From Caprimulgus europaeus (taxonomy: Eukaryota > Chordata > Aves > Caprimulgiformes > Caprimulgidae): a DNA stretch of 64,000 bases. The notes beneath the pieces are model-generated. The model searched no databases, was not told the DNA's origin, and saw only the letters and a program-made list of their open reading frames with translations. Below are positions 1-64,000 of this stretch, piece after piece; positions within the stretch are counted from its first letter, which is position 1, and every line of letters starts with the position of its first letter. A program made the position numbers and the translations under genes. The stretch spans positions 43,936,839-44,000,838 of the forward strand of contig OU015532.1 of NCBI GenBank assembly GCA_907165065.1, written 5' to 3'.

Positions 1-131
1 CCAGGGTCCACACCATCAGTCTCCCCATCTGATACCTCCAACGGGGGGCTCTGCCTCTCTATGTCCTCCTCATCAGAACTGGGCTGTGGTGGAGAGGGGT
101 ACTGTAGGCACATCCGGGGCAAATAGGACAC
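1..131 (-). CDS. SPI1: SPI1 coding exon 4 (partial, cut by window edge)
   Basis: Read on the minus strand, an acceptor ending CACAG at positions 138-132 is followed by codons beginning VSYLPRMCLQYPSPPQPSSD and continuing through acidic EEDIERQSPPLEVSDGETDG to the window edge. This is residues 110-152 in the numbering used here. It matches the human PU.1 segment that starts VSYLPRMCLQYPS and leads into the PEST region, which is rich in P, E, S and T. In mammalian PU.1 this region carries a serine phosphorylated by CK2 that recruits IRF4 or IRF8; that serine would lie in or near this stretch, which is inference. The exon starts in phase 0, as required by exon 3, which ends on a CAG codon. The donor is outside the window, so the exon length is unknown. 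Confidence 0.95.
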   Translation of the reverse strand, partial: MSYLPRMCLQYPSPPQPSSDEEDIERQSPPLEVSDGETDGVDP

Positions 132-1179
132 CTGTGGGAGAAAAGAGTAGAAGAGGGAGGAGGTAGTGATGGAGAGTGGGGCATCGAGATAAAAAGGGAA
201 ATGTCAGAGACAGAGGTACAGAGAAAGGGGGGAGAAAGGGAGAGGTATATGAGATTGTTTAGGGCAATACTGAGTGACTTAGTTGTTGACATTTATAAAA
301 ATACTATGCAATGAAGAAACACTTCCAGCTAAACATCAACACCTGTACAAAGATGCATCTTTACAAGAGGGAAGGAGGAATAAGGTTGTGAAAGTCAGAA
401 CTTTTGTTATATCCTATATGTTATATCCTATGCCAGTGATACTGCCCCTCTTCCCCCATACCTCCCCAAAGCTAGCATTCTCCCTACTGACTTTCTGATC
501 CCTGTTGCCTATTCCCAGTGTAAAACTGCTTTTGACAACAACTTTTTTTTCTAATACAGACTTTCTGGAACTATTCTTTGAAATTTGAAGGAGCTGAACC
601 GTTCTGCCCTAGCATGGCTGCTTTGCCTGGCTTTGGCTCTGTTATCCTCTTCCTTTCTCAGGCATAGCACCTTCTGACAGCACTGAATCCCTGCACAGCT
701 CTGGAGATGAGGTTACACGGGTCTGTCAGCATCCTGCCCTGAATTTCCCCCATGAGGAGGGGAATAGCCTTAGCACTAAGGTAAAGAATACATCATACTG
801 GCTCACATTGTCTTTTCCTAAGTGGCTATCTGAAAATTCCCCATTAATGGGGATTTCTCATCTGCAAAGCTAGCAAGCCAGTTTTTTGTGTTAAATTCGC
901 TTCTCCTTATATAGAGGTCTTGTCAGGAGCAGTGTGGAATATACCCCAGCTCTGTAAATTCTCAGTTGCAGTCAGGTTTGTTAGGGATTATGACCAATTG
1001 CCATGAATTATTGCAGCTTCTTACTTAAGAATGAGAAACAGGTCAGTCTGAGGGGCAGAACCCAATTCCTACATTAAAAAAAACAATCAATATATCCAAA
1101 ACCCAGTAGCATATAGAATATGGTTTTCATTAACTGAGCCAGATCGCTAGTCCTGGAAAGTGAGCTCCTTTTGAACTGC

Positions 1180-1560
1180 TCTTCCTTCCCTCCCTCCACC
1201 AAGAGGAGACATCTTGAGCACGATTCCCTTCCCAGGGGACCTTAGGCACTGAAGCAAGGAGTGGGTGTTGACTTCATGAGTCACACCACCCACCCCACAT
1301 CGGGCTTCGCCCAGTGGTGCTTTTCAGATGAGTTTTGCACCAGCTTAAAATGTCCCAATAAGGAGTGTGCAAAGGGCTGGTTTTGGGGTGCAGCAGCCGG
1401 CGGTTAATGAGTTGGCAGATTGGCTGGAGCTGAGCTGGCAGGAAGGCCAGGATTGGGTAAGAGTGTGTGTAAGTTTCCTGTCAGATCCCCAAGAGTGAAA
1501 CTTCAGCCCTCACCACAGAGTCACCTTTAGCTTTTTACAGTTAAGAAAGCTGCGGCCTCA
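1180..1560. promoter_or_regulatory. Candidate intronic regulatory block in SPI1 intron 3
   Basis: The block is GC-richer than its surroundings. It has a consensus AP-1 site TGAGTCA at 1277-1283, directly followed by an ACCACCCACCCC tract (KLF/CACCC type), and a CCAAT box in reverse (ATTGG) near 1453. Mammalian SPI1 is reported to use an intron-3 promoter for an antisense RNA, so this position is plausible for such an element. The link is inference; there is no direct evidence of activity. Confidence 0.3.
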
Positions 1561-2128
1561 GGGGTAGGCAGGAAGGGAGAGACAGAGCCATGGGGGGAAG
1601 GGGAATCAGAAGGTGGGACAATGTGTTACAGGGGAGGGGAAAAGAGATGGGTGTCCCTGCAGAGAAACAGGTTGTGGGAACTTGGAGTGTGTTGGGGTGT
1701 CAAGTGAGGAAACTGCTCCTCGGGCTGGAGGGGGACGGTGGGAGAATGCTGTGGAGGAGGGAGGGGGAGTGGTGTCTCGCAAGGAAAAGGAATTGCAGAG
1801 ACCAACCTGGGGAGTTGAGGAAGCTTCCCCCACACTGTCCCCACTTACCCTATCTGCTGGATTTTTGCTTACACTTACTCTGCGCCTGAAACTCAGTGTA
1901 GGTCAGTACATACCAGTACTGACCAGTAATTACCAGTGTCACAACTATGTTACACAGAGTCACAGAGGACCTGCTAGTGGGTTTGACAGAGCTGGGTTAC
2001 TAATACAGCTCTGGAGAGAGAAAGCTTAAGAAACTGGTAGCTACTTTCCATATTCTGATGTTGTCTCAGGGTCTGTGGCACCCATTTGTGATTTTCCTCT
2101 TTCTAAAGCCCTTCACAGCTTTCACAGA

Positions 2129-2330
2129 GTCATAGAATGGTTTGGGTTGAAGGGATCTTTAAAGGCCATCCAGTCCAACCCCCTGCAGTGAGCAGGGACA
2201 TCTTCAACTGGATCAGGTTGCTCAGAGCCCCGTCCAACCTGACCTTGAATGTTTCCAGGGATGGGGCTTCTACCACCTCTCTGGGCAACCTGGGAAAGGG
2301 TTTCACCACCTTGAGGTTTTCCAATCTTTT
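2129..2330 (-). mobile_element. CR1 LINE fragment, 3' end, minus orientation
   Basis: The plus strand begins TCATAGAATGGTTTGGGTTG and continues with the typical avian CR1 tail, including ATCCAGTCCAACCCC and the GATCAGGTTGCTCAGAGCCC block. Read on the minus strand, it encodes the C-terminal end of CR1 ORF2 (PREVVEAPSLETFKVRLDG), followed by the tail. The fragment is about 200 bp and strongly 5' truncated, as most avian CR1 copies are. It lies in intron 3 in the same orientation as SPI1. Confidence 0.92.
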
Positions 2331-4268
2331 CTTTCATTCTCCCTTCAGAATGGCTATTTTTTTCTTAATTTATTATTTATGAGACCTCCTGTTGGCAGGC
2401 TAACAAACCTTTTTAAAGAAATCTTGTCCAAGAACAGCTTAAGCCTCAAATTTTATTTCACAAAATAATGTGATATCAACAGAAAATTAGAGAAATATCT
2501 TTTCATGTTCTTCCTTTATTTGCAAACTGTAAGTCTGATATTGCACACCAAGCATGGGTGCAGGTAGTAACTGGCAAATTCAGTGGAGAATTAAAGCTTG
2601 CTTCCTGCTTCTGTTTCCTTGAAAATGGCTTGATTAATAGTATGTGTTGCCTAGGACTGTGGCTGAGACACAGCAGAGTCTGAACCTCAGAGCATGCCAA
2701 GCACCACTTGCATGAGCTACTGTAGGTTACAGTAAAAAGCCAGAGATCCCCAGCTGGTCGGGAGAGGAGGGCAGTGGTGAATTCTATCTACTCATATCTT
2801 CTGCTGCTTGGTATGGGGTGGGGCAGAGAGGGAATAGTGTTTGTTATCAAAAGTTGCAACAAGATAAATTATCTGCCTTTCATCCTGAGAGGAAAGATGA
2901 TAACTGAGTGGAATGAAGTGGGATAAGCAGAAGCACCCTCTCTTGTTTTTTGGTGGTGTTTCCAGAGCCATCTATAAAGGGGCTAATTTTTATTCTTGGC
3001 CTTTGGTTGGAGGTAACGGTCGGTCATTGTGCGTTAACAGTTGCAGTGAGCAACTGAAACGTCTTGAAGCTTCCCACAGACTGCTGTTCCATGAAGCATT
3101 TTTATATTTGTAACTTTCTGTTCCTAGTTCTTTGTTTGTATCTACATCTTATATTCTATTCCTGATTTTTTTTCTGAGTGGGAGGTGAGAAGTTTGATGG
3201 CTTGCAGTCAGTCAGTTTCCTGTTGACAGTGTTATTAACTCATTTTTTTTTTCTTTGTTTCTGATTAATAAAGTATTTGTATTTGTAATTAATTTCAATT
3301 TGCTTTGAACAAAGAAGCCTCAAATGATAACTCCATGTATGCAGATTTTCTCACAAAATTTCAGCAGTGGAACCATTATATACAGCACTATAATCAGCAA
3401 ACACTTTTTGTGTCTGACCTCAGTCCTTGTATTCAACATATTGGATGTAGCTTTCCTGCCTTGTGAAACTCCTTAGCACAAGATTACTCAGCTTTCTTAT
3501 TGCTCCCAGTAATGACTTTGGGCATAGGATTAAGTGTTAAAAGTGATCTTAACAGCCCCTTTGCTTAGTGTGTTTGCAGTATGATGGAACCCCTTAGAAT
3601 TTCAGCTTTACTGAGAATTCACTGGCACTTCAGTGACTGCTGCACAATGGAGTATCTTTTTTTTTTACAGGGAGATGAATGGCTTCATGTAAAATCTGAG
3701 TGGAGACCAGACAGTGTGTTTTGGCTCATGAGTTATTTACTTTCAGGTAAAAACACAAGTAGATTGTCTTCAGCCTGTTTCATTGTGGTAAAATTACCAG
3801 TGACTTGTTTTTGTTAGCATTTCTTGTACAGGTCTTGTAAAATTGTCAGGGTTGCTTGGAAATATTTAAAACTTTCCTACTACTCTGAGGCTGGGAACAC
3901 TTCCTAGCAGTGATGGATATGCTTGCTATGACCATGCATAGCTTCTCAGGTCCAGTTCCTCTGCAGAATTTCAAAACAGTTGGTGTTCATTCCAAATTAA
4001 ACAAAATTTTGAAATTTCAAAAACCTCCACAAAATGCAGTTACCTTTTTAGGCCCAGTTTGAGGAACATGACTCCTCATTATCCAGATGAAAAGAAAGCT
4101 CACATTTGTCCCAAGAATGAAAAGTTTTATATCAAGTGCTTGTGCAGTAAGAACTTGTGTAATTCATTTCAGCAATCTCTTTCACCTAAGAGTCTGCATT
4201 CCCTGATGCACTATTTTCTTTACCTTTAACTATCATCCTAAATTCTGAGTAAGGGTTGGTAACCATAC

Positions 4269-4456
4269 CTGGTGGTTAAGTCCAATGTGTGTGGTTGGGA
4301 TTGTAGAATCCAAGACATGCATTTGTTCAATCTCCATGTGCCTGTAGAGCTGCTGCAGCTGGGGAGGCTGTACGCTCTGCAGTTCTGTGAAGTGGTTGTC
4401 TCCAAAGGTCTCAAACTCACTGTGCATGTGGTGTGGGTGATATTCCCAGTAATGAT
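4269..4456 (-). CDS. SPI1: SPI1 coding exon 3
   Basis: The 188-bp exon lies between an acceptor ending CTGTAG (4462-4457) and the donor GTATGG (from 4268). The first two bases complete the aspartate codon begun by exon 2. It encodes residues 47-109, starting [20 protein letters not shown] and including [20 protein letters not shown]. This is the end of the acidic region and the glutamine-rich transactivation region. In mammals the acidic and Q-rich regions contact TBP, CBP and other partners. The HYW and HPHH motifs and the [15 protein letters not shown] stretch match human PU.1 almost residue for residue. The last third ([13 protein letters not shown]) is the most diverged part. The exon ends in phase 0 on a CAG codon. 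Confidence 0.97.
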
Positions 4457-7400
4457 CTACAGAAAATAAACATAGGTTGTCTGTCATTACAAGATTAAGA
4501 AACGTGGCATTTACCTGTGTTTCATTGGTTCTTACTCCTGTCCCTCTCCACACCATCCCTGTTGACTTCTCTGTCTCTGGTGACAATCTATATAGATCTC
4601 TGTAAAGTTTCTTCTCCTAATTTCATAAATCCCTTTTGCTGGAAAGTAATACTTAGGCTGCTTAAATTAGGAGAATACTCTCAGGCAGAGAGATGGATTT
4701 CAATGATAATTGAGCATAAGATGCAAAGGACATTAATGCTGGCATCTTTCTCAAGAAGAGACCATAACAATCTTACATTTTCATTCTTGATGCAACATAT
4801 TCTACTTATTTACATATTGTCATATTCTCATGGCATTCTCCCTCATGGCATGGAAATGAAGAGATGGAGAAAATTTACAGATAGTTCTGCAATTATCTTT
4901 AATCCTTGTTTTACTCTGCTAGCAAAATGTCAGGAATGCTGCAGAAAAGGCACAGCACTTTGCTAAATATTTCCTGCAATCATGTGCTGGTATGGCACAC
5001 ATTTTTCAGTACCAATACTAGACAATAAAGGGATAAACTGTTGCAGCAGTCTGGTGTGCACTGTTTGCAGTGAGGCTAAATTCTGATCCAGATTCTTCCT
5101 CTACCTTTTTAATCTCTTTAATATGTTTGAAATATCTGTGATAATTTAGATGTTTTTCAAATACATTAAAAAGTACTCACATAGCCACATAACCAAATCA
5201 TTTCCTGATTTGTTTGCTTTTGAAATGAAATGAAAATTATGAAATGAATTTCCATATCACTCTCAGGTTATTTTGTTGGGGGTTTTTTTAGTTCAATATA
5301 AGCCTCCAAATTTTTTAGATTTTCATATTTGCTGTTCTAAATTTAAAATCTACTAGAGGAAATGTGAAGCATTGCAATTTCTTTTTCTCTCTTACGTGCA
5401 GTGGCTTCATCCATAATTATGCACATATTTGTGAGTACTCTGTGTTTTAAAATCAAAGTCAACATCACGTCCTTTTCTCTGACTGAGCTAGGAACTAATC
5501 TTTCATTGTTTAACTTTTCATGCCTCATTTTATGCATGACTGAAATTTCTTTATGATATTCAGTATAAGAGTTCCAATTTATATCTTAATATCCCATGTT
5601 TTCTTCCCTTGTATTATTATAAATAATTTCTGTCCTACCCTTTACACATTTCCAGGTTGCTATCATGTACCCTCACAATCTAGTCCTAATTGTCACTTAA
5701 TCCATCTGCATGTATTTAGCTCTATTTTTTCCTTATAAATCAGTATATTCACCCCCAATCATACTTGTGCACTTCTCCAAGCTCCCTCCCAGCTGTTGAC
5801 ATCCTTAGGATAATGCCATGGACAGAAATGAACGTGTTGTTCCAAGTGGAGTTGTACTGAATTTATAGAGGAGCAATTGTCTCGTTCTGTAATATGTTAT
5901 TGGGTATGACATTATCTGGATACTAATGTGCTGGGAATATTTTGTCTTAAATACCAGTGTCATTCTTTCTCCCAGCTTCTATTTGCTCCTCCTTCCCCAC
6001 TTATGTTTCAAGCCATTGGGTCTAATCTCACCGAGGATTTGAAAACCAGGATAGTGACTTAGAATGTGGCTTCCTTTAGAGGGAACTCAGTGATATGTTT
6101 ATACCAGACATAGTTGTACCTGAGAAATTGTAAGCTCTTTTAGCTGCCTTTACAGCTCAAACCTCTGGAAATTTATTTGGAAAGTCTACCAGACAGTTTA
6201 CCACAGCAGTGCTTACTTGTTTGTCCTTCCTGCTTTTCTGATTCATGGATAAACCATGTCACTGCATGTGAAAGGGATGGGAAGGTGCTTATAAAAGCAC
6301 CCAAGGAGCTCCTGCTTTGGAAGTTCTTTGCTTTGTTGTATAGTGCTTTTTCTGAGCTATGTATGGATAGTAGAGCCCAAAGTTATCATTACAATGCACA
6401 GCAGCACTTCTTCACATTGTAGTGCTAGAGAAAAATGTTGCTTTCTCTCTTAAAAAGTGTTTTTTATGGGTGCAAAGTACCCAGGTTCTTTTACATTCAC
6501 ATCTGCTCCAACCCAGGAAATGGCAGAATGTGTGTGAGTTTAAATCCACAAGTGTCTAACGCTGTGCCCTGCTAAGAGGCTTTAGGCATTTTCAATCTGA
6601 AACTTGTTTGTTTAGCTTGGAAGACTGAGCTGTACTAACTCAAGCTTTTTCTGGGTTAAATTACTGCAGATTTCTCTAAGTAGAGTGAACCATTGAGGCT
6701 CTGTATAGCCCTGTATAATAAATTGTTGAGAATACATTGCAGAATTAATGTATACTCTTGTTCCTGAGAATGATCTAGCTCTCCTCCATGTGCAGAAAGT
6801 CCTCTGTCAGATGGCAATGTACGTTCTCAAAGACCCCTTGTCTTTGATAATCTACTGCAGCAAATGAGATCAATGCATGATTTTGGGGATGACAAAGCCC
6901 AGGAAAAAGTCTCTGAGGCTGATAATGGCAGGTCTGAGGCTGCTGTAGAATGTCTGACTGGTAGTAACTGTGGTGGTCAAGAGAGAACACAGTCCGTTTC
7001 TGACACGCGTAGCCGTGAGTATGTGTGTATGCTCTGAGTGGACTCCTTTTGAGTCTTCTTTAATATGTTTTTTATCAGCAATCATGTTTTTGTACTTCAG
7101 GATACCTCTTAGTTTTTTGGAGCCTATGACAAGGTTCTTGCTGCCTCCAGAACTGTTTACAGAACTCTCTTGAACTCTTTCTTGGCAAATAAATTAACCT
7201 ATGGAACACTATCTATGCATATTGATGTTAATCACTATGTAATATTTAGCCTAGTCATTACTGAATTCCTTTTTTTATGGAATTAGGTGCTGCTGTAAAA
7301 ATACTATAATAGATTAGTACTAACAGCACAGCATTTAGAGACTTACAGTGACCACATAATACTAATACATTACAAAATAAATCTATGTCAGAAGTTACTT

Positions 7401-10400
7401 CAACATTAACTTCTGTCCAAATATTCAAGTTGTGACAGGAGGAAAAGGCCTTATTTTTTTCTAAATTATCTATGATTTCACAGTGATGTTTAGGAAAAAG
7501 AATATTGTTTTAGTTGCATTAAAAGAGAAATTCAGAATTCTATCTCCATAGGCCCCTCTGCAGGTAACCATCCCAGCTAAGTTACTGCACGTGAAAATAT
7601 AAAAACATTTTAAATCTCTCTGTCTGCAGTAGAGTTATCAGCAGCTATTGACTTCTATGGTTTTTGTTACTGCTATGTCAGTAATGCTTAGCAATTCTGT
7701 TCTGTTCTTAAAAACATAGAGGTGGAAAGAAGAAAAAAGAAAGGAGTGAAAAATTCTAGAAATGGAAAGTGTCTATTCTTTGGGTAAAGGAAAATGTCAT
7801 TAAAAGCCAAGCTCTAGCTACACAATGGAGTCATTATGAGAAATTTCATGTGAAGTGAAAGAGGATGTGAAAAAAAAATTCTCTCTTATAGAGACATGGA
7901 GATCGTGTTTGTTTTGGTCTTGTATGTAGTGAAAGGTTAGAGGAAGGACAGTCATGAATTCTGAACTCCCTCCCATGACAGAGAGGATGTCAGCCTGTCG
8001 GGAAGCAAGAGCGGACCTAAAGGCATTGTGCCTCCATCCACCATGGAGGTGGATCCTCACTCTGTAAGTGAGAAAACATAACAGAACTTTCTCAGTCATC
8101 TTCTGACCAATGTAAATTGCTTTGCTCCTGTCTTAATAGATGAATAACTTTAGAACCAGCAGTTAGAATATGAAATAGGCTTAAGGAAGGTATTTATGAT
8201 AAAGTAGAGTAAAAAGGCTAAATCTGCATGGCGCAGTGCAAAACCATGCAGAAAGTCATGAGCCAGCTCTTGAGCCGGAAACGTGACAGCTCTGTCAGCA
8301 CAGCAACCTGCCTGGTCTGAGAAGATGACTGTGTTGATGTGGCTGTGCTTGTGAGGTCTGAGCTAGTGTCTCTGAGTGGTTCTGCTCTGTGCTGTACAGA
8401 TTTTCCAACTCATTGAGAACTATTAGAGGGTTCCTCACACAGTGCCACATTGCCCAGCTTAAATGTTCCAGCTGTATTTTGCTCATCTGAAAAAAAACAA
8501 GCCAAGAAAAAACCCATAGAGGAAATGAGAAAAATACTGAAGGACCCTGGAAAATGAATGTCTTGATTCCCTGCAGAATCCCTCTCTGTTGAGTGAAATG
8601 CTGTGCTCCCAGGCAGTGCAAACAGTCTATAACAATAGTAGGATCTCATTAGCTCTTACTTTATAAACTTCATGATTTCAATAACATTAAATGTTTAAAA
8701 AAATCTATGAGTCAGGCCCTAGCAAATCATGAGAATGGCTTTGAAGCAAGGGGATTTTTTGATGAAGTTTGGAGTTCTTTCTGTTTTCCATACAGCATTT
8801 AAGACTAAGGTTCACATGTTTGGACTTTCCTCCACTTCTCTGTGGGCTAAAATCCTAACAAATCAAAGCTAAGATCCTTCAGTGATCATATTACTCCAGG
8901 AAGTGAGATGAAAATAAAATCCCAAATAAAGAAATCTGGTAAGTTCCATGGGGCTAGCAACAAAGTGAACAAGGGTCAGCAATCAGCTTCATACAAAAAG
9001 TGAATTTAACTAAATCAATAATGTTTAGTAATAACTTAGAGACAACACTGCAGAGGAATTTTGTAATTACCAAGATTGCATTAGTGTTACAAAATAGGCT
9101 GGATTACATTTACAGACTTACTAGCATACAAGCTCAGGGTAGGGTGATGGACTGGTACATGATCACTTGAGGTAGCTTCTATCCTGCATGACTATGCCTC
9201 TGTTTATTGCCATATTTATAAAGAATTAAACTACAGTGTACAAAATAAACACAAACAATGCATGTTGTGATGAACATATGGATATTTTTATGGTGTGTAT
9301 TTCTTTGTTAAATTTAGCATTCCCTTTTTGGCAATGATCTCCTACATATTAAATTAGCGACACGCTATTGAGTGTACTTTACTGCCTACTCATGTAAACA
9401 TGGAGTAAGGGTTGCCTTCAGCATTATGTTCTAGAAAAGAAATAGCAATGTGTGTAGCACAGATCTACAGATTAAGATATTGCCATCTCCCTTTCACAAA
9501 ATTAATTTGCTAGCAGTGAGAGAGGGGTAGTCTGACACTTCAGCCAGACCTTCTATTTCTTTAGCAGTCCCTTTGCAGCAAAGTCAGAAGCATTGTTCTG
9601 ACTTGTAGTATCTATTTACTTTATCTGACAGCTTTTCTTTGAGGTCCATAGTGGTATTGACTAGACCTGCAAAATTATTTTTAATGTATTTATTACCCGT
9701 GATCAAACTGTACCCCAAGCTGAACTTCTCTCTCACAATTCTGTCCTCCTTCTTTCTTCTTTTTTTTTCCCTGTCTAATCATGTTCTCAGCTCTTTCACT
9801 TCACTGTTGCCACCACACAACCTTATTATTCTTTTTCCCTGATATTTTTCAATCATTGTGCTTTTATCCACATTGTTCTGTACACTTAGTACAGAATGTA
9901 GTTTGTTTACTACACTTACTACAGAAGTAGTTTGTGATGTTTCTTTCCTGCTCTTCTGCACGGCTCTTCTCAAGACCCACTACTTCTGTCATGTTAACAA
10001 AATGGAAGCCAAAGCTGAGTTTGTCCATGTTAATAGGAAAGAAGCAATAGGTGTTAATTTGTGGTTTTTCACTCCCCTTTGTATCCTTTGGTTGTTCATT
10101 GCTCTGTTGGACTGTGAGTAATTCAGGAAAGCTTAGGGCATATTGGATATTTAGACACAACCAACTACATTACAGTGCTTTCAAAAATAAAAAAAATTGA
10201 TTGAAATGTGCAGTCTGGGATTCAGTTGCCTCTTCAGTAACTACTTGCTGTAGGAATTAAAACATTAAACAAGGGGTTTTGGGGGTCTTTATGACAAGTG
10301 CAACAGAAGTTTAGGAAGACACAAATTTCTGTTCAAAGTGGGTATTTAGGTACTATTTAGGCCATAACCCACATATGTGACTTTGAGTTTTTGTTGTGCT

Positions 10401-11902
10401 TCTTATGATGAGTGAAAACTTGTTAATGATCTGAGCAGAGCAGCTTAGGAACAGCATCTGACAGAAAAATGGGCAATAAACCAGATGGGATGATAAGAAT
10501 ATGAAAGTTAAAGGGATGTTGTTGCTTGAGGTAGCCTAGATTTAATGACAGAAAAGTTATTTCCCAGTGCTTTTTCCTACATGGCACCTTTTATATTTAT
10601 TGTTTAATTGTCACAATTGCCTTTTAAGATAATAAATGTTATCCTCATTTTATGGGAGTGTAAACAGGTAGAGGTTATAATGTAAAAACCCCGAATTTCC
10701 ATGTGGAATTTGCTGTGTTTAATCAATGTGACTTGGCAGATGCCATGAATAACTTCTAAAAACTGAATTAATTCTTTGTCTCCAGGCATTAAGAATATCA
10801 TAGGTGTTTCCTGAATGCCATGTAGAGAACAAATTTAGGTAGGAATCTTTTTTAGTTAAATAATCAGAACAATCCTGTAACTTGCTGTCCCTTAAGGTAG
10901 CTTCTATTGCTATAGAAAAAACAATGCTATGCTGTGAAGTTGTTGGATGTCTTAAATTAATCAGTGATGGGTCTAGCTGCTGTATCAGTGGGAGTCTTTT
11001 AGGGAAACTCCAGGATCTGAAGGGACTGCCACGAGTGATACAGTAGAACGGTGCTTTTCCTTCCTGAGTCAATATTGACTCTGATATTTCCCGGGTGGTG
11101 TCGCTGGACCATTGTTATTGCACAGGAGACAAAATCCACAAAGCAAGACTCTCCCTTCTGCAATGATTTAGAGTGCAGTGCCCAGATGACATGAAAATAT
11201 AAAGACACCAAAGCTTTGAAATCACATAGGAAAACTGAAGCAATGAATAATCATACAGTATTTTTATATTGAGCTAGGCTTATGTACAAACAACTACAAG
11301 GAAGTTTTACATAGATTTAGAGAGAGGAAGTACTTGGGTGTACTGGAGGAAGAGTGAAAGTTAAAGCTAGGTGTGGCAGCATGCAAAGACATCAAAAGAA
11401 AGAGAGAAATATATGGAGTTGAAGAAGGCCAAATACCAAAGAAACAATTATTTTAGTTACTGAAGGCAAAAACAGAGTACCTAGGACATGAGTCAAATAG
11501 GAATTGGAGATGGGGACAAAATAAGAAGAGAAATTGCAAATTCATGTCCTCAAAGAGTTCTGAAACAAGCAGAGTGCTTTTGATCTGCAGAAGAAAATAT
11601 GAAGATAATGAAGGATAGAGATCATGAGACCTCACCTTCCTGGCAACACACTGAATGTCCTGGAAGCTTCTTGCATCATTCAGTGCTTTCTACAATTCTC
11701 TTTCAGAGAAACCGTGTTGCGGTTGCTGGGTTGGAACAGTGCCATTGAGCAGAATAAAATATTGTTGGTTTCTCATTTGAAAGTATGTGCCTATACATTA
11801 TAGATCACAGCAACATGTTTGTTCTTTTCCTGAACGTCCTAAATCTCTTTCCTGTGGTATCCCACGAGACTTTATGCTCCAAGGAGATATTTTTTAACTT
11901 AC
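4457..11902 (-). other. SPI1: SPI1 intron 2
   Basis: The largest SPI1 intron seen here (7446 bp) has a perfect GTAAGT donor at 11902-11897 and a CTGTAG acceptor ending at 4457. It is AT-rich throughout. Apart from a MIR-like fragment at about 10565-10685, I see no repeat family, conserved frame or RNA gene in it. Open frames in this stretch are short and have no recognisable protein similarity. Confidence 0.88.
10565..10685 (-). repeat. MIR-like SINE remnant
   Basis: The stretch from GGCACCTTTTATATTTATTG to TAGAGGTTATAATG follows the order of the reverse-complement MIR core: a TTTAAT-type block, then TCACAA, then TTATCCTCATTTTA, then a GAGGTTA-type block. In birds such copies are very old and decayed. 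The call rests on remembered consensus order only. Confidence 0.5.
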
Positions 11903-11996
11903 CACCATGACTCTCTCCATCACTGTTGAGATATTGGTAATAGTCATGGGGCTGTCGGTAGAGGTCTGACTCATAAGGTACCATATCTTCAGAGGG
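11903..11996 (-). CDS. SPI1: SPI1 coding exon 2
   Basis: The 94-bp exon has an acceptor TTTTTACAG ending at 11997 and the donor GTAAGT from 11902. It encodes PSEDMVPYESDLYRQPHDYY and then QYLNSDGESHG (residues 16-46), plus the first base of the codon completed in exon 3. This is the N-terminal acidic activation segment. Human PU.1 reads PSEDLVPYDTDLYQRQTHEY at the same place, so the bird form is one residue shorter in the DLY to HDYY interval. Phase 0 entry and phase 1 exit agree with the neighbouring exons. Confidence 0.96.
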
Positions 11997-13985
11997 CTGT
12001 AAAAAGAAGAGGAGATTTTGGAACTGTAAGCTTACACAAATCCCTTCAAAATTATTTATATAGTTAGTGAAAGGAAGATGCCAACACGTTTTATATTGCT
12101 TAGGGAAAGAAGGGGTAGGCTTCAAGTTCTTACTGAATCAGCAGGAATAAAATGCTTGACACCAAACATTGCTTTGTGAAACAAAACCAAACAAAAGAAG
12201 AAAGTAAGTTATCTGTCTTGGACATTTGGACATCAGGGCCAAGCCAAGATGCCATCTCACCAGGACAACAGGGAAACCTGTTCTTTGGTGGTGACAGACA
12301 TTTATTATTATTCCTTCTGTACACAAAAGAGAAAGCAGAAACTTGTCTTGCCTGAACACATTATTCTGAGTGTTTCTAAGAGGTCTCATGAAATGGTGGC
12401 AGTTTGCAGGAGGGTAATGACTTTGATAGAGAGCATAAAAACTTTCCTTTTCTCAGTTTTTGCCCAAGATGAACTATAAATGTTTGCTGGTTCAAATCAG
12501 CTGCACAGGGCTGTGAGGTTTGCCAGAGATGACTTCAAAAAATTCCAAACGTGGGACAGATACTGAGTTGGGGCCTATTGGATGCTTAGTTGTAGAATTA
12601 AAGTCCTCTCTATCTCCTTAAAACAGGTGACATATAGTAACTTTGCCACTTGTCTTCCTCCCCACACTGTTAATACTGTTTAATGTCTTGTGTTTTTCAG
12701 TAAATGTGGTCTGTTTATTATTAGTTGTGCACAATTGTTGCTTCACTTAACATTTGGGTTTGAGTTTTTTAAAAATGAGTTAGATCAAGGCAATGTCCTT
12801 CACAGGCCCTTGCTGAAATTTTGTCTGTTTAAGTTTGTTACAATATTTTCTTTCAATCTGAACAAATTCTTGTAGTGTCAACAGCAGTGTAGAACTAAAA
12901 CACCTTCCTGCTCTTTGTTCTGAAAGAGAATTATTTCTGGTAGGTACTAATAGAAACATTTTTCTTCTGCTATTGACTTCAACATGACTGAAGAAAAAGA
13001 CAGATATTTAAAACAACATGATAACTTATGTGTGACAGATATTTTTTATGTTCATGTTTATACGTTCATATGCCTATGTTCCCCAAATCCTTATCTCCCT
13101 CCATAACTCTGTTTCATTTTTGGAACACCAGCATTTTGTAAGCTTAAGCTCTGGTGACAGCATGCCAGAAATGCAGGCAAGCTTCTCTTTTTCTTGCTCT
13201 TTTAGACTACTTCAGAACATGAAACCTAAGGCAGCAGCTGCCATTAAAATCCAGATGGAGGTTGTAGATAAACAGCTGGCAATAGGAAAAGATTTTTTTT
13301 TCTGGTGAAAACTACCTCGGAGTTGCCATTGCCTATTAAATCTACTCTTTAATTCTCCTAGTCAGCTCCTTCAGTTCATTCTGGTTTACTTTGGGGATTT
13401 AAAGATTGTCCTTTTCTAGGGATGTGGTTTCTGTGATGACATTGAAGAAATGAGATCAAGAAAGAGAGAGACTTATTCACAGAGGATTAAGATGTTAGAA
13501 TACAAAAAATAGAAAATACTTTTAGAAATTACTTTGGACCTTGGTAAATCCTTAGCAGCAGCTGGGTGCTCTATTAGTGTGTCATATTAAAATGCACTGC
13601 TAAGATTGCCCAAAACATCATGACTTCCAGGATGCATGCTAACTTGGCATCAGATCCATGGAATATTGAAAGCCTCAGGAGCAAATCCACTGCCTGACTG
13701 CCAGCTCCCAATATCATCTGTGGTGGTGGATAATTGTTTTGGGGAAATCCTGGGAAAGTGATAACCCACAATAATGACAATCTAAGGGAAAGACTAAGTA
13801 AAAGGAGCAAATAATCATTTAATTGTATGCACAGCAGGGACACCGGTGAAGGGACTCCTCTTATTTCTGGTCTTCAGAGGATGTAGGTGCAATCTTCCAA
13901 ATGAATATGATTCCAATAGAATTGCCCTTCATCTACACAGGGATTTAACAGGAACTATAACCTATTTTCCAGATTTCAGAGGGGT

Positions 13986-14022
13986 GGTCAAAGGAGACAG
14001 TACAGCATGGATTCTCTCTGAT
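13986..14022. repeat. Direct repeat copy 1 (SPI1 intron 1)
   Basis: The first 21 bases, GGTCAAAGGAGACAGTACAG plus C, are identical to those at 15326, and the following 16 bases differ at four positions, ending TCTCTCTGAT in both. The copies are 1340 bp apart in the same orientation. Confidence 0.85.
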
Positions 14023-15325
14023 GCTTCTGGTTTTCCTCTACATTTTTTTTGGTGTTCTCTCTGTGGTTATATGCATTCTCTCATCTCAGTTCCTTAGACC
14101 TGTGGTGTACCCTGATCTCTGACAAGAAGAAGTAATGAGACTGTGTTTTGCTTTCTTCAGGATAAAGTTCTAAATAGAATTTCTACTTTTCATTATCTTT
14201 GCAAATTAATTCACTTAACTTCCCCATTTCCCTTCCATAAATATATGCTTCCTGTTAAATCATACCAGCCTGAAGAATGTATGAAGTTTTTACCTTCATA
14301 CAGAATTATTAATTTGTCATAACTTTCCTATTCTGTGAAGGGAGAGATCTCAACTTCCAAATGGAAAATGCACATCATACTGGTTGGGAGAAATGGAGGT
14401 TAAAAAAGTCATATAAATGTATATGGTTTGAAAGAAAAATCTTTGTTTCCTTTCAACTAAAATACTAGAAACTGACTGAAATTATAAAATTTTTCCATAT
14501 CTAAATGCATCAGAGTTTATAGCTCTGATAAATATTTAGCCAAAAATAAACAAATTTCCAAAGAAATCAGTGTCCTGACAATCTAGGCTTCATTTGCTAC
14601 ATATAAAATTTCCACTGCTACAACAAAAGCTCTGTCACTCATATCTTTACAGAAGTATAGCTTGTCAGGAAGGCCAAGCATCTGTCAAAAAGCAGATAAA
14701 CAAGAGATATTTTAGGCATGGGAAGGAACATTTGACTTCTCCTAGTTGTGTTCTTCCTTTGTTGTCTCTTCTCTAAGATTTTCCAAACTCCCTCATTTCA
14801 GTCCAGTATATGTAACAAGCCATAGCCTCTCACAGTCTGAGAGTGAGAATGAAGTATTTCTGCCTTTCTAAAGCCAGTTCTACAAGTTTAGATGTGTATT
14901 CAGTGACCAGAGCTAAAGGAAGGTGTGTTAAATAGACTCTTAAAAAAGCGATTCCCTTAATAGTTACAGATCTGGCTGACTGCAAGAGCGAGTTGCAGAT
15001 ACTCAATGTCTAAAAAACTGTTTTTCCACAGATCGTTGGTTTTGAACATACTCTGTTTCGAAAGTCAGGGACTTAAAATCTCTTTGTAATGGATTGTGGG
15101 AATTTTCTTCCTTGGATTTGTTTTCTGCTCAGTGATCCATCTGATAAAATAGATACGTGTATATCCTTGCTATCTCATGCCACCTGGACCAATCCATCCC
15201 CACAAAGGATTGAATTGGCACCACTTTCCATCTCGGTGTCTGACCTTCAGGGGTACAGTGACTAATATGGGAAGACATATATTAAATATTTAAGAGTTTA
15301 TGTACTATAAACTTAATGAGATAGC

Positions 15326-15362
15326 GGTCAAAGGAGACAGTACAGCGTCCTTTCTCTCTGAT
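15326..15362. repeat. Direct repeat copy 2 (SPI1 intron 1)
   Basis: Partner of the copy at 13986-14022 with 33 of 37 identical positions. Similarity drops off outside this block. Both copies include GGTCAAAGG, which resembles a nuclear-receptor half site followed by AAAGG; that reading is speculative. Confidence 0.85.
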
Positions 15363-17171
15363 AATCTTTACCTTATGGGAAAGTGGGATATTTTCCTCTA
15401 TTCATTAGAGAAACTATATCCAAGAACTTGTTTTTAATCTCCCTCTGATTTTTGTTTTGATTTGGTTTTTTTGTTTGTTTGGTTGGGAGTTTTTTGTCTT
15501 TTGTTTTTTGGGGTTTTTAAAGTTTTATTAAAAGCTTTTTCTCTAGTTAGAGAGAAGAGGTTTCACCGTGTGCTGCTGTTGCCTCTTGTACCAGTCTACC
15601 CACTTGCCCCATCCTTCTCTGGAACCTCCCCACCCACACCCATTTCATCATCTTACTTACTAATAGCACTTCCATGACACCAAACTGTTTTATTTCCCCT
15701 GACAGAGAGCAAAGAATGGCTTGTGTTACAATTTAATATTTAACTGATGTCAATGGCCATTTGTTCTATCAATTGTTTTCATGTCAAAGACATCTCTGTT
15801 AGGAACTCGTAGCTGTGTTCTGAAGTTGATATCTCCTTTCCTACATGCTATGAGGTGCAGTACGCTATCTCAAACCATATTCCAACCTCAAGCAAGAGGT
15901 CAACAAACAATACTTTATCTGTCACAGGCTTTGATAAATGGAGAGTTGCCTCCATCTTCCTTCTTTGTCCTGAAACTCAGGGGAAAAGCCACAAAACTAC
16001 TTGGAGAAATCTTGGTTGGCATTGTTTAAGAGAGGATTCAACTGAATAGCAATCTAAAAATTCTTGTTATTCACCAAGACTTTGTCAGATGATTCCAGGT
16101 GACTGTAAATTCAATACAAGCTGATATTTTTTTTATTATCCTGATATAACTATTCACTGGCATGTGATTCAGAAATACTCCACACAATTTCCAATGATGG
16201 GCTGCTGAGACAAGTTTTAAGGCCAAGATTATCCGTATTTCCTTGGAAAAAATATTACAGTATAACTATTTTAGAAAAGATGAGTAAAAATATTAGCATG
16301 ATCACTCACTAGGCCAGCCTCACTAGACAGACCATGCTGGCAATGCAGTAATGTGGAACAGAGTGCTTCTGTGGGGCTTTTTTGCCCTCATACAACTATG
16401 CTTCCATTCAAATTGTGATATCTCCAGGTGGCTCATGGGGGATTCGCATCAAACCGGGGCCCTCTTTAGGCAAAGGTGTTTGACTTAATACTTTTTCACC
16501 CCGTAGCACAACTAGATTCTGTCATGCACAGGAAGACATGGGCTCACTTTGTGGAACTTCTCCATAGAAAATGCCTAATCTTCAGAGAAAGATGCCATAT
16601 TCCTAAACCATTTGAGCAGCGTTTTCCAGACAAAGGGTAAGAGTTTCCTAGCATAGTCAAGAGGAAGGCAGTTACTGACCCACCCTCAACTGAAAGGGGA
16701 GGGGCAGAGGAGGGAAGTATTGCTTCACAGAAACCCCTGTCTAGAAACAGGTTTATGTCTCCCCTCTGAAAAAGTCCCAGGAGGCACAGACATTTATAAC
16801 GATGCCATGTGGGGCTCTAACTAACAGTGCTCAAAGTACACTTAAAACCATTTTGAAAGTATAAAACACAAAATTTATATTATTTATTATTTATTTAATG
16901 TCTTAATTTTTAGACATTTTGATTGCAAAATTAAAAATACTGCCCTGCCAAGTCTTCCTGTAAGGTGTAATTGTATTTTCACTGCCTGTTGTAGCATTCA
17001 TCTGAGCAGAGTTCAGCCAGAATATTAAATGCAACACAAATCGGAATATGGGCTGAACTGTGTCAGATTTTCACTCCATTTATTCCATGTATGCACTGGA
17101 ATCGAATACTGAAAGAAAGAGTCCAGAAAACTTGGCTGTGAGTGAATGAGTGGACAGAAAATTAACAATTG

Positions 17172-17216
17172 TATATATATATTTATTTATTTATTTATTT
17201 ATTTATTTATTTTTTT
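17172..17216. repeat. (TA)n/(ATTT)n microsatellite
   Basis: A short TATATATA run leads into about nine TTTA units and a T tract. It lies in SPI1 intron 1, about 1.3 kb inside from exon 1. Confidence 0.95.
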
Positions 17217-18537
17217 AAATGGAGATTCTGGTTTCTGGGGTAGTTGAGGACAAGGTTTGGGTTTCTTTTAAATTCTTTTTTTTTAAGCCAATCAAGTAAC
17301 CTATAGAGAGGTCTCTGTGTACTTCTTTCATTTTCTCAGTTTCTTTTCAGACTTCTATCCTGCTGTATTTACAGTAGATCCACTAGGACTTGGTGTATTA
17401 AAGAAAAAGAAAAACTATTTTCAGGGTCTTCTTGCCCTTTGGGTAGATAGGGGATTTCAGGGGCACTGAAGATGAACTGCTAGAATAAAGGGTCTCCTGA
17501 AAAGAAGACGTATTTTTTCAGTCAATGTGGATACTAAGCATGAAAGGAATTTAAAGGGCCATCTTTCTGCGTGGAAGATAAGCAAACATGTCTTTAGCCT
17601 TCGTTAGATGGGACAAGACAAAAAGAAAACCTGATACAAGTTTTGTTGAAAGGACTCTTGGATCTGCATTGTCTCTTTCTCTGCTCTGAACACACGTAAC
17701 AATTACCATAAGTCATCTACCACATAAAAAGCCAAGTAAAACACCTTATCTGACATCTCTTCATCTTCCACAAACCTAATAAAATCTAGTTAGGGCCTCT
17801 CTTACCCATTCTGCTTAGAGATTTCCCATTAAGGTTTCTTTCTGAACAACAGGTTAGTGACATTACGTTCTTCATAAATAATAATTTCTGAACTCATCAT
17901 ACGGTAAATTACAGCAGTGTCACAATGCTTCAGAGTTACAGACAGGACAGAAACAGTCTCATAAGCATAAAGATTTGTATCTAAGAGAATATATTGAAAG
18001 ACCCAATTAAGAGCTATGAGTTTTTTCCCCTCATTCACCAATTGCTTTTTCATCGCAAGTGAATTCAAAAGAATTAAGTTCAAGAGAAGCTGAAGCTAGA
18101 AACTAAAATACCATCAGTGCAAAGAGCACAGAGTCCTAAAATCGGTATTCAGCAACATTTCTCTCACAGACTGGTAGATAGCTAAACACATAAACTATTT
18201 CAGAGACTTGAGATTATTAAGAATTACAACCTGAAGAAAGACTTGGCCTTATATCACAAAGGCGGCACTGACTTGCTATGTGCATACTCTACAAAAACAC
18301 CATCCATTTAATCTGTGAAGACAAATGGAGATCAAAATCAGATACAAGTTTAGGGAGGAAATGTTAATTTCCCATTCATTACAATGTTGTCACTGGCTTT
18401 ATATATTGACCTAAGCCCAACTTCCTGGCATTACAAATACAGACCAAAACAGAGATATTCTCAAATAATACAACCTGGTTTACTTTGCCTTTTGCTACTG
18501 AGCCCAATGTTCCATATTATAAACCCCATATACTTAC

Positions 18538-18582
18538 AGGGGGAATGAGGGGAAATCCTTCCATTTTGCAAGCTTGCAACAT
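18538..18582 (-). CDS. SPI1: SPI1 coding exon 1 (start codon exon)
   Basis: On the minus strand an ATG at 18582-18580 opens MLQACKMEGFPLIPP, 15 codons, up to the donor GTAAGT at 18537. Human PU.1 begins MLQACKMEGFPLVPP, so this start is the conserved one. A second in-frame ATG (residue 7, 18564-18562) is also conserved. I chose the upstream ATG because all of the six intervening residues match the mammalian protein. The exon continues upstream as 5'UTR of unknown length. Its reading joins exon 2 in phase 0 to give the conserved PPPSED. Confidence 0.95.
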
Positions 18583-18644
18583 TCAGCCAACTTCTGAGTG
18601 AATTTTTCTTAGTTCAGTTTTCAAACATCCAGAATAATTGACTT

Positions 18645-18700
18645 GAAAAAAAATCACATGAAAAAAAAAAGGAAAAAAAAAAAGGAAAAAAAAAAAAAGG
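18645..18700. repeat. A-rich (A)nGG tract upstream of the SPI1 start codon
   Basis: Three runs of 10-13 A separated by GG lie 60-120 bp upstream of the SPI1 ATG. On the transcribed sense strand this is (T)nCC, a long pyrimidine tract in the probable 5'UTR or core promoter. Confidence 0.95.
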
Positions 18701-18970
18701 TGAGATCCTCGGACTCTGTGAAGTCCCTTTTGCAGTGACGGATCTCAGGACAGGAGAAGGACCCTAACAAGTTTTCATAGTTTGCCCTAATAGGTTCTGA
18801 GGTGAACTTCTTCCCGAGTTGTATGTGAAGTTCCTGATTTTATCAAATGTCTGTAGAAGGGAGATAGCCCTTGGGTCTATCAGTGCGCTGTGACATCACA
18901 GCTTTTAGCCAGTTTGCATAAATCTCATTTCAGGGAGCTGTGGCGCTGTAACAGGAAGTCTGCCCTGGGC
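18700..18970 (-). promoter_or_regulatory. SPI1: Candidate SPI1 promoter region
   Basis: Lying 120-390 bp upstream of the SPI1 ATG, the block contains an ETS-type site ACAGGAAGTC (18951-18960), an octamer-like TTTGCATA (18913-18920) and a CRE-like TGACATCA (18891-18898). Mammalian SPI1 promoters are known to use an octamer and an autoregulatory ETS (PU) site close to the start of transcription. There is no TATA box at a convincing position. Spacing to the start of transcription cannot be measured without RNA data. Confidence 0.55.
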
Positions 18971-21187
18971 CAGATCTGCCATGGGCAGGTGCTTACTGTA
19001 TAACCAGCAGCCCAGGGCCTGCCACCAATAAACAAGCACACGGGTGCAGTGCTCTGTGGAAGACTCTGTGCTTCCCACTGTAGATGAACCATAACAACAG
19101 GGCTGCTCTCTGGTTTAATGGCATAACATAAGAGAGACAGGCCTGACAACTTCTGTGAGGACAGTGCAGTGGCATAGCCTTGCTTTAATAATAGTCCTGT
19201 GTTGGAATTAGGTGGCAATACTTGGCAGAGAGGGAAAAAAAATGAGTATGTGGTTTCAAATAGACGATCCTAGGTTTCTACAAAACACTGCAGTTCAGCC
19301 CATGGGACTTTCTTCATAACGTTTGCAATAGAGCAAACAGATTCAGTAAAAGATACTTAGTCCTTTTATTTGTTTCTTCTGTTTTCTAGCTCCTGCAAGG
19401 AGAAATTGAGTGGGGAAAAGGAGAAAGTATGGCATCTCCCATACAACGACTTCTCTCAGATCCTGAGTGCCTGGAACAGTGAGTAAAGAACAAGATTTGA
19501 AGGCTGGTATCTGAACAGTCAAGTGTCAAAATTTCACTTAGAGATTTTACTTTATCTCTTCCCACATGGTGTTCTCCCCTCTCTTTATCCCACTGTTTTG
19601 CTTGCACTTGGCTGCACTGAACCTTCGTACTGAGGTTCTGTCGGGGGCAGGGGTGACCGGGCCATGGGGCAGGATGTAGAGGGTGGAGCCTTGCTACAGG
19701 GAGAGAACACTCTCCTTCTGCAAAATGCCTTCTTGCTTTGCAGTTTGTTACTAACATCTTGGAAAAGTGAAGTTTCTTTGTCTGGATTGTTCCCCTTCAA
19801 TCTATGCCCATGTGCCACAGGTTCTGCTTTTGAAAGGAGCCTGTTCACCACTCACCTGGGTCTTTGTGTGAGGGGGAATTTCAGCCACTACAGACTTCCT
19901 CCCTCGTACACTGGTAAAACCAGAGGCTACTCACAAGTTCCTCTCATTCCCCACCCTAAGGGGAATGAGCAAACCGTATTAGCAATGGGATAAGATCAAG
20001 AACATGATGAAAGATTAACTCTTGAAGCCCCACACTGAATTTCACCAGCATCAGTTGATACATGAGCATTTCATTCTTATTTTATTCATACCATGAAATC
20101 TTGACTTCAACCTAGAAATACGCAAGCTGCTAAGCAGTCTGCTTCTGTCTCTGAGATGGTTCCCAAGTCTCCCCTTGCACACCAGCCTGGAAGTGATCAG
20201 ACCCATCTGGGGGAAAAGGAGAAAAGCAAAGTACAGTCCTGACGATAAAATTCAGTGTAAACAGAGAAGAAGGGAGGGAACAATAGCATACACAAATCTT
20301 AAAGTGGGTAATTGGATAGTCGGTGATAAAAGTAATTGTGGATATTGTGTGTCTATTAGAAAGGCTGTTCAGAACAAAGAAGATATGTTATCTGATTCAT
20401 CATACATTGAAAGATGGCTTAAGCAGCTACTGGAAGGTTTAAAAATGGGGTGTTTTACACAGAGAAGCTTCTATTAAAGTGGAGTACAACTATCATATGC
20501 TGGAGGATATTTCAGCACTGTCTCTTAGCACAGGAAATTACCTAATAAGGACAGATATTTTGCACCAGCCTTACTGCACTCAGGGAATGCTAAATTATCA
20601 ACATTACCAACCATGTTTAACACACGAGTAATCATAAGCAGACCAAGGTGATCAATATAAATAAAGAAATTGATTCTCTGTATGATGAATTCAAACCAAA
20701 TAATACACTACAAAGCTTGGGGACCAACAGAAAGTCCAGAAGTTGAATAAGCTTCCTAGGAAGGGGACCATCTCCATAAATGGAAATGCTAAAAGTGAAA
20801 TAAAACACTTGTTTACACTATCATATTTGTATAGTAACATCACTAGTAACAATCTTGCTAAAATTCAACATAATTACTTTCTCACTGTTACATATAACTC
20901 ATGTTTTGTCCTATGTTTCTAATCACGGAATCTTCTCACTCCTAAAAGGAAGGCCTACTAGAGATAGTACTTCTGTCCCAGATTCTCACAGTACCTTACT
21001 AGATGACTTATATGCATAAGCAGATGAATTTACCAAAACATTGTGTAGTAGAGAACCAATTTCCAGAGGCATCTGATGTGAACTGCTACTCACAGAGTGG
21101 AATCTGACCTTCAAAAAGGCTTTTGAAGTAGGATGGGGATCCTTCACCATTATGGGAATTTGGAGAGCTAGAGAAAAACCTTCTGAG

Positions 21188-21219
21188 TTGAAAGATTAAG
21201 TTTCTGAAAGATTAAGTTT
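21188..21219. repeat. Short tandem duplication, 16-bp unit
   Basis: TGAAAGATTAAGTTTC occurs twice head to tail, followed by TGAAAAC, the start of a third degenerate unit. Confidence 0.9.
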
Positions 21220-24200
21220 CTGAAAACTTTTAACATTTATATTAATCTGAGAGATTTTCCCTCTAAGCATCACCTTACTCTGTGCAGTTTTTTGAAATAG
21301 TTCTTCCCCTACCTCTACCCATTTCTTCTACAAGCTATTGCTAACCACAAGCTACCAAAGCAAAAGGGTTTCAACTTGCAGCCACATCACAGAGAGGTCC
21401 CGTTACCTCAAACCTTGTTTGGTGCTTGGAAGGTAATTTTTCACCCTACTAAAACCACACACAGCATCACTCATCCTGAAGTCTTTTAATCAGAAACAGG
21501 TGTTCACATAGATTCTGCTGCTGAGTTTTCTTGTAAGACAAGACCTCTAAGCAAGGGATTCCCTTCTATGTTCTATATTCTTCCCAGAGCTGTTTTCCAT
21601 TGAATTTGTTTTATCCAGAGGTAACATGGCTTGTGGGTCTTGTATACCATCTTTTAACATTGAATATCCATTCAGATGGCATGGAGGGGTTCTGCCCTCT
21701 TCTCTTGAGAGAGCCTGTGGGTCTCTCTGACTGTGGAATCTGTGGGGTCTGGAGCTCTAGAGCACAATCCTCTGTGTTTAACTCTTCATTACATATACTG
21801 CTACTGAGTTGAAGATGTGAGTTGAAATATCTTTGTTGCATTTTTCCAAGATGATAGAATGAGAGAGTAGGAGCCAGAAAATGGCTGCTGAAAGCTACTG
21901 CCTGAGAAGGATTTGTTGCCACTTTTTCTCATGTGGAGCTTCACCTTAGGATCCTTAAAAACATGAATGTAGACTCCACTGAAATATGTGCTCCCCATTC
22001 CACTGAGATAAGTTATGCCTCTGATGTTCCCTTGTGATACCCACAGGGTTTGTACCGCGACTACATTTGAACAAAGACTTTTCCTCACTATGTAGGCATA
22101 CCCTCCTGGAGCTGATGCAGTTCCTAGTGGCAAAAAAGTGCTCTTGACAGTCCAGATTTCATGAGTTCCTGAGTTTTATGTAACAACATCTGTACAAGGG
22201 CTTTTGCCAGTGGGAAATGTCATTAAAATATCACAGTCTTAACTAATTTCTCTATATTGGCAAGCATAGACTAGCCTAAATCCATACCAGAATGAAGATA
22301 AGCATTTTCAGTGGGAGGAAGAGGAGTAATTTCAGTTAGTACTAATTCAGAAAGCTTCATGGATTTTTAAAGAACAATTAAGATATGCAATCACTTACAG
22401 AAATGAAAAGCACTTAATTTCTCATTGTATTAGTAACTTTTAAACTGTCCATAAAGAAGAAATCAGCAAAGAAAATCTCCCTTTGGCAATTTATATGACT
22501 TCAAGATCTTTTACACCTCAGCTACATTTTATTATTTGCTGTATTTGGAAAACTTGTTTTGGCTGTAAGTTTTTATGTCAGTTTGTAATGATCTTCTGCA
22601 TTCTACAGGCAACACATTTTCAGTTTACACATTCCTGCTCATTTATAGTCATGCAATCTCTCAAAACTTTTGTATCATTTCAAGAAGTTGACATGGGAGA
22701 GCCCTCTAATACCATCCACTCTTGAAGTCTACATCCAGTCTACATGCTACGTACCATCAGTAGCACCGGTAAGATGCAGGCAGTGTTGTGCCTTGAACCT
22801 ATAGTCCAAATGAGGTCCCTACCAAAAAAGGAGATACTTTAGTTGTCAAAATAAACTATAAGGATGAGGTGCATCTAAGATATGGCTAAATAAAACTGTA
22901 TCTGTAGAGAAAATAATGGTTGTTGCTGAAGGCTCAACAGCCACCCTGTATTTCCTTTGGAGGGTGTCACTTCAGACTGGCTCTAGTCTGATGCCATGGA
23001 CTGAATTTCCATTTTCAGCTGGAGTCCTGAACTACATCTTCAGTTTCATCTGAAAAGAATCCAGTTCATGTGCTCTAATACTGCTGTGTAGTGCAAATTA
23101 AAGTACAGTGAGTGCGGAGGGTCAGGAGATTAATTTTAGAAGTGCACTTATGATCTGAACTAAATTGCTGATCTACACCCACCTTTAGAGAGGATTCTTT
23201 CCCTTGGTACACAGTGATCTCTGCCAAGCTGTGTCAGAAATACCTCTGCTGCATGGGGTTTGATTTGGATATTTAGGCAGCAGTTCTTTCTTAAGAGTGC
23301 AGCTGTATCTAGGGAGAAGTCTTGCTCTCCTAATATAAATAGTACTTTCCAGACTTACTGGGATGATACCTTTTAGTGATCTCTCAGACTTCCAAAGAGA
23401 AAAACAGTGTTCACAAATAAACATGCCTTTAGGTAGCCAGTGGGTTTACAATGTGCTTCCTGTTCTCTGCCACTGCTTTCACAAGGATTTTGTGTCTGGA
23501 ATGTAGCATAAACAGAGGAACTGAACTACTAGAAGCCGGTGCTCTTTATGCATCCTCACAGCAGACATTTGGCTGTATAAGAGGTGCAGCACACATACAA
23601 GCACCACATTGCAGCTCTATGTGTATGAGTAGGACAGGTGTGTATGACTTGTGTGTGACACACTCTGTAGTATTTTATCTATAGAAACTTTTTTCTTACA
23701 GAAGCAGTTGCTGATAAAAAAAAAATTGTGTTTGAATTCATTACATTGCATTCTTTTGTAGTGTTGGACCCTCTTCACTATGTAAGTCACATGCAGTTAG
23801 ATTCTTTAGTCTTCATTTTTGCTTTCTTCATTTTTGCTTTCTTGCCTGTGGGTTTTTTCAGGTACCTTGAAATCTGCAGGGTTTGGTAAAAAGCTGGCAT
23901 TTTTCACTAATCTTCTGGTAGAAAAAATTAACAGTCTAGAGATAAGTAGCTCCATCTTAAGCTGTTCAGTTTTTTAGAAGCACAGTTTGCTTATGGCTTT
24001 GACAAATGATATTTCAGCCATGTAAAGACTGCAAGCCCATTGAAGGAGCTGATAGTTTTTTGTTTGGTTGCAGCTGTTTTGCTCTGTCTTTTAGAACTAT
24101 ATTTTATGTAAAGTTGTTCTGCTAACAATATATGGGCTCATACTTTATTTCCTCCCTCCTGTTGTTCTCATAACTTGTAGTTATTGGTCTTCTAATTTTG

Positions 24201-26894
24201 CAATCTTTTTTTTAATACAGGTGATTTTCTGTACCTACAGTCCAATATTTGTACTGACCTGTAGTTAACTTTTCTTGTCGTGCCAGCAGTATTACATCAA
24301 ACATTAAACAAGTACACTATTGTATTATATTATACATTAAACAAACAAAGACGAGGGAGGACCAGTTGTGTGAAGGGTCTTGAAAGGACTTCAGAATTTG
24401 TTTTGATGTGGTTATTGAGAGGAAAATAGTGGAGACATACAAAAGAGCCTTTGAGCAGTATTTTGATCCCTCCTTATACTGGAGAAAAGTGAGAAAGGGG
24501 AGAGTCTGAAGCCAGGAAGGCCAGAGAGGAGACTGCCATAATTCAGGCCATTGGTGGGTGAGAGTTTAGGCAATGAAAGGAAAGTGAACGATTTTGATCT
24601 TACAGGTGTCCTGCAAGAGGAAGCTGCACATCCTTGATAAAGGCTGCTTGTGTAGACTGGCATAGAGACAACACCCAAGTGACAGTGAGAGTAAGAAGAG
24701 CTTTGCTAAAAGAAGGAGGTAGAAGGGAAGGAAAACAGAGAGGTTTTGTACTGACCATGTTATATCAGTGGTAGCAGTGAAACATTTTAAAGAACATCAC
24801 AGAAGAATAGCTAAGACATATATATGCTTCTCAGAAAATGAGAGAAATGAAATTATCATCCCATTTTAGGAGAAGAGACCTCCACAAATCTGACCCAGTT
24901 AACAGTGTGGAGAGCCTAGGGTTCTGTGACTAAGATTTCACTGCAGTGACAGAGGGGTGCAAAGGAGCAGAACGCTTTGGATGCTAAGTGCTTGTATATG
25001 GCTGAAAGGGAAAAAGGGAAAAAAGAACTTGGAGTATCTTAGTTTGTAGGATTGGATCAATTCACAATAATTCCCAGAAGGAGTTAAACATTTTCAGGGG
25101 TTATAGTGAATCAGAATCTGCCCACCGTGTGCTGGAAATTCCCTGAATGATTTCAGTGGTCATTAAGAAAAGGGAAATGGTTCTTTTCTGAGTAGGAGAT
25201 GGTAGGAGACAGAGGAGTAGACACCAGAACAGAGCCACGACTGAGTATTTATAACTCAGCAGACTTTGTCTCCAGCTTGCCGGATTCCTGCCAGCTGAGG
25301 AGAGGATAGACCTTCCCAATGGCTTTGTCTGTTGAGGGGGGGTCTTGTTGGTAACCATTGTGAGCCATTGTGACTGATAACACGACAGGCTGGGATAGTT
25401 ACAGTTCTGTTAGGAATACTGCATGCAGTTATGTACAGCATGGGCAAATATGGGTAAAGCTGCTGATAAAACGTGCTCTGCTGATAAATGGAGCTTCAAC
25501 TCTTCTGTAGTCACCTTATTTCTACTCCTATGCCCGTGGGCTTACGCAAGTTTTTTGTCTCTTCAGTCATGGACTTCACCTACATACAAAGCCTTAACTG
25601 TTTTATTTAAAATTTAATTCAAGTACTGGATTGTGTATTTTAAACAGTGATTAAGTTTGGCATAGTTTACAGTTGCAGCATGCTATTACCAATGTTGTTG
25701 TTTTAATTTAATTCAGCAATACAGAAATTAAATTTAGTTTAACTAGCACAAGTGCTATGTTTAGACCTACATTTTCCAGTCATGATTTAGTGACTTTTCA
25801 ACTCAGAGTTTGTAGGCCTCTACAAGTCCATGGAATATTTCTGAGGGATCTGAGAAAAATAACAAAAAGTAATTGTTATTGTACCTGTTACTAGTGGCCT
25901 TAAACTGATCATGCAGATTGCACGTATGTTAGCATGCACATGGAAGCATTGTAGAGGTCTGCAACTAAAGAAGTTTTTTAACTCTGTGACCTAAAGGAAC
26001 CTCTGATTTTCTTCCTGAGTACCATTAGCCTCCAGGCAAGATCTTGCCGTCATCCCCCAGTCCCTAACTGACTGTAGGAGTGAAGAAGTGGTGAGAAGAA
26101 ATATATCTGTCCCAAGTTAGTTTCTCCACCAAACCAATGGCAAAATTTTTCTCTGGAGCAGCAGGCAGGGGACAAAGACTTCAGGAGTGCTGGTGCTGTT
26201 TATCTCACTATCCCAACCCACAGTGTTTCCTCAGTCCCGTTCCTGCTTCTCCCTGTTGTTTTTTCCTAGTAATGTCTCCTTGATGCCATGGCTCGATGAA
26301 GCTTTTTCACTGTCTCATTCCTAATCATTCATGTAACCATAATCATTCTGGACAGCACTCTATTCACCCATCCACCCTGTCTCTGGAGTTAAAGATGTCT
26401 GAGGTATTGTAGAAGACTCCTCTACAAATTAAGGTCATCTCAATATTGCTTTTTGCTTCACAGCTATTGTTCTGGCCACGGTATCACTTTGTATGTTCAG
26501 TGCAGATTTACTGTCAACCTAGAATAACCCAGCACTACTGATCACCCTGCCATGGTTTAACCTTCCAGAGGCCGTCGCTCCCGTATGCATTGCGCAGAAG
26601 TTCTTTACTGCTTATTTACGGGAATGCATTTCCACTTTCAGTTTATGCTACACAACTGCATACTTTCAGTGCAAAATTATGCTTTCTACAGAGTATTTTT
26701 GAATATGCAGAGCTCTTTGAGTGTTTTGGAATGAAAATTATGGTGGTGGGTACAGAATTTAAAGCAAATCCGGTCTGCAATTAAACACAAACCCACAGCA
26801 GTAGCTGCTGGACTGAGCTCACCATGTAGTTTCCAAACAAGCTGACAGCAGTAGGAATCGTGGTTTATAAAAAGCTGCCAGCAGTGCTGAGCTG

Positions 26895-26945
26895 GTGAAG
26901 AGAAAGAGGAAGCTACAACGGGAAAGAGAAAAAAAGCACAACCAA
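26895..26945. promoter_or_regulatory. Candidate purine-rich ETS-type block upstream of SPI1
   Basis: It contains AGAAAGAGGAAGC and ACGGGAAAG followed by A-rich DNA and CACAACC. AGAGGAAG is a classical PU box sequence. It is about 8 kb upstream of the SPI1 promoter. Purine tracts of this size occur by chance, so this is a weak call. Confidence 0.2.
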
Positions 26946-29900
26946 AGGCAACTTCACTTCTCTGCCTTTACTGTTTTTAAATAGATTTGGCTCTAAGTTG
27001 CTGCTGAGGGTGCTACGAAGAACAGCGATAACCTCACAAACTGAGAGCCCCACAATCTTTATCCCCTTCTGAACACCACCTGCAAATCACATCCCAGTTC
27101 TAAGGGACTTCTGTATGTTTTTGTGGATACATGTGAGAATCTGTGTATGTATACAAGTGTGAATATACAGCATGTTTCCAAAACTATTGCTCAATAGCAT
27201 GCCAGTAAATAGAATAGCTGTTTATTACAACAGCTTTTGCCCTTTTACTCCTCCTTTGCACGATATGCTGAGCTGTTCTCCTGAGATTGTTTGCTGATGT
27301 TCCCATCCACTTCAGGTTGTGGATTTCACTTGATTATTCTTCTTGTCCTATGAAAAGGGAAAGACTGCAGTAGCAGGAAATAATATGAGGCACTGTTGAC
27401 TGCATTGTCTTGTACTGGGTGTTATGACTATGGGAAGGTGCTCTTGAAGAGGTCAGTTAGGGACTGGGGCACAAACTGACTTCTTTCACTTTGGAAAGGA
27501 AGTCTAGATGATCAGTGGTTCTCTAGCCAGAAGGCAAGCCTCCTGTCAGGTTGTATCTTGGGTCTTATTACAAGTGCTAAGCCAGGTGATGGAAGATAGG
27601 TTGCATGAAAGGGAGAGTGTAACTGGAAAACTAAACCCAAAAAGCAGAGGAATAATGCGAGAAAGGCTGATAATTAAAATTAATTGGATTATAATCTCCT
27701 TTATTTTGTGTCATTCTGGGATCACAGCCTAGATTCTGTGTGTTTTAAAGATGGGATTAACTTTTTGTAGAGCTAGTCAGAAGACTTCAGGAAGAAGAAA
27801 ATATTGCAGAAAGAAAGACCTTAGGTGCTCTGCAGGTTACCTGCATTTTCTGTTACACTGTATGGTTAGCTCTTTGGAAGAAAGACCTGTCAGAGTCTCT
27901 CTGCATGTTCATTGCTCTGAATCCAAACACAAAGCATCAAAATGAAAACCATACAAAGATGTCATGATCTGTTTCAGTAGCTGTGCTCGTCCTAGGAAGA
28001 GGGCTGCCACTGGCATGCCCTAGAAGAACTGGGCATGATCCTTGAGGATAACCTGAGGACATGTTCAATCTGCAAACAACCTGTTTTGTTGCAGTATGGG
28101 TCACAACCCTAGCCAAGTCCCCTCTGTAAGTGGGAGGCAAAAGGCAGTAACAGAACACGTGAATCCCATGACTTCCCGGCAGCTAGAATGCTGATCGTAG
28201 TTGCAAAGTCTTGTTTAAGTACCCAAACTTTATAATAAAGATTTCTTTCCCTTTATTATTGACTTTTTGGCACCAAACCTACTAGCACATATGCTTGTAG
28301 TGCCTGAGATATCGGTACATACCAGGGTGTTTTCAGCTTTGGTGCCAGAGCCCTTTATATTTAGCAAATAGTCATGAGTTGGTAGTGGGATCTACAGTGC
28401 TCTTTTTTTTTTTCCCTTCCCTCCTGAAACATTAACATCAAACTTTCAAGAGAGAGACAACATTAAAATTACTTCCTTCCACAAGTTACCTCTTGACAAT
28501 GAAATATCCTAATGAATGAATATGTGTTCTTCCTCAGAATCTCCTTCAGAGAACGTTCCCCATTTCTTTCCATTCCCATTTTGCATGAGACCAGAAGAGA
28601 CCTTTATGGCCAGATACTGTGTAGCTCCCTCTCCATCCAACAAATACACTTAGTTCTTTTGCAATGAGCACAAGCCTGAGCTCACTCCCAGCTGCCTTTC
28701 TGCTATCATGGAAAGTAAGTTTTCAAAATATTTTTCTGTTAATTCTCCTAATCAGATCACTTCTTAGAAAGATCAAAACTGGATGCAGCTACTGTAGTTA
28801 CTCATAAAACCATGATTCCTGAGACAAAGCAGTGAACAGATCCTCAGCACCTTCATGGTCAGTCATCACCAAATGGTCTAGATATGCTTGCAAAGAAACA
28901 CGGACAAATTTTTCACCTTGACCCCAAAGGACTACATCTGGCTTGGTGTTGGGAACTTCACTGGTGAAAGACACTTGATGGAAAAATAAAAAAATAACCC
29001 AAATCAGGAAGTCATTATCATGCTGTTTCAACAGAACTAAATGTAAACCATTTCCAGTGTTTTTTTTCAAGTAAACTCTTAATCCACACCAGATTAATTT
29101 TCAAAATCTTTATTCTTTACGTTCTTGAAACAATCAAGACTTAACCTTTGAAACTAGAAATGTTAGGCTGTAGTCCTCATAAGTCTAAAAGGTATTATAT
29201 TCTTCTTCAGTCTGATTCATGTTTATTTTGCTCTGGAGAACTACCTCCATTTTGGAAACCCAAAGATCTGATGAGTCAAATTTTGTCAAACCTGTGATAG
29301 TCTGTTTATTTACCACCTTTTCATCAAAAACTATTTATTGTTGCTATCACTTCAGAAAAGATGAGTTGTCTGAAAATAAGTTCTTTTGGTAGATCCTCCT
29401 TGCAGGGTGATCTTGTGACAATAAAGCTTCATACAAGAGTAACTAAAATAGTTGCCAATTTAAATGTCAGTGAGTTTACAATCTTGCAGGGATTTTTCCC
29501 TAAACTTTTTTCCTGTGTGTTATGATGCTAAGCACACACCTTAGACATTGAGGGCCTTCTGTGTTCAGAATAACACTAAAGAGTTCAGAGGGCCACAGTA
29601 GGATTATCCACACCCCAGAGTGCAGCAGTATCTTCAAGGTCCTCCAGACAAACGGATATACCTACACAGTAAGGCACGAAGAGGAAACTGAGCCATGGGT
29701 CTGGCCATGCCACTGTGTGTCACATACCTCCTCCATGCAACAGTTTGAAGATCTCTGCACAATAGTACATCATTAGGATAGACATGCTTTGTGACAGTTT
29801 ATAGCACACCAAAAAATAAATCTCCCCCAGAGAATTTGTCACAATCCTGGACAATTTTCTCTCAAATCTTGTCATCCAGCAGGACCTTCCCCTTATTTTA

Positions 29901-32900
29901 GCATTTTGGCACACTCTGCTGAAGCTAAAGCTGTTTCCTCAGCCTGTCTTAGATGTATTGAATTTTTATTACATTTCTCTGTGCCCTGACTGACAGATTA
30001 GATGTTAGATTTTGGGGTAGACCTCTTTTCCAGTATGTAGTGAAGACTCCAGTGGTCATCTTCCTAGCAGTCAGGAATTTGCTAATTTGTCATTAGGGAA
30101 TCTACTTGGAATCAATATGAACAAAACATCTGAAGTAGTTTTAAAGTGATTATGTACTTTTACAGTTTCTGGTTCTTCTATTTTTGTGTGCATGGATCCC
30201 CAAGGCACTTTCTTCCTTCACATTTGCTATTTGCCTTTTACCAATGAGATGTTGGATTTCTTGTGGAACACATGCTTATTAGGACAAGGTACCACTATTC
30301 TTCATTGCTCCTCCAGCTGTATAAGGATAAGGGGCACACATCCTTTTTCATTCCAATTTTTGGACAAAAAATTTAAGGCCTCTCACACACACAAGTGCAG
30401 GACAAGTATGATCTATGATCACCAGCCTTTCACAGGTGAGGAATTTTCTTTCTTTCTTACAACAGAGCCTCTCTTTCTCTGGATACTGATAAATACAGAG
30501 ATGACTTATCTCTAGATTTGTGTATATACTCCAGGGGAGCATGTTTATTGTATTTGACTGGACTGGAAATGCAAGGAATTTCCACAAAGTATTTCTTTAG
30601 TCATTTTTCCCCTGGGTCCAGTTTCTTCAAATTACATATAAAACTGATCATAAAACAATCAACCTTGGAAGAGTTTGTTGCTGAGCTTTGCTACTCCTTT
30701 TGTATTTTGCTGTGGCTTTGGTTGTATCTGTCTCCAGCATGTGCTTATGCTCACATACAGAAGCTTCTATATAGAAGGGAGTCAAAGAAGTTTCATGCAG
30801 GCTAGGAAGGTTTTTAGAATTGTTTTTTTTAATAGTTTCTTATTACAGTGTTGAGAGCACATTACTTGTTGTCCCAGTTTGATTAGGAAAGGAACCTGAA
30901 GAACAAGAGTGAAAACAAGATGAAGAAAATGACTTTTCTTTTTAAAAATAATAGTATCTTTTTATGGGCCTCTTACATAAGAACAAAAGCTTGTGTTCTT
31001 CTTCCATATTCTGTGCTGTTTTACCCAAATTTTAAAAGTTGTAGGTTTGATAAACACTCATGGTCTTGGTCTGAGCAGAGAAAAGAGGTTACCTGGAAAA
31101 TGAGAATTGGATCCTGAACTCCTAACTACTACTTTTTGAATTGTCATCCAGCCCCACCCTGCAACTTCTCACAAATATGTTCTTTTATGCAGTGATACGA
31201 ATTTGTTAAATTCTGGGAAATTCTGTCACCACAACTTTTTCCTCTGTAACAGACATAAGATTTAGCTAACTGATAGCTACGAGCTCGAGCTTGTATTCGT
31301 GCCCATACCACCTGACCATCTGAAGTGAAAACACCAATATTATATGAAAGGACAAGACTGCAGACTAGGAGTGTCTGGGGTGGACTCTGCTGATCATCAT
31401 CTCTATGGGAAAGAACAAGGTTCCAGACTGCCCAAAACTGATGCATGATTTCCCTACAGCTCCCACATCCTGCGCCTTGCTAGTGCTGTCCACATTGGTG
31501 TTGGTCAGTCTGTTGTTTATCAAGCCTTGAAGAAGAGAGGAGTAGGATTGTTTTTAGTTAACTTATTCATGGGCTTCTGCTGGAGCACAAACCATGGACA
31601 CAGTGCATCCTCTGTTACCATAACGCAATTTAGAGGCTCTTTCGGTAAAAACCTGCTGTTATTTCATGTATGTTCTTGCTGCTGATAATCAGTGGATAAA
31701 CAACTTTCATAACAATACTGCAACCCCCCCCCACCCCCACCTAGCATTCTGACAGTTGACTTGATGGTTAGCCACGGACTTGTAGCAGTCCTGGGTAGCC
31801 AGTTTCCAGATAGCAGCTTGCCTTTCTGGTCAGTATGGGCTCTGTCACTCATGGTGTGTGGTTCCAAAGGACTGGGCTGGTTTATCACACAGGTCTGTGA
31901 GGGCCTGCTTCCTCATGCAGAAATTTAGGAGCTGCTGTTGTACATCAGTAACTGCAAAGTGGTGTGACTTGATCCTCTGTGTTAGTTCAGTTCCAGAAAA
32001 CACTGTTGGACGTTTTGGGGAAGTTAATATCATTCATCATGTCATCCAAAATGATGGATACCAATAAATCCGTAGATAACACATCCCTAGATTTTGTCTT
32101 TTTTTTCCCACTATCCACATCCATTTAACACCTGCCACATCTTTTAGCATTGCATTTCCTCTCAAGTTCCAAGACCTGTCTGCACCTCTCTCTTCTGCTT
32201 CTCCAGTTTGTGAACAGCTCAGCTGATGTTATAAGGAATTGCTTCACAAGAACCATGTTAGCTCCATCTTGCTGCAAACTGAGCTGCATACCAAGTTGTC
32301 AAAGATGTCTGTGTTGGGGACTGCAGTTATTCTGCTTTTAAAGCCAGGAAGGACAAATAAATAAATTATAACGCAGCATATCCTGGCTCTCAGAAGAGTT
32401 TTGCTCAGTGGTATGGTAGGGAAACTGGGATGTGCCCTTTCTTATTCTAGTGCTTTATATGCAAAACCCTCTGTAGATACCACTAAACAGGCTTGATGAG
32501 GTTTTCAGAAAATAATGTGAGTAAAGAAATGGATGCTGGAAGGTAGAGCCACTGAGATAGATTAGGAAGATATCTAATGGTGTGTCCTCATTTCTTGCAC
32601 CCACCAGCAGTGCAAATGTCTTCATCCTACAAACTGGGAATTTAGGAACCCTACACTTGAGCTCAGAGAGCTTCAGTTTAAATCTGTGAGTGAAAAGAGG
32701 AGAAAGTGAAACAAATGCAGTGTGGGGAGAGGAACTCGAGCTCTTTCGTATTCACTTCTCTGTGAAAACTCAGGGCAGGCTCATGACAAGAATTCAGAAA
32801 GCAAAGGAACATTAATCCATATTGAATATTTATATAAAACACAGTCTAAAATTATGGGGAATGAGGCAAGAGTAGGAAGGTGTGAAGGTCCAGGAAGTAG

Positions 32901-34439
32901 AAAATGATGTACAAATATTTGGGAGTGTTTTAGACAATGCAGCATGCAGTTCAAATAGATGGTTAAAAGCAGAGGTGTTAGCATACAGGTAATGGAATAG
33001 AAAAGCATTCTCTAGTGTGTGTGTGAAATGCCTCGAGCACAGTGGAAACACTTGACAGTCACTTGGGATGAACATACAATCACTTGGAGGCATGAGACTT
33101 AGAGTAGGATCAGGGAGTAATGGAGTTGTTTGGTTTAAATAGTAGTCTCTGTTCCTCTCTGGGCTGGCTCCAAATGTCAGGAGGGACCACACATATCTCC
33201 CCAGGAGGGTCCCACCAGTCCTTCCTTTTGTCACTGCTCCTTTCAGCCTTAAGAGAGGTTTTCTAGGCTCTTAATTTCTCATTGTCTCCTTTTCACTCTG
33301 CGTTGGTCTTGTTTCCAAAATGTAGACAACAGCAATGAGTTAAGGCTTTAATCATGAAGCTTGTCTGGAGCAGGCTGGGGAGCTTGGCTCTGAACTGAAA
33401 CAGGTTAAAAAAAAATCATGTTAGCTCACCAAAACCATCTAGTGCTGTGAGGGATAACTTAAAGCACAGAGGAAAGCCTAATTATTTAATTCAGTGAGCT
33501 TAGTGCGTGGTGAAATGCACACTGCTTTGTCTATGCAAGGTTTCTCAAGCATATTTACTAGCATATGTTAGCTAACAGGTGTTAGCCTCAAATTTCTAGA
33601 CAACCTAGGGGCTGACGAGAGTCTGGAGCTCAAAGTACAGTATGAGTTTAACTGCCTTTTTTTTTTTTTTTAATTATTTTTTGTTCTTCAAATATTCATT
33701 TCAGTTTTGAGAGTGTCCTGCTCAGGGAAGCACCTTCTGCAATCCTGGGTATATTGTCGTTATTTGTAAATAAGTATGGAGAATGTCTCATATTGATACT
33801 AAAGTCTGAATAATACTGACCAGATAAAGTTGTAGCAGGATAGATTTATTCTGCATCTTTCATCCTATATCAGAGGAATTTTTTTTTGTCATTTTCTTTT
33901 CCCTTCCTGTCCTGTCTTGAACCAAAAAGTTCTCTTCTTTTACCAACAAACTGAATTTAGTGTATCCTTGAACCTTCCAATGGTGTGAAGGTTTATTGGT
34001 CACAAGTCTGTAGAAAGGTAGTTCTGTGTTTCAGTAACCTTCCTGTCCATCTACTGTGTTTTTAGTAAAAGTCTCATGATACTTTGTGCTTTTCATATTA
34101 AAAAAATAAATACTTCTTGCTCTTATTGCAGAGAATGGGATGTATCTCAAAGAATCGAAATTAAGTGAACAGAAAAAATCTTTTCCAAAAGTTGTATGAT
34201 TTTTGAACTAATCTCATGATTTGCTGTGGTCTGGCTCTTGATTTTTGACTGTTTGGCATTCTGGGCATTCCCCATCCTCTTCTCAATGCATGAGCAGGTA
34301 GCCCAACACCACCAGAGTTGAGTTCCAACTCTGGAAAGATGTGGGATTTTTCTCTAAGGATAGGATGGTGATTCATTCTGAGCTCTCACAAGACAATCAT
34401 GCAGCTGCCCCTGTTTCAAAATCAGCAGCCCCGCCAGCT

Positions 34440-34610
34440 CGTCTCCATCAGCCTTGAGAAAACAGGAAGCACAACGGCCACCACAGGAAGTGGTGCGCTC
34501 TTACACCCACCCCAAAAACTTAGCTGCTGAACCTATTGCAAAATGTTAACAGAACACTGCAGGGTACACAGAGAAAAAGATGAGAAATCTGCTGACCTTT
34601 GGGTGCCTGT
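34440..34610. promoter_or_regulatory. Candidate SPI1 upstream regulatory element (URE)
   Basis: Within about 90 bp there are AACAGGAAGC (ETS, 34461-34470), CAACGG (MYB-like, 34472-34477), the composite ACCACAGGAAGTGGT (RUNX-ETS-RUNX, 34480-34494), ATTGCAAAAT (C/EBP-like, 34535-34544) and GTTAAC (34545-34550). TGACCTTTG follows near 34593. The mammalian SPI1 URE lies about 14 kb (mouse) to 17 kb (human) upstream and is known to be bound by PU.1 itself, RUNX1 and C/EBP. This block is about 15.6 kb upstream of the candidate promoter. Both position and site content therefore fit; activity is inferred, not shown. Confidence 0.6.
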
Positions 34611-34649
34611 GCAATTCCTGGCTTCAGTTTCTCAGCTCTGTAGCTTAAC

Positions 34650-37600
34650 TCGCTCACCAACACGCCCTGTGTTTCTCGGGCATTGCAGCTTAAACCCTCT
34701 ATCTTAGGATGCTCTTACCCAAAATGTGGAGACTTTTTCTTAATTATTTTGGTTTTTTTCCCCCAAAATTTGTACAGAAATGCAGTAAGAAACTTCTTGT
34801 CTGGAGGGCTGACAGACAGAAAGATAGAAACAGAGTAGATGGAGAGGACTGTGTTTTGTTTATCGTGATTAACCATGTACTCATTTCCTTGGCAACATGG
34901 AAGAAATGGGTGGTTTTAGGGTGGAGATTTATATTAATATCTTGTGATTTGGATGTTTTTTGTATTAAACAAGAAAAAAATATTTGTCTCTCTCATGGTT
35001 GCAGAGAGAGGACTGTATCATAACACTTCAGAGAATAGAAGTCCTTCTGCATGTAAAAGGAGGAGCACGATGAACTGCTCTAAGTAGGAAACTATTCCTT
35101 GGGGGTGCTGGGAGGCATGGAACAGAACTAGGAATGGCTGAAAGAGAAGAACAGGATGTTCCACAGCAAATAAAAAAGACGAGAGAGATACAACATGCAA
35201 AAAGATTTGAAATTTGAGAAGGTTTTTTTTTTTGTTATGTTTGAGTAATAAAATAATCTTGAAAATTTGTTATGGAAAATCAAAGGGGAAAAAATGCAAG
35301 TTTATATGCTGGATGATGGGCAAGTAAAATTTTGGTAGGGGCTTTTAAATTTAAAAAGCAGGATTTGTGAATTAGAGGAGCTGCTGCAAATAAGTGCAAT
35401 AATAAGAAGGCAGGAGAGGATCAGGAATGGAAGATGATGTTAGATATTGAGACTAGATCTAGGCATTATTCTTCTGCTAGATATTTCATTGGTCCAATAA
35501 ATGCAGATTTGAGAAACTAGTCCTGGAAACCAAACTATTTTTAAATTCTTGTTAAATTACCTGAATTGTTTTGTCAACAGTTGAAGCTTTTGAAAGCTGG
35601 AATTTTTTCTTGTTTCAAAATTTAAAAACATTTGAAATGAATTCATATGTAATTTTGCTTTGAAACAAATGTTTCATTCAACTCATAATTAAATCTTGGG
35701 GGATTTCCATTTTTGTAAGATTTTTTTTTAAATTATTTAGAGTGAAAACGAATTCCCTAGCTGTCCTTTTTAATTTTTTTTTTAATTTTCTTTTTTTTTA
35801 TTCAGCCAGTAAAACTGAGAAAAGCAGTCAGATTCCTGGAACATGGTGAATATTAAGAACTATATTGCAAGAGTGCTGAAAGTCCTACATGGAGTATAAA
35901 TGTAGATTTGAGGACAATGTCATCAGAACGTTACACAACTATGAAGTTGGCTTGGTTTTACTAAAGCAGCAAAGTTGTACATAGAATCTTTAAGTGATCT
36001 TGCCTGGATGTGGATTACAGACGAATATCTTATTCAGCAGGGTGGATAAATGCTGTCTCTTTCTCTCAGCACTAGCTCCTAAGAGTCTTCTTTCTCTGTC
36101 ACAGTTCAATTATCTTACTCCATAGTGGATGGAAATGCAGTTCTACCAAAAATAAACTGAATATTTTCCCTGCTGCTGTTACAATGGGGCATCTTCTCCC
36201 CAGATTTCTGTTCTCCAAATTACTTTAGAATGGAGTTTATAACACTTTCAGCACAGTTTACTTTTGAAAAGACTTAATCAGAGATTAAAACTTCATGATA
36301 CTTCCTTTTGAAGTAACTCGTTCTGTACAGATTGTTTCTGTTTTGCACAGTCATTCAGCAGGCAACTTCAGTTTGTCCTGTAACTCCCCTCGTTACGTTA
36401 ACTCTCTTCACAGCACACACTTCGGAATTTTTCTGAAGCTCATAACTGTGGTTTTTTTCCTGCCATGAAATACATTTTCATTTCAAGTGTGCACAGAGAT
36501 TAGCAACGTGACTCGTTCCAATATTAACACATCTATATTCTCTTCATTTTGATCTAACATCTCTCTCTTCCTGCTGGTTTTTCTGCCTGTTGGCTATTTT
36601 CAAAGTTCTAAAAATATTTTTAAAATGGTGAAGTTTACTGGACAGAATACTGCTGTGCTCTTCATGTCTTTTCTCCTGAAAACTACCATACAGTTATCCT
36701 TTTCTCTTGGTGGCAGAATAAACAAAACATATGGTTAATCCTGTTTGTTTCTAGTAAAATGTCCCAGTTCACATACTTGTCACAGATTTTCCATGGAGAG
36801 CTTAATGTTTTTGGGTTTTTTTTTGGTGGAAAAATCAACATATCCTTAAACTCCAAGATCTGTCTTACCACACACACACACAAATCACTAGCTAATTCTG
36901 TCTCTTTGGGAGTATTATACATGTACTTAAGACTGGACTTCTGGGACTCCATCTCCTGGCTGTGAAAATATGAAAAATAGCCTGTCCTGAGCAAAGCAGA
37001 GATCCTTATCATGCCTGTTTCTGTGAAAATCTGTCCTGGAAACCAAACATTCAGAAACAAACTATTCCACCAGTTCTTCCTCATTTGCGTTATTCAACTT
37101 TGACTACAACTCACAATTTGCTTCCAGATGTTTTCTCAGACTTGTCTCAACCTGTTTCTAGCCTCACATTTATTGAGACTGATTTTTTTTTCCCTTATGA
37201 CCTATCCAAAATGAGTATTATTAACTTCTGCAGATAAAAATTTAAGTTCTGAGAGGAAAAGTCACATGGTATCATTAATTTTCATTGCACTAAAACACAG
37301 AGCTAACGAAGACGATCAGGGAAACCAGGGGTTTTCAGTCCTCTTAAACTTTGTCTGCTTATTAGACTAGATCATGCTCTCTGAAATTTGTACCTTATTA
37401 GTGGTCTAATATGCAGTATGAAAATAATCTGATGTGTGAGGCAAGAAATAGAAGGAAAGGGGGTGCATTTTATGCAAATGAACTCAGAAAGTGTTCAGGA
37501 CTAGTGACTTTTAAGTGCTTAGGAAGTCGAGAGCCTCTTGTAGTTAGAAAGGCTTTTTCCGTGCCCCTCAGTGGAAAAAGCATTGATTGGCTGGGTTTGA

Positions 37601-40600
37601 GATAACTCTTTGCAAGTCAGGTTGGTACAAAACTGCCCTTAAAGACAGAAAAAGCACCAAACAGAGCAATTTCTGTACAAGTTATACAACTTGTATTAAC
37701 TGTATCCCGTGGGTGCAGAAAGGAAAATGGAAAGCAGTCTGTAAAATGTGGACATGATCTGAGTTTTGAAGAACAAAATCTGTCCTACAGGAGACTGGTA
37801 GCTATGTTTGATAGCATTTCCATCAATTACTTCTCACTATTTTTTTTAGGGTGTTTTTTTTCCAAATGCCAAGCTGCTGGTACCCCTCCTGCCCATCACT
37901 CTGCCTAGGCACTCTCTGAGCTGCCTCCTGTAGGTTTCCTTTCAGCTCTTGTTGTTACCAAGATTATAGAGGGCCTCAGGTAAGGACCATAAATGTGTAG
38001 CTTCATAAGCCTCACTGAGAGCAAGAGGAAGCATCATTTCTCTAGTAGCCATTCTATAACACATATTTCTTACTTTAAAATAATATTTTTATTTATTTTT
38101 TTTAAATTTGAAAATTGAAAATTCCACACACTTCACTCTGTCAGTTCATTTATTCTCTTGAATTCAGTGCAAGGTAATCACTCTGGTTGTTCTGTATCTA
38201 TACTGTATTTTTAGCAGTCAGCAGCTTCTTTTAACTCCTCATAACCTAATTTTGCTAAGCTAGAACTCTTTAGAACACATTTTGTGAAATATGGTTCAGG
38301 TTTATTTGTTTATTTGTTTTTTTTTAATATTAATTGACAAAACTGACAGACCAAAAAAGAAATGGAGCAATAGAGAAAGAGAAAAATCAAAGGAAGGCTG
38401 AAAGCTCAAAACAGCTTCATCACTTTGAGACTAAGACATATTTTAGTCCATCAATTTCTCAATTCAACCTTAGGTCAAAACGTATTTTTTATTGCACTAA
38501 TTGAAGCATAATTTTGTTTAATTCAAACTCTGACTCTGTTTACAGTTCCTACAGTGTGAAAGGGAAACAGTTCATTCTCCTCTTACACACTTAAGACTTG
38601 ATTTTTATCGTTCCTGAGCTCTCTTGATTTCAACTGCAGTTGTTGGAACATTTAGAGTGCTAGATATTTTATCAATAAATAATCTAATCCTCTTCAGAGC
38701 TGCATATGATCCATAATGTATTTTACAGGATCAGTAGTACTTTTGAAGCTAAATCAGTGCAGAAAAATTCTTTCAGCTTTTCTTGATGTGATTAGAGATT
38801 AAGGGGAAAAGCATCATTAGCTTTTTTTTTATTGCTTAAAGCAAATGCTTTAGCTTTGCTTTAATAAAATCAGTATCTAAAATACACAAATCACGTATTT
38901 TGAATGACAGAGGGTTTCTGCATGCCACTGCTATTCTGATTCCACCAGATTTTCTTAGAGGGAGTAATTTCCTTCTGTCAGGATTATGTGACAGAGCTAG
39001 AGCTATGTTCAGGACAGAGCTGTCCTCAGAGAAAGAGCAGATTTTTGTTTCCTTTCATTGTGAATTTTTTAGCAGTTTTAGCCTTATTTAATATTATGCT
39101 TGTCCCAGGTTTCAATTATGCAGATGCTCACAGTACCTTTCCCCTTGGAGCAGACAGCTCTTGTCTGACTCAGATGACAGAATGGTTGGACAAGGTTGTC
39201 CAAGGACAACATTTGTTCTGCTCTGGACATTGCAGCTGCCACAGACCTGCTTGGTAAATCCACACTCGCTTATTCTGTAGTCCTCAGGAATGCCAGAACT
39301 TGCCTTACTACCCAAAACTTCAGAAGATCAAGTAGAAGATTTTCCTTAAGATGGGTTAAGGACTACTTTGAGGAGATCAAATCAGCTCAGCTCTTCTCTG
39401 AGCTGTTTTTTCAGTGCTTCCTGTCTTATTTTTAATTATTGTTTTCCATTAAAGAGTTAAAGATTGATTTTGGATGCAGCATCTTCCAGAACCATTAGTT
39501 TCAGTCCCTAGCCTTCAAAACCATCCGTCCCAGTCTCTATGATTATGTGCAGTGAAGCTGGGCTTCATTTAGGATTTGCATTTCCTAGGACGAAAAATAA
39601 CTAAAGGCTTTCATGAAGAGGGGGGAGATAAAGCAAGCAGGACCTTCCTACTCTGCATTTTTTCCAGTTGGGGCTAAGCTTGACTGTAGCTCTCCCCCAC
39701 CCATGCAGACATTGAGCTTTGCTCCTGTAGGTCACAAACAGCATGATTTTGCATTTCTGCCTGCCTGCAGGTTTGGGTGAAGTAAAGCAGTGGGGCTTTG
39801 CAGAGTGGGGCAGCTGGCTGAAATGCTTCTTGCTCTCTTGATTCTTTCTTTCTCTTTCAAAGTGAGTTGCACTAGTCCTTGTGGGAAGGAAGGAGAAGAT
39901 GGTGGTTTTGCACAAACATTCTCAGAGACTGTTCTTTTCTTTGGCAACCTTGGAATTTCCCCAAAGGCTTTTGTTTCTTGCAGCTCCTCTGATATATTTT
40001 TTTCTTTCCTAAGCCCCAACCAAACTTGGTCGCTCTCTTTCTGTAACATAATAGAAAACTTTGATCCATCCAGACCCTTTGGAATGCCAAGGCTGTAATA
40101 AAATAAAATAAAAATAATAAAAAAAAAAGATGTGGAGGTATGGCTGCTGCTTGCCTCTGGTAGATGGATTTTATCAGAAAAAGTAGTGCTGATTTGTATC
40201 ACTCAGCCACACCAAGGTTATACAAAGAGCAGCAAAGCCCCAGGAGCATAACAGTCGGTCTGCTCTTAACCTCAACCTTTATCTCTCACAGCCAGCTTCC
40301 TTCCCACACCACAGGCACCACGTGTTGTTTTACACTGAAGCAACACTCAGCAACTGAGGTCTGTCTGCCCAAAGAATGGAAAGGGAAAAGGAGGATGACA
40401 TGAACACAAGATGAGTGGGCAGCATGAGGACTAACAATTATGAAGCAATGTTCTTACAAACCAGTGCCAATCTACTACACCTGCCACAGTGTGTGAGCTT
40501 TGGAGTCCTCAGAATGGGCTTTTGGTCAGCCATTTCTTTTTGTCTCAAGCTGTTATCTTCAACTCTAGGTGATGAGAAGGGAGTTTGACTGATAACTGCT

Positions 40601-43600
40601 GAATGAAATGAGAGAAAGCTGAAGGAATCAAAGGGTGATAGCACCTGCCTCAAGTCTGCCGGAAGGCACCCATGACTAAAACCAGTGCCCCCCATGCCCC
40701 AGGGGGATTAATTTATTGTACCCAGAGGTTGGTGGCAGCTCCCATAAGGTTCTATCACTAAAAGGTCACACCACTCCAAATCTGATTTGAAATTTGTTGA
40801 ACCCCAAAAATAAGTAGGGAAACTGGTTGTACTCTTTTATGCATCCCCTGTAAATCACCTCTACTGGTGGAAAAGTGGTCCTCACTGGGGTTCATAAGGA
40901 GTGAGGCCTTCTAAATCCTTCTGCAGGGAAAAAATTCCTGAGTATATGTGCCTGGAGAACAAAAAGAAAACAAAGGAAAGTCTAAAGCCCAAGGGTAAAA
41001 GTCTGTCTGAGTAAGAATGTGTTGGTATTTACTATTGAATTACTAACAGACAGGGCAGATATTTGGTTCTTGAGGGCTTTGTGATCAATATGTTGCAGAA
41101 ATCAGACTAGCATTTCTTACTCTTCATCTTTCTGATCTGCAACATAAAATCATAAGCCGTTTATAAACCTGAGATGGGGTAGGCAAAAAAAACCAAACCA
41201 AACCAAACCCAGAGACAGCTGCACAGACCAGCAGCTGTGACACACACAGGAAATTTGGATGGAAAGAACCATTAGTGCATTGAGACCATCTCCTCGCCTG
41301 TTAGCAGGGCCAGCCCCCTTTCAGCAGACTTTGAAAAAGCAGCTCCTTCACAACAGAAGATTTTGGGCTTCTTAAATAACCTCTCAGTGAAAAATGCTTT
41401 TCAGATATCAGTCTCTGCATCACCTTTTCTAATTTGAACTTGTGTCTATCCTGCAACAGAAACAGGCCTCTCCTCTGGATTTAAAAGACCTGTCAAACTA
41501 CCATTTTGCTCTGTGTTATGACTGTTCCTCTCTTGTTCCACATCAGGTTCAATTACATGACAAAGCCCATCCTAGGATAACCATATGATGACTAGGGACA
41601 GCTATTTTGCAGCCAATTTGTTGAGTGATGGATGTGTGTCTTAAATATTAGAGGAAATAAATAGCAGGCAAGACTGTACGTGCCTCTTGGCCAAAATGCA
41701 CATCTCCCATCAAGCCTCAAATATTATAGTTTTGCTTTGCAGACCATCTGCTTATCCTCTCAGTCCCTTAGGAATGGAGAGTATTACACATGGTTGATAA
41801 ACACAGATTTAAATTTTAGAGACTTTGTAACAACTCTGTACTTGGGTCATCCTGATTTCCTGCTGATAATCTGACCAATTTCAAATTAATTCTGAGGAAA
41901 AAATCCAAAGTAAATGTTCCATGTGTAACTGGATAAAATTCATGGCCATTCAGTGTCCATGAATATTCTATCCAAAACTAAAACCTTTTATATTATCCTA
42001 TTACAAACTACTAAAGATACTCCATGGAAATTTTTTGAAGAGCCACAGCTGGAAAGCTCCTAATTGCATTGACAAAATAAGAGCTCTGAAGTCTTGTCTG
42101 GCTCTTAAGCCCAGTCTATCTTCTTCCCCATCTTGCCAAACATAGAAAACCATGTGTTTTCTGTCAAAGTCCCACAGCAAACCATGTGGAAAACAAAGAG
42201 CTATAAATAACTCCTCCCCAACATGCAAGGTGACTAATCTGCTGCTTCCAATAATATCACCCTCCAAACCCCCAAAATTTTCCTTTGCCTTTACCTGTCT
42301 CTGTATTAAAGCCACTTTGCTGTGCTCTTTTCCTGACCATCTCTCTCTTGGTAGCTCATCCTACTATATTTGGTGTTCTCTTTCAATCCTCAAATACTTT
42401 AAAAAAATGTCACTTTGATTACCTGTAACCTCTGAATAACTCTTGTGGAAAGGCAGACTTCATAACAGTAAATGGAATTGCAAATGCTAACCTAGGAGGG
42501 TATGATCCACTGTTCTGGTGTCTGGCATTATCTTGGTTGTGTCTGTACTTGTATTTAATCCTTGACTCATTAGCTGGCCACCTGCACTCTCTGTGCCTTT
42601 ATTTTCCTTGTTGGCCATGGGGAGATACATGTTCAGCACCTTATTTGAAGTAAAATACTGTGTCTAAAGAAGAGTAAAATGTTTTGAGATCTGTTAATTT
42701 AAAAGGTGTATTTAAAAAAAGGAAACAAGCAATATAAGCACTAAATGCTACTACTACTACCACAAAGAAAAGTCAGCTGAAACTGTGCTACACAGCTTAA
42801 AATCCATACAGCTCGGGGGAAAAAAAAATAACACAGGGAAGGATTTCCTCCTGCTGTCACTGCTGTCACTCACCCTTTATCAATTACAGGGTGTAAATCA
42901 CCCACTCGGTCTTGAATCTGCCCTACATTAATGGAAATGATCCCAAAAGTGGTGGTGGTGTTACTAAGGATAAGTTAACAATTTCAAAGGGAGGAGAGTC
43001 CATCAGCCTAAGACATTATAGCACAGTTCTACAAACCTTTGCATAATAGTGGGACAACAGGATGTTTTCTCAAGAGGATTGGGATAGATATGTTTGAAAC
43101 TAGGAGATACATAAAGCACATGATAGGGAAGTTTATGCAGAGTTTTCAGGTCTGTTTTTAGCTAACCACTTAGTAATGACTATGGAAGTATTTTTAATTT
43201 TGCACTGTGTTTTAGTGTGCCAAAGAACAAAAGTTGAACTGAGCAAGGGAGATGATTTCATTTGTTGTTGAAAAAGAAATCTCTCACATGACTTAAGTCA
43301 CACAGTTAATGTAAGTCACTAGCTGTATTTTTTTAATTTATCTTTTTCTCTCTAATAATTTATTCTATAGGTTTTGTCATTCACTTGTTGCATTTTCACA
43401 TGCATCATTTCACCCAAATGTTCTCACCTACTGCTAAAATAATAATGGCAACAATAACAATTTTGTAATGTGTTGAAAATCAATTATTTGTGTTGGATAC
43501 AGTATTTCAGAATTCTGAAGGAGTTAGTTATTTTGAATTTATTATGTATTTTGATAACCTTAGGGTGAGTCATAGTAGGGAAGACTGTCAGTAAATGAAG

Positions 43601-45280
43601 AACTGAAATCTTTATTGCTTTTCCATATTTTCTTTTTGAGTACAACTTTGTCTGTTTGTTAGCTGGTTATACAATAAGAGTTTGGAAGAGAACAGCAGAG
43701 GAGCAGTATTCCAGTGAAAGAAATTACAACTTTATTTTTGTTTGTGTATTAAATTAGTTCTTTTCATCTGTGAATTTTCCTAGATTTTTCCAACTGATGC
43801 CACAGTTTAAAATTTAATTTCTGCAAGAGATCTATAGGCATCTTTTCCTGATAAATTTGTTTAGACAGTCAAAGTCTGGAAGTTTCCTCTGCATACTTTA
43901 GCAAATCTATATGGAGTCTATATATTAGTTTAAAATAGGAAAGTTAAACTTCACTGGGCTATGAAAATATGGCTTCAAAATCATTTATCTGCACATAAAA
44001 ATTGTAAATGCTTTATATATAGAAAATATTGATCATTATGGAGTTTTTTGGATGGCTTGATAATAATCTCCTTGTTTCCTTGTGTTTTGCCAGACCTCTC
44101 AGACTTCCTCTTTGCCATAACTTGCCCTCGCTCCTTGTATATTTTTAATATTTCATGTCTCTGTAACTTCTTGTCTCTGGGCATCAGTGTTTCCCTGACT
44201 ATAACCATAGCTCCCTTGGCCTCTTTATTCTCTTTTCTGTGTCATTCTTTTGTCTTTCTATGTTGTCTGGTGCTTTCCAAGTCGTTCTATTCCATGCATC
44301 CCTTTCTAGGTACCGCGCTGTTTTCTCTCCTCAACGCTCCGGTTTGTTAGGACAGTGCTGAAAAGGTTCATGGTTCAGCTCCATCTGCAGGCTTAGGAGT
44401 AAAGCCTGTTGTAACTAAGCACCCTAACAAAATATTTTTGCAGTGCAAATAAGTCCTCTGTGTGGGAGGCCAACTTTTCAAATGTGCAGTGTATCGTTTG
44501 AAAAATTCTCTTGGGGGCTCTGACCTTGTAGGCAAATCTCTTTAAAAACTGGTTCCAAATGGCTTTTCTGATGAACAGTCCAGACAGTGTCTGCTCAGCA
44601 AGGCTGTCTTCTAGCAGGCCAGAAGGAAATCTTGGTTGTGTCTGTACATGTAGCTCATCCTAGCCCAAACGAGGAGAACTCAGCCTGCTTCACCCAAAGT
44701 GCCAGTGCAAGAGGAGCTAGGACAAAAATCAGTGACTCCATTTTGACATGGGCAGGAAACAATGAGAGGGAGGGGGCCTTGTTTCTACAGCATAAATAAC
44801 ATTTTTGTGACTCCCATATCATGATTCAGCAGCTCTGATGTCAATTTACAGTAACAAAGGAGACGGGAGATGGTCTGTGTGGGAAGGAGTGTTGACAAAA
44901 GCATCTTGTACAACTTCCTCTGGGTTCCTCAGCTGTGTTATCAGGGGTGGGCAGCTGTGTAGGACAAGCCCAGCATTAGGGGAGCAAAGCCCCAGACTGC
45001 TGAGAAGAGGTCTGTGGCAATAGCAAGAAATGAGTGTGGTAGATAAGCTTTCAAACTCAGGATCTATAATCTTTGTGGGGCCACTGGCTCTGCCAACCAG
45101 CAGATGCATTTGCTCAGTGTTAGTAAATGCCTGTGCTGGAAGAAAAACACGCTGCACACTGTTCGGAGCATATCCCATTTCTGATAGTGCAGAATTTGTG
45201 AAGCTCAGAAATACAGCATGAACCTAAAAATGTCATGGTTGGTTAAAACATTTTTAGGTCCTTGCAAAATTAATTTGGGG
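34650..45280. other. Intergenic sequence between candidate URE and the inverted-repeat region
   Basis: No gene is seen. The sequence is AT-rich with poly-T and poly-A runs. Notable sites are a RUNX/MYB-like AACTGTGGTTT (36444-36454), a perfect octamer ATGCAAAT (37472-37479), a MIR-like fragment (42590-42715) and a short AAACC repeat near 41190. The open frames at 39601-40202 on both strands overlap each other and show no protein family. Confidence 0.65.
42590..42715 (+). repeat. MIR-like SINE remnant
   Basis: CTCTCTGTGCCTTTATTTTC followed by CCATGGGGAGATA and, later, AAATGTTTTGAGATCTG follows the order of the central and 3' parts of MIR (CTGTGCCTCAGTTTCC, then ATGGGGATAAT). It is heavily decayed. 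The assignment rests on remembered consensus order. Confidence 0.45.
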
Positions 45281-45286
45281 TTCTTT

Positions 45287-45304
45287 TGTGTGTGTGTGTG
45301 TGTG
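45287..45304. repeat. (TG)9 microsatellite
   Basis: A pure TG run of nine units, about 230 bp left of inverted-repeat arm A. Confidence 0.95.
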
Positions 45305-45411
45305 TTCAGATTTTTCAGTTTTGTCAGTTTCATGTTTTCACATTTTTCATGTTGCCTGACAATGATGATAAAAAACACTTCTGAAAGAAAAAGAAACTGA
45401 GATTCCACAGG

Positions 45412-45433
45412 ACCTCTCAGTGTGCTGAGAGGT
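45412..45433. repeat. Perfect short hairpin
   Basis: ACCTCTCAG and CTGAGAGGT form 9-bp perfect arms around a TGTG loop. It sits about 100 bp left of inverted-repeat arm A. There is no T-run and no flanking gene to suggest a terminator role. Confidence 0.85.
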
Positions 45434-45531
45434 TTGGCCTCTGAGAAACACAAAACAGGAGATAAAATACGAAACAGTGTGAAGTTGTGGGGGAAAAAAA
45501 AGATTTGGCAGTACTGTATCTCACAACTTTG

Positions 45532-45881
45532 CTCAGCTATCTTTTCTCTATCACTATTGTATCTGATTCTGTCCATACCCAACTACACTAAGATCAGTTT
45601 TCTAGACCTCATCTTTGGGATGCTATGCCTGCATCCCATTTTTCTCTTCCTAAGACTTACTTTGAGTTGGTTCCTCCTTAACCTTTCTTGCCCCATGTTC
45701 CTTCTAATCATTCCTCTTGATGTCTCTGCTAAATTTACTTCTGTCTGCAACTTTTCAGCACCCATCATAACACCAGGAAACCATTGCTGTGTACTGGATT
45801 GCTCATCTTGGACGTTGCGTGTGAGTTGTTCTGTCTAACCAAAACTTCAAGTTTTTCAGATGACTGGTAGCAGTGAATGTT
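45532..45881 (+). repeat. Inverted repeat arm A (350 bp)
   Basis: This block matches the reverse complement of 48763-49112 with about 16 substitutions and no indels. It contains an open frame of about 93 codons that is also open in arm B, but most of the differences change amino acids, so the frame does not look selected. I do not recognise the family. It could be one interspersed repeat inserted twice in opposite orientation, or an inverted duplication. Confidence 0.93.
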
Positions 45882-48762
45882 AGTTGAGCTTCAGTGGCGA
45901 TTCTCTTTGCTATTCTTGTTCTGAATCCTCCTCTATAACAATGTCTGACACTGAGTTTCAGTGTTGCCTGTGGCACTCCCGCTATTGCTCTGGTCCTGGG
46001 CTTCTTTCCCAACTAGAAAAGAAAAAAAAGGGCTTCCCCCACCTACTTTGAAGTACCTCAGATGAACTTTGCTATCAACTGCACTTTATTTAGTGCCAGC
46101 TTTATACAGCTTCTGTCACCTTAGACAAACAGAAATGGAAAAACCCTAATCTCATAGTTTTCTTCCGTCTTTGAGAGCATATTCCATATTGGAGCATGTC
46201 AGATGGAAACATAGCAGGAGATGTTCTCCTTGGTCTTCTTATAGAACTGTTTGTAGCAACTTGCTGAGTAGTTTTGTATTTTACCCAAAGGGAGACTGCA
46301 TAGATTCATCAAGAGTCTGGAAGGAGAGTGTAAACCACTGACCTCTATACCATTGTGGCCTCCTCATAAGAACATCAGCCTAGGCTCTAATACCTGGCTT
46401 GAGGGGGGCGTTGTTCCAACTGCTTTGGAGATCCTTTTGCACTCCATGAACCCCTTCATTACAGGGGTCTGATACCGAGCCCTTTCTGCACACCATGCCT
46501 TAGAGTGTAAACACTCATCTTGCAACCCTGCCAAGTGGTGGCTACTCCACTTACAGGGCATGTAGCACCGTGCAGTCTGGAGCCTGCAGCAGTCAGGGTG
46601 AGTGACAGCACAGGTCTCACCGCTTGCAGTAGCTGAGAGTGTGAATCTTGGCGCTAGAATTCAGAATATGGACCTCACTAGAGAGGGATGTAGACCTCAC
46701 TCCATGCAGAGAATGAAAGTGTGAATGTTGGTTATAAAGTATTTGTATGTCTGCAAGACTGATACTGAAACATCCATACTGACCTCTGCCAACTGAAGGG
46801 TAGGAAACATCGTTTGGGCTGTACCCTGGAGACATGAAGAAGATGTGTTGGGTTGTAGAAATAATGGTTTTCATTATTGAGCACTGAAGAACATACAAAA
46901 ACTCTCTTTCATGGTCAGAACCCAGCATTAACTACATTTAGATATAAAGACCATGTATCAAACACATAACACCTGATACCCAGCTTGGCAGGGTAATACT
47001 GCAGACTCACTATTTAAGACTGAAACCTCAGCAAAGAACAAACCCCTGCTGGTCTTCTGCTAGAGGTCTAGATTCTGCTAGGCCTTCCAGCACTATTTGT
47101 TGTTCATGGTCATATAGATTTCCCTTCCTTTTCTCGCTGTTAAGACAAGGTAGAGCACCTTTCCAGGAGGAATCTCAGTTCTAACTTCTGTAAATCCTCT
47201 GTGGCTCATCCACTTCATTTCACTCATCTGCCCTCATCTGCTCTCTGGCTTTATCTTACCCAGATCAGGCCCATCTTTTTCCTTCTTTATCCAGCATGAC
47301 ACTGAAGTCTGCCCAGATTAAACAGCACTCATCAGACAGTCCATTTCCTCCTTACAAACACCAGTAAAGTGCAGTGGGTCAGACTGGGCTCCCAGTTGGA
47401 AGCCGTGCCTCTGTGCACGGAGGCGGGCATAAGGGAGTCACTGGGGCTCACGGACCAACTTGTGGTGCACACAGAGTTAATATACTGACAGAAACACTGA
47501 GGTTTACATCTGAAAAACCAAATATAAAAATAATATGATGAGTAAGACTAAAATTCCCTGTTCTGAGCTTCCATGGGGTCAGCTCCCCTCCCCCCCATTC
47601 AGGGCTCAGCAGTCACTTCTCCTTTTCTGCTGTGCCTTGCAGAAATGTGTCCTGGGATGAGTCAGAGCAGGACTTCCAGGCAGTAGCATTGCTGCACTCT
47701 GCTCCCACTGAACAGCAGGCAAAAATGCCTGCTGCTGGGGCCTTGCAGCTCCTTTTGTACCCTTAGAGGACTCTCCCTCTGATTCACTTGCTACCCCTTC
47801 ATACTGTTTTGTTTTTGGTTTTGGTTTTTTTGAATCATAGCAAACATTAGGTTGGAAAGGACCTCTGAAGGTCACTTTGTCCAGTCTCCTGCTCAAAGCT
47901 TCACAATTAGATCAGGTTGCTCAATGTTAATGCCAGATGAACTTCTGAAAATCTGCAAGAGATACCACAGCAACCCTAGACACTTCTTTCAGTGCCTGAC
48001 TACCTCTGTGGGGAAGAACTTCTTAAAACCTTCCTGCCCTATCCACATTCATGGTCTGTCCTTAGGGGTTTCTCTGCTTGCCCGTGCCCTGTCAGTGCTT
48101 AACATCTAATCTTACACATGTGGTCCCTCCAGAGATGTTTTTATGTGCCCTCTCCAGAGATTTTGCTAAGGCTCTGGTACCTTCTCTTTGCAGCTGGGGC
48201 ACTTCCAGGGCACCATCCATGTCCCACCCTTTTTCAAAAGTGAGCTTCTGACTGTAAAAGAAGAAAAACTACTCTTAAGAACAAACTGGGGACAGAGTGT
48301 GAGGAAGCATGAATTTACTAAGCCACTCTGATCCCTTTATTAGCAAGTTTTATGGTGGAAATTCAGCTGCCAAAAGGTCTTCCTAGGAAAGAAGATCCCC
48401 ATGGTGGCTAGAGAGCCAGACTCCTCTGGAGGGTCCCCTCCTTCAGCCAAAGCAGATGCTTGCCAGGCTTTCAGGAGACACTTGGGGCCCAAGTCCCACT
48501 TTCACTTTGCCTGGCTAAAGGAAAGTCTCCCACTGTGTTGGAGTGACCGAGGGAAGGTTTAGCCCCATCCCTGGGCCTGGGGGTGTTCCCATCCAGCCAG
48601 CACACCACCTCATCTTCACGGGGAGAGGTGACCAGCGGTGCAGCCGTACCAGCCTCATTCCCCAACCCTGACTGCACACAAAGCCCAGGTACCACGATGG
48701 CAAAACAAGTCACTACCAAGCTCTCACTGTAAGGTGCCTGTAACTCAGTCCTAAAGCTGCTC
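45882..48762. other. Spacer between the inverted-repeat arms
   Basis: 2881 bp without a recognisable gene. It holds a CR1 fragment from about 47832. Immediately inside the arms, both sides carry loosely similar words (for example ACTGAGTT and CCTGGGCTT in matching order), hinting that homology may continue at lower identity. That is uncertain. Confidence 0.6.
47832..48120 (-). mobile_element. CR1 LINE fragment, older copy, minus orientation
   Basis: It starts GAATCATAG and continues TTAGGTTGGAAAGGACCTCT, the reverse-complement 3' end of a CR1 subfamily different from the one at 2129. The following block, with TTTCAGTGCCTGACTACCTC and GAAGAACTTCTTA, follows CR1 consensus order. Similarity fades after about 48120 and may extend to about 48230. 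The copy is more diverged than the one at 61769. Confidence 0.8.
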
Positions 48763-49112
48763 AACATTCACTGCTGCCAGTCATCTGAAAAACTTGAAGG
48801 TTTGGTTAGACAGAACAGCTCACATGCAACATCCAAGATGAGCAATCCAGTACATAGCAATGGTTTCCTGGTGTTCTGATTGGTGCTGAAAAGTTGCAGA
48901 CAGAAGTAAATTTAGCAGAGACACCAATAGGAATGATTAGAAGGAACGTGGGGCAAGAAAGGTTATGGAGGAACCAACTCAAAGTAAGTCTCAGGAAGAG
49001 AAAAAGGGGATGCAGGCATAGCATCCCAAAGATGAGGTCTAGAAAACTGATCTTAGTGTAGTTGGGTATGGACGGAATCAGATACATTAGTGATAGAGAA
49101 AAGATAGCTGAG
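48763..49112 (-). repeat. Inverted repeat arm B (350 bp)
   Basis: Reverse-complement partner of 45532-45881 with the same length. The outer end is next to a small tandem duplication (GATAGCTGAGACAGAGAGAA followed by GATAGCTGA) at about 49103-49131. See arm A for the coding-potential argument. Confidence 0.93.
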
Positions 49113-51559
49113 ACAGAGAGAAGATAGCTGATAGTGAGCTGACTAACTCAACCCAAAAGTGTACCTCAATCCACAAGCCGCAGCATGTGGAGATGTTTAC
49201 AAAGGCCACTCATGTAATAGTACCCTTGGGTTTAATTGCTTGTGTCCAACAGCTGTGTGAAACATCAGATCTCCTCTACTAGGTTATGTCTTCTTCCCTG
49301 ACCTGACGCTGCTGAAATTCCCAGTTTCCCCACCAAAAACCGCTTTAGCTCAAGCCCCGGCAGGGACAGGGGAAGCGGGTGCGGGCCCACCGGCCCGGTT
49401 TTTGCGGGCAGGTAGCACCTCCGTGCGGTGTCCCTGCAGAAATACAGCTCTAGCAGGAACCCCGCTTTTCCCAGCACAGCACCAAGCTGCTCCCGAGCAC
49501 CTGTGAGCTACAAACTCCAGAAACCTCAAAGAACAATCAGGCCAGTGAGAATTTTCCATTTTTCCTTTTATATTTAACCCATCCTTTTTTTTTTTTTTTT
49601 TTTCAGCCTGAATGCTCTAAACAGATTTTTCAGAATGGTGACTCAGCCAATAATGTCCTAAGCAAAGTAGGACTTGAAAAAAAAAAAAAATCAAAAGTAG
49701 TGATTTTAAAATCAATCTTTTTGCAGCATTTGTTGTTAACTGACTAATACTTTTGAGTGAATGAATTTTTCAGTAAACAAATTATTTGCCCAAAAGATAT
49801 GCCAAGCTGCAGTGATACTGCTCAGCTTTTGTGGGTGCACAACGTGCTAGCTGTTGGGGGCTGTGCATTAGGTGCACCCCATGCCTCTGTCTCCATGGGG
49901 GGCCACTGAGCTATAATGGGTTTACATTTATTGGTTTTTTCTCTGGAAAGCTGCTTCAGTTCCACTATTGCCCCACTCTGGCAAGAAAGACACAAGACAC
50001 CACAAAGATCGGTTATGAGTCAAAGAGAACTGTGTGTTTAGGGACTGGTTTTGTTAGTGTGCCTTTGCAGTGATCTGAGGAAATAATTTAGTAAAGAATA
50101 CAAAAGCTAAAAGTCCTTTGCAGAGAAATGAGGTTGAAGAGGCTCTGTGGCTTGGAGGAGGCAGGAGAAAGTCCCAGCTCCAGCTGTCTAGTCACTATTG
50201 TGACAAAATACCTGCTTTTGGACCCAGCCTATGGACTCTGATTTTTCCACACTGATCTCTAGACTATCACTGAAAATTCCCTATAGTTCGGAATTCAGCC
50301 ACCAGCTGTGAAAAAGCCCCGTTTGATACACGGTGTAGTAGCAGCTGCTACCTAATGACACATTTCATCCAGAATTCTTCCTGTGTCAGCTGCTGGTGGG
50401 ATATAAATTAAACTGAATGTCTCGCAGTGAAATCCTGCATCACTTCTCTGAGGCCGTGATACCACTATTGATCGTAATAGTCCAAAATTCTCCGTGGGGC
50501 TTGGTTTCCCTGAGGAGGTGCCTGTTGTAACTGTGATAATCACAGGTGGGATCCATCAGCAGCGGGAACGGTGCCACTGGAGCACAGCTCAAGAAGGCTG
50601 GTGACAGTTACTCAGACAGTAGGAAGGCGGCTGTGGAACACAGGAACCGTAAATCTTACAACTTCAGAACCAAATACAAAATACTTTTCCTTTGAAAATT
50701 CACTTTCAGAATTCAGCTTCCTACATAAACCTTCTGCTTGGAGTGAGAAAGACAGAAGTTTTAATAAACTGCATTTGCAGTGCTGTAGCAGGTGGGATTG
50801 AGTTCCCGTCACGTGAATGCAGAGTGGCAAAACCAGTGCAGGCTGCTGTGGCTGATTTAATTCCTGCCTCCTGCTCCAGGGCATGACATTGGTATGATGC
50901 CATGAGACTAGGGCAAAAGAAGCATCAGCATCAGTAGCGTCTCCTCAGGGAATGGGATTCACTCTGAAAACTGGGAGTGAGAAAGGAGTTCTGTGTCTCA
51001 GGGAAAAGGGTAAGAGATAGAATGAAAAGGTACATTAGTATGTTTTGAAAAGAGCACACTTTGGTGGGCATCTGGTATCCAGCCAGGGTCAACCCACCAC
51101 AAGAGTCTGTATAGGAAACCATACAGCTCCGGACTGGCTCGGCTGTATAAAAGTGAATCTTTGTTCTCCTCTGACCTCGGTTCTTGAGCACAGGCAGTTT
51201 CTGCACATCCCGGTACGAACGGTGGGTATTCCCCACTAACAGTCAGGACACAGTGCTTGAGGCGCTCTGGGTGTCATCACGAAGGTTGTCATGAACCTGT
51301 AAGGAGGGGGGGAAAAATGTTTTAAAAGTCACTGTATCTTTTAAAAACATTTGGAGGCTAAGTGCTAGGGGAGGCTGCCTTACTTTCCCTTCTGCTCTAA
51401 CAACTTCAAGAAATTCGGCTGAAAAACAGGTTTCCGCTGTGCTCGTCTTTACACATCTGTGACCCAAGGAATTTATAATCCAATTAGACAGATTTATATA
51501 TTAAAAAAAATAAATTAAAAAGGTCTCGGTAAGCACATTCTGGACAGGCAGCTCCTCCC
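49113..51559. other. Intergenic sequence upstream of the SLC39A13 CpG island
   Basis: No gene is seen. It contains a 19-base T run (49585-49603) and a 14-base A run (49677-49690), with a small GC-rich patch at about 49340-49500. Open frames in it are short and overlap on both strands. Confidence 0.6.
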
Positions 51560-52590
51560 CAGCCTGCCCGCTTCTGTCCCGCAGCCCAGCAGCTCGTACC
51601 GAGGATGTGAAGCAGCATCTCGCCAGCGGTACCGGACGCGAGCTGTAACGGGCTGTCTGCAAGGACTTTGTTTCCGCCGGGGCAGGCCGTGCCCCTCGGG
51701 GACTCACCAGGGCCCCCCCGGCGGCGGAGCTCGGGCCGATCCCCTTCGGCCGGGGCTGGGAAGAGCGCGGGGCCCGGGCCGGCAGGACCAGCCCCACTCC
51801 CGCCCCGAGCCGCGGGGCCGCCGGGCGCGGGGGGGGGCGGCAGGAAGCGCGCCCGGTGCCCGCCCCCCCCCCGTGGTGGGGCCGGAAGCGCGCGCGGCTG
51901 CGGGTCCCCGCCGGGGCGGCGACGCTGGTGCCGAGGAGGCCGGGACCGACGTGGCCGGGCGGGGGAGGCGGGGCTGAGGGGCCTCCGGGCGGGGCAGGCC
52001 AGCGCCGAGACGCGGCTGGATGGCAGCGGCGGCCCGGGGCACGGCGGCGGTGGCGGCACACGGTAACGGCAGCTCGCGGCCAGGGACCGGCACAACCGGG
52101 GTTGGGGGGTTCACCGGGCTCCCCCCGCTCAGCTGTTGCGGTGGTGGCGGGGGGGACGGGGTGGGCAGCGCTGCCGGCAGCGGAGCCGTGTCCGGCACCG
52201 GCGGGGCCCGGCCGAGCGCGGGACAAGTTTGGGAAAGACGCGGGGGGGTGTGGGCAGCGCCCGGCCGGGCCGCTGCTGCCGGGAGCCGTGACCCGGCCCT
52301 GCGGGACCGCGGGCTCCGCACCGCCCGCTCCCTGGGTCCCCGCTCCCCCGGGTCCAGCTTTTCCCTGCAAGCTCAGCCCCTGCGAGACGCAACGCAGAAA
52401 GTTTTGGAAGTGGCTCCTTCGGCAGACGATGCCGCGGGGCGGTCTCGGTGCCGGGGGGTGCCCCGCTCCCGCCTGCCCCCGCGGGACGCGCGGCGTGGGG
52501 AGGTGTCCCGGCTTCCCCCCCCACCCTCCACCGCGGGCTGGCCCGGGCTCTGCGGGCCGGGACCCTGGGGGGCAACTAATTTACCGGTCC

Positions 52591-52600
52591 GGTAAGTGCG
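52591..52600 (+). other. SLC39A13: Candidate first-exon splice donor 1
   Basis: CCG followed by GTAAGTG is a near-perfect donor inside the CpG island (intron would begin at 52592). It is a candidate end of the non-coding first exon of SLC39A13. A weaker donor, CACACG followed by GTAACG, lies near 52062. Confidence 0.45.
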
Positions 52601-52871
52601 GGAGCTGGGTTAATTACCACCCCCCCACCCCGTCCCCGGCAGATGTGTCTCACTCTGCGTTGGTCAGCGTTCCTGTAGCGCACCGCCCGCCCTGGCCGTC
52701 CCGCCCGATGCCACCCGCCGCGATATTGGACACAATGACACGATCGGGGCCGCCGCGTTAATCGCCGGCAGATTAGAGCGGTGCCGGAGCGGGGCCCGGG
52801 CTGCGGCACCGGCTGACTGCCCGGAGGAGGGGTGCGGGGGTGGGTCTGCCCGGCCCCTGCCTCGGGCTGCC

Positions 52872-52882
52872 CCGGTGAGTGG
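52872..52882 (+). other. SLC39A13: Candidate first-exon splice donor 2
   Basis: CCCG followed by GTGAGTGGG is a strong donor at the downstream edge of the island (intron would begin at 52875). Either this site, the one at 52592, or both as alternative first exons could be used. Confidence 0.4.
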
Positions 52883-52900
52883 GCTGGGGGGAGAGAAATC

Positions 52901-55900
52901 CCAGCGAGCCCTGAGGGGTGAATGCCATTCCCTGACCCGCAAACTTCCCTCTTTCATCCTGGGCAGGGTAGGGAAGGAGGTGCTGGCTCCCGAGCACCGC
53001 TGTGTTCAGTCAGTGTTTTAACTGCCTGCCTTGCCAGCTCTTGGGCATCTGTAATGTGTTCCGACCTCGGACACCCCCGTGTTGGTAATCCTGCGCATCT
53101 CTGGCCTTTAGCTGCGCAGGCTGTGGTGTGTGTGATCCCCAGAAACAGCAGCCTCTGTGCAAAGCGGGTTTTCACCAGAGGGATGGGGGAAAGGGGAGGG
53201 GTCCCACCAGAGCAGTGTGTTCCCTGAAGATGGGCAGTGATTTAGAGCAAAGGGGGCGCTCGGGCTGGGGGACTGCAGACCTTCTGTGCCTCTGCCAAGG
53301 TCAGGGCTTCAGGAGGAATTCAGAGCTCTCCACAGGGCTAATGGAGGGAGGTGGCTTCTGGAGAATTTTTTGGCTGGAAATAGTGCTTCCTCCCTGGAAA
53401 ATAATTTTTTTCCATTCCATGCAGTACTCTTTTGCAACTGTAAGCCCAGGCAACTGGCTTCCAGGGAAAACACTTCTAAAAAAGCCTTTTCTTCTTCATT
53501 TTTTTCCCCCCTAACAACATCTAAAATGTCATTGTGTGGCAGTGAGCAGTTGTGTTGAGACAGAGATGAAGCTGTGTGGTCTGGAGAGGCAGAGTGTCTT
53601 GGAGGGGAGGAGGAGGCAGGTTGCTGGAGGAATCGCTGTCGTGTCAATATTTTATTTTCTCTTTTCCAATAGGTTTTTGCCTTGGCATTTTAAGTTTTGT
53701 CTGTATTTTCTCAGGCACTGCCTGCGACAGAGGCGCTCAGTGAGCACTGTGGGGTGGGGGGAGGCCCAGGGCAGGAGCTCTTCTCCTCCTGGCTTGGTGT
53801 GCAGCCTCCCCCTGCCCCAGCTCAGGGGTGTGTAAATGGCAAATTCTCAATGGTTTGTTCTTCCTGAGCTGGGAAGACCTCACCGTTATTCCAGTCCTGA
53901 GGCTGTTTCAGGAGGAGCTGAGCAGGACCCGACTCCTGAATGCTCAGCTCTGAGAGCTGTGTGGGGCACGTGGCTCTCTGGAGGGTGCTGCCAGTGGTAA
54001 TGGTGACCAGTTCTGATCCGGCATGGCTTAGGAGCTCTGATCCCAAACAGTGGCATTGTCAAAACTGGCAAGTAAAGGGTGCATTGGCTATTTATCTCCC
54101 ATGTATATTGCTAAATAGCTCATACACCCTCCTTGAGAAAAACACACCTCTCTCCACCTGGTTATGCCTCTGCCTCATAGTGACCACAGACTTCTCTGAG
54201 AACCTGCAGGTGCTTTCTTTAGGAACCTATCAAGACCTTTTCTAGCTGGGTTCCTAAAACAGATGCTGTAGTCTGAAATCATAGGTAAAGACTTTTTCCA
54301 CCCTCTGTGACTGTAGGGCAGTATTTTCTCTCTTGAGCTTTTTTTATCCCAGGACTACATCTTGACTGCTCCTTTTCTTCCCCTTAAATATTTGTCTTTG
54401 GAGCAGCCAGTTTGAATTTAGAGACATTATGAACATGAATTGAATTTAATTTTTCCTGAGGAGCATATAGTAATGAGATAGAGAAGCAAAGGGGCTACAG
54501 AGATAAGTGCATTTTTTTTAGAGCAAGTGGTTGTGATACATTAGGAAGAAGCAAATGCCGGGAATATGCTCTAAATCATTAGCTGGGCACAAAGATCAGT
54601 GCAGGTGTGTCCTGGATGATGCACCAAGTTCCTTGTAGATGTTTTAAAAGCATCAGGAAATCATTGCCTGAGATAGGAGATGTTCTTGAGCCATAAGGTA
54701 ATGATGGTCCGGCAGCACAGGTGTAAAGAAATGTAGTGGTTTCCCTTGTGTTAGTGACAAGGGAAGGAAGACCTGTGGGCCACAGGAAGTTAACTGACAC
54801 AGGTGTGAGTTAGGGGACTCAGTTTTCTATCCCTTTATGCCCATTACCATCCCTTTTTGGACAAAAATTGGTCCCTTTTGCTGCTGAAGAAGGATGTGAA
54901 GGCAGGTATGCAGCTTGTTTCCAGAGTGCTTGTCCTGTGTCCTTTTTCCAGGAGTTTGGTCACTTAGTCTCAAAGACCCTTTCAGGTGTCCCTTGGAGCA
55001 GATGTGGGCTGTGAGTGCAGAGAATGAGATGGAAGAAATGGACCTGTTGGATCAGTTGCAGTGATTTCTTTTCCAGACTGATTCTCAAAAGCTGTGATGA
55101 TGACAGTGTTGCAGAAGAGGCCAGTTTGTACCACTTCCCAGCGTTGCTGAGCTGCAGAGAGCAGTTGTTTCACTGCATGGGTTTGTTGCCTCCTCGTAGG
55201 CATATGGTGGTTGTATAAATCCTGATTTTTATTGCTCTATTCCTCAGGAAGAAGCTGTTCTCGGTCATTTTCTGGGTCTAACCCTGTCATAAAGGAAGAT
55301 GATGTCCATCAGGCCTGCTGTGGGGTTGGAAGGGGTGTCCATCTTTTTTTCAAAGGAGGAAATTCTCTAACTACAGGTTGTTATACAGCAGCTAGGAAGG
55401 AGAGAGAAGGCTGTGGCTGGTGTAACCTGCCTGAAGAGTCCCATCACCTCCCTGTGCAGATGCCACTGTGGCTGATGGCTTCAGCCTCTGTGGATACTTG
55501 GGACAGAAGAAATTCTGCTCAGTTAGGGGATGGCTAACATTTTAAGAGCTTCCTATCTTTTTGTGGGTTTTTTAGTTATCATTTATTTATTTTTAAGGAG
55601 AAATTTGGGGGATTCTGTGGCATAATTTTACCATAGCTGTGTGTATCTGTTTGCATAGCTGCTGGGGGAGCCTGGATCCCAGTGAGGAGAGCCAGAGGAT
55701 CTGGCAGTGTCCCAAATACCTTTGTGTGGTGGAGCTGGGCAGAGGGCAGCATCTCTGGTCCATCTGTCCTCATAGTTTGTTACTGGTGCTCCAAGCATCA
55801 GCTCGGCGCCTGTTCTCTTCAGTGCCTGAGTTGAATTGGTGCGTGGAGTGCTGTGAGAGATGAAAATGTCCCTTGCTGTCACCCCCTCCTTCCCTAGTGT

Positions 55901-58715
55901 TTTGAAGTGGTTGTGCCAATAGTGATATACAGCTGAAAACCTGCTTCCTTTCCAAGGGTCCTGCCAGTACAACAAGGCACTCACCAGCTTACATCAAATT
56001 ACAGGTGTAGGGCTCAAGGGACTTCAGGAATGGATCCAGTCTTTGCATTGAAATAGCATCTGCATCAGGTGTTTATTTTTTTTTCTCAAAACAAAACAAA
56101 ACCAGTGCTGGAGATTCTGCTTTGGAAATAACCTGTTTCAGTATATCACCACTTTGGCACTGTGTAAATTTGTTTCTTCATATCCAGGCTGAAGCTTGTT
56201 CACCACTTGAGCTAATGCTACAATGTGGAAGAAGACTTGAGCACTTTCCCCCTTTCTTGTGACTTTTAACGTATGCAGACTGTTCTGTTCCCTTCAGTGT
56301 TGTCTTTTTAAGACTAAACACACCCAGGTCCTTCTGTTGTTATTTCCAGTTCATACTTTCTACACTATAATTTCTGTTTCTTTCCACTGGAAAGGCTCTG
56401 ATTTTTGCATCTATTTTATGAAGAAGAGTGTGTGCAGCTGGGTGCAGTCTGTTGGCTGAAATCTCCTGTGTGGAGTGGTATGGAATCACTGCTTCTGTGC
56501 CACACCTACCATGGAGCTACTAATATGTCACAAGATGTCATTTGCCTACTTTATAGCAACATAAAATTAATCTTTGAATCAATGGAATGCATGTGTGCAT
56601 TTTGGGGTTTTTTTTCAGACACATTTGAGTTCCTGTTTTGTCACATCCATTTGATTTTTTTCCCCACCCTTAGTATACTGTTTTACACCAATATTTACTG
56701 AGATTGGTTTCATAATATGCTATAGGTAGGTCTAGAGTTCCTGCAGCTGGATCAAAAGACTGCAATAAGATGCCACAAAACCCTGAGCTGGTGTGAACTT
56801 GCAATGTGGAGGGATTTTTCTTGTCAAAAAATATCCAAACCAAACCAAAACCCCAAGTGATGGGTGTTGTATGGATCAGTAGACTTTACACTTGATCAGA
56901 CATTATCCTGCCACAAAAATTTTTAGTGGTTCTTGCACAGCTTGCCAAGCCAGTGTCTCCACTTCTTGTGTCCTCCCTGCTCCTGGTGTCCGTGGTCGCT
57001 GTGCTTGGAGGTCAGTGTCCTCCTTCACAGGACCCATGGGACCCTGTCCTTTATTTTCCTTTTGGCTTTGCTCACTGCAGCTGGGCCTTCCTCCTGCAGT
57101 GATTCAGTTCAGGGACTGAGACTGGAAAAGGGCCAACTCTTTAAAAAAAAAAAAAAAAAAAAGCTAAATAGTTTTTCCTGCCAGTTTGTTCTGACCCTGC
57201 TCGCTCGTGGAGTCAGCTGTGCGGGTGGGGAGGGGATGCTTCATGAGGGGGTGGGGGACAAGGGGCAGCTCCCCCCTTTCCAGCTGCAGTGAGCCCCTAG
57301 ATTGGTTCCAACACCCTGAATTTTGTCTTGATAATTTCAGGCCCCTCTCTGTCTGGCTGTTACTTAATGCTTTGCTATCTTATCACTTTCTTATCTTATA
57401 GGTAACTACAAACTGATCATTTACCTTGATCAAGAGTCTTTCAGAAGATTGAAGTTACGGGTCTGTAACTTCTTAAGTCTTCTCCCACCTTTTTTTTTCT
57501 TTTTGGAAAGGTAGGTGAGGCATGGTGCTTCTCCAGCCTTCTGTGGCCTTCCCATATGCCTGTAAACTTTCAAAGATGGTCACTAACGTTTCGGAGGTTA
57601 CTTTGACTGGTTTCTTACATGCTTTCAGGAGAATGCTGCTATTCCCTCTCAATCTACAGCTGTTCTGTGAACATTTGTTAAGCTGTTTTTTTTTCTAACC
57701 ACCTCTTTTCTCCCATTTCCAAATGAATTTTGCTTGTCACATTTCACTTTTTCTTCTGGAGACTGAAGGAGCATTTGTACTTCAGCCTTTGCATCATTTG
57801 CTTTCCTGTTTTCACCAATGAGACTGTAATTATCTTTATTTTCCTCTTCTAACATACTTGCTGCTCTCCAGTTTGAGAGAGCTCTTAGTAACAACTGTGC
57901 TGATTTTGACTAAGAGACCATCTAATCCAGTATCCTTCTAAGAAAGAATAAAAACAGGACAACTATATATGATATTTTCCAGCTACCCTTCCAGCCTCCA
58001 GCTCCTTTCAGATAAAGGGATTTCCTGAGTCTAATGTGAGCTGTCTAACTGTGAACAATCAGTACATGTGTCTTTCTAGCACTTGGTCTGTCTTTGATGG
58101 AATCCATGTCAAATTTTCCATCATTTTTGGAGAAGTACTACCACACAAGTTACCTGCTGATGAAGAGTCACATTTGTTTGTTTTGTTTTGAAGCTGACTC
58201 TCACTGGTTTCGTGTGATGGCTGTTAGTACTTAAGGTCTGAAGAGATGGTGAATAACCTACCCCTGTTCACCATCTTTATACCACTCATGATTTTACTGA
58301 CCTCTATAATGTTGCCTGTCTTGCATCCTAATTTGTTACATGGATACTGTTCCATGGCAAAGAAAAGACTTATCTGGGTAGCATCTCTGGTCAGTACCTT
58401 TCTCTGAAGCCATGGGACACTGAAGGGCAAGGACAAGGGTACTCGGAGTCCTTGTCCCATCCACCTGAGGGGAGATGCTGAAATCCAGACTCTTTCAAGA
58501 TGTCTCATGTGCAGTTTCATACACCTGATGACAAACAGCCTCTCTGTCCTTCAGTGCTGTGTTGAAATCGAGAAGAGTTTCAGATGGTCCTGTGGGGATA
58601 CAGACCTGTGCTGAGGTGCTGAGGGAGGGGATGATGTGACTGAGGCCTTTCCTTCGGGATGGTGGGAGGGAGCCTTGGGCACGCTCTCAGAACTGCTCTC
58701 CCCTGCTCTTTTCAG
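52901..58715 (+). other. SLC39A13: SLC39A13 intron 1 (main part)
   Basis: The sequence runs from the CpG-island edge to the acceptor TTTTCAG ending at 58715. It contains a 20-base A run (57143-57162) and an ancient CR1 remnant (57912-58360). I see no other coding exon. Open frames at 53128-53647 and 55015-55984 show no family similarity. Confidence 0.75.
57912..58360 (-). mobile_element. Ancient CR1-type LINE remnant, minus orientation
   Basis: The words GACCATCTAATCCAGTATCC, AAGGGATTTCCTGAGTCTAA and TTATACCACTCATGATTTTA occur in the order seen in the reverse complement of old amniote CR1 3' regions, of the kind common in turtles and crocodilians. The copy is heavily diverged with gaps, so it predates the younger avian CR1 insertions at 2129 and 61769. 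The family label is from remembered consensus. Confidence 0.55.
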
Positions 58716-58747
58716 AGATCAGCCAGCCTGGCTGAGACCACTTAGCG

Positions 58748-59015
58748 ATGACAAGAAGAAAGCTTCTGTGTGATGGGACACTCTCCTTGTTCCTGATCGT
58801 GGCCTGTGAAGCTCAGCAGCTCCCGAGGAGTCATGTTGCTGCTAGTTCTGGTCCTCTGTGCGAGAAGGAGGCAGAGTCCTGGGGAAGCCTTTTCAGCAGC
58901 GAGCAGCTGGATGCCTGGATCTGTTCTCTTATCGGGTCGTTCATGGTGGGGCTGAGTGGGGTCTTCCCCTTGCTGGTGATCCCACTTGAGACAGGAGCTG
59001 CTCTGCGGTCAGAAG
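58748..59015 (+). CDS. SLC39A13: SLC39A13 exon with start codon (coding exon 1)
   Basis: The exon begins at 58716 after TTTTCAG, and the ATG is 32 bases in, as in mammals where the start lies in the second exon. It encodes residues 1-89 and the first base of codon 90. Residues 1-22 look like a signal peptide (basic MTRRK followed by LSLFLIVA). Residues 38-60 (CEKEAESWGSLFSSEQLDAW) match the human luminal segment with ESWG and LDTWICS. Residues 59-80 form the first transmembrane helix, with GLSGVFPLLVIPLE identical to human ZIP13. The donor GTAAGA is at 59016, phase 1. The signal region itself is poorly conserved, as expected. Confidence 0.95.
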
Positions 59016-59315
59016 GTAAGACAGGGAGTCCTCAGACAAATGCAAGCCCTGGGTGGAGCTTGTACAAAGTGTATTGTTTGTTTTGCACCCTGCTTGGTCC
59101 GGGACCCTCTCACACACTGCTGTCCCAGCCAAGTGGTGCAAGGGCTTTTTCTTGCACTCCAGCTCTTTGTTCTGTGCTCTCTCCTTTGAAAGCTTGCTTT
59201 GCAGATGCTTCCAGTTTAGGTCTCTGTGCAAAATCTCAGCTGGAGATGTTTTGGCTTCCAGCTGAGTTGTGATCAGTTTTTATGATCTAAATATTTATTT
59301 ATTTATTTATTTTAG
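59016..59315 (+). other. SLC39A13: SLC39A13 intron after coding exon 1
   Basis: A 300-bp intron. An open frame runs from the upstream exon through most of it, but the GTAAGA donor and the conserved AG acceptor at 59314-59315 show it is spliced. Its 3' end is an ATTT microsatellite that doubles as the pyrimidine tract. Confidence 0.9.
59291..59313 (+). repeat. (ATTT)n microsatellite at the splice acceptor
   Basis: About five and a half ATTT units run directly into TTTTAG, so the repeat supplies the polypyrimidine tract for the next exon. Confidence 0.92.
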
Positions 59316-59429
59316 CTGGATCACACCGTTTGAAGCAATTGTTGAGTTTTGCAATTGGTGGACTACTGGGTAATGTGTTTCTGCACCTGCTTCCTGAAGC
59401 CTGGGCCTACACATGCAGTGCAACAACAG
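59316..59429 (+). CDS. SLC39A13: SLC39A13 coding exon 2
   Basis: The 114-bp exon has acceptor TTTTAG and donor GTATGA at 59430. It encodes residues 90-127, including RLKQLLSFAIGGLLGNVFLH and LLPEAWAYTCSATT. This is the second transmembrane helix, with the HLLPEAW motif typical of the LIV-1 branch of ZIP transporters. Human ZIP13 reads RLKQLLSFALGGLLGNVFLH here, nearly identical. Phase 1 on both sides keeps the frame. Confidence 0.96.
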
Positions 59430-61045
59430 GTATGAAAGCCTTCCGTGCCTAGAAGCAGTCCGTGCTACCGTGCTGTGCCTACTGCTGCTGCCTTTCTGTG
59501 TTGAAACCACCACTCAGGCTGGATCAGCCCAAAAACTGATCTAGGCTGGTATTCCCTTTCAAACAATGTGTAAAAGCAAATGCCTGGGGAAGGATACAAG
59601 ACCAATAAAGACACATCTTTGTGCTCTGCAGTCCTCCAGAGTTTTTGAGATTGGAGGCTTCTTGAGTTAGACATGGTTTCTTTATGTTTAATAACTTGCA
59701 ACTGAGTTCTTGTCTATCACCTTTTCCTGTCTTGCATTGGACTCCTGTAAACCTCTGTTGAATTTCCTTCGTCCTTTCTGTAAGGAAAGGGAATAGTTCT
59801 TTAACCTGTGTGTACTATCTCAGGTGGGGATTCTGCCCCATCAGATGCATTTTGTCTATAAATCTGTCCCTTTAACAGTGCTACTCCTAGAGCCTCTTTC
59901 TTGGGACTAACTGGGACCCCTCTGCTGGTTACTTCAATCTGTGGAGCCCAAATGTGTATTGCTCTCTCAACCTTTGCTCCAGAAGTCACGGGAAATGGTC
60001 CATAGAGCCGTGACTAAGGTGTAGGAGGGCAGGGCAGGGGGAGAAAAAGGAAATGCAGGTGACACAAACAGGTGTTGGCCAGTGAACTAAACACTGTTTG
60101 GGCTGGGTAGTGCCTGCGCTATCGGTGTATCTCCTTCACCCCTCAGATAGCCAGGGTTGTTGAAACCTGCAGCCATTGTATCTCTCTGCTTCAGCAAACT
60201 GATAGCTTAGAAGGCTGTGTCCCACCTGTTGAGAAACCAAGAAATCATTTCCCTGCTGAAAATGTGAGAGAGGGAAAAGGATGCCATGGGTTTCCCAGAC
60301 TTCTTTGTACCTATGTCCTGGAATTTCAGATCTGCTGGGCCTTTGGTCCTCTTCTTCCTCATGGCTCTGGCACTGCCAGCAGAACCTGTTGTCCTTTTGC
60401 AGTAGTTCCCAAATGACTCTTCCTGCTCTAGCTTGTTTGCTTCTGCCAGACTGTCCTGAAACATAAAGGTTTCCTTGACCCATGTAAGCCCCATTACAGA
60501 GCCGTTCTGTTCTTCCACTGAATGCAATCTCCACTTCTGCAGCAGGCTGAAGGGATCATTATCTCACAAGCTTGGCTGTAATTGAAAAGAAAGTTTGTAG
60601 CTTTGGGCTTAATAACTTGCTCAGGTGTGGCAGAAAGGAGAAGGTGAGTCTATAGCTCCACTAATGGCAGATTTCATGTCAGGGCTTGCTGCTCAGTAGA
60701 TAGCTGCAGGATTTTTATTGATGTAATCTTCACTTGCCTCTGGAGCTCAGGGAAATTCCCAGTGTTGTCAGGAAATCTTCTGGATTGCACTGTTGAAGCA
60801 AAAGGGGTTGGGGCTCTCACTCTGAGTGTCCCGAGATGGGGATATCTGCTAGATCAAGAATGAGCAAGTTAAACTAATTTGCTGTGAGATATGTTTGCTC
60901 CTTATTCCTCCCAGGAGGTGTTTCCATTGTCATTTCCTGGTTTTTGTCTTGGAACTGTTGGTTAAACTGCCTGGGGCGGGGTGGGTTCACATGTGGGAAG
61001 CACTGTGTGCTTGGTAGTGACATGAAGATTTCTCTTGTCCCTCAG
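59430..61045 (+). other. SLC39A13: SLC39A13 intron after coding exon 2
   Basis: 1616 bp from donor GTATGA to acceptor CTCAG. No repeat family or conserved frame is recognised. The minus-strand open frames at 60136-60534 show no similarity to known proteins. Confidence 0.85.
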
Positions 61046-61167
61046 GAGAAGGGCAGAGCTTTCAGCAGCAGAAGCTTCTGGGTCTCTGGGTGATCATTGG
61101 CTTCCTGACCTTCCTGGTGCTAGAGAAGATCTTTCTAGAGAAAGAAGAGAAGGAGTGCCCTGGTGTG
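61046..61167 (+). CDS. SLC39A13: SLC39A13 coding exon 3
   Basis: The 122-bp exon has acceptor CTCAG and donor GTAAGT at 61168. It encodes residues 128-168, with GEGQSFQQQKLLGLWVIIGF followed by LTFLVLEKIFLEKEEKE. Residues 138-157 are the third transmembrane helix, and the following lysine- and glutamate-rich stretch opens the large cytosolic loop. Human ZIP13 has GEGQSLQQQQQLGLWVIAGI then LTFLALEKMFLDSKEE. Entry is phase 1 and exit phase 0. Confidence 0.96.
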
Positions 61168-63113
61168 GTAAGTTAGCAGCCAGAGGGGAGGGAGTCCTGT
61201 TGCGTTTGGAGCGCTGTACTAAACACCTCATCTGCCCTATCTGACCGGCTCAGCACATATCCTGGAGCTGTGAATAGCTTGTCAGTGCCCTTTGGGAGCT
61301 GTGTGCTGCTTCTTTGCCACTGGGCTCTAGAAGAAGGTGTTTGATCTCCAGGCTTTGGTTTTGTGGTTTTTAGCTGAGGTTTCTCACTTCTGAGCTGGTT
61401 TTGTTCTTGATGTGGTCTGTGTGAAAGAGAGCTCCCCTTTTATGGGGACTGAGAGCTGGAGCGCTCTGCAGATGAGACTCTTGCTCGAGTAAGCTTTGAG
61501 GGATGACAGCTTGCTGATGTATGTTCCACTGAGCCATCGTGACTCACTGCCCTTCTGGGTCCTCAGTCCAGACAAAGACCAGCCTTCTCTGGAAGGTGTT
61601 CCTCATTGCTCACTCTTTTTGGGTATGGCCTGGACCAACCGTTTGTTAGGGTAACTCTGTGTAGTAGAAGGGGTTTATGGTTGGCCAGGTAAAACTAAGT
61701 AATGGTTCAGAGGAGAATTGCCCAGCTGCAAAGGGGGTAATGTAGACAGAGGTATCAGAAGGTATGTTTGAGCCAGCAATGTGCGCTTGCAGCCCAGAAA
61801 GCAAATAACTGTGTCCTGGGCTGCACCCAGAGCAGCGTGGGCAGCAGGGACAGGGAGGGGATTCTGCCCCTCTGCTCTGCTCTTGTAAGGCCCCACCTGG
61901 AGTGCTGTGTCCAGTTCTGGAGCCCCCAACACAAGACAGACATGGACCAGTTAGAATGAGTCCAGAGGAGGCCACGAGGATGATCCAAGGGCTGGAGCAG
62001 CTCTGCTGTGAGGACAGGCTGAGAGAGTTGGGGCTGTTCAGCCTGGAGAAGAGAAGGCTCCAGGGAGACCTTATAGTGGCCTTCCAGTACCTGAAGGGGC
62101 TACAGGAAAGCTGGGGAGGGACTTTTTACAAAGGCAGGTAGTGGTAGAACAAGGGGTGATATCTTGAAACTGGAAGAGGGAAGGTTTAGATTAGACATTT
62201 AGGAAGAAATTCTTTGCTGTGAGGGTGGTGAGACCCTGGCCCAGGTTGCCCAGAGAAGCTGTGGCTGCTCCTCCCTGGAAGTGTTCTCGGCCAGGTTGGA
62301 TGAGGCTTTGAGCAACCTGGTCTAGTGGAAGGTGTCCCTGCTGATGGCAGGGGGGTTGGGACTGGATGAGCTTTAAGGTCCCTTCCAGCCCAAATCATTC
62401 TATGCTTCTATAAGGTAATTCCAAGATAGCAAAGAACAGCTAGTCCCCAGACATCTGCACAACTCCCAGCAGCAACTCCTATAGACTGTTCAGTCCTTGC
62501 TGTGCCACGACTTTTGAGAGGTGAAACTGCAGGTCAGGCACTGCTTAAGAGCAATTAGATGTTACTTTAACTCAGCGTGAGACTTTAAAGTCTAAAATGA
62601 ACTTAATCTTCTCATTTACAGAGAGACTCAAGTCTGAGATGAACATTTGGTTGGTTGGAAGCTGATGACCCCAGCTATAGAATAATTCTCTAGACTTGGT
62701 TATTCTGATGCACTGGGGAGAGCAAGACTTTTTCCACCCCCCCTCCCCATCCGCTGCCCAGATGGGGTTGTGTTTCATTAGGGAGCAGCTGTCAGCAGGA
62801 GTGGCCGGCTCCCTCCCTCCTATTTCCAGTGGAACCTGGCTCATGCCAAGGGGATGTGACTCCAATTCCTCCTCTGTCTTTCTACTTTCACTTCTCTGGG
62901 TGATTGGGGAAGTCTTTGTTCTTGTTGTCTCACAATGCCCTCTGAAATCTGTCTCATTTCTGGCAGTTTTCACTAGTAAACTGAGGTACCAAAGCTGCTG
63001 ATTTGCATTGTAAGGACAAAAGGATTAAGGGTGAAGATTTGATTTCTGACCCTGATTCGTGCTCATTCATCATTGACAAAAAGGCAGTGACAAGTTGTTT
63101 TCTCCTAATTTAG
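61168..63113 (+). other. SLC39A13: SLC39A13 intron after coding exon 3
   Basis: 1946 bp from donor GTAAGT to acceptor CTAATTTAG. One third of it is a CR1 insertion (61769-62411). The remainder is unremarkable. Confidence 0.9.
61769..62411 (+). mobile_element. CR1 LINE fragment, plus orientation, ORF2 end and 3' tail
   Basis: About 640 bp, 5' truncated. The first part encodes the C-terminal ORF2 segment [20 protein letters not shown] and later [21 protein letters not shown] stop follows DMDQLE, where CR1 normally has arginine (TGA for CGA), and a one-base deletion shifts the frame shortly after, before the [20 protein letters not shown] block. The 3' tail, with GGTTGCCCAGAGAAGCTGTG and ending CATTCTATGCTTCTATAAGG, closely follows the avian consensus. 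It is the youngest-looking CR1 in the window. It cannot retrotranspose on its own. Confidence 0.95.
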
Positions 63114-63266
63114 GGCTGTGATTCCAAAGCACCAGCTGGAAAGATTCCCAATGGAAGTGGCTACCCTCTGCCGAAGGTGGCAGGCCAGTCCCAAAGAGGA
63201 GGAACCAGTTCAGCTCAGTGTAACGGCTCCTCTCTCCAGTCTTGTCCAACAGACAACAGAATCAAG
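63114..63266 (+). CDS. SLC39A13: SLC39A13 coding exon 4
   Basis: The 153-bp exon has acceptor TTTAG and donor GTAAGA at 63267, phase 0 at both ends. It encodes residues 169-219, from GCDSKAPAGKIPNGSGYPLP to CPTDNRIK. This is the variable cytosolic loop between helices 3 and 4. Sequence similarity to human ZIP13 is low except for the ending, where human has RSIK before VSGYLNLL. The bird loop is longer by about 16 residues and has four cysteines in this exon, judged against the remembered human sequence. Position, phase and the IK end support it as the true next exon. Confidence 0.88.

Positions 63267-64000
<734 letters not shown>

Follow-up and report, generated by a model that had tools for sequence, protein, structure and literature searches.

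The window analysed here, a stretch of 64 kb, carries SPI1 (PU.1) on its minus strand. Coding pieces at 18582-18532, 11996-11907, 4457-4251 and 188-3 were placed by matching to an SPI1 protein query, and an open reading frame at 4233-4616 matched PU.1 chains in the PDB with an E-value of 1.2e-25. The coding start in exon 1 (MLQACKMEGFPLIPPVS; 18532-18582, minus strand) marks what we presume to be the target gene of the element described below, and the promoter was placed by an octamer, GATTTATGCAAAC, at 18912-18924 on the same strand. Between this octamer and the ATG lies a purine run (18661-18696) of 2.8 copies of an A10GGA unit, in which the repeated GGA amid an A-rich context resembles weak PU.1 boxes. 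On the right side of the intergenic gap there is a CpG-rich stretch at 51.5-53 kb, followed by a Zip-domain exon on the plus strand (59291-59449; E 1.4e-6, with 28.2 bits where 35.1 is the cut-off for the whole domain), and the two are consistent with SLC39A13. The gap that holds the candidate element is therefore bordered by SPI1 on the minus strand and by an exon fitting SLC39A13 on the plus strand, and the order of these two genes is the same in mammals.

In the gap itself, none of 10 chosen open reading frames (113-156 aa) matched a Pfam family above the cut-off, one of them having two weak matches far below it, and an Rfam search of the window gave zero matches. Repeats were found on both sides of the candidate. 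Inverted copies of 350 bp with 95% identity (45532-45881 and 48763-49112) are probably a young interspersed repeat, and a second inverted pair (2131-2310 and 62224-62404; 80% identity) has CR1-like ATTCTATG tails, which lie at 2122 and 62398, contain mismatches and fit a bird or other sauropsid. The avian assignment draws on these tails and on the divergence of the SPI1 protein, so that another sauropsid source would also be possible. A TCTT repeat of 31 perfect copies (63877-64000) reaches the end of the window.

The candidate element is centred on a group of short sites, for which the original prediction had proposed a RUNX-ETS-RUNX composite at 34480-34494 with a second ETS site and MYB-like and C/EBP-like sites within 90 bp. 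All of these were found on inspection, within the 84 bp from 34460 to 34543. On the plus strand a PU.1-type ETS site, AAACAGGAAG, occupies 34460-34469; it is one of three matches to AAASVGGAAG in 64 kb and could be autoregulatory. It is followed by a MYB-like CAACGG (34472-34477), which fits YAACKG, and by the composite, ACCACAGGAAGTGGT, the sole ACCRCAGGAWG in 64 kb, which starts 20 bp from an AAASVGGAAG site. A C/EBP-like site on the minus strand, TTTTGCAAT, fits TKNNGNAAK at 34535-34543. Judged by pattern, then, the PU.1-type and C/EBP sites looked for in an SPI1 upstream regulatory element (URE) are both present. The composite was exactly where it had been placed, but its RUNX halves are weaker than the name implies: the core is ACCACA (34480), with a degenerate AGTGGT (34489) as its second half, and the strict 7-mer RACCRCA does not occur at 34480. 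Such a 7-mer, GACCACA, was listed at 34225-34231 on the minus strand, about 250 bp SPI1-ward of the composite and outside the proposed extent, and is possibly a further RUNX site of the element.

Both ETS sites read AGGAAG (34464 and 34485), and their GGAA cores (34465 and 34486) lie on the same strand 21 bp, or two helical turns, apart. The composite is framed by a perfect inverted repeat (34479-34495), in which 6-bp arms, CACCAC and GTGGTG, flank AGGAA. GC content per 100 bp peaks at 0.59 at the candidate, a value reached by 1.0% of the intervals between 18.7 and 49 kb, and elsewhere in the window no copy of the candidate was found beyond short weak matches. The pattern CGGCNACCACAGGAAGTGNTGC was matched by zero viral contigs and by nothing in a phage collection; two bacterial MAG contigs that did match it were rejected as relatives, the matches being taken as chance. 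The distance from the core to the SPI1 promoter octamer is 15,563 bp and that to the ATG 15,905 bp, so that the predicted separation of about 15.6 kb from the promoter was borne out (15.56 kb from the octamer). The candidate lies upstream of SPI1, before SLC39A13 and within the range of about 14-17 kb expected of a URE.

The prediction had also held that such a combination of sites was unlikely to arise by chance. Site definitions were taken from a paper on the Cebpa +37 kb enhancer (PMC4418761), with RUNX shortened to the 6-mer core ACCRCA. In this loose form the argument fails: when the 32.8-kb gap was simulated 200 times with a first-order model, 126 of the simulated gaps contained an equal or better four-class cluster within 110 bp, and loose site counting was accordingly ruled out as proof. 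In the real gap the candidate ranked 1st at 90 bp and 4th at 170 bp when four classes were counted, and at 110 bp it shared 1st place with a cluster at 40.3 kb; with GATA and E-box added (six classes) it ranked 4th, 6th and 7th at 90, 110 and 170 bp, and the cluster at 40.3 kb outranked it at all three widths. The argument did hold for stricter patterns. When the gap was simulated 600 times with a second-order model, the composite in the form ACCRCAGGAWGT occurred 12 times and a PU.1-type site paired with a RUNX-ETS site within 60 bp 0 times; these patterns were modelled on published sites but were picked after the sequence had been seen, so that both figures flatter the result somewhat.

A further indication came from the mouse Cebpa +37 kb enhancer, 14 gel-shift probes of which were compared with the window, each with 200 shuffles. 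The ETSa probe matched 34475-34500 on the plus strand at 22 of 26 bases (13/13 in the core and 9/13 in the flanking bases); its second-best match in the window scored 16, and its shuffles reached 19 at most. It was the clearest outlier among the 14 probes and the sole one to exceed all its shuffles; the scores of ETSc, ETSe, GATAb and ETSd were reached by 2, 4, 6 and 14 of 200 shuffles, respectively, and their best matches lay at other places in the window. With its ACCACAGGAAGTG core and similar flanks, the candidate contains a RUNX-ETS element of the type seen at Cebpa +37 kb. In the gel shifts of that paper neither PU.1 nor Fli-1, ERG or Ets1 bound the ETSa probe specifically, which speaks against an easy reading of the match. 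The ETSb site, AAACGGGAAG, which does bind PU.1, differs from AAACAGGAAG by one consensus-permitted base; the introduction of the paper states that the four RUNX1 sites of the enhancer bind RUNX1 (PMC4418761).

Orthology to the mammalian URE was approached through published primers. PMC5381148 gives a bisulfite primer pair for the human -17 kb URE that yields a 326-bp amplicon. The window was converted C-to-T, and the pair was fitted to both strands, allowing placements of 260-400 bp. Its single best placement in 64 kb was 34341-34700 (19/24 + 18/24), around the core; we propose this stretch as a plus-strand counterpart of the human amplicon, 360 bp long as compared with 326 bp. When the primers were shuffled (n = 1000), the core was straddled 6 times and the score reached 168 times, with both occurring once, and the candidate bin came 1st among 5084 overlapping bins. 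Gapped scoring weakened this result: 14 of 2134 tiles reached the score of the forward primer at the candidate and 43 of 2134 that of the reverse primer, whose best local tile was on the wrong strand. The bisulfite pair for the SPI1 promoter, intended as a positive control, did not locate the promoter as a pair. Its forward primer alone pointed to tile 18901, just upstream of the octamer, where 8 of 2134 tiles scored at least as high, and one of the top tiles of its reverse primer, 19021, lay on the side where it could not give an amplicon.

The human URE ChIP primer pair printed in PMC3607232 gave a mixed picture. By whole-primer identity it scored 24/41 at the candidate (13/21 + 11/20) as compared with 28 at 49.4 kb, and when these primers were added to the bisulfite pair, 42 of 5084 bins overtook the candidate; with the two mouse primers described below added as well, the number was 6 of 5084. 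By exact 10-base words the pair did point to the candidate. The words GGTGCCTGTG and TTTTCCCCCA define a plus-strand placement at 34597-34770, the only convergent pair of 10-base words within 50-320 bp in 64 kb; forward words occurred at 34597 and at about 40304-40308 (minus strand, there as a 12-mer) and reverse words at five places. Among 5000 shuffled pairs, 7 gave a convergent word pair anywhere and 0 near the candidate, and when the real word hits were moved at random a convergent pair arose in 378 of 20000 trials. As the word length of 10 was set after the hits had been seen and TTTTCCCCCA, the reverse word, has a low-complexity sequence, we regard this pair as support rather than proof; it moved our estimate for the URE reading up by a small step and those for its rivals slightly down. 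In a control, the best placement of the exon 1 ChIP pair was SPI1 exon 1, mostly owing to one primer and with a one-point lead. A putative mouse 3'URE primer pair was also compared. One primer matched 15/19 at 34535, overlapping the C/EBP site, which was its best place in the gap, with an equal match at 60.4 kb, outside the gap; its partner gave no support at the candidate, and the match is treated as a lead and not as a test.

These results can be read in several ways. Common ETS, RUNX, MYB and C/EBP words could have fallen together by chance in a functionless cluster, as the simulations of loose clusters would allow and as the several weak or negative primer tests might suggest. This is unlikely, as it would leave to coincidence the strict pair, the match to the ETSa probe, the primer placements and the local GC peak. 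Quite unlikely, in our view, is a myeloid enhancer serving SPI1 (or SLC39A13) that uses the same factors but arose within this lineage, separately from the mammalian URE. In favour of this reading, the strict site pair and the Cebpa-like module point to function whether or not there is orthology, and the human ChIP pair finds better whole-primer matches at other places; the matching distance, the bisulfite placement and the ChIP word pair count against it.

The avian URE might also lie elsewhere in the gap, for example at 40.25-40.40 kb, with the sites at 34.48 kb secondary or unrelated. At 40.3 kb a 90-bp stretch contains sites of all six classes, and the 12-mer of the human ChIP forward primer found there includes the RUNX core. 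However, that 12-mer barely extends (14/21, a score reached at 8 or more places in the gap) and is without a partner word, the promoter octamer is 21.4 kb away, and the bisulfite pair scores 2.82 there against 4.88 at the candidate, so that we consider this location very unlikely.

We therefore favour, with moderate confidence, the reading that 34.34-34.77 kb corresponds, in a sauropsid that is probably a bird, to the mammalian SPI1/PU.1 URE and is a putative myeloid enhancer, on the grounds of its place, its sites, the strict pair, the likeness to ETSa, the primer placements and the GC peak. The original prediction of an avian URE is supported in part, by place, distance and site types and by the bisulfite pair and the 10-base ChIP words. 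Counting against it are the higher whole-primer ChIP identity elsewhere, the effect of gapped scoring on the bisulfite result, the failure of the promoter pair as a control, the frequency of equal loose clusters in simulations, the smaller number of good RUNX sites than in the human URE, and the lack of specific ETS-factor binding to the similar ETSa probe. If the counterpart reading is right, RUNX1 and an ETS factor would bind the composite at 34480-34494 and open the element in blood progenitors, PU.1 would bind AAACAGGAAG at 34460-34469 and C/EBP the site at 34535-34543; a loop of about 15.6 kb would then bring the element to the SPI1 promoter, and PU.1 might in this way sustain its own expression.

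A mechanism of this kind would agree with what is known of the mammalian URE. That element is occupied by RUNX1, PU.1 and C/EBP-alpha and is primed in haemogenic endothelium, becoming active once RUNX1 rises (PMC10663361); mice from which it has been deleted express about 80% less PU.1 and develop acute myeloid leukaemia (PMC4197694); and its two conserved regions lie on either side of a spacer of about 500 bp (PMC3758488). A literature search by title and the start of the abstract, with most subscription journals lying outside its range, turned up nothing on an SPI1 URE in birds.

Should the element be common to birds and mammals, the bird sequence would show which sites may be essential. That set would perhaps consist of the PU.1-type site, one RUNX-ETS composite and the C/EBP site, and all three mammalian RUNX sites might not be needed. 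Birds and mammals separated more than 300 million years ago, and a shared PU.1 autoregulatory enhancer would be older than that. The reading also yields a specific prediction for chicken macrophage lines.

The candidate can be compared with three known systems. The ETS:RUNX composite motif, which we take to be RCAGGATGTGGT as in the HOMER motif library, is represented here by ACAGGAAGTGGT, one base off, and RCAGGAWGTGGT is present once in the window; this composite is a motif and not a locus, and is silent on orthology. With the ETSa stretch of the mouse Cebpa +37 kb enhancer the candidate shares an identity of 22/26 over 26 bp around ACCACAGGAAGTG, although that enhancer belongs to a gene other than SPI1. 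It is conceivable, if very doubtful, that a sauropsid SPI1 element and the mouse CEBPA +37 kb enhancer share an extended 26-bp RUNX-ETS module, with flanks alike beyond the known motif, as an ancient fixed recognition unit that was retained or copied and through which RUNX1 would activate both of these master genes of myeloid cells. The third system is the SPI1 URE itself (mouse -14 kb, human -17 kb). Three RUNX1 sites are given for the human element (PMC5381148), whereas the candidate has one core and one degenerate site, and the printed human primers place at the candidate, although the ChIP pair is recognised there by its short words only. The candidate too has PU.1-type, ETS and C/EBP sites and, in fewer good copies, RUNX sites, and it likewise lies in the gap between SPI1 and SLC39A13, at about 15.6 kb.
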